A DNA stretch of 64,000 nucleotides from Prostheceraeus crozeri. Taxonomy: Eukaryota > Platyhelminthes > Polycladida > Euryleptidae. The notes beneath the pieces are model-generated. The model was given only the letters and a program-made list of their open reading frames with translations. It ran no database searches and had not been told where the DNA came from. Of this stretch, positions 1 through 64,000 are shown one piece after another. Within the stretch, counting starts at the first letter, position 1. Each line of letters starts with the position of its first letter. The position numbers and the translations under genes are program-made. The stretch lies in NCBI GenBank assembly GCA_907163375.1, contig CAJQUW010006804.1, positions 186,001 to 250,000 of the forward strand. The letters are read 5' to 3'.

Positions 1-1639
1 GCGAGTTTAATAGAGTGGTGCAGCAGAAATGTTGCCACATTTTTCTGCCAAACTGACATCATTTCCTCGATGCATGAGTTGTATGAATCATAGATATCGG
101 ACCGCATAACCATTTTTTTCTGAAAGCATTTCTTAACAATTGGCAAACAGAATTTCATTGTCTAATTGGTTAGTCGATTTATCACAGACTCATAACGCTA
201 TCATATATTTCTATCGGAGATTGCTGCATTTAGACAGAAATTTGGAAACTTTCTTTGTCAACTTACATGAATGTTGCCTATCTCTCTGTTGTGCCATCTA
301 TCCTTTTTGTAGCTAGCTTCATGATTGACTTTCAATGGCTGTTGTCATTATTCAGGGAATGTACTTCTATGACAAAATAATCAATTAGAGTACGTCTGTA
401 ATTGTTTTATCTTTCGACAATGGCAATTGTAAAACCCTTCTACTTAGATATCAGCAGTTCAGACAGGTCTTCTGTAGTCTTCGAAATGATCATCTGTCCG
501 CTATGTATCAACGAACAAAGTTAAAGGACTTTAACTTAAATGTTTAATGTTAAATGTTTGAAACTCATTCGTTTTGGATTTATTTGTTGAAGTGTTAAGT
601 ATAGATTCCAGGTAGAGTTTTAGCAGTTACATAGAAGTCAGCCAAGTGTGTAGCATCCCACTTACAAAGAATTTGCATTTGTCATACTTCTCAGTCTCAT
701 AACTGTGCACCCTGGGATGTGACTTCTTATACCGTTACTGTGCGACCAGTGGACGCCACTGTGCAACAATTAACATTCACAATGCATTAAATTTTTGACT
801 TTTTTCATAGGTTTGATTGTATCGGATAAGCATTCATTTATTCATTTTTGTTGTTGTCTTTTCCTTCTCGGTCAAAGCAACCTTTCAAATTCCATTAACT
901 TAATTCACATTCCCGCGGTCTTAGCCCAAAATCAGTTTAGATAAGGGAATCACTTTTTATAATTAGATAAAATGCGTGCGTTTATCATGAAAGGAAAATT
1001 TATCTAAACACATTTAAACTTCTTCCTTGCATTTTGAAATCGTCTCAAAATTTTGTGGTAAGGAAATTAGTAAACTGTTGCCTTCATTATGCACTTGGGC
1101 TGCAAGTGACACCTCATAAAAAACTTTATTAAAATTGTTATTGTTGTTTCCTGCTGAGGATAAACCGAATTTCATAATTCTTCTCAGCATGGTTCTTTCA
1201 TTATACTTTCAATATTTCGAAATTACACATCCGTAAAACGTTATCGACCTCTGACTGTTGGGCCTAATTATATGAGTTGAACGTTATCGTGGCATACGCA
1301 ATCGTTGCATCCAAGTTCATTATCGTTATTGTACTTTTTGATGACTGAAAACTGGGAATGACTACGAGTCAGACTTTTTGTACGTTTAATAATTCTCATC
1401 AAGTTTCTATCTACGACGGTTATCTGATATATTAATGGATGTCAGGAAAACATTCATGGCGATGCGTCTCATGCTCCTTAACTTTGACAAGCTACTTCTG
1501 TGTCTTCTATTTTCTCAACTTATTCTGAAATAACACCGCTGGTCAAAGACAGATGGAAGATATAAGTTTTTTATATTCAGTATATACTGCATATGCTTCA
1601 AGCCAGTGTGAAAATTGTAAACCAAAAACATTTGAGCTC
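1..1639. other. No gene recognised
   Basis: AT-rich sequence without a convincing coding stretch on either strand. The lower-numbered side of the adjacent Penelope-like relic should carry its endonuclease part on the minus strand. I could not find a credible GIY-YIG motif here, so that part is either lost or too decayed to see. Confidence 0.5.
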
Positions 1640-2800
1640 AGTTCAAAAATGACTATGGCAAATCCAATTTTCCACAGGTTTTATTGGCCAACAGCGGCAT
1701 TTGCCATACAGCAAATCTAGTTTAACAACGACAGATGACGTCTTATCGTGGTGATTTCAAGTCAATATCAGAAATTTCGAAAATAGAAAATTCGATAAAC
1801 TCATCAAGAGATTTGAGAAAGCTCAGACAATTATCTGCTGATCGCTATTCTCACAAATGACCAGACAGTCATCAACGTATCACTGATAAAGTAACGGAGA
1901 CTGACCGTCATACTTATTGAACTGAGACTCAATCATATCCATAGCAGCCATGGCAAGGCCAAGTCTGGATCCCATCGACATGCCATCAATCTGATCGTAC
2001 AAATCATTGTTGAAGATGAATAGAATGTTCGAACAAGCTATCTCAAGTAAAGACTCAAGGGCCTCACGTTTCAGCGGAAAATGGGCAAAATTAACCATGA
2101 ACGCGATGCAGTAATTGTTTTCTTAACAGGAATGTTTGTGAAGAGACTATTAACATCGTAGCTGCATAGATGATGCTCTTAAATAGTAGCGATGGAAAAG
2201 TTTTTCGACTTCTCTACTAACTGAAAAGCATCTTCTAGGGAATGCTTCCTAGGAAAATACTTTTTTTAAAGAGAGAATCAAGTCACCGATCAAGTTTGGA
2301 AGAGCAAGCATTTCTCATGTTTATTATGGGAAGATACAGTGGATCATCTTTGCTTTTTTGGACCCTTGGAAGTCCATAGAATCTGGAAGTCTGAGATCCA
2401 CTCGGTTTGACAACTTGACAATAGGATCATTAATCAGCGTTTTTCATTTCAGTTTTTGAAGTTTTCTGATGAAACGGTCTTCTTCAACTTATTCCGGTCT
2501 TTGGCAGTGACTTAAATTTTTCAAAAAATTGCCTTTGCTATCTTTGAGAAAACAACTTCCTTTGTCAAAACTATGATATCTTTTTTTGAATCTAGTTTGC
2601 GACTGCGAGCTGTTTTCAGCTGGGCGCGCTAATACTTTGAAATCTTGCGCATTTTGAAGCATGTTTTGAAACACATTCTCATTATGGATAGAATGTCTTC
2701 ACTCATGTTAGCCGAATATATCCGCAGAATATTTCAACGAACCTTCGGGAAGGCACATGGAGACTCATTGAAGGAGAAGATTCATTAGTCACTCTAATGT
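1640..2800 (-). pseudogene. Penelope-like element reverse transcriptase relic
   Basis: Broken minus-strand coding sequence of a Penelope-like retroelement reverse transcriptase, the enzyme that copies element RNA into DNA. Reading from 2800 downward I see RFYGLP followed by a P-L-Y-L-P-I block (2330-2400), then DVNSLFTNIPV (about 2120-2165), then YDQIDGMSMGSRLG (about 1965-2010), and RYVDDCLVICENSDQQI (about 1810-1865). These are the expected blocks in the expected order for the family. The catalytic YVDD is intact, but stops and frame changes separate the blocks, so the gene is dead. The family normally adds a C-terminal GIY-YIG endonuclease; none is visible below 1640. Upstream, the segment 2489-2674 reads as N-terminal Penelope-like sequence but is weaker. 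The family call is from motif recognition and the limits are approximate. Confidence 0.8.
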
Positions 2801-3439
2801 TAATTTTTATTTTCCTTGTGAAGCAACAACAAGTGCAAAAAGTTGAAAGGACTAACATGGCAGGATAAATGCAAAATTACATGCAAGAATTGTCAGGGAG
2901 AAAGGGTTGAGGCGAATGTTCAGATGACACGGTTGTCAGTGAATTCTTAGTTCATGACCACGCGTACTCGAAGCATTAGGAATGAAAACATCTGTAGGAT
3001 CACCGGGCTTGGGCAGTTTATTGTCTTGAACACAATTATGAGGTCCATGAAGATTGACAGCTGCAGAAGTTTAACTTACGCGTTAAATTTAACTTAAAGT
3101 GTTCAAATTATAGACTGATCTTCTAAACAATAAATAGTTATAATAATAATAATCAATTTACAGAAAACACGCTCCCGGCGCTTACAGGATTGCGTAAACA
3201 AAAGAGTACACATATCAAATATGACTGAGTAAAAATTTCCGACAAAATTGACAATTATATTCTAATATTGATCGTACAAATGCTTTATAAGCACGAATCA
3301 AGCAGTCTTCATTGTTAGACAGACACAAATCCTTTCAAGATGACATAAGCTCGAGAATAAACTTTTAAAGAAATTTTGCTGCAATGAGAATTACATTTCG
3401 CATCTGTTGAAGTTGGAATACCCAAATTAGTTACGCAAT
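2801..3439. other. No gene recognised; short TAA microsatellite
   Basis: Non-coding AT-rich sequence. About 3140-3153 is a short run of TAA/AAT triplets. Nothing else is supported. Confidence 0.5.
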
Positions 3440-4370
3440 GAATATTTTCTAGAAGAGTATCACTAAAACTTTAAGTTCTGCCACTATCGCACATTTTGCC
3501 AACTGAAACACGCAGTATTTGCTTGATGCAATCTGCAGTTGCCAGGTATTACACCAAATTCTTAAAATTATATAGACCCTTAACAAATGATGGGATATTG
3601 ATGGTATTGCAGACATGACATATTTTTCAATCATCCGTTAAGTACTTTAGTTGTTGTTCCTTCGCCAATGCACTGGGTTATATAATTTATGCAAGTGATA
3701 AACAATACTGGGCCAAGGGTAGTACCTTGTGGCACTGCACTCAGAACGGATGTTGGTTTACAAGAAAGCAGAAACTGACTCATTTATGAGAACAGATTGA
3801 AACCTGTTTGTAAGAAAAGATGTGATCCAATGTAGTTGCACGCATTGCATTCCGCATGCTTTTAACTTCAGAAGTAATTCGCGGTGAATAACAAGTCAAA
3901 GGCTTTTGCAATATCAATGTAGACTAAAACAATTCTTTGTTTTTCGCACAATGCTGATATCCAATCAAATAGTGTGGCTGAGGATCTCTATGCTAGAAAT
4001 CCGTGTTGATTCTCATAGAAATCAGCACATGTAGGCTACTTTCAATAATAAATTTTACAAATTTATTATTTTATACATTTCATTACTAAACAAAAGATAA
4101 AAGATGTTGAGGAAATAGGACGAGGGTTTGCAGGTGAAGATGATCGACCCCTTCCTTTGTAAAAGCTTTAGTCAATACTTTAGAAAGTGAGGACAAGATA
4201 TAAGATATGCTTCATACAATGTACAATAGTGCCATGAAAGTCGCACACATTATCATTTACATTAGATGCACTTGAATCCACACTTTGCTTGCAGCATTGA
4301 AATAAGTCATATAGTTCTAACCTTTCCATCGGTCATTTACATCTCAAATGAGTTCCCTGTCGATACCGCA
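3440..4370 (-). pseudogene. Non-LTR retrotransposon reverse transcriptase relic
   Basis: Minus-strand remnant of a LINE-type reverse transcriptase. In order from 4370 downward: a PRPISSTS block (about 4090-4125), a NQHGF-like block near 4000, YIDIAKAFD (about 3905-3935, one of the catalytic aspartate regions), a W-I-T-S-F-L-T-N-R block (about 3800-3830), VPQGTTLGPVLF (about 3697-3735), and after a gap a thumb-like stretch in 3449-3634 with a W..NTWQLQIASSKY pattern. The order matches the fingers-palm-thumb layout of non-LTR elements. Several frame changes and stops break it, and the second catalytic block (F/YADD) is not visible. The clade is uncertain; jockey/CR1/RTE-like is my best reading. 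No endonuclease part is seen upstream. Confidence 0.78.
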
Positions 4371-4534
4371 AACTTAAATTATTCTACATTTGGTCAACTT
4401 CAGATGAACTATTTATTCATGTGAATAATATTTTAGTGGTGCAAGTTAGTGAAATGCTAATTGCAAATCAAAAATTTACCCGGGCATGGTTGTAACTTTA
4501 AATAAATAGCTGTATCGATATTGAGAGATGCGAA

Positions 4535-4602
4535 CTAGGCCTGCTGATGATTCTTGATATTGGATGAAATGGCAGCTATTCAGATCTGTTCTCATTTTCC
4601 AA
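4535..4602 (+). repeat. Dispersed repeat shared with 10513-10585
   Basis: This segment matches the reverse complement of 10513-10585 at most positions, with the shared core CTGATGATTC...TTGGATGAAA followed by GCAGCTATTC. It resembles conserved tails of LINEs or SINEs, but I cannot assign a family. It lies between two element relics and is not obviously part of either. Confidence 0.5.
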
Positions 4603-5242
4603 CTAAAGATTCAGCTCAATATTTGATTATTCTTTTCACAATATTTTAGTACGCACAAATACCATTTTTCCGTTATGTTGACAGATTTTTAAACAGGTCC
4701 GTTCATAAATAGGCCGGCCAAGTCGCGGCCTCTTGTATCGGGAATATGCACTCGGCCCGTGATTGATCTGTTAGCGATACACATAGGATAACCGTGTTTT
4801 CTCGAATATAACGATGTTGTTAAACGTTGCTGTGACATCGCATTGCGTAGATAGTTTTTCAAATACTTCATCATAGAAAACGTTCTTTCTGGCGTCGCTG
4901 TTGATACTGGTATTGTCGTAAACACTGATATCAGTTGTTGACTATTTCGTAAGTCACCTATCAAATTCTGCTCTCAATATAGCTTCACTATCATCCGGCA
5001 AATGATCTTGATAGAAGTTAATTACAGCGCTTAAGTCATCATAATTAGATAAATACCGAGGAATGACGCACATTAATTTCTGAAGAATTTCACGATGCAT
5101 GACAAATTTGCTATGAAATTCAGAGATAACAAAGTCTTGAGGAAAGAAAGCATTTTTCCTGTAGTACTCTTCAGCACTGTCTGATGGTGATTCTCTGTGT
5201 GTTTGTATACAAATAATTCTGGGCTTTTCTATAGAATTACTA

Positions 5243-6441
5243 TACAGGGTCAGGCATAATTCTGGAGACATAGGGAATATACTTTGAATCCGACATACAT
5301 AATTTTCAATGAGAATCTCTCCATTTTTATGCAAGTTTGATGTACCATACACATTTCTATGAGGCATTTATTCAACTACAATTAAATTTCAGCCGTACAG
5401 ATGATTCAATTATGCATATACCTATGCAAGATATTGATTGATAACTATTCAACATCAAGACTTCATTCATTCATGTACTCAGCATAAAAAGCATCGCCTC
5501 ATTACCATGAAGAGCTTTACAACGCAGCTATGACGCTGTCGAAAGAAGAACGCATTGATGTCGTTTTGCATTCCGCTATCAGGAGCTCCGAGCTATAGCA
5601 AATGATTTCAATCGTCGACATCCCGGAAGACCATCAATTACACACAGCGCCGTTGGAAATATGACAGTTAAATTTAAGGAAGCTGGAAGTATCGAAGACC
5701 GTGAAAGAAGTGGAGGACATCACTATGTGACACATTAAGCGTCAAAGATTTCAATTCTAGCTGCGGTTTCCAAAAGTTCTCACGAAAGCTCTCGTCGTCT
5801 ATCACAAGATTCGGAAGTCTACTTACGAATGCTCCAAGAGGAAATTATACCATCACTAGTAAATGTTGACGGAGAAGTTCCTGAATTCTTCCAGCAGAAC
5901 GAAGCGAGCGCCACCTCATTATGGAATATCTGTCAGAGCTTGGTTGAACCAGCAGTTCTCAAAGCGGTAGATAGGAAGGCGTGGACCTGTCGAGTGGCCA
6001 TCTCGTTCACCCTATTAGTCACCTCTCGACTTTTACTTGCGTGGTCATCTGAAATCCTTAGTATATGCCCTTGTTAAGAAGATCAAAGATCTGGATCATT
6101 TGCAAGAATGACTGCATTTCGTCGGATGTTTTGAGACGTGTAGGTATGAGGGGAAGAATCGTCTCCTGCTGTGTGTACAACAGAACGGCTCCCACATAGC
6201 CTTTCTTTCTTTTCCTTGTGTCTTGTTGATTACTAATTTCTACTTAAATAAATTGTTTTCATTTTAATCTAGATCCAAGTAAAAGCTGATGTAGTTCGTA
6301 GTAGCTATTTTCGCAAAGTAAAATGCCTATTGCATGTATTTACCCACTTCAGCAGTGAAAAAAGAGTGACTCTTTTTTAACTCTCAGAGTAATGTGCATA
6401 GCAACTTTTCCTGTGTCTCCAGAATTTTGCCTCACCCTGTA
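5243..6441 (+). mobile_element. Mariner-type DNA transposon with 30-bp inverted ends
   Basis: The ends are clear: 5241-5270 and the reverse complement of 6414-6443 agree at 28 of 30 positions and begin TATACAGGGT, which includes the TA target duplication typical of Tc1/mariner elements. The element is about 1.2 kb, shorter than the roughly 1.7 kb of its relative at 14741-16512, because the middle of the transposase gene is missing. It sits inside a hAT transposase relic. Confidence 0.88.
5530..6199 (+). pseudogene. Mariner-type transposase, internally deleted
   Basis: The start codon at 5530 opens TLSKEERIDVVLHSA, followed after a frame change by a helix-turn-helix region with FNRRHPGRPSI and F-K-E-A-G-S-I-E-D-R-E-R-S-G-G, the usual N-terminal DNA-binding pattern. 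The catalytic core is largely missing. Reading resumes near 5890 with a degraded FFQQ-E-A-x-A box where FQQDGAPPH is expected; in another frame PPHYGISVRAWL is visible. Then come RRGPVEWPSRSPY and SPLDFYLRGHLKSLVYA (about 5970-6070), the region of the third catalytic residue. At least two frame changes and several stops are present. It is inactive; mobilisation in trans through the intact ends is possible in principle. Confidence 0.82.
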
Positions 6442-6554
6442 TATTTCTTCTGCAGACTGAAATATTGATCTGAACTGATCTTCACATCTACTTCTCTGGT
6501 TGTTTCACCAATGTTTTGCATAGAATCAACAAGATCAATATTCATTGTCTGTAA

Positions 6555-6625
6555 CATTCTAGAAAGATGCACTGTCTTTTGTACAGTCTAGAAGTTCTAG
6601 AAGAGTCTAGAAGAACTCGTACAAA
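6555..6625. repeat. Short TCTAGAAG-rich direct repeats
   Basis: Four or more imperfect copies of a TCTAGAAG / TTCTAGAAGA motif within about 65 bp. A small simple repeat next to the hAT relic, with no further function visible. Confidence 0.55.
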
Positions 6626-7149
6626 TAAGATTTAACACCGTCAAGTTCACACCGAAGGGGTGGGGGCTCGAGCACGGTAACCCCCTAAATTCGATCTTCA
6701 TTAGAAGATCATCGTTGGGCATAGAAGGAAAACATTTACATGCAAAAAATTGAAAATTTACATTGCATAAAGGGTAATAAGATATAATGAGTAAGAAATA
6801 AAGATGAGTAAGAGAAGATGAATAGAAATGTGAGTATGAGACAGATATTATTGGGCTACAGTTTACCAACAGCAAGGACAATAGAAATTGACTGTGATCT
6901 GACTAGAAGGAAAAGGGATTAAAGAAAGAGGATGAGGAAATGAAGCGATGTGGATAATGATAAAGTGATGCAGCATGATACAAAATGTTATGCATCAATA
7001 TATAAAAAGAAAATCTACCAGTCAGATTTACCATGGATCTTCGGGTTTAATTTGTTGATCAAGCTTCTCGTAGACGTAGGTTAGCTTCATCCGAATCATG
7101 GGTTAGAATTGATGTTGAAAAAAGTGTTGATTGACAATTTTGAAGATGT

Positions 7150-7890
7150 TTCTACATTGATGAGGTGGAATTTGTGAAAAGTTCTCTGTATCTGATGTGG
7201 AGTGTTCTTGTGGTGCTTCCAATGTAGATTTTCTTACAGGTATCGAATGCTAGTTTATACACTACGTCTTTCCGATAGCAAATTGATTTATCCGTAATGC
7301 GGCAATTTTGTAAAGAGCAAATTTGAACTGTTTTTCTATTTTTCAAGACACTTCTCAATGCTATATTTTTTCTTGTCAATCTGATGTTCACATTTTCTCG
7401 GCAGAAACGTTTTTTAGTTGATTATCAATTTTGTTAGAAACATGTGGGAATGGAAAATATAAGAGGTCAGTATGTCTTTGTTTCTGCTTTTTTCGCGATG
7501 TGTTGGCCTTTCTTATCATTTGATTAGGATAATTGTGTTGACGGAGTATTTCGTTGAATTCGTTCTCATATTTTCTTAAAGCTGGTAAATCTGTACATCT
7601 ATTTATTATTCGCGACTTTTAATTAATGATAAAATTTTGTTTTGGGTATATGGAAGTCATAATGCACAAAACTGCTTTTCTTTGCAGACTTTTTGAGGAA
7701 TTCGAACTGCGGACGATCATGTAAATTAATTGTAGCAGTAAAATCAAGGAGACTTATACTACGAGTATTATCATCATTCAATTTCAGAATGGATACTGGG
7801 GTGCTGAGCATTCAGATGCTCTGGTATCAAACAGGCATCCTCTTTGTCTTTCGCAAGTGCAAAGCAATAGTCTACATAGCGTTTAAATAA
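7150..7890 (-). pseudogene. Penelope-like element relic: RT C-terminus plus GIY-YIG endonuclease
   Basis: Minus-strand remnant covering the C-terminal part of a Penelope-like polyprotein. At 7851-7885 it reads KRYVDYCFALAKDKEDA, the palm motif with YVDD changed to YVDY, so a catalytic aspartate is lost. Then LNAQHPSIHSEIE, a S-L-L-D-F strand (about 7740), and thumb/linker sequence with ENEFNEILRQHNYPNQMI (about 7520-7580). The endonuclease follows at 7152-7391: V-V-Y-K-L-A-F-D-T-C-K-K, then IYIGSTTRTLHIRYRELF, which is the GIY-YIG signature with its conserved arginines. It is the best preserved Penelope-like copy here but still has several stops and frame changes. It is distinct from the relic at 1640-2800, which keeps YVDD. 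Confidence 0.85.
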
Positions 7891-10512
7891 AGGCGTTCAA
7901 TGACAATGGTTTCATAATAAAACTCGCGAAAGCATCTTTATTGAAAAATTGAGGTGCGGCTTTTAATTGAGGGCGGATTGTGTCCGAGGACGGGTTCTAT
8001 TCGAGAAAATATGGTGCCGTATTATGTATACATACATGGTTGACTTTTCTCGATGTATAATATTTGAATCGATAAACTGATGACTTTGAGTTAGATTTCC
8101 GTTATAACCTAAAAATGGTTTGCAATATATCATTCTTCGCAGTAGATGAAATACTGTTCAGAAAGATAGATATGAACACCTGAAATTGACGCTGACGGGG
8201 TGATGTTTTTGACGTTTCAACAAAGTACTGACCACTTCTACTGAACCGATGTGGGATGAGCACATGAAGTGGATGGTTCGTCATTAATTCTGCTGATCGG
8301 AAGAGTTTACTCGCTCGTCTCATATGGCGGTTGTTGACGTCTTAAAAAATCACAATTGCAATCTTGACCGTGAATGATACGATGACATATATTCGAAAAG
8401 TATCGAAGTTGTCCTGCATCGATGCATCCTTTTAAATTTGGTCATCGATATCCATAATTCTGAAACTTCGAAGATGTTTGGATGTTCAAATGCAAGAAAT
8501 ACTTTAATTCTATAATCTATGCTGATAGGGCTGTATTATTTTATCGCTCTGTTTTTGTATCTCGAAGAGGGCTGCTGTTTTTCCGCATGATTTGTGCGCA
8601 TACTGTGTGTCTCAAAACATTTCACATGAGATGCCTTTGTCATTATATATCATATTCAAACACATAAAGAATCATATTGCAGATAAACATATCATTGAAT
8701 TTCTATCCAAGCAATTTACCCCATAATTATGAAACAAATCAACTTTTTTTTAAAAAAATCTTTCTGTTCGTCTTGATGATTTTTTGATGGAATTTCATAC
8801 ATATCATTTCTATTGGATCACTGACCTTTAGGAGGCGCATTGAAGTGCGTTGTGAATAATAACAGAGGATTTAAGATAGAATTAATAGGAGCATTGACTT
8901 AGGAAGCTGCAGTTCATGACTCCCTGCAAGAAAAATGCTATCGGGCCTTGACGCCCTTGCCACCACTTGCTTAAACTGTTGTCAAGAATTTCTCTAATCT
9001 TTACCGCGTAATGGGAAGAATCCCATCATGCTGGCAATGCTTCCTTTTGTTACGGGAGAAGTAAAGAACAAAGTGCTCATTCAAGATATGGCAGTATGCA
9101 TCACCAGACATCCTTTATTTAGAGATCTCAAGCCCAATATGGACCACTCTATCAGATGGCTACCCAAACTGTAATGTCCTAATTGTCATTTTCATTGAGA
9201 ATTCTCAGCTGACCATTAGTAGTGTTGTGCTTGTGCATGTTTCTCGTCAGATACAGAAAAAATGTACTCATGTTATTCAATTATTTACTGGCTACCCGCT
9301 ATCAAATAACTCACACGTCGCTCCTGAGAAGAAGCTCCTTTAAGAAAACAGACATACAATTCAAACTTAGCATTGCGATGTTAAAAGTCGATGAATAATC
9401 GCAAGCGAATTGTACTAAAACTTTTGAAACACCCGTCATGTGTAAAAGGCCAACTTACAAGTCTGCATGTTGTTGGTGTTGCCAGATTATTGGCATTGAA
9501 ATATGTTCTGGATGATTAACCTGTAAGAAATGGATATAAATACAATACACTGAAGAAAATATTTAATTGAAGAACAGAATGTACTTTAGATAATGACGCG
9601 CCTGTTTTACATACAAGCACGAATTTTGCTACGGAGAATTCCTGCCAGGTCTCACTGATTCCCTTGAAGATTAAGATAATTAGAATTGTACGGAAGTTGA
9701 AGTCGAACTCTGTCAAATTCAATACTGCCGCAATGCAGATTTGGAGGCGGTATTCGGAAAGCCATTTCGGCTCGCAGACTTCAGTTACACGTTCCAACTT
9801 GAAAACGGATCCTTTTCGTTTTTATAATAATTTGAGTGAACAGCCGGATTTCACGCTTCAAAGTATATTATACGCAAATACGCATGAAATTTGCTTCAGG
9901 TGAAGACAAGCATTCCCTCTTGATTAACTTTCTTACCATCATTTCCACATGGCCAACTAGTTAGTGCGAACAGCGCCGCTCGCAGTCTAAGGCGGTCACA
10001 GCGCACGAGTGGACGATAGTGTGTGCCCATGGGGAATTCCACAGAGAATCAACTGAGCGTCTCTTGGTCTGAGCTGTCAGTGCGAAGGTATTAATAAATG
10101 GAAAGCGGATTGTGGCCAAATCCTGGGCAATGAAATGATTCCCTTGTCTGATTATTTGAAGTAGAAGACTAATATCGTCATCCTTCAATAGTTGCTTAAA
10201 CAGGTTGAAGACAAATCGAATACTGAAGAGACAGCAGACTGATGAGTGTGCTATTCTACATATTGGTACTCTACATAGAAGTCCGAAAAGTTGACATCAG
10301 ACATAAATTATGCAGGTTTATGAAGGCCTCTCACTGAAGCTAGACAAAAAGAAACATGCTAATTTTCTTACGCACACATTATCAAAATGAATGATATATT
10401 CGTTAAAGTGTATGTAGTCCATCCATTGGAGCTGAGAATGATAATACAAGTTTTATATCTAAACAACTAAGAAAAAGTCAAAAGACACAGAAACATATTT
10501 AAGGCACTAATC
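7891..10512. other. No gene recognised
   Basis: The part nearest 7890 could hold earlier Penelope-like sequence on the minus strand (an open stretch at 8102-8323 has the right orientation), but I found no diagnostic motif. Open stretches on both strands at 9516-9903 overlap each other and match nothing I know. The rest is featureless AT-rich sequence. Confidence 0.45.
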
Positions 10513-10585
10513 AGTTGATGAAATGAAAACAGACACGAATAGCTGCAGTTTCATCCAACATCAGGAATCATCAGTTGGCCCGGCT
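10513..10585 (-). repeat. Dispersed repeat shared with 4535-4602
   Basis: Inverted relative of 4535-4602. It ends 13 bp before the left end of MITE copy A. Read on the minus strand it contains CTGATGATTCCTGATGTTGG then ATGAAAC and GCAGCTATTC. Confidence 0.5.
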
Positions 10586-10598
10586 CATATCATTTTTA

Positions 10599-11119
10599 GT
10601 CCAACAGCCAGAACGAATTTCAGTAGGGAACGAGACCGAAAATGAGCCTTTCACAGAAAGATTCACACCCTGTTCCTACTACGAATCTGAATGTTGACGA
10701 ATATATATATTATGCTTCTGATCGGCGATGTGTGCGAGAATGTGGTTCAATGTGGATGAAATGGGGTAACATGTTGGTGTTTGCCGGCAGTAGAAGGCTT
10801 GCCAAATCTGAATGTGTCTAGCTTCATAAACAGGCTTCATGAACACGATGAGAGATGACCTGAAGACATTCCGTGTCAAAAATTATGGCTTTAAACTTAG
10901 AAATTTTCATTAATAAGAAAAATCATGGAAGATTTCACTTTTGCCAAACCTGTAATCTGCGTCTTATTGGATTTACTGTTTTTCTTTAATCCTGTCTGAC
11001 AAGAAGAGAAACTAACTAGAACCACGCGCAGATTCGTAGCAGGCATAGGGTGTGCATCATTCTATGAAAGTCTCATTTTCGGCCTCGTTCCCTGCAGAAA
11101 CTCGTTCTGGCTGCCGCAC
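10599..11119. mobile_element. TA-flanked MITE, copy A
   Basis: Non-coding inverted-repeat element of 521 bp. The left end (10599-10690) and the reverse complement of the right end (11027-11119) agree over about 85-90 bp. Shared blocks include CAGCCAGAACGA, GGGAACGAG, CCGAAAATGAG and CTACGAATCTG. Each end is bordered by TA (10597-10598 and 11120-11121), as in Tc1/mariner-related MITEs. Its interior matches copy B (43811-44596), including a stretch around 10720-10870 with GATCGGCGATG and GGCTTGCCAAATCTGAATGTG. The right inverted repeat extends inward to about 10950; the left one is shortened relative to copy B. Confidence 0.85.
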
Positions 11120-13454
11120 TATTGGTTAACATCAACACAGCTCTATTTGATATACAGCCATACCTAAAGTTCATGACTTTTCCTGAACCTTTCCGGCTTT
11201 AGAAATTGCCTACTAAAAGATAGTATGATTGATTGAGTTTCGGTTGGTTGACCAGTAGGCCGAAAATTCGGCCCGCCTTCCACCCCTGGTCAAGAATATC
11301 AGAGGAAACGAGTTTAAAAAGCCGGAAATGAGATTCTACCACATACCGCAGCACCGGGGTGATTCAGGAATTTTGCTGAAGTATATGAGGACTGCGTTCT
11401 TTGCTTGTTCACGCTACCTTTCAATTTAAGTTGAACATTGTCTGTAAATTTTCAAATTAATTGACATATTATTTTAGCATGTGTGGAGACAAAATTTGAC
11501 GAGCAAACAGCTCAAAATACGATAATGTGCAGTGTCTCTAAAAATGTTCACTTTTGAAATTGATATTTCATTTTTCAATCGAATATAGATTAAACTTAGT
11601 AACTAGGGCATCATCCATAGGAATTCAACTTTTCGATTTGTTTAAGTTGTATTTTTGAGCTTGTATTGTTGAACCTGTATATCATTTTGCATCCCCGCTG
11701 TGTTCGAATCATTGCCATCAAATCTGGTTCTACAGATTTGTAGAATTAGACGCTTATGTTGAGTGGCGATGCTACAGAATGACCATTTTGCTTTTATTGA
11801 TCATTTCTTAAGACTATCAATACTCTCAAAAAACCGATTCTATGATTTTATGCGAGATGTAATTCATGTTAAAGATAACAAATGTCTTTATTAAACAAGT
11901 AGTTATGTTTTAGGACGAAAAGTATCAACGACGCCAATGAAATAGTCATGATCCCTGTTGTGCTGATTATCTAAAAATCAAGACATTGCAGGTCATTTTT
12001 TAATAGTGCGTATGCAAAATACAGTAACTGATTTATTGTTTAACAATAGTTATTATTGACAGCTATTGTTCAAGGTGCCATACATTCAGGAATCAGCACT
12101 CCAAGGCCTGTGGTAAAATATTAAAACTCGTAAAACTCTGTTTACTGATGAATTTAGGTGCGGATTTTATGAGCGGTTGTACGATTATCTCTTCAATTGA
12201 TGTCCAAGTTAGAAACCAAAAATTGTTTATTGACAACTGCATGGCGACAACCAATCAAAGAGTCTCATATGAATATAATTTGCAAAAACTTATACGCATA
12301 AAACATCAAAATACAAAAAAGATAATTAAGCTAACTTGCAGGTTTCAATGATGCCGAAGTCAATGATTTCTGGTAGACGGACATCATTGTACCTACTCGA
12401 TTGCTTCACCCTTTCTCCTCGCAAGGCTATGAGTGATATTCGTAAGAGGGATAAACATATTCTACGCCTTATATACGACATTACATGGCAATATTTTTCG
12501 CGAGTTTTCCTTGATATCCTGTCTGCCATGTTTTTATGAAAGCGCAGGCATTCAGGACCCATACCACCGGTCATTGAAAATTTGAGTGGGGTGAATGATG
12601 CAAGTTCTTTTCGAGAATCAGTGCATACTTCTCTATATGCTATTTTGTCAGCTTATATCTATTAATTAATCAATGAAAGCAGGAGGCACGACCATTGCAG
12701 GACAGTTTCCCTTCTAACAATCAGAAGCATTGCTTATTCAATATCAAGGTGAGAGAGAGACTGAAATATCATTTAATGTAAACATCTAAAGATGTGGAGA
12801 AAAGTTAATGAATGTGGATGCTTCCCCTCTTGTTGTTGATGTCTCTACCGATATAAAATTCCAACACCTCCGTTTTCATTCTAAGAATGAGGTTTCGGAT
12901 TTCAGCTTCAGATTGCACGACGAACTCGCCGGAAGCTGCTAACTCGCAAGGGATCGAGTCCTGGTTGATACAATGCGATTATGAAGGATTATCGGTGAGT
13001 GAGGAGTCAAGTGTTCCGTAAAATGTCAACTAGTTGCTGGCAATGGATTTCTTCTCTTTTCACTACAGAATGTTTCAATACAATGGCGGTATTGTTCTGC
13101 ATCAGGCAAAGATGGTCTCGTGGGAGAGGGAATGCGAAATACAGTACAATAAGAGCTCAGGTAGCTCCTCCGTCAGTCATACGATTTTTTGGTGTACATG
13201 GCCGAAACAGAATCAGTCGTTTCCAAGAGGAGAAACATCTACTAATCTGAGAATTACTGAACGGCAATCCTTGCAAATACGTGCGTATCCTAAAAGAGAG
13301 AAATAAAATGATAAATGCATTTTACGAAAGGTGTTAATGAAGAAATCAACGCAATTTCAAAATTTTGTGCACACACATAAAGTGCCGAAATACCAGAATA
13401 TTTTAGCATTACATAATATAATGCATGCGATATGCATGTACTTTTTGCGTATAC
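11120..13454. other. No gene recognised
   Basis: AT-rich sequence with only short overlapping open frames on both strands (for example around 12148-12574 and 13000-13300) and no domain signature. Confidence 0.45.
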
Positions 13455-14510
13455 CAGTGGTGGGCAACGCGTGACCCGCCGGTGAGATATTGGGTGTCCC
13501 TCCACCGCTTCTCATATCTAAAGTGGCCCGCGGACATTCTTTGAATCGATGATGTGAAATGACTCACACAAACTTCGACCTTTGGAAGGTCTAAGGGTGA
13601 GGGATCCTCTTTAGAATTTGCAAAACCATTGATCAACAACTAAATGAGCAATATGATGGCACAAAAAACAAAACCTCACATTCGAATTATCCAAACATGC
13701 TCTTTTGGAGATGAATATCTTCTCGTATAAGCGCAAAATGGTCATCACCTGCGCCAGTTTGTGCTAAGACACATAGTGTTCGATGCCCTGCGGAGCATAT
13801 TTCTCTACGTAATAAACCACACCTCAATGAAACTAGAAAGAGGCTATATTAATTGGACCCTGACTACGAACGGACGAATCCAACCGCACGATTTTGACAG
13901 GCCAACAATCTTTTCAAATATTCTTGTTGAATTTTACTACACTGATATACATTTCGTATACTCGATTGGCATCAGCACATGACCACCATTTGTGGAGCCC
14001 ATGTGCGGTTTTATAAAGCAGTACATGTTTGAGTGACATATGTGCATGTAGCATGATCAATAATTGCAGCAAAATCAATTCTATCTTGTGCGGCTTTCAG
14101 GCGGATAGTTGCACTGCACTTACAGACCGTTGTTTTTCGATGAAACAAGGTAATGTCGGTCAAATCACCAAAAGTCAAATTGCCGTTTAATTACACAAAA
14201 GAAAAGTTTCCATGATCTGTTATAGGCCTACTCGCTCTTCAATACTCACATGAATTGTAGAAAGTAAATCATGATTCCTTAATATTAAACAAATTAGTTG
14301 CGCACAATACTGCTGTATACATTTACATGTAAAGATTTGTTATGTAATACGACCACTGTGTGCACGGTGAAGCAGCCCATATGCGTGCTGAAAAGTACGG
14401 AATAAAATAATATCAAGCCTATACAACTGCCCTTTAAAATTGGTGGCCCGCGAGCCTTTTCGCGTGCCACTCCGTGTGGCCCGCTATCCCAACTTGGTTG
14501 CCCACTACTG
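13455..14510. mobile_element. hAT-type element with 8-bp target duplication
   Basis: The left end CAGTGGTGGGCAAC (13455) is mirrored by the right end GTTGCCCACTACTG (ending 14510). Subterminal blocks with TGGCCCGCG follow on both sides (around 13525 and 14445). The eight bases outside are GCGTATAC on the left and GCTTATAC on the right, 7 of 8 identical, as expected for hAT insertion. The element is 1056 bp. No transposase motif could be read inside, so I treat it as non-autonomous or badly decayed. Minus-strand sequence near 13540-13640 may be vestigial coding. Confidence 0.85.
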
Positions 14511-14740
14511 GCTTATACGAATATGGCAAAGTGTGCAATACATTTACATTGAAAATATAATATCATTAAATATGCTACAAGCATATAAACTATATTATAT
14601 TACATACACCATTACACTACATGAGTTGATATTATCACATGTTTCACTAGCACTATGTCATCAGGCTATGCAGAACTTTTCCATAAATCAATCATCTGAT
14701 GTAGCTTTGTGTGCGGTCTGATCAAAAGCACTATTTCAAG

Positions 14741-16512
14741 TATGCTGTTTTTGTGAGTCATAATGTGCGCAAAACTTCAAGGAAGTGTTGCTCTGACCGA
14801 AATGATTATTCGACTTTAGTTTTTATGCCATAATATTTAGCAAGTCATGGGGTTTTGTTATATTATTTTTCTCTTACAATTATTTGGTAGTGTTCTAACC
14901 GATTTTAAAATTACTTAAATTTGTCTAAATTTTAATATTTAAACCGCTCGGAATTCAAATCAAGAACAAATTTTCCAAAGGACAGCTATTGATTAAGCAC
15001 ATCACTAATGAGTGATAATATTATACACTTTAAAGTGAGTGTTCAAACAATCGTCCATCAGCTTCGACAACAGATCGTGCTCTGAAGAGCAAATGGTAAA
15101 TGGTGCGGTGGAGCCCATTTGGTTCAAAATTTCGCACTTCAAAGATTTTCTCTTTCAGTTCATTGATGTTTCTCGGAACAAACCGATGACACACGCGATC
15201 CTTCAAATTTCCCCACAAATAGTAGCCTAATTGGGAGAAATCGGGAGACTGTGGTGGCCAAAGAAAACCGTAACCACGACCAATCATCGGTCTCCGGGGA
15301 AGTTCGTGGAGAGAATAGCTCGTACCTTATACGCGAAATGAGGAGGATATCCATCATGTTGGAATACGACAGTCTTTATCTTCTGATTCTTTTGCAAGTA
15401 TGAGGTGATCACGAAGCATGTTGGTGCAATTGTGTTGATCTACAGTCGATTCAAAGAAGTTGGGTCGCAACTTGAAGCTAGAAGAAATCGCCATCCAAAC
15501 ACAAAGTTTTGGCGAGTGGAGATTCTTCGACAAATTGCATCTGGGATTTTTGCATGTCCTTATCACAAAAATGTGTTGGCTAACCAGCGCATCTAAGTTG
15601 AAATATGCTTCATCAGACCAAAGAATGTTTGTCAGAACTTCCTCATTCTCCAATATCCACTTCGCGAAATCCAGACGTGTGAGCTTATGTTGGTCACTTA
15701 TCGCTTGTGTTCGGGATATTCAGCATGGATGCATCCCAACTTGATGAAGGACTCGCATGGCACTGTGTTGAGTGATAGCGGTTTCACGCGCGACTTGTCG
15801 AGAACTAGCATGAACAAGTGGACTTGCAGCTTCCAGATTGGTGATCGACTTCTCGATAGCAGAAGAACGGCTTTTGGCTATGTACGGTATACGAGGAGAC
15901 TGGATGTCATCGATAGTCTTTGTTATCTCGAACTTGTATCAGTCGATTGATTGTTGAAGGTGGGAAGGGATAATTGTTGTAAGGACTCTTGTTCTCTTAT
16001 ATGCACGTAGGGTAGCAGTCGGAGATTCGTCATTTGAATAAAGCAATTTCCCAAGAGTCAATCTTGTTTCTAAATCCATCGTTAGCGGCAAAAACACAAT
16101 TTAATTTTTGGAGGTTGAACTTCGCATATCTAAGTTGAATTATGCATGTTCTAATCGTACGACAAATTCAAAAACTTCAAACAGCTTAAATAACCTGTTT
16201 ATGTCCAGATTGTAGGTCGAACAAAATCAAATCGATTGTTGAATCATTTTGTTGCAATAGCGAATCACGAAAAAATCCAGACTGTCAAATCATGCGCAAA
16301 ACTATGGTAGAATTTCATTAACTGAGATAATATGACAAGATTCAAATTTCAAATTTTAGCTGATTGAAATTCTTGGAAGATTGAAATATGTTACATGAAA
16401 CAAAACCCCAAGTCTTAACGAACAAAATGGCATGATAATCAATGTCGGGTACTCCAGTCAGTAATCATAGGGCATCATCAAAGCTTTGCGCACATTATGA
16501 CTCACCCTGTAT
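14741..16512 (-). mobile_element. Mariner-type DNA transposon, about 1.77 kb
   Basis: The right end (to about 16512) reads, in reverse complement, TATACAGGGTGAGTCATAAT then GTGCGCAAA. The left end (about 14741-14776) has GTGAGTCATAATGTGCGCAA preceded by a degraded outer part. The TIR start ACAGGGTGAG resembles that of the element at 5243-6441, so the two are related. The length and central transposase frame fit a nearly complete autonomous-size element. Confidence 0.83.
15030..16079 (-). pseudogene. Mariner-type transposase, near full length but broken
   Basis: The start codon is at 16077-16079 (MDLETRLTLGKLLYS), followed by a helix-turn-helix region with a T-L-R-A-Y-K-R-T-R block. The catalytic part holds NILWSDEAYFNLDALVSQH (about 15570-15630, first catalytic Asp), HSPKLCVWMAISSSF (about 15480-15520), and FFESTVDQHNCTNMLRDHLI. 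The region expected to carry QQDGAPPH (about 15310-15360) is eroded. Then GFLWPPQSPDFSQLGYYLWG (about 15220-15280) marks the third catalytic position, followed by NLKDRVCHRFVPRNINELKE. About 350 codons end to end, normal for the family. Stops and at least two frame changes are present. The product would bind the inverted ends and cut and paste the element. Confidence 0.85.
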
Positions 16513-17232
16513 ATTGCTATGCTACATGCAATCAATAGAAATATATTTCTTTTCTAAAGTTACATTAGAAATGTTTTCTATTGGTAACATTCATGAGTCA
16601 CAAAAATGACAATTCATGTGGATTTCGGAGAATAAGGCCAGTGGACCCTCAGCAAGGGGCATGCATCTGACCCTTACCTAATACCGTAATAAGCCAGCAC
16701 ACTCGCTATCAAGAGGGTCTCGAGCTAAAATATGAAGTTCATTAACAGGGACCGTGAATGAACAAAAAAATCTATGTGCCATTTGGGCTTCTAAAATGAA
16801 TCCATTTTGTTGATTAGGTATGTTTTTACATTGCATTTGAAATCTTTTAGAGATTATAAGTTTTTGTGGCATTTGAAAGTAAATGAATTTAAAATACACC
16901 CACCTTTTGCCCCAAAGACCTTTTGCAGTGCGATAATTTGAAGTTTTCGCGTCGTTAACTAGATCATTCAATGTGATTTTGATAAGTACATAGATGGTAG
17001 CATTCTATTTGAGTACTTAATTTTGTAGGCAAGTAATAATGGTTCGCATTGGTACATAGTTTCGATGCTCATAAATTGTTCATCTTTATAGAATAGAAGT
17101 TTTAATAACTGATTTTCTTTTCAATAAATTATTTTGTCAATGACTTACATGTATGTACTCTTTGTAATCTACAACTAGATTTCTTGTTTCTACTTCCATG
17201 CACAGTGCTATTATTATTAATTATATCCACAA
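16513..17232. other. No gene recognised
   Basis: A 97-codon open frame on the minus strand (16678-16971) has no recognisable domain, and its composition does not stand out. I do not call it a gene. Confidence 0.4.
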
Positions 17233-17430
17233 CAGGGTTGCGGAGTCGGGTTCAGACCAATGGTGCAAGCAAGTCTATTGTCCCTGTGCATAAATATCAC
17301 TGTTTTGCTGTCAACTCGTATCTCGATTAAGCAAAAGGTAGGCCTGCAGTCAACAGTGCAAAGCTATAGCTGAGAGAGTTAGACATGAAGTGAAAAAAGA
17401 TTCACAAATTTGCATAAATATGATTATATT
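17233..17430 (+). mobile_element. hAT-like terminal fragment, relative of 46413-46640
   Basis: Starts CAGGGTTGCGGAGTCGG, a hAT-like inner terminal sequence, and then matches 46413-46640 in stretches (a TGCATA...TGTCAACT block, a CAGTCAACAGTGCAAAGCT-like block and GTGAAAAAAGATT). Downstream, around 17680-17800, the plus strand reads an H-S-T-S-N-L-H pattern that could be a vestigial BED zinc finger. No matching right end was found. Confidence 0.55.
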
Positions 17431-19307
17431 ATATAGGAATGAGACTTCTATCGAACTCTTTCTTGGAAAACACAAATCAATTATTGTATGATATCATTTA
17501 CGTTGCCATGTTTGTAATCCCTTGCGTACGTATAAGTTTCGATGCTATAAGAAACCATGGTTTCCCCCCAAACTAAAAGCGTCTGTAAACTGCCGCTTTG
17601 AAGCTTATTGCTGCAGAAACTTACCGCTTTCCTATTACTATCGTGACTAAATTAAGAAAGAAATATTAATGGCTAAATCTGTGGGGATTAAAAAGTCAGT
17701 ATCTAAGTCAAATGGCATACGGAAAATTTTGGAGGCATATAATGTAATACACTCCACAAGCAATTTGCACACCAAATCCAACTCTGGATGTTTTCTGAAG
17801 GCCATAAATCAGTTCTGACTATAATGAAAAATGGTGGTGCTCAGGAAGTTGAAGTTTCCATTGCTACATTCTTCGATTTCTTGTCCATAAATTAACATTT
17901 CATAATTTGACTCATGAGATATTTTCTAGTGAGCCTAAGTCGAACATGTGTATTATAAATACCATGTAGATCCATGTGCGAGTATACAGTATGTGTATGT
18001 TTAGTACGACCAGCAGTCACAGAGACCAACAAGCAAGTCAGCAATCACAGGTAGTCCACTTGAGAATGTCAAGAATTATTCCATAATCATAAAGTACAAA
18101 AAGTCAGGCAGGGACCGCAGTCAACATATGAAAAAATGAATGAGATTGTTGACTCATATGGGTTGATTGACGAGTCGGCCCTTCTCATCGTGATAAAGAT
18201 ATAAAAAGGATATTTGCTTGATCATCTTGACCTTAGCTATAACATATATCCGATTTATGAAGTGCTGTGAAGTAATAAAATTTTAATCTTTAAGCAATAA
18301 ATTTCCATTATAAGTCATATTTGGATACTCCTACTCACAATTGCATAGAATAAAAATTAATTACCACTTTAACTTCACGAAATATCTGTCGAGAAACGCA
18401 ATTATATTGAAAGTTCTCAGTCATTTTTTAGCAACGATTTAAAGCCCATTGAAACAATAGCGCTGTCGGAGATTGTTATTAAATAAGGGTGAGGTTGCTG
18501 CAAAAGTCAAGATATTTGAAAGTTGCTTTAATTCAAATTTGAATAGCCTGGAAACTGAACTGCTACCCCTGCAGAGCAAATGTTAATGATGTTTGAATTA
18601 AAGTTGTTGAGATGTTCAAGTACACAGCTGGATTTTGGTTCATTTCAAGGTGGAGTTAACGACAATTAAAAATAAAAAGAAATTAAATTTTGAATGCATC
18701 TTTGTCAGTTAAGTAAAAGAGCACTCGTCAACACACTCATTCTAAAAGGGTCATTGTAATTGTGGAATTTAGCCCAGAAATTTAGTCAATGTTTTTCAGA
18801 GGCGTTGTCAGCAACGTTGAAAAATTGATGAAGCCATGAGATAGAATTTCTTTAAACTTTGTCGGTAATTATGTGCATTATATGATGAGCACTCTGTAGT
18901 TGTTTTGTAGTAATTTGGACGACGTTGAACTTCGGCTATCTTCCACTGATTCTATGAAATATCTTGCACCTCAGAAGCTAGGTCAGTGGATTTTAAACAA
19001 TGTTGGCCAACATATTGCACGGATATTTAAATTTGAATACAAATTGTTCAGGTAAATTTTGGCAATGAATAAGCATCTCCAACGTATGGCCAGTGCATGC
19101 TGTTATAGTGCTGTTAAAGAGCATTGCAGGAAAGTTTAATTGCATGATAATTATTTTCACGAAGATTAGAAAGTCAGCTTTTCAGTACAAGGAGCAGATA
19201 TCGGTGTCGAGAGAGCGCAATGATCGATACAACGATATCGCTCAGAGTTCTGAAAAGGACTTTTTAATCCAGTGAAGGTAATTCATTTCAATGCAAGCAT
19301 CTCCATC
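17431..19307. other. No gene recognised
   Basis: Possible continuation of the hAT-like copy at its left side. Otherwise AT-rich, with no supported coding region. Confidence 0.4.
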
Positions 19308-19620
19308 TGCACATTTTTCATGTCTATTTCAGATACATGTATTTCCAAATCGATTTCAGATCTTTCCAAATGAATTTCAGACATTTCCAGATGGATCTCA
19401 GATTTATCTACTTAAATGTCAGATATCTATCAAAACTCAACTTTGAAGATATCTTAAATTCAATTGGAGAAATCTGAAATCTATCTGGAAATGTCTAAAA
19501 TTCATTTGGAAACATAGAAATTAACAATACCATAGAAAGTCCACGTTTTTTTGGAAAGATCTGAAATCGATTTGGAATTATCTGAAATATAGATGGAAAT
19601 GTGGAGAATATGCTAGATAT
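19308..19620. repeat. Foldback hairpin repeat built on TTCCAAAT/TTTCAGA motifs
   Basis: The left arm (about 19308-19430) and right arm (about 19455-19620) are inverted copies. Shared blocks include TTCCAAATCGATTTCAGATC, ATTTCCAGAT and TTTCCAAATGAATTT. The right arm carries about 45 extra bases near 19515-19550. Within each arm the motif 'TTCC-A-A-A-T...TTTCAGA' recurs about every 25 bp, so the arms are themselves made of short repeats. Non-coding; it would form a long stem in single-stranded form. Confidence 0.7.
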
Positions 19621-19694
19621 CTTAGCGTCCTATTCGTCAGCCATACCATGACATAAAAAAGTCCATGGCCATACCTAGAAAACACTGCATAATA

Positions 19695-21366
19695 TATACG
19701 GTCTTGCAAAAGTTCCTGCACAGTTGAAAAATCATATATCATTGCCATGTGTTGTGTGGATATAGATGGCTATGCAAGCTTGACCACAATGTCTATGACG
19801 ATTGAATTTGCATAGTATTTCAATCATACAATAATGAAGACATTGATTGTAATCTAAAAACAAATTTAGTAACAGAAAATGCTTGATATAATTGCAGAAT
19901 ACAAACTATAGATTAGAAAAGTGGTGTGAAAGAAAAGGAAAAAGTTAATATCAAGTTGCTCCTCCGGAAGCAGCAATCACTTGCTCACAACGTGACCCCA
20001 TCGATCGAATGGGCCTTCTTACACGTGTTTGTGGTATTGCAGACCATTCCTCCATCGCTGCAGGCGCCAAGTCTTTCAGATTTCTGATCGATCGCCTGGA
20101 AATGGCTCCTTCAAGTTGATCCCACAACTGCTCAATAGGATTGATGTCCGGACTTTTGCTTGGCCACTCCATGTGGGTGCAATCTGTCCGCCCTTCATGG
20201 AAAGCATTGACATATGTATTGCGGTGTGGTGTGGCATGATCGTCTTGGAAGATGAAGCCAGGGCCAATACCTTCTCAGCCGAACGGAATTGAGACTGTCT
20301 CCAAAATTTCATCCCGATATTTCTGACCATTTAAAGTATCTTCTATGAGCACCATGGCATATTGTGTTTCCAACTTATGGCGGCCCACACCATTATGCAA
20401 CCTCCTCCACCTCCTGCTCTGTCACACCATTCTACTGCAGTCTGATTAGTCAGTCTCGTTCCTCGAAGCCTCCGTACTCAATTCTTCCATCAGTCCAACG
20501 TAAGGAAAAATGACTCTCATCACTAAAAACAACTTGCCGCCATTGATCCACAGACCATGGAAGATGATGCCGAGTCCACTCTAGTCGGTCGACTTTGTGC
20601 CTTTCGGTCAGCAGCGGAAACTTAAGTGGACGATAGCTGTTGAGTCCACGAGCACGGAGGCGACGACAAATCGTTGACTGTGAGACTGTCACAAGATTAT
20701 TGCGGAGTTCTTTTTGAAGTTCAGGCAAGGTGGCGAATAGATTGCTTTCAACAGTCGCTATGACACGATGTGCATCGTCAGAATTCATTGTTTTGGGCTT
20801 GTCCTGATCTGAGCCTGTCTTCAACGCTACCAGCTTCAGCATAGCGCTTCACCTGGTCTCGGACAGTATACCTTGCAATTCCAAAACGAGATGCAATTGC
20901 CCATACAACCCCTTGCGTCTTCTTTTTTGAGTGATAATTCTCCAACGCACTGATTCAGACATCCGATTCGTTTTTCAAATGAATACAAAAATGGCAACAT
21001 ACATTAAAAAGAATACTGATATCGTCATTTCACGCAAAAATTTGAACTCATGGCAATCGATATCTCTATTACTTCATCTCCATAATGTCATTATGCATTT
21101 CATTAGAAAGATTTCATGGTAAGACAATGTCAAAGACATCGATCGATCGATATCATTGACTTCAATCGCCACTGAAATTGGTTCTGCCTTTTTTTGAAAC
21201 TGTTCTCAGTGAACCATCGCATGACTCTCACAAACAATTTTATAATAGTCCTATTCGTCTTTCCATGAAGTTTAACCGACAGTTGACGTGAAGTTCATAC
21301 GCAGTGTAGAACGACCGCTGGCTGAGATTTTCTCAAGGTGTGCGGGAACTTTTGCAAGACCGTATA
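19695..21366 (-). mobile_element. Tc1-type DNA transposon, about 1.67 kb
   Basis: The left end (19695-19721) and the reverse complement of the right end (21339-21365) agree at 26 of 27 positions, beginning TATACGGTCTTGCAAAAGTT. TA borders the element. The inverted repeats are short and well preserved compared with the decayed transposase inside, which suggests a fairly young inactive copy or a young family. Confidence 0.9.
19951..20963 (-). pseudogene. Tc1 transposase (DD34E type), frameshifted
   Basis: The start at 20963 opens MSESVRWRII, the common Tc1 beginning. The helix-turn-helix region reads in another frame as FGIARYTVRDQVKRYAEAGS (about 20840-20900). From 20450 to 20842 a 130-codon open stretch holds the second DNA-binding part and QVVFSDESHFSLRW (about 20490-20530) with the first catalytic Asp. 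Then G-G-G-G-x-I-M-V-W-A-A-I-S (about 20370-20410), GFIFQDDHATPHRNTYVNAF (about 20205-20265, second Asp) and EWPSKSPDINPIEQLWDQLE (about 20110-20170, the final Glu). It ends at 19951. All three catalytic residues can be read. At 1013 bp it matches the usual 340-residue length. A few frame changes and stops inactivate it. Confidence 0.9.
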
Positions 21367-24300
21367 TCTATCCATGGACTAGGAATAGACAATTGCAAAA
21401 GAAGACTTTGAATTTAACTTTGATCAGATTTTTTACCTTAGTACATCCAGTATTTTTATATTCTGTTAGTGAATCAAATAGCGACTTAAAAATGAAAATA
21501 AAGAAAGTAAGTAATAGAAGTAAAAGATACGAAGGTCCGAGGAATCAATTTTATTGAATATTGGCAGCTTTCTGACAGAAAACTAAAGTGCTGGTAATGT
21601 TGATAATTGTCTTGATAATAAATCCTTTACCAAATTGTTTACCAATGCTAGGTTGAGGTACTTGTCAAGGATATTCAACATTATTACAATCAAAATAATG
21701 TACAGAGAAAATAAAATCATGACGTAAATATACTTCGCAGCAAAAAAATTCATCATGAACTGCAAACTGTTGACCGCAAAGTCTGAAAATTTGACCAGGG
21801 CTGTAAAGTTCTGACCAAGGACTGAAAAAATGAACAGGGACTGTAAAGTAATACTCATGCGCTCTGAGGGCAATGGCAATATCAACTTTCCAACACATAC
21901 AAAGAAATAAGATAAGATATTATATACTACCTGACAGAAATACCTTACACCTATCAACATTAATCAATGGCAGCTGCTCAATTTCTAAGTCGATCTTACT
22001 CCCAAACGAGATTCTATGTGCACTCTATAGCATAGCCATATGAAGGTATCTTTTATCCTCTTACACAGGATCAACGTTTGGATAAGTTTAAACATCGCAT
22101 AATTGCAAATTTTGCTGTCTTTCTGACATGAGTCCTAACTGCATGATGAGGCATGAAGAATTTGCACTCACAGACTGTCTCGTGAGAGATATGCAGTCTG
22201 CTGCATTTCAGAACATGGATGATTCAGAGGTGTTAGCGTCATGATTTCGGCCGGTGTTTGACACGGTGGACGAGTCAGGGCTGTCATCAAGCCACCTTGG
22301 ATGGATGATTCTATCTCTCGGAGAATGTGACTCCTTTTGTTATTCCAACAGTATAGGGGCACCATTTCATCATCCAATATGAAAATGTGCAGCTTGGAAA
22401 AAGGGTGAAAACTCGAATCCACATTCTCCTACAAATTTCGAACAATTTTGGTTGAAGAGCAATGAGAACGCATTGAGCAGAAGAGATTGGGTGATTTTTA
22501 TGAACAATAGGATTTGAGCCTCCATTAATGCCAGGGGCTATGCAGGTTGCCAGATATGTGTGAAATAAATTTTCATTATTTAAAGTTACAGTTTTGATGC
22601 TACTTCATTAATGAAAATAATGGTCCCTAGAATTCTAAGTGTTAAGAATTTATGTCACTCAATATACATGTATATGACATGCATGCATTTCGTTTATAAC
22701 CTGAATACGAACATTGAAAAATGTGAAACTTATTCTCTCAAACGGGAATTACATGTGTTAGTAAAAAACTAAATTTAAAAGTTATTTATAATTCAATGAT
22801 TAAGTTGGAACTTTTTTCATAAACTTTGTAAAATTGTGCATAGTGTTAGATACAGAAAATACAGTTATACACATTCATCTCATTTAAAACTTTTGTGCAA
22901 AATATTTTAGTTTTGCATAATAGTTATATTAATTATGTAATAGCCACTAAATTAAGTTGATGAAAGCATGAGGATATTTAAATTTCACTGTTCATTCACT
23001 CTACTCATATTTGAAATTGCTATTTTGCAATATCTAAAAGACAGACAGCCTGACAATTTTGTTGAAGATCATTTTGAGGAGGATCATTTTCTACCTCCAA
23101 TTGCAAACGGGAAAATCCATTTACCAATTGCAATGTTTAATTTTCATGTGTGCACATAATTATTCCTCAAATCCGGATATCTCTTCATATAATGATATCT
23201 CTTCTTATAATTTTTCGGTATAAGCAGCTTCATAGCAAATGAGAAAGTCCCAAATCAACATGCTCTCAGATGCATGCGCACTGAAAAAGTATCCATGTCC
23301 TATCAACTAACCTGAGTGCAAGTCATTGAAAAAATTTCTTCGCTTGTGAAAAGTACATTTTAGTAATATCACTAGACTTAGTCACATTTGTGTGAGGTCT
23401 GATGGAGCTATTTGTAATTTTTGTTTAACATTCCACCTTTCTGTGGCAGAAGACAGTTGTCGTACAGTGGACTTCGTTTCCTCAAAAACTTTTCTGAATC
23501 TGATTTAAATCTGGTATTGGTCTCCAGATTTCTCAAATGACTTGTTTTCGCATTGTCTTTATCGATTGTAATATTCTTAGAAAGAAAGAATTGTTACTTC
23601 AACCGCATAAATTCAGTAAGTGAATAATAAAACCTAATTGCCGAGTAGCAAACGATGGCCTGATGTAAATACTTACACGCTTCTCTTTGGTCTTGACCAT
23701 GAGACTATGTGTAATTGAGTGATTCAATTAAGTTTATTCCATTTTATGTCTTTGAGATCAGATTTTTTGAGCATAAACGCGTTGATATTGCTTTGTTTCA
23801 ATTCTAGTGTTAAAGCACCCTGAGGGTATGTTTATCACAATTTTTACTTTCTATTCATAAAATTTGAATTCTTCATGCTACTGGTATTCGCAATCCTTCT
23901 CGATCTTGTAGAGCGAATATATACCTTTTCAATCGCTCCTGCTTCGGAGAATTCTCAAGCAACGTCATTCTGTTGTGCTCATGATATTTTTTATCAAATT
24001 TTCATTGAAGAATAGGATAGAATCGGCTAATGTTTATTTAGTTGAGATCTTCAATGCTGCTTGGTGAATGGATAAAGTCATAAAACCCTTTCTGATTGTC
24101 TCTGTATAGACTACAACATTAAGCATGCTGTATGTACTTATGATTGTTCATCTTAGTATGGAAAATCACAATTATCACTTTTGTATATAAAGAAAATAAC
24201 AACCATTAAGTCTAAAGATGACATCAACAACTCTGGAAGCACTGGCTAGATCAAGGTATCAAATGATAATTAAAATGGATATATATGTTGAAAGCAAACT

Positions 24301-24644
24301 GGCATACTATTCACTCATTCAAAGCGGTGCGCATTTAGCGACAACTTCTGCCTTGAATTCACTGATTTGATGGCACAGAGTCGAATTTGAAGTGTCTAGT
24401 CAAATTCATGCTACATGTCCAACTATTCCCTGAAGATCTCTGGTCAAGGGTGTATTGTACGTGTATAAGCTACGGTAAATATGAAAAATCTGCTGATATT
24501 TCTATGGCAACATTAATTTTGATCAAAGACATCTATGATTAAAAGCACATTTACACGGGTCCCTGTTTATATGTCCTTGCTTTGATACACGGCATCCATG
24601 GACTCCATGCTTCATCTCCAGATAGTATCTAGATATCAATGGAT
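21367..24644. other. No gene recognised; short direct repeats and a weak open frame
   Basis: About 21775-21850 has three imperfect repeats around a GACCAGGGCTGTAAAGT-like motif. On the minus strand 22168-22422 is open for 84 codons with a somewhat protein-like composition (KLHIFILDDEMVPLYCWNNK) but matches no family I know. About 23176-23213 has two copies of ATATCTCTTC-T/A-TATAA. Otherwise AT-rich non-coding sequence. Confidence 0.4.
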
Positions 24645-24750
24645 AATGATATCCAAAACCTGCGCTAATGATATCCAAAATCTCCGGTAATTATATTCAA
24701 AATCTCCGCTAATTGTATTTAAAATATCCGCTAATGATATTCAAAATTGC
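24645..24750. repeat. Minisatellite, about 26-bp unit x4
   Basis: Four imperfect tandem copies of a unit close to AATGATATCCAAAATCTCCG plus CT. Copies differ by small substitutions. No coding role is apparent. Confidence 0.75.
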
Positions 24751-26689
24751 TAGTGTCTATGTTGCAATTGATGTAATTGGTATTCGTTGGATATATCAAA
24801 TAACGATATATGATGTGCGCATAGACAAATGACTCGTCTCTGCTTCGCTAGGACTCGCTGATTCTCAGTGCATATCTCCTATGCTGGGGTAGTTATCTGA
24901 TACATATAGCAGCTTTGAAATGACCCATTAATCACAATTCACTCTGGATAGGGGTCCTGGAGCACCCTGTACATATTTTGATATTGCACAGAACTGTTAT
25001 AGCTACGACTCAAATCTTTGTGACTTTTGGTTTCTACGTATTTCTGATAGCCAACTCATATTTTATCAAATTTGGTCCATGGAAACATCATAAATGCGAC
25101 CTTTAAAAAGAGCTTTTGAAAATCAAGAATTTTTGTCTATTTCCTGCAAAATAAAGCATCTTAGCCAATTCAAATAAGTGATAGATCATTGACAAAGCAA
25201 ATGTGAAGCTGTTATCAACATGTTCATTCATCAACAAGTTCATTTATACAACCATTTTATGAACATCATCAAAGTCATGTAAACACTACTCATACAAGCT
25301 TTATAAGTAATAATGTCAGCTTTATGTAACAAATACATGTATTGAATCCCAAGTGAAAAAATGGACAGATTCTACCGCATCTCAATATTTTTGGCAGATT
25401 CGTTCATTAATTGGGATAAACAGTGCTGCATTTTCCGGCAAAGTTCATAACTAAGATAGTAGTAAATTTTCAAAAATATCTTCTTGAGTTGTATTCAGCA
25501 CCCCTTAACTACCGCCATTTTCACGTGCCAACTGATCAAAGCGCATCGCTTATCACAGTCATCTATCATCAAAATCCAACTCATATTCTCGAAAAATAGT
25601 GGAATTCATTGAATTTCTATTTACAGTAAAAAGATGACCGAGTTTTCAAAAATTGATATAACCACTGAAACGAGCCAATTGTACTACCCAGTACTCCGAG
25701 CTCAAAATAGCCCGAGTAAAGAAGGGTTAAAATTTTTTCTCTGTCAGCGCACCTAGGGTTTAGGGTTATTGATACCATGCATGGTTATACATTTGGATAA
25801 ACCGCTGCCAAATTTTGGTAAACAACACACGGCGGTCTTGAAATAAAAGAGAATGTTTTTAACTATTTAGGAGTAATGTCTTGTGCTAAGTAGCATATTG
25901 ACTTCAAAACGTGTAAGTTGTCAGTAAATGGTCCGTTACTAACAGACACAATGATTTTCTGTCGGTCACTCGATGATGAAGAATTTACAGTCAAATTCAT
26001 CCAGACGGTGGGTATGATGGACACAGCTTGATGCTAATAATAGAACGAACATGGACCAATGTTTCCGATGTTGAGGGAAATAACCCTCTAGAACCTAGTG
26101 GAGACTGCGTTTAGTACCAAAATCATTGGATACATAAATTTTTGAGCACCTAGTCTCTCTTGTTTTGATGTAATTATTTTGAAATAACAAACATAATCCA
26201 AAACTTTCTGTCTCAATATCCAAAATACGCATGTTGATAGACTTGCAGTGAACGTGTGCATTTTATTCAAAGACTAAAACCATTTTGCAAGACAATGTTA
26301 ATTTTTAGCTGTAGTGCTAATAAGTAGATCAATGTCGCCATGAAGCATAATAAGGTCGCTTTCAACATTCAAACACATGAAGAAGCTTACTCATGCAAAA
26401 TTAGCTCAGTATATAGAGATAGGAATTGATTTGATATGATATGAATATGATGAAGAAGCTTAGTGGCAGAATTAAACAAAATTTTTGACGATGGCAGGCA
26501 AAATTTATGGTTTATGTCAGCAGAAAGTCAATGTGTCTCTTTACACTCGTGAGACGATGACTTCATATGGTTGCATCCATAGAAATCTGACACTATACAA
26601 ACTTGAAAGACTAAAACGACCATGCAAACTCAAAGTGATAGTGCGTTGCGGTCACGTGTTGCCAACAGCTTTTTATCGATGACGGCTTC
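24751..26689. other. No gene recognised
   Basis: Non-coding AT-rich sequence. Near 26300-26680 short stretches (GTAGATCAATGT, GACGATGGCA-GCAAAATTT, CATAGAAATCTGAC) echo parts of the composite repeat that follows, suggesting an older, heavily decayed copy on this side. Confidence 0.4.
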
Positions 26690-27160
26690 CAGTGGCCTCC
26701 AATGACAGGCCAATGTAAGAGCTACAGTCGTTTTCTTCCTAAATTCGTTTACGAGCCTCTTCTGCTTGCAAAAATGATATTCACAGAACTTCATAAAACA
26801 CGTTTTGTTTAGTTAAGAATTTGAGCAGCAGATTGTCATTGAGATGGACAATTTGCTTCTTACTTCAATTGTATTCCAACCAGTGTAAACGGTATCTACA
26901 CCACTTAAGTGCATGATGTATTTTGGTCATCATTGCTCATCGTTTTTGTTTCATGCTATTGCTGTTTCAGTTTCATGCATGTTGCTGACCATTTCATCTC
27001 GTCACATCAACGCTAGTCATGATCTGCTATGAATCAGTTCAATATCTATTCAGTCCTTTCTTTCAGCATCTATTTCAAATGACAGGTCCAAATCATCATA
27101 GAAAATCATATCGAGTCATAGAAATCGAGTGCGCCTTGCTATAAGTTAGTGAGACTCACA
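26690..27160 (+). repeat. Diverged relative of the composite-unit left arm
   Basis: Matches 27700-28680 of unit 1 in order. It has GTTTTCTTCCTAAATTCG, then CAAAAATG-ATTCACAGAA, then ACACGTTTTGTTTA, then GCAGAT, then TTCAATATCTATTCA near 27040. Relative to unit 1 it lacks the roughly 545-bp sub-repeat between the first two blocks. It is clearly more diverged than the three tandem units, so it probably predates them. Confidence 0.65.
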
Positions 27161-27764
27161 CAGATAAATTGCCTTGCCTGCGTGCTTGGGTCTTGAGATG
27201 ACTTTCTTCAATAGCCTACTGATGCTCATGTCCAGAACCAGTCTCGAGGGGCAAGAAGACCAATTTTCACATTGAACGCAATACAAATTCAAGCCTGAAT
27301 TCTGACGAACTGGCGCATTGACACCACATTTTACTTACAGAGTCAGCAAATTTAGATGGTGAAGAGTCAAGCGGTGTGAATAATATTTCCATTTGACGAA
27401 TTTATCACGGAGAAAAATTAAGTCAAAGATAGGTACTTTTCACTTCACATGCCTGTCTGTAATCTGACCGCTGAAGTTCGTGGGTTCTCTGATAAGAACT
27501 GATTCTGCAATGTGCGCATTCGATCAATCGCAGAAGCCAAAGAGAGACGAATATCTATGTCAACTTCTATCACTTGCTGCCATTGCATGCAATGGCTGGA
27601 ATAGGATTATGTCCGCATAGACTAACCCACACACAAACGAATCCATCATCTCTGTGGTGGGAAAAGAGTGGACAAGCTGTTAATGCGAGACTACTGACAT
27701 TTTCTTCCTAAATTCGCGCAAGAGATTCTTATTATTTTTCATATGGAATTGTCACATAACATCA

Positions 27765-28325
27765 GTAAGGTGCAACAACGCTTCAGTAATTTGATTCTTT
27801 TGGCAATCTAGTAGCACTTACTTAGATCGGTGTCTGACGTAGCACTTAAAATGACCACCGACAAACACAATCCGAGAGCAACTGACATTTTCTTCCTAAA
27901 TTCGTACACAACCTTTTTATCATTTTTAATATCGAGATTGTCATCCAACATCAGTAAAATGACAATTCTTAAGTTGTACCTCTCTCCGGTCGTCTTGCAA
28001 GTTACAGAGCCTCACACATCACAAAATCCCATATGCTTATGTAGATCCATGTGCTTCCGAGTTTCATGCACTCATTGACGCTATGATCCAGCTTACATTC
28101 GAAAACTCAAAATGAAATATGTCATTTTTATGATTATGACTGCACTTTTAGGGCAGAATTTTCCATCATCAGGCAGAAATGCGACATTTCTTATTACCGG
28201 TATTTTGACCGATTTGTTGCTAAAGATAATGAAAGTGTCATAACAACCGATGTTATTATCGCAGATAAAGAAACAGTCTCTCCTGATCACAAAAATGGCA
28301 TTCACAGAATTTATTTTAGTTACAA
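27765..28325 (-). repeat. Left inverted arm of unit 1
   Basis: Reverse complement of 30506-31063 with few differences over about 560 bp. The axis lies near 29415. Confidence 0.88.
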
Positions 28326-28671
28326 CACGTTTTGTTTATTGACTTTGTGAATTACGTAGCAGATGGTAAATGTGAAATAGACGATTGGTATTTTAATTTC
28401 TATTCGACTTCTTGCGTCTACTGTATTCCGACAAGACGGCTTCTGGATCAACTGCGTGTGTGGACTGATTTCGGTCATTCTTGGTTATTGTTTTAGTTTC
28501 TAGCAGGCCATATCACCTTGTCAGATCAGCGCTAATGGTGATCTGAAATGAATCCGTTCAATATCTATTCAACAAGAGTTCCATTTTTCAGTATTTAGTT
28601 CAATCGACAGACTTATCCATAGAAATCCGACTTATAGCTTTGCGCAAGTTAATGGGACTACAATGGACCAT

Positions 28672-30414
28672 GGGCTTGTCTTATAACACGTCATTAATTA
28701 AATAGAACCTTAATGAAGCCTCATTTAACTGTCATTAAACGGATACCGTCCATAGACGCGTCATTTATTTTGCTTCATTTAACTGTCATCATCTTTTAAT
28801 GGAGGGGTGTTCACGAATTCGTGATAAAAAATGTCATTCATTAATGGAAGCTAAATGAAAGCAGAATATTTAAAGGATGGTAAGACCTTCATTATCGCAT
28901 AAATGTCAGGCACATCGAGCAAGAGTTGCTAATGTAAGACAACAACTCTTATTGAATTATCGCTTTCAAACGCATAACAGAGTCCATGAGATGATTTACT
29001 TTCAGAATCAGATGACCAAAGATCTTATCTTGGTTTGGCTATAACTGCGTGTACAATGTACATGCATGCCGATGCACGGTATGTATGTTATCGACCCATA
29101 GGAATCCCACGGGCCCACAGACCTAAAACAATCATTTTCAAAAGAACAGCTTGGTATGTCAATCTGCATTTTGTTTCATGCATGTTCATATTGATTACTA
29201 AGTCAAAGCTATGAAAATGTTAATTCATCATACAAATAATACGAAGGCTTTACTGCTATTAAACTGAAAAATGTTTCTTTATTCTGCTGAAATGTTAACA
29301 TTTTCCGGGCCCATAGGAAACCCAACGGCCCATGGGCCTACGTTATCGCTCCAGGCCCATCCCAGGTCCACAGTCCTTCCATGGGGCATTTCTGTAAATT
29401 CGTCCCTTGTCCACTGTGCTTGGAATAACCTTGCAATTAATGGAAGAATTAGAAGAGTTTATTTTGTCACGATCACATAATTGGTCAAGATTAGTGCCGA
29501 TTTGCCAACCTCCTGTCAACTCAGTGAGACTCGATCCCTGGACAATTTCGCTTTCACTTGAACCGTGGTACTATTATTAACCGAGCGAGTTCGGATTTAG
29601 CTAATCTTACAGTTTATTGCACAAGACCTTTCCATATTAATTGCTTCGATGTCCATGGATTGCTGGGTTCAGAATGAATAACTTATTTACGTCATTTATG
29701 AATGAAATCCAAGATGTCTGAATGGAAAACGAGGTTAAACAAATTTAATGAACTCTATGTTTTATTGTCAGAATGTGTCAAAATGACATCATGAAATCCC
29801 GCTACACGCGAGGTTCTGAAAGATTAATAGAAGGCCCTTTTCGAGTTGCCAAATCGATGTGACCTTGGCAACTCGAAAAGGTGATTATTTGCAAAAATTT
29901 ACACTTTTTACATGAACTTCGTCAAGGTCTCTTCGAAATTTTTAGTCGGTCAGAGCTCGATTATTTTTTTGGAAAACCGACAATTCTAAGTTTGAAAACA
30001 AATTAGTAAATTGCAATTGCGTGTAATTTGTGATTACGTTTCATCCAAAATATTTTGATAAAACCAAAAGTTTAGATTTCTTTGTTTTACTGTTTGGTCA
30101 TGCACAGGAAAATTTAAAATGTCGAAAAGCCCATGCATACAGTTAATTCTTTTGATGTTGATGTCCAATTTCTTTTTCCTATCTCTAGTGTAGTCTTTCT
30201 GTTAATGTCTTTCCATATTTAGAAAATTGTTGGCCGAAGATTATACGTATTCTCTTAATGAGATTCAGAAGAAAGCATTCTAAAAGACACAGTTAAAAGC
30301 GAGTTTCTTTGATCACCGAAATTGTAGATCTTTTACCTGTGATTGCACGGTTTCATTAAACTGTCTTTAACGTTTACTGACGGTTAAACGAATGACGCGT
30401 TGTAGGACAAGCCC
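28672..30414. mobile_element. Core inverted-repeat element, unit 1
   Basis: The core begins GGGCTTGTCTTATAACACGT and ends with ACGCGTTGTAGGACAAGCCC, inverted over about 25 bp, with weaker TTTAATGA/TCATTAAA-type motifs further in at both sides. The 1743 bp hold no credible coding region; a 69-codon open frame at 29271-29480 is probably chance. Inside is a perfect 15-bp hairpin (29837-29880) and a cluster of GGCCCA/TGGGCC words (29090-29360). The bases just outside are AT on the left and AAT on the right. Comparison with 51559-51600 suggests a 2-3 bp AT-rich target duplication. The superfamily is unknown to me. Confidence 0.75.
29837..29880. repeat. Perfect 15-bp hairpin in core element
   Basis: The arms CTTTTCGAGTTGCCA and TGGCAACTCGAAAAG flank a 14-nt loop. 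The same hairpin occurs in units 2 (33162-33205) and 3 (37574-37617). The right arm word also occurs alone at 46345-46359. Confidence 0.9.
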
Positions 30415-30505
30415 AATAGCTGTTTGTTGATGGCAAAATTTCAACTGCTCGGTCAGATATCGATCAATGTAAATGTTGCTGGATCTTATGAAGAATTAAA
30501 ACGTG

Positions 30506-31063
30506 TTGCACCTACAATAAATTCTGTGAATACCATTTTTGTGATCAGGAGAGACTGTTTCTTTATCTGCGATAATAACATCGGTTGTTATGACACTTTC
30601 ATTATCTTTAGCAACAAATCGGTCAAAATACCGGTAATAAGAAATGTCGCATTTCTGCCTGATGATGGAAAATTCTGCCCTAAAAGTGCAGTCATAATCA
30701 TAAAAATGACATATCTCATTTTGAGTTTTCGAATGTAAGCTGGATCATAGCGTCAATGAGTGCATGAAACTCGGAAGCACATGGATCTACATAAGCATAT
30801 GGGATTTTGTGATGTGTGAGGCTCTGTAACTTGCAAGACGACCGGAGAGAGGTACAACTTAAGAATTGTCATTTTACTGATGTTGGATGACAATCTCGAT
30901 ATTAAAAATGATAAAAAGGTTGTGTACGAATTTAGGAAGAAAATGTCAGTTGCTCTCGGATTGCGTTTGTTGGTGGCCATTTTAAGTGCTCCGTCAGACA
31001 CCGATCTAAGTAAGCTACTAGATTGCCAAAAGAATCAAATTAGTGAAACCTTGTTGTACCTAA
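30506..31063 (+). repeat. Right inverted arm of unit 1
   Basis: Inverted partner of 27765-28325. It is followed by a diverged direct copy of itself (about 31070-31505): both begin with a TTCT-TGAATACCATTTTTGT block and end with GAATTTAGGA-GAAAATGTCA. Confidence 0.88.
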
Positions 31064-31996
31064 AAGAAATTCTTTGAATACCATTTTTGTAAGCTGAAGA
31101 ATATCCCTTTTCAACTATAAAATAAAACTCGTTGTCATAGCGCTTTCTTCACTTCAACAGAAAATTCGCCAAGCGATGTATTGTCAGAAATATCGCATTT
31201 CTAGCTTCTGTGGTAGATATCTACCCTATAAGTGGAATAATGGTCACAAAAATGACAAATTCCATTCTGAGTTATTAGATGAATGTTGGATCATTACGTC
31301 ATTAAGTTATAAAGTGCATCATACTCGGAAGTGCATGGATCTATATAAACAAATGGAATTTTGCGATGTTTGACGCTCCGTAACTTGCAATGCGACTGTG
31401 CAGCTTGAGAATTCTCGTTTTACTGTTGTTAGGTGACAATCTGCAAATGAAAAATAATAAAAACATTGAGTGCGAATTTAGGAGGAAAATGTCAGTAGCT
31501 TATTGTCACTAAATATAAAATTATTTTATAAAATGGTCACTAATATCAATTAAATGTCCAAATCTGTGTAGAAAACAAGATTATTAAAGAAAAAAGTAAT
31601 TGTTTTTTAATGTCTTGAAAATTCATTGCTGGTCAGTTGACCTACAAGACTATCAAACGTCAATTGTAAAAATATTTCATAGAAAATGTTAAAAAAAAAG
31701 ACAAGCTTTAATTTAAAGCGATAACTTGTCAAACAACAAACAATAGAACTGTCAGCATTGATCTATGTCACTACCTTACTGAGAAGCTGAAATTGTCATC
31801 AACAAACGGCTGTTGTACAAACGGCTGTAAATTAAGTCAAAGATAGGTACTTTCAATCTCTATCAATCTCAATCGAATCCGTTCAATATCTATTCAACAA
31901 GAGTTCCATTTTTCAGTATTTAGTTCAATCGACAGACTTATCCATAGAAATCCGACTTATAGCTTTGCGCAAGTTAATGGGACTACAATGGACCAT

Positions 31997-33739
31997 GGGC
32001 TTGTCTTATAACACGTCATTAATTAAATAGAACCTTAATGAAGCCTCATTTAACTGTCATTAAACGGATACCGTCCATAGACGCGTCATTTATTTTGCTT
32101 CATTTAACTGTCATCATCTTTTAATGGAGGGGTGTTCACGAATTCGTGATAAAAAATGTCATTCATTAATGGAAGCTAAATGAAAGCAGAATATTTAAAG
32201 GATGGTAAGACCTTCATTATCGCATAAATGTCAGGCACATCGAGCAAGAGTTGCTAATGTAAGACAACAACTCTTATTGAATTATCGCTTTCAAACGCAT
32301 AACAGAGTCCATGAGATGATTTACTTTCAGAATCAGATGACCAAAGATCTTATCTTGGTTTGGCTATAACTGCGTGTACAATGTACATGCATGCCGATGC
32401 ACGGTATGTATGTTATCGACCCATAGGAATCCCACGGGCCCACAGACCTAAAACAATCATTTTCAAAAGAACAGCTTGGTATGTCAATCTGCATTTTGTT
32501 TCATGCATGTTCATATTGATTACTAAGTCAAAGCTATGAAAATGTTAATTCATCATACAAATAATACGAAGGCTTTACTGCTATTAAACTGAAAAATGTT
32601 TCTTTATTCTGCTGAAATGTTAACATTTTCCGGGCCCATAGGAAACCCAACGGCCCATGGGCCTACGTTATCGCTCCAGGCCCATCCCAGGTCCACAGTC
32701 CTTCCATGGGGCATTTCTGTAAATTCGTCCCTTGTCCACTGTGCTTGGAATAACCTTGCAATTAATGGAAGAATTAGAAGAGTTTATTTTGTCACGATCA
32801 CATAATTGGTCAAGATTAGTGCCGATTTGCCAACCTCCTGTCAACTCAGTGAGACTCGATCCCTGGACAATTTCGCTTTCACTTGAACCGTGGTACTATT
32901 ATTAACCGAGCGAGTTCGGATTTAGCTAATCTTACAGTTTATTGCACAAGACCTTTCCATATTAATTGCTTCGATGTCCATGGATTGCTGGGTTCAGAAT
33001 GAATAACTTATTTACGTCATTTATGAATGAAATCCAAGATGTCTGAATGGAAAACGAGGTTAAACAAATTTAATGAACTCTATGTTTTATTGTCAGAATG
33101 TGTCAAAATGACATCATGAAATCCCGCTACACGCGAGGTTCTGAAAGATTAATAGAAGGCCCTTTTCGAGTTGCCAAATCGATGTGACCTTGGCAACTCG
33201 AAAAGGTGATTATTTGCAAAAATTTACACTTTTTACATGAACTTCGTCAAGGTCTCTTCGAAATTTTTAGTCGGTCAGAGCTCGATTATTTTTTTGGAAA
33301 ACCGACAATTCTAAGTTTGAAAACAAATTAGTAAATTGCAATTGCGTGTAATTTGTGATTACGTTTCATCCAAAATATTTTGATAAAACCAAAAGTTTAG
33401 ATTTCTTTGTTTTACTGTTTGGTCATGCACAGGAAAATTTAAAATGTCGAAAAGCCCATGCATACAGTTAATTCTTTTGATGTTGATGTCCAATTTCTTT
33501 TTCCTATCTCTAGTGTAGTCTTTCTGTTAATGTCTTTCCATATTTAGAAAATTGTTGGCCGAAGATTATACGTATTCTCTTAATGAGATTCAGAAGAAAG
33601 CATTCTAAAAGACACAGTTAAAAGCGAGTTTCTTTGATCACCGAAATTGTAGATCTTTTACCTGTGATTGCACGGTTTCATTAAACTGTCTTTAACGTTT
33701 ACTGACGGTTAAACGAATGACGCGTTGTAGGACAAGCCC
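31997..33739. mobile_element. Core inverted-repeat element, unit 2
   Basis: Same ends and same length as the core of unit 1, offset by exactly 3325 bp. Very few substitutions. Confidence 0.8.
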
Positions 33740-33830
33740 AATAGCTGTTTGTTGATGGCAAAATTTCAACTGCTCGGTCAGATATCGATCAATGTAAATG
33801 TTGCTGGATCTTATGAAGAATTAAAACGTG

Positions 33831-34388
33831 TTGCACCTACAATAAATTCTGTGAATACCATTTTTGTGATCAGGAGAGACTGTTTCTTTATCTGCGATAA
33901 TAACATAGGTTGTTATGACGCTTTCATTATCTTTAGCAACAAATCGGTCAAAATACCGGTAATAAGAAATGTCGCATTTCTGCCTGATGATGGAAAATTC
34001 TGCCCTAAAAGTGCAATCATAATCATAAAAATGACATATCTCATTTTGAGTTTTCGAATGTAAGCTGGATCATAGCGTCAATGAGTGCATGAAACTCGGA
34101 AGCACATGGATCTACATAAGCATATGGGATTTTGTGATGTTTGAGGCTCTGTAACTTGCAAGACGACCGGAGAGAGGTACAACTTAAGAATTGTCATTTT
34201 ACTGATGTTGGATGACAATCTCGATATTAAAAATGATAAAAAGGTTGTGTACGAATTTAGGAAGAAAATGTCAGTTGCTCTCGGATTGCGTTTGTTGGTG
34301 GCCATTTTAAGTGCTCCGTCAGACACCGATCTAAGTAAGCTACTAGATTGCCAAAAGAATCAAATTAGTGAAACCTTGTTGTACCTAA
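33831..34388 (+). repeat. Right arm of unit 2
   Basis: Corresponds to 30506-31063. It has no inverted partner within its own unit because the left arm was deleted. Confidence 0.85.
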
Positions 34389-35501
34389 AGAAATTCTTTG
34401 AATACCATTTTTGTAAGCTGAAGAATATCCTTTTTCAACTATAAAATAAAACTCGTTGTCATAGCGCTTTCTTCACTTCAACAGAAAATTCGCCAAGCGA
34501 TGTATTGTCAGAAATATCGCATTTCTAGCTTCTGTGGTAGATATCTACCCTATAAGTGGAATAATGGTCACAAAAATGACAAATTCCATTCTGAGTTATT
34601 AGATGAATGTTGGATCATTACGTCATTAAGTTATAAAGTGCATCATACTCGGAAGTGCATGGATCTATATAAACAAATGGAATTTTGCGATGTTTGACGC
34701 TCCGTAACTTGCAATGCGACTGTGCAGCTTGAGAATTCTCGTTTTACTGATGTTAGGTGACAATCTGCAAATGAACAATAATAAAAACATTGAGTGCGAA
34801 TTTAGGAGGAAAATGTCAGTAGCTTATTGTCACTAAATATAAAATTATTTTATAAAATGGTCACTAATATCAATTAAATGTCCAAATCTGTGTAGAAAAC
34901 AAGATTATTAAAGAAAAAAGTAATTGTTTTTTAATGTCTTGAAAATTCATTGCTGGTCAGTTGACCTACAAAACTATCAAACGTCAATTGTAAAAATATT
35001 TCATAGAAAATGTTAAAACAAAGACAAGCTTTAATTTAAAGCGATAACTTGTCAAACAACAAACAATAGAACTGTCAGCATTGATCTATGTCACTACCTT
35101 ACTGAGAAGCTGAAATTGTCATCAACAAACGGCTGTTGTACAAGCGGCTGTAAATTAAGTCAAAGATAGGTACTTTTCACTTCACATGCCTGTCTGTAAT
35201 CTGACCGCTGAAGTTCGTGGGTTCTCTGATAAGAACTGATTCTGCAATGTGCGCATTCGATCAATCGCAGAAGCCAAATTGAGACGAATATCTATGTCAA
35301 CTTCTATCACTTGCTGCCATTGCATGCAATGGCTGGAATAGGATTATGTCCGCATAGACTAACCCATACACAAACGAATCCATCATCTCTGTGGTGGGAA
35401 AAGAGTGGACAAGCTGTTAATGCGAGACTACTGACATTTTCTTCCTAAATTCGCGCAAGAGATTCTTATTATTTTTCATATGGAATTGTCACATAACATC
35501 A

Positions 35502-36062
35502 GTAAGGTGCAACAACGCTTCAGTAATTTGATTCTTTTGGCAATCTAGTAGCACTTACTTAGATCGGTGTCTGACGTAGCACTTAAAATGACCACCGACA
35601 AACACAATCCGAGAGCAACTGACATTTTCTTCCTAAATTCGTACACAACCTTTTTATCATTTTTAATATCGAGATTGTTATCCAGCATCAGTAAAATGAC
35701 AATTCTTAAGTTGTACCTCTCTCCGGTCGTCTTGCAAGTTACAGAGCCTCAAACATCACAAAATCCCATATGCTTATGTAGATCCATGTGCTTCCGAGTT
35801 TCATGCACTCATTGACGCTATGATCCAGCTTACATTCGAAAACTCAAAATGAAATATGTCATTTTTATGATTATGACTGCACTTTTAGGGCAGAATTTTC
35901 CATCATCAGGCAGAAATGCGACATTTCTTATTACCGGTATTTTGACCGATTTGTTGCTAAAGATAATGAAAGTGTCATAACAACCGATGTTATTATCGCA
36001 GATAAAGAAACAGTCTCTCCTGATCACAAAAATGGCATTCACAGAATTTATTTTAGTTACAA
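35502..36062 (-). repeat. Left inverted arm of unit 3
   Basis: Corresponds to 27765-28325 of unit 1 with only a few differences. It pairs with 38243-38800. Confidence 0.87.
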
Positions 36063-36408
36063 CACGTTTTGTTTATTGACTTTGTGAATTACGTAGCAGA
36101 TGGTAAATGTGAAATAGACGATTGGTATTTTAACTTCTATTCGACTTCTTGCGTCTACTGTATTCCGACAAGACGGCTTCTGGATCAACTGCGTGTGTGG
36201 ACTGATTTCGGTCATTCTTGGTTATTGTTTTAGTTTCTAGCAGGCCATATCACCTTGTCAGATCAGCGCTAATGGTGATCTGAAATGAATCCGTTCAATA
36301 TCTATTCAACAAGAGTTCCATTTTTCAGTATTTAGTTCAATCGACAGACTTATCCATAGAAATCCGACTTATAGCTTTGCGCAAGTTAATGGGACTACAA
36401 TGGACCAT

Positions 36409-38151
36409 GGGCTTGTCTTATAACACGTCATTAATTAAATAGAACCTTAATGAAGCCTCATTTAACTGTCATTAAACGGATACCGTCCATAGACGCGTCA
36501 TTTATTTTGCTTCATTTAACTGTCATCATCTTTTAATGGAGGGGTGTTCACGAATTCGTGATAAAAAATGTCATTCATTAATGGAAGCTAAATGAAAGCA
36601 GAATATTTAAAGGATGGTAAGACCTTCATTATCGCATAAATGTCAGGCACATCGAGCAAGAGTTGCTAATGTAAGACAACAACTCTTATTGAATTATCGC
36701 TTTCAAACGCATAACAGAGTCCATGAGATGATTTACTTTCAGAATCAGATGACCAAAGATCTTATCTTGGTTTGGCTATAACTGCGTGTACAATGTACAT
36801 GCATGCCGATGCACGGTATGTATGTTATCGACCCATAGGAATCCCACGGGCCCACAGACCTAAAACAATCATTTTCAAAAGAACAGCTTGGTATGTCAAT
36901 CTGCATTTTGTTTCATGCATGTTCATATTGATTACTAAGTCAAAGCTATGAAAATGTTAATTCATCATACAAATAATACGAAGGCTTTACTGCTATTAAA
37001 CTGAAAAATGTTTCTTTATTCTGCTGAAATGTTAACATTTTCCGGGCCCATAGGAAACCCAACGGCCCATGGGCCTACGTTATCGCTCCAGGCCCATCCC
37101 AGGTCCACAGTCCTTCCATGGGGCATTTCTGTAAATTCGTCCCTTGTCCACTGTGCTTGGAATAACCTTGCAATTAATGGAAGAATTAGAAGAGTTTATT
37201 TTGTCACGATCACATAATTGGTCAAGATTAGTGCCGATTTGCCAACCTCCTGTCAACTCAGTGAGACTCGATCCCTGGACAATTTCGCTTTCACTTGAAC
37301 CGTGGTACTATTATTAACCGAGCGAGTTCGGATTTAGCTAATCTTACAGTTTATTGCACAAGACCTTTCCATATTAATTGCTTCGATGTCCATGGATTGC
37401 TGGGTTCAGAATGAATAACTTATTTACGTCATTTATGAATGAAATCCAAGATGTCTGAATGGAAAACGAGGTTAAACAAATTTAATGAACTCTATGTTTT
37501 ATTGTCAGAATGTGTCAAAATGACATCATGAAATCCCGCTACACGCGAGGTTCTGAAAGATTAATAGAAGGCCCTTTTCGAGTTGCCAAATCGATGTGAC
37601 CTTGGCAACTCGAAAAGGTGATTATTTGCAAAAATTTACACTTTTTACATGAACTTCGTCAAGGTCTCTTCGAAATTTTTAGTCGGTCAGAGCTCGATTA
37701 TTTTTTTGGAAAACCGACAATTCTAAGTTTGAAAACAAATTAGTAAATTGCAATTGCGTGTAATTTGTGATTACGTTTCATCCAAAATATTTTGATAAAA
37801 CCAAAAGTTTAGATTTCTTTGTTTTACTGTTTGGTCATGCACAGGAAAATTTAAAATGTCGAAAAGCCCATGCATACAGTTAATTCTTTTGATGTTGATG
37901 TCCAATTTCTTTTTCCTATCTCTAGTGTAGTCTTTCTGTTAATGTCTTTCCATATTTAGAAAATTGTTGGCCGAAGATTATACGTATTCTCTTAATGAGA
38001 GTCAGAAGAAAGCATTCTAAAAGACACAGTTAAAAGCGAGTTTCTTTGATCACCGAAATTGTAGATCTTTTACCTGTGATTGCACGGTTTCATTAAACTG
38101 TCTTTAACGTTTACTGACGGTTAAACGAATGACGCGTTGTAGGACAAGCCC
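36409..38151. mobile_element. Core inverted-repeat element, unit 3
   Basis: Same ends and length as in units 1 and 2, offset 7737 bp from unit 1. Confidence 0.8.
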
Positions 38152-38242
38152 AATAGCTGTTTGTTGATGGCAAAATTTCAACTGCTCGGTCAGATATCGA
38201 TCAATGTAAATGTTGCTGGATCTTATGAAGAATTAAAACGTG

Positions 38243-38800
38243 TTGCACCTACAATAAATTCTGTGAATACCATTTTTGTGATCAGGAGAGACTGTTTCTT
38301 TATCTGCGATAATAACATCGGTTGTTATGACACTTTCATTATCTTTAGCAACAAATCGGTCAAAATACCGGTAATAAGAAATGTCGCATTTCTGCCTGAT
38401 GATGGAAAATTCTGCCCTAAAAGTGCAATCATAATCATAAAAATGACATATTTCATTTTGAGTTTTCGAATGTAAGCTGGATCATAGCGTCAATGAGTGC
38501 ATGAAACTCGGAAGCACATGGATCTACATAAGCATATGGGATTTTGTGATGTTTGAGGCTCTGTAACTTGCAAGACGACCGGAGAGAGGTACAACTTAAG
38601 AATTGTCATTTTACTGATGTTGGATGACAATCTCGATATTAAAAATGATAAAAAGGTTGTGTACGAATTTAGGAAGAAAATGTCAGTTGCTCTCGGATTG
38701 CGTTTGTTGGTGGCCATTTTAAGTGCTCCGTCAGACACCGATCTAAGTAAGCTACTAGATTGCCAAAAGAATCAAATTAGTGAAACCTTGTTGTACCTAA
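38243..38800 (+). repeat. Right inverted arm of unit 3
   Basis: Corresponds to 30506-31063 and pairs with 35502-36062. Confidence 0.87.
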
Positions 38801-39555
38801 AAGAAATTCTTTGAATACCATTTTAGTAAGCTGAAGAATATCCTTTTTCAACTATAAAATAAAACTCGTTGTCATAGCGCTTTCTTCACTTCAACAGAAA
38901 ATTCGCCAAGCGATGTATTGTCAGAAATATCGCATTTCTAGCTTCTGTGGTAGATATCTACCCTATAAGTGGAATAATGGTCACAAAAATGACAAATTCC
39001 ATTCTGAGTTATTAGATGAATGTTGGATCATTACGTCATTAAGTTATAAAGTGCATCATACTCGGAAGTGCATGGATCTATATAAACAAATGGAATTTTG
39101 CGATGTTTGACGCTCCGTAACTTGCAATGCGACTGTGCAGCTTGAGAATTCTCGTTTTACTGATGTTAGGTGACAATCTGCAAATGAAAAATAATAAAAA
39201 CATTGAGTGCGAATTTAGGAGGAAAATGTCAGTAGCTTATTGTCACTAAATATAAAATTATTTTATAAAATGGTCACTAATATCAATTAAATGTCCAAAT
39301 CTGTGTAGAAAACAAGATTATTAAAGAAAAAAGTAATTGTTTTTTAATGTCTTGAAAATTCATTGCTGGTCAGTTGACCTACAAGACTATCAAACGTCAA
39401 TTGTAAAAATATTTCATAGAAAATGTTAAAAAAAAGACAAGCTTTAATTTAAAGCGATAACTTGTCAAACAACAAACAATAGAACTGTCAGCATTGATCT
39501 ATGTCACTACCTTACTGAGAAGCTGAAATTGTCATCAACAAACGGCTGTTGTACA

Positions 39556-40220
39556 TTCTAGTCCTCATTAATTTACACAAAAATCGGATTTTTATAGTTG
39601 CACCTTAACAGATCATGAGATCAGCGTTGTGCCGTATGGTCTCACCGGTTAGCTGGTAAAGAATATTGAAATCCCCAACTGTCCAGTAATGCCGGACTCT
39701 TGACTGATTACCTTGTATCGGATAATCTGATAGCTATGCTTTATTTTGCGTTATTTGTATGTATGTGTGTGTGTATGTATATACTGTATGTATATAATTT
39801 ATTTTAAGTAAAGCAAAAATCGTAGGTTGCACAAATGAATATTACACAGATAGAGAGAACAGAAAATATAGTTAGTTATTTCGAGAAGGAGCGTACATTC
39901 GGTTATATAACGAGCAGCAGTATGGCACAAAGGAATCTGCGGTGAAATCTTGATATCGGTTGACGTCGCCTATGTGAGAACCTCAGAACAGGGGCACACG
40001 TTCGTGCAGGATATTGTCTTGATCTATTATTTTTGAGAATAATTTTATACTTTGGTGCATATACGCAAAGGGGTGAATTCTCCAAATTTACAACCGCGTC
40101 CGCATATAGTACGATGTACTCGCTGGTGAATCTTTTCGAGTTTTGAATCATTGTTAGTGTCAATGCCCAAGAACACTGGTTAGCTATATTCCAGAATACA
40201 TCTGTCAAAGGAATCGTGAA
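39556..40220. other. Unique spacer with a TG/TATG microsatellite
   Basis: Non-coding spacer between the tandem array and the next retroelement. About 39755-39800 is a TATG/TG microsatellite. Confidence 0.6.
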
Positions 40221-42240
40221 TTATGATGAGGTCATGGCGTTCGTTGCAAGTATGATCGCAATCTTCATGCGTTGTTTACAGAGTCGGCAATTGGCAGTTT
40301 TGATCGTGTTATCGATATGAGCATTCCATGTCAGATTGCATGCTGAAAAATCACACCTAGCATTTTTAGGCTTGCTGAAGCTTTGGTATCGGTGATGGGA
40401 TTTCATTTTTGTCTGTATGTGCATGTAGGTGCGTTTTGTTGTCATCAATGATTTCTGCACCAGACACTGGAGTTTTGAATTTCATAATTTATTTCCTTCG
40501 ATACATCACTGGATATTTTGTAAGATTGTAAGTAAATTAAATCATCAGCAAATTTGACAGTTATGGAATCATTTGGTGACGGCGCAAGTGAATTTGTGTG
40601 AATGACGGGGAGATATGGTGAAATTGATTATCCTTGAGGAACTCCTGATGGTGCCTTATTGGTGCAGCTCACGATATGCCGATCTAGCGATATTCTTTGT
40701 GATCTGTAATCCAAGAAACCAACACACCATTTAATAAAGGCTACTTGTAGATTCGCGGGGATAAGGCTTTTGATTAATGAGGCATGTGACACTGAGTCCA
40801 ATGTTTTCTTGATGTCCAAGGAGATAACACTGACACCGGATAATTTCGATTTTATTCAATTCATTCGTGATAAGGTGATGAGACTTGGATTCTGATTTGT
40901 GCATGCAATGTCGAGGGGTGTGGGCAGAAACCAGACTGAGATTGGTCGTATGCATTCAATATACTTGGTTTTATCCAATCAAGAATTATCTTCTCATGTA
41001 TTTTAACGACGATTAGCTGCAGGGAAATTGGTCTTAAATCCTCTATCGATTTAGCTTTCTGCTTCGAAACGGGTATAATATCTGCCAGTTTCCAACGACT
41101 TGGCAGACTATATGTTTCAAAACTGAGAACAAACAGATGTGTAAGGGGGCAGTAATGACGAAAGCACATTCACGTAGGAGGAATACTGAGATGCCATCAC
41201 TTCCAGCGGATTTTTGAATTTTAAGTTTGGAAAGGTATCCGAAAGTAGTTTCTACTTCAAACTTAGACCTCCCTTCGAACTCTCCAACATCGTAGAATAA
41301 ATCTGTCAAAATTTCTTGTAGCTCAGTATGACATAAAGGAAAGAAATTCCAATAAAATATTCATTAATCGCGGCTCCGACGTCGAACAAGGAATCAAGGC
41401 CACTGATTATTTTCTTAAGATCATTATTTGATGCTATCTTTCTGCTACTAAGAAGGTCCGCAGCTTCCACATGTCTCTCTTGCAGGACTTAATCCTCTCT
41501 TACCAGCTTTCTTTAGCTTCAGCGATTTCTTTGCGTGATAAGTGTTTGTAGTATTCGTGTAACTGAAACTGACGTTTTCTGAATGCATTAGGTAGTACAG
41601 GTAGATTTATCAAGTTCTTTACTTTTGGTATCATCCAGGGTTGATCTTATCACGAATCTCGACGAAGATATAGGGTATAGGAAAGACATGGCTTGATACT
41701 GGACAGAGTAGAGAAGTCAAACCCTTTCTTCCAAGCTAAAGTCACCCCGATACATCGTGTGCATCATACATAATTGCAAGTGAATGCAAATACTTTATCT
41801 ACATTGCCACGACTCATATCAAAAACCCTGTGGATAGACTTGCACGAGGAGAGGCCTCCGGTCCGTTCAAGAAATACTCCACGATGGTCTGACTTCCCAA
41901 GATTTTCACAAATCGTAGGAGAGTTGTAGAATGCAGCAAGAAGACTGGTATCATGAAGAATTTTATCTAGAATTGGATTCTGCTTCGCTGTCATTAATTC
42001 GATTTGTTGTAAGCCAAGTGCAGTGATATTACTTGTAGACTTATCAAAATCAATCCTTATAAAACAACAAAAGTTCTGTAGATAGGCAGGTATCATCTCG
42101 CAACATTCCACTACTCTCGCGTAGGAGCATACTTCTGTCTCTCACATTTGCAGGATATTTAAGCATAACTGTGTGAGAGCAAGCTAATGTGCGAAGATGA
42201 TCCCTACCTAATTGTTTGAATAAGCAAGTGTGCATCATTC
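40221..42240 (-). pseudogene. Non-LTR retrotransposon relic (CR1/L2/jockey-like): endonuclease end plus reverse transcriptase
   Basis: Minus-strand remnant of about 2 kb of a LINE second open frame. The part at 41764-42111 has LGLQQIELMTAKQNPILDKI and ENLGKSDHRGVFLE, the usual end of an apurinic-type endonuclease with its conserved SDH. A linker follows with PWMIPKVKNLI (about 41600-41640) and an EYYKHLSRKEIAEAKESW stretch. The reverse transcriptase then shows QKSAGSDGISVFLLR (about 41180-41220), WKLADIIPVSKQKAKSIEDL and R-P-I-S-L (about 41035-41095), DQSQSGFCPHPST (about 40910-40945), MDIKKTLDSVSHASLIKSL (about 40760-40819), PSGVPQG (about 40628-40650) and KFADDLIYLQ (about 40525-40555) with both catalytic aspartates. 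Many stops and frame changes. The motif spacing fits CR1/L2/jockey-type elements; the clade is not resolved. Confidence 0.85.
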
Positions 42241-42425
42241 AAAAAAGAAAATAAATTTGATACATCGAAGTTACAACAAATATTGTCAAAATTCAAATGT
42301 TTCAATAAGATTGTAGAAAGGAAAAGGGTCAAGCTGTTCCGCACAGTTATCAGTTCGAGTATAAGGAAAAGAGCCAAATCATTTTGCGGTAGCTTCAGTG
42401 GTAGTAAATCATGAAGGATATAGTT

Positions 42426-42908
42426 TCAATTTGCAATTCTGTAAAACAATTCCATAGCCAACAAAATTGCTCTTTTCTCTATACATTCTGGCAAGCATTT
42501 ATCACATGATGAGCATCCGTTACACAAAATGCAATGAACCCACCTTTCTGTTTGTGTCAGTACTTTCATGTTCTTAGAAAAACGAAAAACCGGACAGTCG
42601 CACTCAGGATCGAATAGGGATAATGTAAACTTCGTGTTATAGTTTTGCAAATCTGTAACATGTGAATGACATGCATGCGCTGACTTGCTGCACCACAAAT
42701 GTTGAAAAACAGCTAAGTAGCCTAAAAAGAAGATGACAAATCTGCAAATTGAGAGAAACATCCTCCTCACACTACAATTTCTGTCGAATTTCAGCACCAA
42801 ATTCAGTTCAACGTTATTTCCATAAAGAACGTGGTGTGCACAGCCCAGCTTCCCTGTAAAAATGGTCATCGGGTTCATGTAGTATACAGAGACACAGACG
42901 AGGGGCAT
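42426..42908 (-). other. 160-codon open frame, possible host exon, unidentified
   Basis: The longest open stretch in the window. Its 5' edge has an acceptor-like TTTTTACAG at about 42863-42871; after it the frame reads GKLGCAHHVLYGNNVELNLV. A hydrophobic segment FLSICRFVIFFLGYLAVF could be a membrane helix. The C-terminal part is cysteine-rich (CILCNGCSSCDKCLPECIEK). I recognise no family. It starts about 190 bp upstream of the LINE relic on the same strand, so a chance frame or an element part is equally possible. Confidence 0.25.
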
Positions 42909-43810
42909 TACGCAAATAATGAGGATAAGCAGATGGGGGAGAGGCTAACGAACATCGGGTAATTATTGCAGCGATCTCTGACTCTTAATGCCACAGGACT
43001 CATCGCGTGCCGGAGTCTCCGAGAGCAGCACGGAGGGTCGTCATCTCATTAGGACGAAGTTTGGAGACAACTCCCGGCGGACAGAATATACGCGGGTTGC
43101 CTATTCCCGCGGGCCCCTTACGAGTAGAAAATCCGAGACTCCGATCTGCAAGACACCGCTAATTAATTCTTCTCTGCCTGAGATTGGCGAGTGTGAGGGT
43201 CAACAACAAGAGCTTTCTGGATGCCTTTTCCTTCTTTTACCTCCTCTTTCTTTCTTCCTCTTCGTCAGCTTTATGTTGCACTCCTTCTGTCTGTGTTGTT
43301 GCAACTTGAAGCTATGTTAGGAATTCTCATGTGTACTTTGGCATGCTACTAGGAACAGGAATGAAAAGATGAGGTGCATAAAGGACTATTAAGAATGCTA
43401 AGAGTGTTCACAGATTGACATTGTAATATGTGTTTGACACGACAGGAATTCCGCGCTAATCAACAGGTAAGATGGGATAAAGGTCATATTAAACAAATTT
43501 AGCTACGACTTCATAGTGCAATGCAGGAGGCGTAGTCCTTCAATGAAAGGACGATTTATAGTTGCATCTTCGAAAATATACAAGGCAATTGACAAAAACT
43601 TTTGTACACAAAATGAGAATTTTTCATTGGTAGGCGGTGGGGAATAGCCATAGGCATTCTGAATCTTCCCAAACGTCTGCCTCCTCTAAACCTATTGCAA
43701 CTGCACACGTAATAAGTCGATGCAATAGGCAAAAATTTGAAATGAATAGTTAAAAGTAAATACACGAGCCTTAAATCCTTTGTACTTCTTTCGTCTAAGC
43801 AAGCCGTATA
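42909..43810. other. GC-richer patch, no gene recognised
   Basis: About 42960-43200 is GC- and CpG-richer than its surroundings, with a plus-strand open frame (42988-43320) that ends in a pyrimidine-rich tract. It could be a promoter or exon remnant. No motif supports a specific call. Confidence 0.3.
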
Positions 43811-44596
43811 GTTCGGCAGCCAGAGCGAATTTCTGCATGGAAGGAGGCCGAAAATATGAATTTCACATAATTAACACCTCATGCCAACTACGAATCCGCG
43901 CGTCTGCCGAGTTTTAGCTAGTTCCTCTTCTTGTCAGACAGGATTAAAGAAAAACACAAGTTAAGCCAATAGGGCGTAGATTGCAGTTTTTAGCAAAAAT
44001 GAATTTTTCTTTGTTTTCTCTAATTCTCAGCATGATGTGTCTTCAGGTCATTTCCTATCATGTGTATGTGATATTATTTTGCTTCTGATCGGCGATGCAT
44101 GCGAGAATGTAGTTCAATGCGGATACAATGGGCCATCATGTTGGTGTTTGCCGACATTAGAAGGCTTGCCAAATCTGAATGTGTGTAGCTTCTTAGATAA
44201 GTGTTCATGAACATGATGAGAAATGACCTGAAAACATTCCTTGTTAAAATTTATGGCGTTAGACTTAGTACCTTTCAGATGATAGGAGAAAACTCACAAT
44301 AACAAAATATATTTTTTCTCAAAAACTGCAATCTGCGTCCTATTGGATTGCAATAGCAGCTGCGTCTAGGCGACCTCGGAGAATCGATTGCACAATCAAA
44401 TGCCTAGGGCTAGAGGCACTGAATTGAGTAACCTATTGGATTACATGTGTTTTTCTTTGATCCTGTCTTACAAGAAATGGAACTAACTAGAACTCGGCAG
44501 ACGCACCGATTCGTAGTAGGCATAGGGTGTACATCATTCTGTGAAAGTCTCACTTTCGGCCTCGTTCCCTGCAGAAGCTCGTTCTGGCTGTCGGAC
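43811..44596. mobile_element. TA-flanked MITE, copy B
   Basis: Same family as 10599-11119. The left end GTTCGGCAGCCAGAGCGAAT and the right end (reverse complement GTCCGACAGCCAGAACGAGC) are each bordered by TA (43809-43810 and 44597-44598). The inverted repeats are longer than in copy A, about 190 bp on the left (43811-44000), and reach TTAATCCTGTC and CAATCTACGCCCTATTGG. The interior matches copy A (44085-44270). An extra 82 bp in the right arm (44350-44431) lies between 11-bp direct repeats. Confidence 0.87.
44339..44442. repeat. 82-bp insertion with 11-bp flanking direct repeats
   Basis: CCTATTGGATT occurs at 44339-44349 and again at 44432-44442. The 82 bases between are absent from copy A and from the left arm of copy B, where the sequence runs straight through. 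The insert contains the inverted pair CTAGGC/GCCTAG and an inner GATTG-CAC-AATC hairpin, so it could fold compactly. Its identity is unknown: a retroposed small RNA or a tiny MITE are options. Confidence 0.6.
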
Positions 44597-45208
44597 TAGT
44601 AGTCGCTAAAGTACTTTTCTTAGAATATCAAGCTATTTATCATCAGCTTTTGTCGGGGCAATATAGTCATCAATATATTGCGTTGTAGATATACTGACAT
44701 CACGCAACAAAGAGGCACAGGTGATGTCAAGTTTTCCTGAGAACTCAAGAGAACGCTTTTCATATGCCTGCTGTCTTGCAAGCTAATAACAAAGAGGAAT
44801 TTTATTATCAGAGAAGCTTGTGCATAGTTATCTGAATAATTAAAAATTGAAGAAATCATAATAATTTCAGCATTTTGAAGGAAGGAATTCTCAGCAGTCC
44901 ACATGGAACTAAAGACTAGTTTTCCCCATTCATTAGATTTCTCACTCTAACCACTCTATAATTATGTTGCATAGTTTTGTATCTGACAGTACGAGTGCAG
45001 CAACTATTGTTACACTATGACACGGTCAAAGGCGTGCATGCAAGAGGAATGGAGCACTACACCATAGATATCTGCAAGGTCACATTCGTCGCATGAGATT
45101 GGAATGCCCATTGTGAACCACTGGAAGCCATCACCATTTAGTGCTGTTTCACATATTCTTGGCGACTTTTTGCAGCGCGGAAGCCGCGCGGGTGTTTGTT
45201 TAGGATAG

Positions 45209-46283
45209 CAGCCTATGGAGCCTTTCACACATGTCGCGCGTTATCATTTTGCTGAGAGTAAATGGCGCGATTTTGGTTTTTGACCTACCAATGATCTTCA
45301 ACATCATTTCAAACTGAGAACATCTCTGAGTTCAGCATGATTGAAACGCATTGAGTGGCGATTGAAACGCATTCCGAATTGCCAGTTTTCATTAAGTGGA
45401 ACCGATTCTATCTGGAATAATATCTTTGATTTCCAAAGTGCTGATGTTCTCGAACTTCGTGTAAATCAATCAATACTGTAGCCAATGCACGTGCCAACGA
45501 CAATGACTGAAGTCAGTCATTATCACCTATTCACATTTTGACCTCGTTCTCAGCCGTCAGTGGTCAGATTTTGGTGATCCGCATGCCAAAATGATTCCCA
45601 GAATATGAACAAGTTGATGACTCGCATGGCTTCCACCATGGACAGAATTATTTTCATTGCATACAAGACTCCCAGAGGGCCCTGCCAATGCACTATGCTT
45701 TATTGATTGACTAGACTGCAGCACTTGCAAAATCACCGAATATTGACAATAGAAGCAGTAGATTGTGAAAGTTGTAACTTCTCATTGATGCAACTAAAGT
45801 GGTCGCTTCATGAAAATCTGTTGACTTGTGCTATAAATAGATAACGCAATTGACCATTTTCATCGATGAACTGATTGAATGGGTTGCTGAGATTTTTATG
45901 TCTATCAAATGAGCCTGCATGTCTATTACACTGAGCAAACGGCGAGACAACATAGTTGATATAGGAATGTTTTATGCTGATTTTGAATATCATAGCGAAC
46001 TATGTAATAAATTTTAGATATTCTGATAGCAAATTTCCTACTGATTTCGATAAAATCAAAAACAAAAACACCTGTAGCCTGCCTTCAGAGTAACTTTGAT
46101 TCAAGTCCTTCTCCAATAGGCTAAGACACATCCACTTTCTATGTCTCATGAAATCGAAAGATCGGAATGGTTTGTTCGAGGATTGACAGTCGCAGAAATC
46201 GAAGTTCAATGTGAAAGGCCAATTCCAAATTTTAGCGACAACTGTGTGACATAAAGTCGCATGTGTGATACAGCCCTTAGGTG
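45209..46283. mobile_element. Possible MITE with degraded inverted ends
   Basis: 45209-45238 (GCCTATGGAG then CCTTTCACACATGTCGC) is loosely inverted against 46247-46283 (GTCGCATGTGTGATACAGCC then CTTAGG). About 20 of 28 positions agree. No target duplication is clear and the interior shows no coding motif. A weak call. Confidence 0.35.
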
Positions 46284-46412
46284 CCGTTATCATGACAACG
46301 CATGTACAGGACGTATCTTACTTTAATGTCATGTCCGTTCGATTTGGCAACTCGAAAAGTCTCAGCACGGTTCAGAGGCAGCATGTTTTATATTTATATT
46401 AACTTTTTATCA

Positions 46413-46640
46413 GGGATGTGGAGTCGGAGTCTCGGAGTCCTATTGCATGATAGGACTTCGTACTTCGGTCTATAACTAGACCCAAAATATAATACAAACA
46501 AATTATTTATCCTCGTGCATAGCTGTCATTGTCTTGATGTCAACTTTCTCCGTCAAACAAAAATACTGAGACAGCAGTACATGCAAAGCTTGTAATAGTT
46601 GAGGGAATGAGCCGTGATAGTGAAAAAGGATTGTCTTTTA
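46413..46640 (+). mobile_element. hAT-like terminal fragment, relative of 17233-17430
   Basis: Begins CAGGGATGTGGAGTCGGAGT. Its internal matches to 17233-17430 are described there. A similar start recurs at about 47035. Confidence 0.55.
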
Positions 46641-47030
46641 ACTCGGTGATTTAGTAGAAAAGACAAGCCTTCCTAGCCTCGATCACACCTACGCACCAAA
46701 GGTCACATCAAAGACAAAAATGAAATACTAGTTTGTTTGAGAACATTGCCTCTTACCCTCACGTTAATCGTGTGTGATGACTCCTCCAAAAAGGATATTA
46801 AAATCGAAAGTGTACTCATATTTTTTGGAGAAGGATGGGGATTTTCCTGCCTGGTAGAGAATGGAGAAAAACCGTGTGAAGCACACACCAACAGGTGATG
46901 TGCAAAGTTAGCACAGCTTCATAGAAAATGATTGATTTGATCACGCCATGATCAAAAAAATCAGGCTCATGTAAGCCTATAATGATCTATGATGTAGGTT
47001 AACAGAACTAAGGCTGATATACTTGCCAGC

Positions 47031-47100
47031 CGGAGTCGGAGTCCTATCAAAATGATAGGACTGCGCATTCCTGCTTATAATGAATGGAATTATCACAACA
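47031..47100 (+). repeat. Second copy of the GGAGTCGGAGTCCTA terminal sequence
   Basis: CGGAGTCGGAGTCCTATC followed by ATGATAGGACT-CG parallels 46420-46480 in the same orientation. It is a direct duplicate of the hAT-like end about 600 bp away. Confidence 0.55.
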
Positions 47101-48696
47101 ACTGTTTGAATGTTTGAGTAATAGAAACTCGACTTTTCGCGAGTCGGATTCCTTGCCGTGTTCGAAGATCTAGTGCAATGGACAACATCTAGCCTGCGAT
47201 GATGCAAATTCGAAGCGATTCATTTCAATGCAACCTGCCTTGCTATGAGCCCCATTATTTATAGGCGAACATGAAGCATTACGATGATTGTTCATGTTAA
47301 CTGCATATTAATTTCGTCATGTGTGCATGAAAGTGAGATATCGTCACATTCTTTCCTCTGCGATTTCTTTATGCACAATCAGAGTGTAACAGTATAAATA
47401 AATATGATTGAAACATTTCAGAAATTGCTTCATGAACATCACATCTATTTCTCTGATTCCATCAGTTATACCAATTATATCGAATAACAAGTTAAATCTC
47501 AAGACCATCATGAGAAAAATCTCGGCCCTACTCGGTATTCCGAGAATGCTGTAGAGTGGCTTATTGTGTAGAACAATATGGATGGAGCGCACAATTTGAC
47601 TGTTCCAATAACTGCCTCCACGGGTGTCCTGTGTTCTTTTTTGCAACACCTCCCGCTACCCGACATCTCATTATTATCGGCTCACATCCCACGGCGCAAT
47701 GCTAAGGGAAAATGTAAAGACGCAGAGACAGACAATAAACGATATCTCCCGTGGTTTTACAGACCTTGTCTTCGGCGTCAATTTCACCGTCTGCATTTTT
47801 ATCCAGACGCGAACAAGTTAACCGTATTCGGAACTGAACTGTGGGCGTTAACGTTTAATTTCCCTATCTGTCAGCGGGTGCGACCCGCCCATTTCGCCGA
47901 AGTTTGAATTTAAATATTCACTTTGACTTGGAAATTTTTTTGTGGTTACAAATTGTAATGTGAAACGCAGTTCCGCTGGTGAAGCTGGAAACCGAAGTAA
48001 CGAATTTAAAAGAATGCACATCATATCTTTCTGAGTCAGTAGTTCCTATTCTGGGGTCGACGAGGCCATTTCAGAGTGGTGCGAGGGACTAACTAGAAAG
48101 TGACATCGGAAAACATAGATGATAAATATACGATACACCTATCAGCAGCATGTTAGAAGTATATACATGTATGTCTTTCAAATAGCCAAGCAACAGATTA
48201 TTCATTCCTGTTTCATTCTTATAGCTGCATAACTCTGTACATAACATCTCAGAATGTGCGGTAGTTTGGAATTCATTCGGTCAATTTTGTTAATACGCGC
48301 ACCCGTCGTTTTGTAATATCGGGCAGAATAACAGCGGAGCGACACGTCTGCCGCATCATTGACATTCCTTATGGTGCAGCCAATAGCTTGTTTTGTGCAG
48401 CAAATAAAACTTGCGAGAGGCATTACCATTAATAATGACGATCCATTGCGACATTATGTTCGAGAGATGTGAATTTTTCCGTACAACTCTCTGTTCTCGC
48501 TCATTTCGTCTACCTTTTTTCGAAAATTAAGCGCTTTATTAATTAAATTTTATACATGGTCTAAGTTTCCTTTCTACACCTTGCCTCTCTAATTTTCTAT
48601 CTTTTGTACATCTTTGAACATCCTCTGTGTGTAAATTTTCATGTGCTCACTGAATGTTTGTAACCTATGAAATAATGAAGCATATTATCATTATTA
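47101..48696. other. No gene recognised; GC-richer patch at 47570-47905
   Basis: The plus strand is open at 47578-47907 (109 codons) within a patch richer in GC and CpG than its surroundings. It could be a first exon or a promoter remnant, but no domain is visible. The rest is AT-rich and unremarkable. Confidence 0.3.
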
Positions 48697-48767
48697 TGCA
48701 ATCCGCCCTCTACGTGCTTGCAATAAGGCAGTGCCTTACTAATTCACACTCAATTCATGATCCGGTG
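48697..48767 (+). mobile_element. SINE 5' fragment
   Basis: Matches the pre-tRNA leader of the SINE at 61643-61919: TGCAATCCGCCCTCTACGTG, then AAGGCAGTGCCTTACTAATT, and GATCCGGTG where the tRNA-like part starts. It is truncated before box B. Confidence 0.65.
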
Positions 48768-48854
48768 ACTTTCTCGCATTGACTGCACATGTTGAGATCT
48801 GATAAAATGGAGTTAATGCATGAGACATCAGTTTCCGGTCCGTGCTTCCAAACA

Positions 48855-49000
48855 TCCAATCCCGGATTCGACCCACTTTAGGCCCGGACCCGTTCAAACC
48901 GTATATAATAACAATGTGAAATCGAAGTGAAACACGTCAGACCCACAGTTTAAATGTTCAGACCAGACCGACCCGACTCGACCCATATGGCTCAGGCTTC
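48855..49000. repeat. GACCC-rich stretch
   Basis: Two clusters of GACCC words (48868-48900 and 48950-48985, including GACCGACCCGACTCGACCC). They may be ends of a decayed DNA transposon, but no partner was found. Confidence 0.3.
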
Positions 49001-49073
49001 AGCAAGCTGGAGGCATCGCCTGAAATCAATCAATTTTGTTGGAAATAAACTCACATGCACGGTATGTCTAATA

Positions 49074-49911
49074 GCGCCCGGCGGTTTCCAAAATTTCCAG
49101 AATTTTCAGTTTTGGTTCGGCTTATTCGAGAAACTGCGGTTTTGGCTTGGCTTTGGCTTCGCTTTCTTTGCTCAATTAAACCGACTCAAATATAAATCAA
49201 AATTGCGTTGAGTATAGATGAAGTTGCGTTATATTAATTTCCTGTCGCCTTCTAACTTCGATTTTTTGATCGAGCAGCCAAACATGATCGAGATGAAACA
49301 TTGAAGAAGGTTTGTTTTTTAACATACAACAAGTTGATGGAAACCACCAATCCCAACGGAAACTACAGCGTTCTGCGTCTACTTTTGATCTCGATTCCTT
49401 ATTTCTCTTTGAAACTTGATCCACATTACTCTAGTTCGGGCTGATGCCACTGATTATCCAAGATGTCTATTCAAGACAAGACAAAGAGTGAGACATCCGT
49501 TTCTATAGTGATTTGACTTGATTTTGTGACGCCCAACAATACCAGCGTGTCATTCATTGATTCTATCCTCTACCCAGTGAACAGAAACAATAATTCACAG
49601 ATAATATTTTAATTATTGATATAAACCGCATCAAATGTTGTCATGAATGCATATAACGTGCAAAACTCACAAAATTAAGCTCAGAGTATATGGTATGACT
49701 AGGTGAACTTAGTCTCAATCACTTAAAACTGGGAATTTTACGGACAATCATGAAGGTAGGTAAACACGAATCCAATGCCGAAGAATGCCATTTATTATGT
49801 CAAATATGTGTGTTGGAAAATTTAACAAAATAACTGAAGATATAAAAATCAGAAACAGTCTCGGTTTTTGGAAAACCGCGGTTTTGGTTCGGTTTTCGGC
49901 TAACCACCGGG
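49074..49911. mobile_element. Possible DNA transposon with GGTTTTGGTTCGG-type ends
   Basis: 49074-49160 and 49860-49911 both contain GGTTTTGGTTCGG-like words, and the outermost parts (CCCGGCGGTTTCC and GGCTAACCACCGGGG) are loosely inverted. The ends are degraded and no 8-bp duplication is visible. The interior is non-coding. Confidence 0.35.
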
Positions 49912-50462
49912 GAATGATGTTTAGTCTATCCGTAGTCTGCGATCTGTTGTGCCTGCAAATATTTCACACTGTGATGAAGCATTTTCAAAATGTTCTTTAA
50001 CTATGGAAATTTCAAAGCAGGGTCTTACTGAGTGGTTAAACAGAAAAAGAAGAAAAATCATTCATTTCTATTTTCGCGAATTGATCAAACCTCAAAAATC
50101 AAAAATGTCGCGAGAGTTTTTTTGTTTACAACAATTTGGAACGGTCCCATCTCCTCTTCATTTTGATTAAGAAATGTGTTTTATAAATCGAGCAACGTTC
50201 GAATTGTTTTTTGAAAGTCAAAATATTGAAGTCGGACATAGGATTCAAATTCAATTCCTTTAAATCGGATTGGGATTCGGGTCACTGTTTATAGCCACCA
50301 CACATCTCAATATTATAAGAATAAAAATCATTATGATTGAAGCTTATTTGAAAAGAGTCAACTATTTACATTAATATACCAACCATTTATGCTTTGCGCT
50401 CCAACTCCATATTTCCAGTTAACACTCCTAATCTGTGCAACACTCTCTTAACTACAAATTAA

Positions 50463-50846
50463 TTAAATCTCGCGCATCTCTCCAACTTCTTTGTCGATGA
50501 GGAATAGATTGGAGCCGTCCAGCCGTGATCGTCTTTCGAATAACGAAGTCATTGGGTTGGAATCGGTCCGCCTCACGGGGCTCTCCTGTAACTCGCTAAT
50601 TCTCGGATCTGCGACACAAGACCTGAAAAAGTTGCTTAGGGTGAGAGAATGATGAGGAAAGGAGACTCTTTCCGTCGGTGCACTTCGTTTGATCTTCTCA
50701 TCGCCAAACTTTTCCTTCTTGTCACAACTATTGTCTTCCCATGTGTTTCTAATACACCGATACAAAGATTCAGTAATTAGGCCGGTGTCTCCATCTTCAC
50801 GTAAAATTGTGAGGAAATTCACAGCGGTGACAGCGCTCCTGATCAC
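50463..50846 (-). other. Candidate host exon, unidentified
   Basis: 127 open codons on the minus strand in a patch with better protein-like composition than its surroundings. An acceptor-like tract (CAACTTTTTCAG) precedes about 50620; downstream the frame reads SCVADPRISELQESPVRRTD and ends GSNLFLIDKEVGEMREI before a stop at 50463. The charged, non-repetitive composition is compatible with a terminal exon. I recognise no family, and an overlapping plus-strand frame (50689-50904) also exists. Confidence 0.3.
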
Positions 50847-51558
50847 GCTTAGCCACGCGAAATATAGGTGGAGAAGAGGTGGGAGAAAGAAGATGCGAAA
50901 ATGACTCTAAGACAACAATTACAAGACATTTTCTACTCAAAATTCAACTTCTATGCAACGTCTTGAACCCTTAACCTTCTTTATTGTAAACGACATTCGT
51001 TTGTTGCTTTCGAAAGGCTAACCACTAAATGAGAACTAAGCAAAACTCAGAACGATAGCCATAACTTTGCTGACTAGCCCAAAACTAGGAACCAACTCTA
51101 TACTTAAGCAATAAATGCAGCTGCATCTTATCACTATAAAAATATTTGATAAAATTAGGAATTCAATTCAAAAATTGATATATTTCAATCAAAGTCTTGA
51201 ACTTTGTAAATTTAGAATTGATGCTGCTACTCCGAATTATCCCGGAACACTGCGAATCATCCAAAATATTAAAAAGCATGAATAAATGCTCCTGAAAAAT
51301 GCGAATTAAATGAACAATCATGCTTGCAATCGAAGATAAACGCGAACAAACTGAAACTGTCGACTGTTTTTCTTTAAATACACTTTTATCACTTCTTAAT
51401 TTTAGTAGACTTTTTTATGGTGATAAGATAAATTTCCCTTTATTATCAGAGTATAGGGTTGGTTCCCAGTTTGGGGCTAGTTCTGAGTTTTGACTACATG
51501 TAGTTCTCATTTTAAATCTCATTTCATTCTCAATCAAATCTGACTTTTGTTTTGTTTT

Positions 51559-51600
51559 AGTGGGACTAGAATGAACAATAGCTGTTTGTTGACGATGATT
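51559..51600 (+). repeat. Core-less relative of the composite-unit flanks
   Basis: TGGGACTAGAATGAACAATA then GCTGTTTGTTGACGATG joins what in units 1-3 lies on either side of the core (left flank TGGGACTACAATGGACCAT, right flank AATAGCTGTTTGTTGATGG). Further echoes of the right flank occur at about 51885-51935. It resembles an empty insertion site. Confidence 0.6.
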
Positions 51601-52984
51601 TCATCCGTAGAAATAGATTGTTTATCTGAAGTTGACTAGAATGGGAATTGACTCAAGGTCGGGGCACATCGGGGGAACTAAGTTGGGGCATGAGTGACCA
51701 ATGAAAAGCTTTGAATTTTGCACGTGGCTGATTCGAACCGAGTGATGCAGCCGTTAGCAAATGTATCTAAGTGAAATGCGTGCGACTTTTGTGCGATTTT
51801 TGTGTATTGCATGAAGCTTCACTTCCATTCTAGAGGTTCATTGTTATCAATTTCTATGGTTTCATTTATTCGTTAGGCTCCTGTGTAGATCAATGTTGCT
51901 ATGTTAAGAACAATTAAATTAGTGAAACCTGCAAATAGGCCTACATTGTTATAAGGCGATTTCTTGCAGATAAATTTGTCAATATTCTTGAAAATAAGTA
52001 TTTGGCACATCGATCACATTTTTGTTTAGTTGGAGCTTAAAGTTTGATGCGGTTCCTCAGTGTTTCAAGCGAGCAAATCACATAATTAGATTGTTTAAGC
52101 GGATCACTTTTCTAGAAGTGCGAACTGATTCAAAACGATGGCACATGCAGGAACTTATTCAGTGGGCAAAAAGAAATTTTCAATGTCTTACAGAGATAAG
52201 GAAAATAGTCGTGCGCCGCTTGAGGATTGCTGTGAATTCCTTCAATATGCTCCGATCGCCACGATTCCTTCAGATTCGAAGAATTCAGATCATTGCGCAA
52301 AAGTTTTCTGGATAATATTAGTCTCTCCTATCATTATTAGAAAAGTTAGCTAGCGCACGAAAAAGACGTTCACAAGCTTCTCTGTAAAACTTGATATCGT
52401 CTGTGTTTCTTAGCTGTATGATCCGGTTGATGAGTCACTGAAAACTTGCACAATTTGGAGTGTTTGTGGTTGAACTTGCTGCTCATTGTTCGATTGCTAT
52501 GATATAATGTCAGCAGATTGTGCCATTTCATTAGCGTTACATGTTCCAATGCTTCCTTTCTTAGTCAAACAGAAGAAAAGACGACCTGTCTAATTCTGTG
52601 GAGCGAATGTTTCCTGTGCCCAAGATTGATATAAGCAATTGCTTTTGCAATGTGACCGATATTTGTTATAGGATGATGTTTGTGTTGAGTGGAGAGTTTG
52701 CAAGATCATTGGAATCACTATTTGTGACAACAATAACTTTATCCACTCTGCTGCTAGATCGTGTCACAAACTTTTTAGACTTGTGAATGATAATGAGTGT
52801 CACCCACTCAGTGAGTTGCTTCGTTAGCGTTTTCAGATACTAAAATTTTCTGTCCTAGCTTCTTCATTATCAGTCGATATTAAAGAGGCGCAAAAATTAT
52901 CCACTGAGCGTCTCGATGCTGTAGACCTGGTTTTAGCATAAACGCGGACAAATGCATCAAACAGAAATTTAATTTATGAGCAAG

Positions 52985-53165
52985 CACGTCATTGTAATCG
53001 GAACTTGAGCCAATCAGTTAATTGACATGCGAAATTGATGCAATCAATTAATTGATAATTGAAATATCATGCCACTGATTAATTGACATTGGAATTACTG
53101 AGCAATCAATTAATTGATATCAGTAAATTGAAACTCAATTAATTTTTGATGATCGCTGCCACGTC
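52985..53165. repeat. AATTAATTGA-rich repeat, copy 1
   Basis: Contains CAATCAATTAATTGATAATT, GGAATTACTGAGCAATCAAT and AACTCAATTAATTTTTGATG in an order shared with copies 2 and 3. The palindromic word TCAATTAATTGA is spaced about 30-50 bp apart. Confidence 0.7.
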
Positions 53166-54189
53166 CTCGTTCTCAATTTGCCAGATACGTAAAAGGTGAC
53201 TTGACAAATCCATATCTTGTCACCATTTATCTTTGTCGCACAAAACTTTTTAAGTGATCATTCTTTCTTAGAATAGTGTGAATCGGCTTCCTATAGGGCT
53301 TCCCAACATCTGTCAATGTTGAAGCATTCAAGAGAGCCGTCAAAAATCTAAATTCAAACATGTCAAAATTTCTCATGATATTGATTGACACATTGTATAT
53401 AGACCTACGTTGTCAGTTATGGCTTTCAAAATGCATATGGAGGCGGGACTAAAATGGGATGCGGACCAATATGGGTAATTTGAGTTCTTCGGCTTCTAGC
53501 TCAGGACCTATTGCTCGAATGAACTTTAAATTCGGTAGCGAAATAGTTATGGTCATTGTTTATCCGCATCTGGCAGCGCAGCTGATTTCAGGGAGACAGA
53601 TGCACTCACACGCGTGAACACAATAACAGGATAACGAAAAGAGTGCCTAAATTTGATCGCTGAAGAGAGGACACTATGGTCCTTTTGTTAGCGTCAAATC
53701 GCATTAAATTGGCAAAAATAAACAATTTTTAACGTGAAAATGTGCTCGTAATACTTGTACTTGTCGGTTCTTCTGTAAAACCGTATCGCTTTTAAAACTC
53801 ATCTATGTTTACAAATATCTCTTACACTGATGTTAGCAATTCTTTTTCCCTTTTCTTCATTTTAAAATAATCTGCATTTTTTGTGATGTGGCAACATCTG
53901 CTACTTCTCTCTGATGCCTCTACATATTGTCCTCGCATTTTGTAATGTTCAATGATTCTGTATGCAGTAAGCAAAATGAAGCTATTATAAATTAATCAAA
54001 ATTATTTCATATTCAAATGGAAACGATATGCCAAGCATATGATACTGAAGTAATAATACATCGAACCTGCGCTATCTAAGATCACTTCTATATATTTGAT
54101 TGAATACTGTATGTGCATCGGATTGAAATTGTAATTGTCTATTACTGATGATTACCAGGGAATATAAAAAAATGATTGAAATTTAATAG

Positions 54190-54300
54190 CTCTTTTCAAT
54201 CAATTAATTGCAATTGAAATTCTATGTCATCAATTAATTAAAATTGGAATAACTGAGCAATCAGATGATAAACATCAATCAATTCCTATTGATTTTTTGC
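54190..54300. repeat. AATTAATTGA-rich repeat, copy 2
   Basis: Shares CAATCAATTAATTGCAATTG, TTGGAATAACTGAGCAATCA and a terminal CAATTCCTATTGATTTTT-like part with copy 1. Confidence 0.65.
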
Positions 54301-54884
54301 CAGCAGTTTACGATAACATACTCGCATTGTACATCTGCAATGAATAATTGGTTGAAGAATCTTAGAAAGTATCTGTGCAGACATCGGACACCTTGTATCT
54401 GATGGTATTGATATTTGTTGCAATGGTTGCTGAACAGTAGATGAATTCCTAGATAATAGAGTGGCACACGTGTGTGCGTCACGTTTTGTTGCCAAAGATA
54501 GGGAATACAGGCATATCCGTGGGAGAAGTGGACTTGAGTAATCCAATCCGAAAACCATCGACCGATAGGAGCCGAAGAACGCCGAAGAAAGACGAAGGCC
54601 CGTCGTACATTTTGCTTTGACTTTTAACTTTTACATTTCGACCAAACTTTGGGGTGTCTTTGTTTAACTTGATTTTAAAAAAATTGAGGAATTAAAAATG
54701 TCCGAAAACTAATATTCCAAGTCCGAACTTCTGTTTGTTTGGTCGGATAAATCCCTCAGTCGATATTAGAGATGCATGAAAACCGTGAATGATGCAGACC
54801 TTATTTTAATATATGTGTTTCCGACTACTCAGATCATGCGGAAAATTCTTTATGGGCAAACAAATAATTGTAAAAGAGACTTGA

Positions 54885-55008
54885 ATGAATCAATTAATTG
54901 ACTTAAGTGATTGAAATAGGGCACAGGTCAGTCAATTAGAGGGAGCTGAAGTTTTTGAGCAATAGATTGATTGACATCGATTAATTGAAATTCAGTTAAT
55001 GTTTGATG
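54885..55008. repeat. AATTAATTGA-rich repeat, copy 3
   Basis: Shares AATCAATTAATTGAC, TTTTTGAGCAAT and GATTAATTGAAATTCAGTTA then TTTGATGAT with copy 1. It runs directly into the hairpin at 55009. Confidence 0.65.
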
Positions 55009-55121
55009 ATGGCACATTCAAGAACAATGTTTCTTCTCTCCTTTTTATTTCTTTAAATTTTTGTATCTCGGAAGGAAATAAAAAGGAAGGAGAGGAGAAA
55101 CATTATTCTTGAATATGCCAT
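55009..55121. repeat. Imperfect hairpin with arms of about 45 bp
   Basis: Arm 1 (55009-55051) begins ATGGCACATTCAAGAACAAT. Arm 2 (55074-55121) in reverse complement begins ATGGCATATTCAAGAATAAT. Both continue through GTTTCT-CTCTCCTT-TTTATTTC. The loop is about 22 bp. It could be a small foldback element or part of the copy 3 repeat. Confidence 0.75.
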
Positions 55122-56058
55122 TAAACTGCCTCCCGTTCTTCACCTTCAATTTGAATGTTTGATAATCTTTGATGATTACCGACAATCATGGATTTTAAAT
55201 GCTGATTATTAAGGTCAGGTAGAAATATCAACACCAGTTATTGGAAATCCTAGTCTTCCTTAATTAATTTTCTTCGCAGACAGCATATTAAATCCAATAT
55301 CTTATCTTCACTCACTTCTAGGTATTCAAATCAAGCATGCAAATATTTTCGCACATCGACTTGATAATGACCAGAAGAGGATTGTTGACAGATGTTACTT
55401 CAATATACAATATGCAACAAGATAGTCAATTGCTCGCGAAAATGTAATCTTCAATTGAAAGCGGAGATTGATGAGTCGTCCCGAAGAAAAGATGGTTGCA
55501 TAACTGGATTCCAGTGATACCTGAATGATTTGATATTTCATTTTAAGTTTGACTGAAGATGCTACTTTCAAAAATTAGAGTAGGCTGAACTATTAACGAT
55601 CTTATTCATTAAGTACATCTCGGCATAATCACAAGCCAATAAGGACGGTTGTTTCAAACAATATCCAGCACTTTGAAATGAAATGTCAGATCATTCGAAA
55701 CACTGTATGCATTGCAATGTGATGATTTATTTGCTTGGAACCACACCCGGTCAGATCTTTGACAAAATTTGTTGGTGAAAACACTAGTCTCGTGCTAAGT
55801 GTCTTCAAAAAGAAATTTGGTCGAAGATCTGACATGGGGAACTCCCCAATGTTCTCATCAATGTGATGATGTTTGGATGACATGACTGACTTCGATTACT
55901 GTTTGTTGTGATCACTTCGTGTCCGTAGTGCTATACAACATCGGTACACGCACCGGCACGGTTTGGTCCTACAAGCGATCGTGTAAGCAGTCTGTGATGG
56001 TGTGACAACCCCGAAGTATGCAACGAGAATTGACAAATAGTCAAACAAAGTGTCCCCT
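55122..56058. other. No gene recognised
   Basis: Possibly contains the upstream part of the retroelement relic that begins near 56059, but no reverse transcriptase motif could be read. Confidence 0.35.
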
Positions 56059-56340
56059 GGTACGTCTCGATCTGTTTCACGGATGAGAAGTTCGAGTCGC
56101 TAGACAGCTACCAGATGAATTATCCCTATCTGACCAACGACCTGATCAAGTGGTGATCGACGCGATGGGGAAGAGAATGATTGTGGGTGAACTAACCGTG
56201 CCTGCCGAAAAGAACATTGAAAATGCCTACGAGAGGAGAGCTTTTAAAAATTAAGAACTTGCCGAATGGATTCGAATGCAAAAGTGGATGTGTGAGGTCG
56301 TGCGCTTTGAAATGGGATGATGCAGTTTCGTTGCTCCATT
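56059..56340 (+). pseudogene. Relic of a retrotransposon-associated ELTVP-type domain
   Basis: The plus strand reads, with a frame change near 56130, a leader ending in D-Q-R-P-D-Q-V-V-I-D, then KRMIVGELTVPAEKNIENAY, E-R-R-A-F-K-N, a stop, and LAEWIRMQKWMCEVVRFEMG. From memory this matches a domain found at the end of many invertebrate retroelement-like proteins (the pattern R-P-D-I-V...ELTVPWE-N...E-R-K...G-W). The PD...E-T spacing suggests a PD-(D/E)XK-like nuclease fold, but that is inference. Internal stops make it a pseudogene. No reverse transcriptase partner is visible upstream. Confidence 0.65.
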
Positions 56341-56863
56341 GATGATAAAATTTATTGTCAAAGTTGAGTATAAAGGTGGAAGAATCTCGGTGACGGATGG
56401 CGGTCATCTGACAACTAAGGTCCTTTTGGGTACAATGTTTGCTGTTTCAGATCTGTCAGCATCACCACGCAATGTCATTTCATAAACATGTTCAATATAA
56501 CAACCTTGATTCTTCTTTTCATTATCCAGTGTCAATGATCCAAGTGATCCATGAGTCAATGCAATTCGTAAAGAAAAATGGCGAAATCTCATGAATCACC
56601 TCAACTTCCCATGGCAACGGTTGTGGATTCGAGGTGAAATTTTCAGCCGAAGTTGCAGAAAAATGCTATCAACTCAGACACTGGATTGCAAAAGAAGTTC
56701 GCTTGATGAATAAGTGATGAAATTTATAAACCCCGCCTTTACTTATTCATATAACTAAGATATGCTAACATTAGTAAAACACCTGCTAATGTCATCTTCA
56801 ATGAAAGCTCCTATCTGCTTCCCCTTGGATCTACATATGTTTTCTTTGTTCATGTCTAACTAT

Positions 56864-56988
56864 AAATGAAACCAGGAAGAACTCGGCAGACGCGCAGATT
56901 CGTAATAGCCATAGAATGTTCATCATTGAACGAAAAACTCATTTATAGCCTCGCTAGAATGTACTGCAGCAGCCGTTGTATAAATTTT
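56864..56988 (+). mobile_element. TA-flanked MITE, copy C (one end only)
   Basis: Matches the right end of MITE copies A and B: GAACTCGGCAGACGCGCAGA, ATTCGTAATAGCCATAGAAT, TAGCCTCG and GCAGCCGTTG followed by TA. It is more diverged, and the other end and the interior are missing. Confidence 0.7.
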
Positions 56989-59900
56989 TACATTACTCAT
57001 ATAACTTGTACTTCAAAACTGATTAATGATTACTTATTATCATACTATCATACTACATAAAATTACCCAACAAAAATAATAATTGCTGTGTAGTGTGCAC
57101 TAAGCGATGCATGGTCACAATCAAGAAGAATAGCACCTCACAAAGTAGTCTAACGAATCGAGGTGGAATTTTGCATTCTGTTGGTAATGTCGCTAAAAAG
57201 CCACTTCATGAGGCACTAACTGACGATGATGAAAAGATCTGTCTTTTTCCTATACAATCTGTTACACAGACGCAGTCAGAGTGATAAATAGTTCTGAATT
57301 AAAGTATCACTTTCATCTGAAGCCACCTGCTTTCAGCCATCTGATCTCAACTTGATCTCAACCAGCTGGCTTCTTCCTCACATACATGACCTTCCCCATT
57401 ATACGGTAAAACTAAATAAGACAGATTCTTTTCCTTCGTCGGAGGTGATTTCGACACAGTGATCTGAAAAAGTACTTCAAGAGTAGCTCAGGGTACCAAC
57501 TGCTGAATGGCACCTCGCAGAAAAACCGAATTCGCGCTCGAAGTGCCATATAATAGATACGTCAGGTTCGGGGGAAATAGACAGCGGCCCAAGTATATTT
57601 TGTAGACCTCTAGCTCCTGAGCTACGGACCCCTGACTTCCGGACAGTCTTGTCTACTGGACAGTTATTCAAAATTCCTAACCTTTGCAAACAAGGTACTG
57701 GTAATCGTTGTTTATTCGCAACTGATGATGAACAGTACCTCATTTCCGAAGGATAAGTCACACTACAGCTGTATTTGAGACATCGGACGCTATTGTGCAA
57801 TTGCTGGAGTTGAAAAGGGTCATTTATGAAACTATTATGAAACTGGTCGGGATGACACAGTTATCATTAAAGCATTCGACCTTGTGAGGATGTACTAATT
57901 GAGAGTATGCAGACCTATCAAATTGTTTCAAGCCATGCATGCACATATTATACCCTGATGCTTTGATTACCGTGTGAACAACATATCATGAAAACGAATG
58001 AACCAGTGGCGTCTTCTCCGTACCTGCGAGGCCTTCGGCGCATCCTCAAAAATTATTTACCAACATTTATAAAAATGAAAAGTGTCATCATTCATTTAAA
58101 TTCGATAGCTTCCGTCTCAAAATCAGACGCTCAACCAGAGTGAACAGTTTTGCAGCACGTGCTTGAATCACAGCTGTATTCTTCGAACAATTAGACACAC
58201 AAGCTAGTCGTGTGTTCCGACGGAGCACTGGTGTTCAGACAGCGAAAGAGAGTTGTGTGCGTGTGAGGCAGTAAGCGCACGCGCCCGCGTAAATATTGGC
58301 TAATATACGCATCATGGCTATAAGACATGATGCTTTGCCTTCTCCAATTTTTGCAATGAAATTCTACACAATTCTTGATCGAGGCGCGGTATCTAAATAT
58401 AGTAAGGGAAGCGCAACCCAATTGTTCCTAGCTTCGCTTAATGTGAGAGAAGCCAATACGTCAACAATGGCAGATGGATGACGTTCAAACAAGACTGCGA
58501 TCAGACGATGAGCGTTCTCCAATGAATGCAGAGGAATGCATCTGACTCGAATACCCAGATTCGGTAGAATTCCATAATTTGTTTTTACGTGATTGATGTG
58601 ACACTATGTTTAGTACTGCAGATGAGATCATAACCACGCCTTTCGTCCCAAGGGAATATACTGAAAAGATGACAGTCGTCAAGCAAGGTAGGCCAACACC
58701 TGATATGAAAATTGAAAGTACTCACTCAGAAAGAAATAAGAAATACACAAGACATTTTAATGCATCAAAATCTAAACATGCGAGTGGCTGACCGGCCGTC
58801 AAAAACGCAAGAAACTGTTCGCCTTGCCTCCTTTTTTCTCGAGAAAATGTGGTCTGGACAGAGAGGGGATATAGTGATCTCAGCTCCTTGAGTAAGGCGG
58901 TTAAGCGACATGAGCAATCACTTCTCATGTGCACATTCACTTGACCTTAAAAAATGTTCGGAAAATTGTTATTAAAAATTCAGCTTTTATGAAAATTTAT
59001 GTTGTGACATAGAAGTGCTTTGTATAGAAATAGAATAGTATCCCAATGCCGAGTGAAGGCCTATGGTCAGGGAGCACGCGATCCCACTGGAATGAACCCA
59101 AAATAGCGTGCATTAATAGAATATTCTTGTTTCTTATGTTTTGCTACATGTCATGCTCAACAATGATTACTCATACTTTGTGGAAGTATCAGTATGAATA
59201 AAAGATGAAGAATGGAATTGGAAGTTCATGCAGTACAGAATTCCAAAGTTACGGACAAAGCTCAGTCCCAAGGTGTCGTAGAAGAGGAGCTTGAATGCCT
59301 AGTGTTTAGATAGCAGAAAGGTAGGCTTCCTAAGATTGCATCTGAAGACCGCAAACTGAAGGTTTGGATAAGTTCATTGATAAAATCTTGAAACGCAATG
59401 GAAATGCATGCAGTATTTTAGGGATATATCTATAATCGGGTTGATGCAAAGTCAACTCTGAATGCTATCGATTAACTGAGAAAAAGATTTGAATTAGTGA
59501 ATTTTACTGTGATATTGATAGTCATTGAATTAAAAAAAGCAGGATAAGTGAAATTTGATCGAGTAAGGTGAAGCCCTTACAAAGAAAAGCAAGATTTTTT
59601 GTAATCCGTACATAGAATTAGACAGCTTGCTCGTTCAGTCTTCGTTGTCTAGAAGGGATGAGTCCTATATCGCATACTATTGGAAAAGGCACACACTCAA
59701 ACAATAAGCTGCCAGCCGACTTTCGGACAGCAGCCAGTGAGTGGCGTGCGTGTTGTAATATCATCTTGGTCACACATTGCTGTCTAGCTTACACTTAGTG
59801 AGGAATGCTGAGAAGACGGTGGTGAAATCATCAGGTGAACGAATTTTCGTGTGCTTGCTATCTTCTTTAATAATGATCGGAAGAACCAGCATTATCAGGA

Positions 59901-61286
59901 AAACTTGTGCGCAATGATCTGAATTCTTCGAATCTGAAAGAATTGTGGCAACTGAATCACTTTGATGGACTTTACAGCAATCCGCAAGCGACGCACGATC
60001 TTCCCCTATCTCTGTAAGGCATTAGGAATTCCTTTTCATCTACTTACTAAGTTCCAGCATGTGTCATCGTTTTAAATCAATCTGCACCTCTAGAAAACCG
60101 AAGGACTTAAACAGTCAAATTCTGTGAGTCCGAATGCGAATTCGCTTGTTTCGCAGCTCTGGTGAACAGCCCTTCCAAAACTAAAAGTTGCACATGCATC
60201 ATTTCAAATGAGCCTAATTAATTTGATTTTCTCTGCTTATTTTACCATCTGATTAAAGTTTCTAAACCGTGAGAGATTTTTCAGTTGAGAAGCTGAAACG
60301 CGGCGTCCGTTATTCTCGCATTTTCAATCAGCTGATGAGAATAAGATTTCTGTATTATCTGTGTGCTTCAATGAACAAGACATGGTCTGGAGCAAGTGGA
60401 GTGAGGCAGGGAGGTGATAAGTCAAGTATGAAGCTCTGACGACAGTCGTTAATGGAAAATTCAACCAGAAATCCGGAATTCTCTTGACGTTGTCAATGAA
60501 AGATGAAGGAAGTGTCACATACGAAATTCCTGCGCTTCAAAATTTCATATTTTGCACCCGTCAATCAAACCTTTGGTTTAAGTCAGAATGAAAAGTTAAG
60601 ATGTGTTATGAAATGACGGAAACTATAATGAAGATTAGGAGGAAATTGGAATCTTACTAATTGGTCAAAAACTGCAGAATTTACGTTACTGATGCCACTC
60701 ATTATCGAAAATTTTCCAATTGATGCATAGAAGTATTGTGAACTTTTAAATTGACTGCACAATGAATACATTTGATTAATCAGAAATAATCAGGTTCGCA
60801 GATTGTAATCCGACCCGAATACAATAATAACCAACTTAGCTACGTGTCGTATTATCCATCCTCCCAGCACAAAGTCAGGGCACGACCTGGCGTGCAGCCC
60901 ATAGGATATATTTCTTGATCAGAAAAAGACTGAAAAATTGAGTTCTCTCAACCATAAGTCTCACTTCCCTTGATATATTTTGAATGCTTTATTATTCAAT
61001 CAAAAATCACGATCACTACTACCTAAAATCAATCTTAATCAGTTAAAGTAAAATTGAAATAGTACTAAATTTCCACTTTCATATCAGCATGTATTTCCTG
61101 ACTGAAGTGATACAGGATTTGTCGCGCCCAGAGCAGATTATTTAATGATGGCTCAGTATAAGTACATGGTTATTGTATCAAGAAAGCATGGTTGTTATTT
61201 TCTTGTTTCTTTTTTATTCGCAATGCTATAAAATCATGCATTTCACTTATTTGATTCATCTTAATGATAATATTATACACCATATT
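56989..61286. other. No gene recognised
   Basis: Long stretch without a supported gene. Around 57590-57700 words such as TTCCGGACAGTC and TACTGGACAGTT hint at a decayed pogo/Tigger-type end. Around 58190-58480 is a CpG-richer patch with a 61-codon open frame (58296-58481). Neither is strong enough to call. Confidence 0.35.
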
Positions 61287-61613
61287 ATGTTAAGACAAGC
61301 AACCTGGCGACTGATAAATTCATCAAGTCTCAACAGATGTAGCCACGACGAGACATGCCTCGGCCTGTTTGTCCTCATCAGTCGTGGGTAGGTTTGAACC
61401 AGCGACATTGGAGCTAGAGGACGCACAAGCATGCCCTCTAACCACAAGGCCACCGGACCATCTGTTGAGAGCGTGAATTAGCCAGGAAGGCACTACTTTA
61501 ACGCGGGCACGTGACAGGCACATGTAAGGCGGATTGCATTCTGCAATCACTTAATACCGCATCCGAGATTGAGGCACTTCACGCAAGCGCTGCTCATCAC
61601 ATGTTAAGACAAG
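61287..61613 (-). mobile_element. tRNA-derived SINE, left (minus) copy
   Basis: Read on the minus strand: a leader of about 130 bp with CTCCGCC-like and CTGGCTAATTCAC blocks, then a tRNA-like region (box A TGGCCTTGTGGTTAGAGGG, box B GGTTCAAACC), then a conserved tail. Both ends carry CTTGTCTTAACAT as a direct repeat (61287-61299 and 61601-61613), giving a repeat period of 314 bp. The tail contains CTGATGAGGACAAACAGGCC followed by GAGGC, a hammerhead-like core with the catalytic GAAA changed to GAGG, so this copy should be inactive as a ribozyme. Confidence 0.8.
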
Positions 61614-61642
61614 TTAACACAAATTTATCAGGTGCCAGGCTG

Positions 61643-61919
61643 CTTGTCTTAACATGTGATGAGCAGCGCCTGCGTGAAGCGCCTCAATCTCGGATGCGGT
61701 ATTAAGTGATTGCAGAATGCACTCCGCCCTCGACGTGCCTGCGTCAAAGCAGTGCCTTCCTGGCTAATTCACTCTCTCAACAGATGGTCCGTGGCCTTGT
61801 GGTTAGAGGGCATGCATGTACGTCTACTAGCTACAACGTCGCTGGTTCAAACCTACTCACGACTGATGAGGCCTAACAGGCCGAAACATGTCTCGTGGTG
61901 GTTACATCTGTTGAGATAT
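61643..61919 (+). mobile_element. tRNA-derived SINE, right (plus) copy
   Basis: Head CTTGTCTTAACATGTGATGA, leader to about 61785, box A TGGCCTTGTGGTTAGAGGG (61792-61810), box B GGTTCAAACC (61844-61853), then the hammerhead-like segment and tail to CATCTGTTGAGA, where similarity to the left copy stops. The boxes are 33 bp apart, within the range of RNA polymerase III internal promoters. Just upstream (61619-61642) lies the end of another monomer (AATTTATCAGGTGCCAGGCT plus G) in the same orientation, so the copy derives from a head-to-tail array. Confidence 0.82.
61857..61898 (+). ncRNA. Hammerhead ribozyme motif (type I, minimal stem III) in SINE
   Basis: All conserved core positions can be read. 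CTGATGA (61863-61869) is followed by stem II GGCC-TAACA-GGCC (61870-61882), GAAA (61883-61886), a minimal stem III C-AT-G closed by A-U, and the cleavage triplet GTC (61890-61892). Stem I pairs 61857-61862 (TCACGA) with 61893-61898 (TCGTGG), five Watson-Crick pairs plus one G-U. Predicted self-cleavage falls after C61892. Stem III has only two pairs, as in some retroelement hammerheads that act best as dimers. Activity is not shown; the motif could also be a decayed or coincidental match. Confidence 0.7.
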
Positions 61920-61925
61920 GATAAA

Positions 61926-63409
61926 GCATACTATGCATCATCATTTTTCTAATGATTTTCAGTTTTAATGATCTTAGGCATCGAAGAATTTAAAAGCGAC
62001 TCGTTAAGGCGAATTATCTGAAATGCATCGCTTCAGAGATGCATTGTCTCGTTGTTTTCTTTGCATGTGCAGCTGTGGCATCAATGATAGGCCAAATATG
62101 ATAGTGAAAAATCATAAAAATGGTGTACTACCTTATGGTCAGTCTAACATTGTCCACACGTTCAAATATTCTGTTTTACTGTTTTTGTGCTATTCTTGCA
62201 AGCATGGAATAACTTCAACAGAAATAAAGAGATCATTGTTCAACAGAAATAAAGAGATTATTAATGTAATCGATGCGCATTCGAAGTCATTTTTTACAAA
62301 ATAGATGACCATGAATGAATAGAGAAATACGAATTGTGTTGGTTCATAGATCCAGAAAATATATCTTATGCATGGGTGATCATATGGTGTAATTTTTGTC
62401 ATGCTGAAATGAAAATACATACATATAGGCCTGCATGTAAGTAATAGTAAAAACTCCTTCTGTGAAAATATGAGGTATGTTCGATTGCTAATCTTCGAAG
62501 TGATGAACTCAATGGCGAACATGCAAGCATGGAAACGAACATTAAAATATTTTGAAAATAATTGGTTTAGCATGAACGAAGAAAAATAATCGTCATACAA
62601 AAGATGTACAAATACAATCCTATCAGTGATAATGAGTAACCCCCTATGACTAACTTATGTTCAAGGCATTTAGCAACTGGGTTGCATGAGCTGCTGTAAA
62701 TTTATCAGAATCAAAATTATCGCAATTTGTCCGTTGATTTCATGTCACGAGGTAACTTTTTTAAACACGCTTAATGAATAATTGAAAAACCCTATCACCG
62801 TTAATTACAACTCTTCGTGCATCGTGCTTTATTCTTTAAGGTGCGAAAAAGAAGTACTCTGTCTAATACTTGACTTCAAGCATACATGTATCACGGCTCA
62901 TTATGACTTATTTTTCAGACACAATGGAGATGGCAGCGACGTTTTAGGAAAACTGCAATGTCTTTCTTTTTTAGGAAGCTTTCTATTTATGGGACAGATT
63001 TGCGACCAGTGTCAGTGTCGTTCAGCTGGTTCCCCTAACCCGATCAGCAACCCCTACCGAAATTTTATCAATCTCCTGAACAACGAAAAAGAAACGAACT
63101 CCAAATTTTAGATATCTTATTTTCTACGTATTCTGCAGCATTCCACCAATCTTGAATAACATCGGCTTCATACTTTCGCTACAATGAGATTTCAAAAATT
63201 TGTATGTGCGACTGACTTGTCGAATTTTGCACTACTTTCGCTCAAGAACTATTTATTACCTGCTGTTGGTGTTTATTGAAAAGCTGAGACCAACAGAAGA
63301 AGGTCCAGACTAGGCATGCGAAAACGCCAAGCTTTCGCGAGACTCCTCGCACTCCTCGCATCTTCCGGGCTTACACGGTGGCTGTATACGTCAAGAGTGG
63401 ACCACGGCC
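61926..63409. other. No gene recognised; weak exon candidate at 62920-63111
   Basis: On the plus strand, an acceptor-like TTATTTTTCAG at about 62910-62920 precedes an open stretch (HNGDGSDVLGKLQCLSFLGS, later FLFMGQICDQCQC) ending at a stop at 63109-63111. No family is recognised. The rest is AT-rich non-coding sequence. Confidence 0.3.
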
Positions 63410-64000
63410 CTACCAACTGGCTAGTTCATACTTGCGATTTAGCTCAGGTCTATGAGTGTCAATTATATGCGCTTCGATGACTCTAGGTACTACAGGAGTA
63501 GTGCAACGTTTCATTATCATCACGTGAAAGTCTTTGATAGTTAGAGAATTATTGCGGTCATTTTTAGAATAGTTAGCAAACGCACTATTTTTTGCATTTA
63601 TTCTGAAACTATATTCGTGTTCGCGAACTCTAGTTTGAAATTGCCTACTGGTTTATATACTGTGCCTACATAATTTTTGCTACATTATTTACAAACAAAC
63701 GAATAGACAATGAATCTGTCGTCACAGGTGTAATTCTTAAGCATATTTTCACAAATTTTGCAGTTGGAATGCTTTATGCTTTGCTTTTTGTATTCGTGGC
63801 TTTTGTGCAAACACGCGTTTCGCAGACTTATTGACAACTCTGATAGGAAAATCAAATTTGCGCACGATCTTGTTAATTATGTTATTACATCTATCACCGA
63901 TGTAGTCTAATTTCAAAACAGCTTGTTTTTCATTTTTGGTGGTAGATTTTTTCTTTTGTTTTCTGTTATAATTTTTCTCTCTATTTTTCAGAACTCTATC
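63410..64000 (-). pseudogene. Penelope-like element relic, endonuclease region, runs off window
   Basis: Minus-strand sequence entering at the window edge. It reads a linker rich in K/R (N-R-K-Q-K-K-K-S-T-T-K-N-E-K), L-D-Y-I-G-D-R-C-N-N-I-I-N-K-I, then a degraded C-S-K-N-Y-V-G in place of YIG. In another frame follow TRVREHEYSFRINAKNSAFA, FHVMIMKRCTTPVVPRVIEA and HIIDTHRPELNRKYELASW before the stop at 63410-63412. This order matches the C-terminal GIY-YIG endonuclease of Penelope-like elements. Frame changes and stops are present. The reverse transcriptase, if it remains, lies beyond 64000. Confidence 0.75.

Follow-up and report, generated by a model that had tools for sequence, protein, structure and literature searches.

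The window analyzed here, a 64,000-nucleotide stretch of the Prostheceraeus crozeri genome, harbors a hammerhead-bearing element that we interpret, with a probability of roughly 70%, as a non-autonomous hybrid of a metazoan retrozyme and a SINE that carries a Pol III-type promoter and is mobilized by a Penelope-like element (PLE). The element is structurally well supported, and the mechanism proposed for it rests on sequence. Its head-to-head and tandem architecture, with two end sites, points to Penelope-type mobilization and not to that of an ordinary LINE-driven SINE.

A sequence-only reading of this DNA had placed the parts of a hammerhead in the right order within 42 nt, adjoining a box B. 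Both points are borne out by the letters, and box B (61844-61854) ends 2 nt before stem I. The parts are:

61857-61898, forward strand: type I hammerhead motif, minimal, with a loopless palindromic stem III (from sequence, Rfam and fold)
61857-61862, forward strand: hammerhead stem I, 5' strand
61863-61869, forward strand: hammerhead core CTGATGA
61870-61882, forward strand: hammerhead stem II, GGCC/TAACA/GGCC, four pairs
61883-61892, forward strand: hammerhead GAAACATGTC, ending with GTC before the predicted cut
61893-61898, forward strand: hammerhead stem I, 3' strand

The motif has the CUGANGA, the GAAA, the UH before the cut and the ordered stems I and II of a type I hammerhead. Stem I comprises six pairs, the last of which is T-G in the window copy, stem III consists of the palindrome ACATGT and has no loop, and the cut is predicted after C61892, equivalent to u116 of the repeat unit (positions u1-u303, numbered on the first unit of locus L016). 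When up to two mismatches were allowed, CTGANGA-N13-GAAA matched 108 times in the 64-kb window, and the motif described here was the only match with none; the core spacer in the element is 13 nt, and a pattern with a spacer of 10 does not suit it. In the covariance check suggested by the sequence-only reading, Hammerhead_HH9 was the best Rfam ribozyme model for the motif (27.4 bits, E 1.5e-4 over 801 bases) but scored under its gathering score of 52. No Rfam hit in the 64-kb window reached gathering level, and HH9 scores in 8 other loci of the element (29.8-33.5 bits) were likewise all below 52; these low scores count against our explanation. Rfam matches to mir-1791 and mir-8908, below their own gathering scores, were dismissed as inverted-repeat artefacts. 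When the 42 nt are folded for minimum energy, stems I and II are retained but extra pairs form across the core, and 2 of 200 shuffles were equally stable (z -2.6); the computed energy of a dimer was -37.0 kcal/mol versus -33.6 kcal/mol for two monomers. At the level of its letters, the window hammerhead is confirmed as real.

A second hammerhead family, of canonical type I and unrelated to the first, is present in the genome at seven loci (L153-L159; C2063, C8550, C2433, C6193, C6453, C11748 and C12005). Of 73 candidates scored, these 7 exceeded the Rfam Hammerhead_1 cut-off, the best at 47 bits. Five of these loci are near-identical including their flanks, and in one (L156) the ribozyme is preceded, at a distance of about 130 nt, by a box-B-like GGTTCGATTCCC.

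Across the 2.05 Gb of the genome there are 2652 copies (1422+1230) of the exact core CTGATGA-N13-GAAACATGTC and none (0+0) of the reversed-pattern control, which argues that the hammerhead is no chance match. A DNA search for copies of the element gave 703 first-look candidates, 40 of which were scored. Conservation was assessed in 40 copies on 39 contigs, taken from the first listed places that carry an exact box A string, a choice that avoids selecting copies by their ribozyme; a separate set of 44 copies, picked by similarity to the window, was left out of these counts. The sequence-only reading had named in advance a lack of conservation in other copies as one finding that would refute its proposal, and these copies do not show such a lack. 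The 13-nt core was intact in 34 of the 40 copies, the exceptions being L086, L089, L094, L098, L100 and L106. With L086, L089 and L094 omitted because the hammerhead is interrupted there, the core of the remaining 37 rows had 3 changes in 481 letters versus 93 in 3124 outside the hammerhead and box A (Fisher p 6e-4), or 3/444 versus 83/2866 without CpG (p 0.0018); over all 40 rows the figures were 4/503 and 109/3353 (p 5e-4). Variation in the core of these box-A-selected copies is thus 4-5 times lower than in flanking sequence. Stem pairs hold in 33-37 of the 37 copies, and compensatory double changes in the stems were found in none of them, which counts against our explanation. The median divergence of copies is 1.8%, by which the family is young, so conservation mostly mirrors recent source copies, and its informative part is the lower rate of change in the core.

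Upstream of the hammerhead lie two promoter-like sequences, and a pair of complementary stretches brackets the whole:

61776-61786, forward strand: CTCAACAGATG, complementary to 61905-61915
61792-61809, forward strand: box A-like sequence TGGCCTTGTGGTTAGAGG
61844-61854, forward strand: box B-like sequence GGTTCAAACCT
61905-61915, forward strand: CATCTGTTGAG, partner of 61776-61786

In the predicted fold of the unit, the stretch matching CTCAACAGATG/CATCTGTTGAG closes a domain that holds box A, box B and the hammerhead. In the window, 52 nt separate the starts of the two boxes. With up to two mismatches, the 21-nt box A string was found 3845 times in the genome (2062+1783) versus 2 (1+1) for its reversed control, and box B was present in the 40 box-A copies and mostly unchanged (6 changes in 437 letters). 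The element therefore has the internal box A and box B expected of a SINE, and these sequences constitute a candidate internal Pol III promoter. The proposal that the element is tRNA-derived stands as far as these box-like sequences go, but no tRNA fold was recognized, either by ARAGORN (0 near the window copy and 0 in 10 other loci) or as an Rfam tRNA match in the window stretch or 8 other loci searched; with only box A and B to go on, tRNA ancestry is likely but not firm. TTTT is absent from the 303-bp unit, also across the unit border, so that Pol III could read through arrays. Together, the conserved core and the box A/B-like sequences lend support to the earlier idea of a SINE or retrozyme hybrid.

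The window copy belongs to an insertion made of two arms:

61290-61926 (about 61287/61290 to 61925/61926), both strands: whole insertion, two head-to-head copies, about 640 bp (inverted arms I1-I4; unit u matches both strands)
61281-61289, forward strand: possible left target duplication CATATTATG (by eye; 8 of 9 letters match the right one)
61287-61618, reverse strand: left arm, reverse copy, outer end the long end (tail), core broken (unit matches)
61287-61320, reverse strand: 34-nt left-end stretch including the tail (inverted pair I4, 91%)
61621-61925, forward strand: right arm, forward copy, outer end the short end (u about 149; unit matches)
61927-61935, forward strand: possible right target duplication CATACTATG (by eye)

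The inverted pairs of the arms are 88-93% complementary, and a second copy of the 34-nt tail stretch lies inside the element at 61622-61655 on the forward strand. The intact hammerhead sits in the right arm; in the left arm, GAGG replaces GAAA. Together, CATATTATG and CATACTATG on either side of the insertion may represent a target duplication of 9 bp in which one letter has changed. Elsewhere in the window, three near-identical stretches at 28769, 32094 and 36506 start 3325 and 4412 bases apart, and a Tc1/mariner-like transposase fragment (HTH_Tnp_Tc3_2) lies at 20450-20848 on the reverse strand.

Copies of the element form head-to-head pairs and head-to-tail arrays of 303-bp units, as at L016, in keeping with metazoan retrozymes, which combine a type I hammerhead with tandem units of about 170-400 bp; the G+C content, taken from one unit only, is 49.8%, and metazoan non-LTR retrozymes are delimited at <50%. 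The 303-bp unit contains no long reading frame and no RT or GIY-YIG ORF, and no poly-A run was found in the unit or at the ends tabulated. The AUG within CUGAUGA opens a 31-codon frame that extends through the tail. We give it little weight because its odds by chance are an estimated 1 in 5; the ORF of the PLE PAc starts inside its hammerhead (PMC11167929).

The 5' ends of copies are variable and the 3' ends mostly fixed, at two sites. At the short site BLAST matches end at u146-155 (..TTTGATAAA(T)), near u150, the center of a 16-nt palindrome at u142-157; at the long site they end at u176-187 (..TTGTCTAAA), near u178, ends past u181 being extensions by TA repeats. The sites are 28 nt apart, and the predicted cut is 34 nt upstream of the short one and 62 nt upstream of the long one. 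A script assigned 23 of the 40 box-A copies to the short site and 15 to ends past u174, with 2 interrupted. By eye, one scripted short end (L117) was a long end displaced by a gap, and the 15 comprised 11 long ends, one end near u168 (L105) and three copies running on (L082, L085, L110), for totals of 22 short and 12 long ends. cDNA 5' ends show no preference for the cut site, since only L013 (u120) and L161 (u121) had inner ends within 4 nt of u117 by eye, and this counts against our explanation. Several inner cDNA 5' ends lie near u254-274, perhaps at a structural stop.

In each of the 28 independent head-to-head insertions with readable ends, exactly one outer end is short and the other is long. 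Eleven came from a first set (L009, L010 = L015, L013, L020, L022, L023, L025, L027, L031, L036 and L038) and 17 from a second, in which 18 of 21 arrays were readable at both ends and C309a and C309b, with shared flanks, were counted once. Two of the short ends are blemished, that of L020 being blurred by TA repeats and that of C309a a few nt short; the left end of C274a is short. Ends were unread where arrays continue into another unit (C171, C716) or the left copy has decayed (C206). L021 and L035 fit the rule but are compound and were not counted. Three further head-to-head loci (L012, L032, L033) have one arm that ends elsewhere and count against our explanation. Insertions are frequently located in (TA)n, and 7 of the 17 second-set pairs, lying in TA repeats, are uninformative on target duplication. 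Among the other 10, 7 share 8-12 bp beside their ends, versus 1 of 90 mismatched pairs; the common flank stretch of C309a scored 3, and that of C290 scored 5, probably too low since the anchor fell on the second TTTGAT. Thus both PLE-type end features that were tested for, an approximately 30-bp tail at one inverted end and short target duplications, are present, and they match the published PLE 'tail' signature.

The arms themselves bear on the template. In array C186, each of the 12 full units (5 from one arm, 7 from the other) has G205T, a variant found in 1 of 24 loci, with one further change. In C274, C268T, a variant of 4 of 19 loci, is in 17 of the 18 units that cover the position, in both arms, one unit having four more changes. 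Sixteen head-to-head loci were tried for such variants, and 13 had both arms covered; with rare defined as present in at most 15% of loci, the arms had rare variants in common in 8 of 13 insertions, compared with 8 of 197 between-insertion arm pairs. This sharing implies that one RNA probably templated both arms, and the 5 of 13 insertions with no common rare variant count against our explanation. Since copying would start 34 or 62 nt 3' of the cut, the template would end after that distance in a cleaved linear monomer, and copies of hundreds to thousands of bases would need a circular or an uncut template. The uniform arrays favor a circular one, an indirect indication of circular RNA. Against this, the arrays in L027 and L035 are inhomogeneous, with unlike neighboring units that would need a two-unit circle or an uncut multimer. 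At L035:164-505 and L035:1501-1962, neighboring units differ at core position u92 (G or A), a difference that would follow from a two-unit circle in which one ribozyme is dead.

These data also frame the alternative in which the same PLE-type element is copied from a linear multimer that was not cut, or from an antisense transcript, with the hammerhead having another role or none; it overlaps with our explanation except for the template. Antisense transcripts have been discussed for PLEs (PMC3846280), ribozyme mutants of PAc still inserted in vitro (PMC11167929), and the unlike adjacent units of L027 and L035 suit such a template. However, the uniformity of C186 in both arms, nearly matched in C274, and the conservation of the core argue against it, and we regard it as unlikely, though a serious competitor.

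An ordinary tRNA-type SINE moved by a LINE, with the hammerhead as a passenger and head-to-head copies arising by twin priming, would account for the box A/B-like promoter, the variable 5' and fixed 3' ends and the target duplications. It fits poorly with the lack of poly-A in the unit or at the tabulated ends, the presence in all 28 insertions of two 3' end sites, 28 nt apart and each used on a different strand, the long head-to-tail arrays and a hammerhead core that varies less than its surroundings, and we consider it improbable. A DNA fold-back element or MITE with inverted arms, later amplified into satellite-like arrays, would suit the long inverted arms and the insertion in (TA)n but not the single-ended copies, the variable 5' truncation, the unequal outer ends or the direct 303-bp tandem units that obey the same end rule, and is very improbable. 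A chance or fossil motif devoid of activity, for which the broken core in the left arm and the sub-gathering Rfam score might speak, is scarcely credible given 2652 exact cores versus 0 in the control and 34 of 40 intact copies.

Under the retrozyme/SINE explanation, Pol III would start at the box A/B-like promoter and read through tandem units. The transcript would then be cut by the minimal hammerhead, which probably works best in dimeric form because its stem III is the palindrome ACAUGU, and a host ligase would close the monomer to a circle. Judging from the structure of the insertions, a PLE RT/GIY-YIG enzyme may prime cDNA at the two internal sites, one per target strand, and copy the same RNA from both starts over several rounds of the circle. 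The expected product is the one observed in the genome, namely two head-to-head arms, often of several units, that end short on one side and long on the other and have 8-12-bp target duplications, often in (TA)n. A more specific version, in which a PLE enzyme dimer primes both cut strands on one circular RNA at the short and long starts 28 nt apart and the palindrome TTGATAAATTTATCAA at the short site may set the register, we hold tentatively, at slightly less than even odds. If it were true, hammerhead, circular RNA, Pol III promoter and PLE would be linked in one element, and the optional PLE tail would be explained.

A partner was sought among the PLEs. A GIY-YIG search gave 11858 first-look candidates; 150 were scored, all over the cut-off, and several PLE candidates stand in 3.1-4.0-kb tandems. 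By this measure the genome is rich in PLEs. At one locus (L075), GIY-YIG was above the cut-off and RVT_1 just under it. No PLE sharing sequence with the element was found, as DNA or translated, in 41 partly overlapping PLE loci (30 GIY-YIG plus 11 longer), which are a small part of the 11858 candidates; this result counts against our explanation. The only DNA match to the unit with E <1, 37 bp at L068, was rejected as an insertion within the PLE frame and not shared ancestry. No Rfam ribozyme was found in 11 PLE loci. A hammerhead-like motif with an intact core, a 5-pair stem I and a palindromic stem III lies 5' of a PLE-like ORF at L163, which is a relative of L074's first ORF (38% identity, 99 aa); a strict count gives this motif no stem II, and similar motifs at L047 and L063 have 2 core changes each. 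These hammerhead-like PLE motifs are imperfect as read, which counts against our explanation. Beside a PLE tandem and near a TA repeat at L064, a complete-looking hammerhead (CTGACGA, 5-pair stem II, GAAACCGGTA, 6-pair stem I) at position 813 of the minus strand perhaps represents a third family.

The retrozyme literature poses two questions about animal retrozymes, one on the means of their transcription and one on the enzyme that mobilizes them (PMC7761336). A candidate Pol III promoter and PLE-type ends make transcription and mobilizer both testable in one element, which offers thousands of young copies for the purpose. The rule of one short and one long end (28/28) and the variants shared between arms (8/13) are direct data on the poorly understood integration of PLEs.

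Several known systems share parts of this design. Metazoan non-LTR retrozymes are similarly noncoding, with a type I hammerhead and short tandem units in multi-unit arrays, and PLEs have been proposed as their mobilizing partner (PMC7229834). As described in PMC7761336, plant and metazoan retrozymes seem promoterless, and metazoan ones have no motif that reveals an autonomous partner; the plant retrozyme NbRZ1 has since been assigned an LTR promoter (PMC9695139). Compared with metazoan retrozymes, the element adds a box A/B-like promoter and PLE-type ends, and its hammerhead is minimal and not canonical, as in PLEs, whose minimal hammerheads usually have no non-conserved helix III nucleotides (PMC7761336). 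In the PLE Pen2a_Av, a 31-bp tail is optional on one of two inverted pLTRs and the target duplication is 9 bp (PMC3846280); in PAc, two RT start sites delimit the tail, and cutting and extension take place on both strands of the target (PMC11167929). The element resembles these PLEs in the approximately 30-bp tail on one of two inverted ends, the 8-10-bp target duplications, the tandem and inverted copies and the hammerhead upstream of the end sites, but differs in having no RT or GIY-YIG ORF and in its tRNA-like promoter. Helenus TRIMs are likewise non-autonomous retroelements that captured a tRNA-like promoter but are LTR elements, and in the available text of that paper the hammerhead occurs only in a cited title (PMC10886601). 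One precedent invoked by the sequence-only reading, hammerheads in the Sm-alpha SINE-like repeats of Schistosoma, is on record: S. mansoni has about 38,500 hammerhead candidates, and 2342 of its 2368 tRNA-Gln-TTG-like loci are SINEs similar to Sm-alpha (PMC2770079). Sm-alpha and Sj-alpha share the hammerhead within a tRNA-related SINE with the element but belong to a different genome, and their description, with which the comparison was made, does not mention a two-end (tail) signature in its available part (PMC2770079). No retrozyme or SINE with PLE-type ends was found among the matches listed in the open full-text literature. Against this literature, hammerhead SINEs are known from Schistosoma, and the Penelope-type ends are new.
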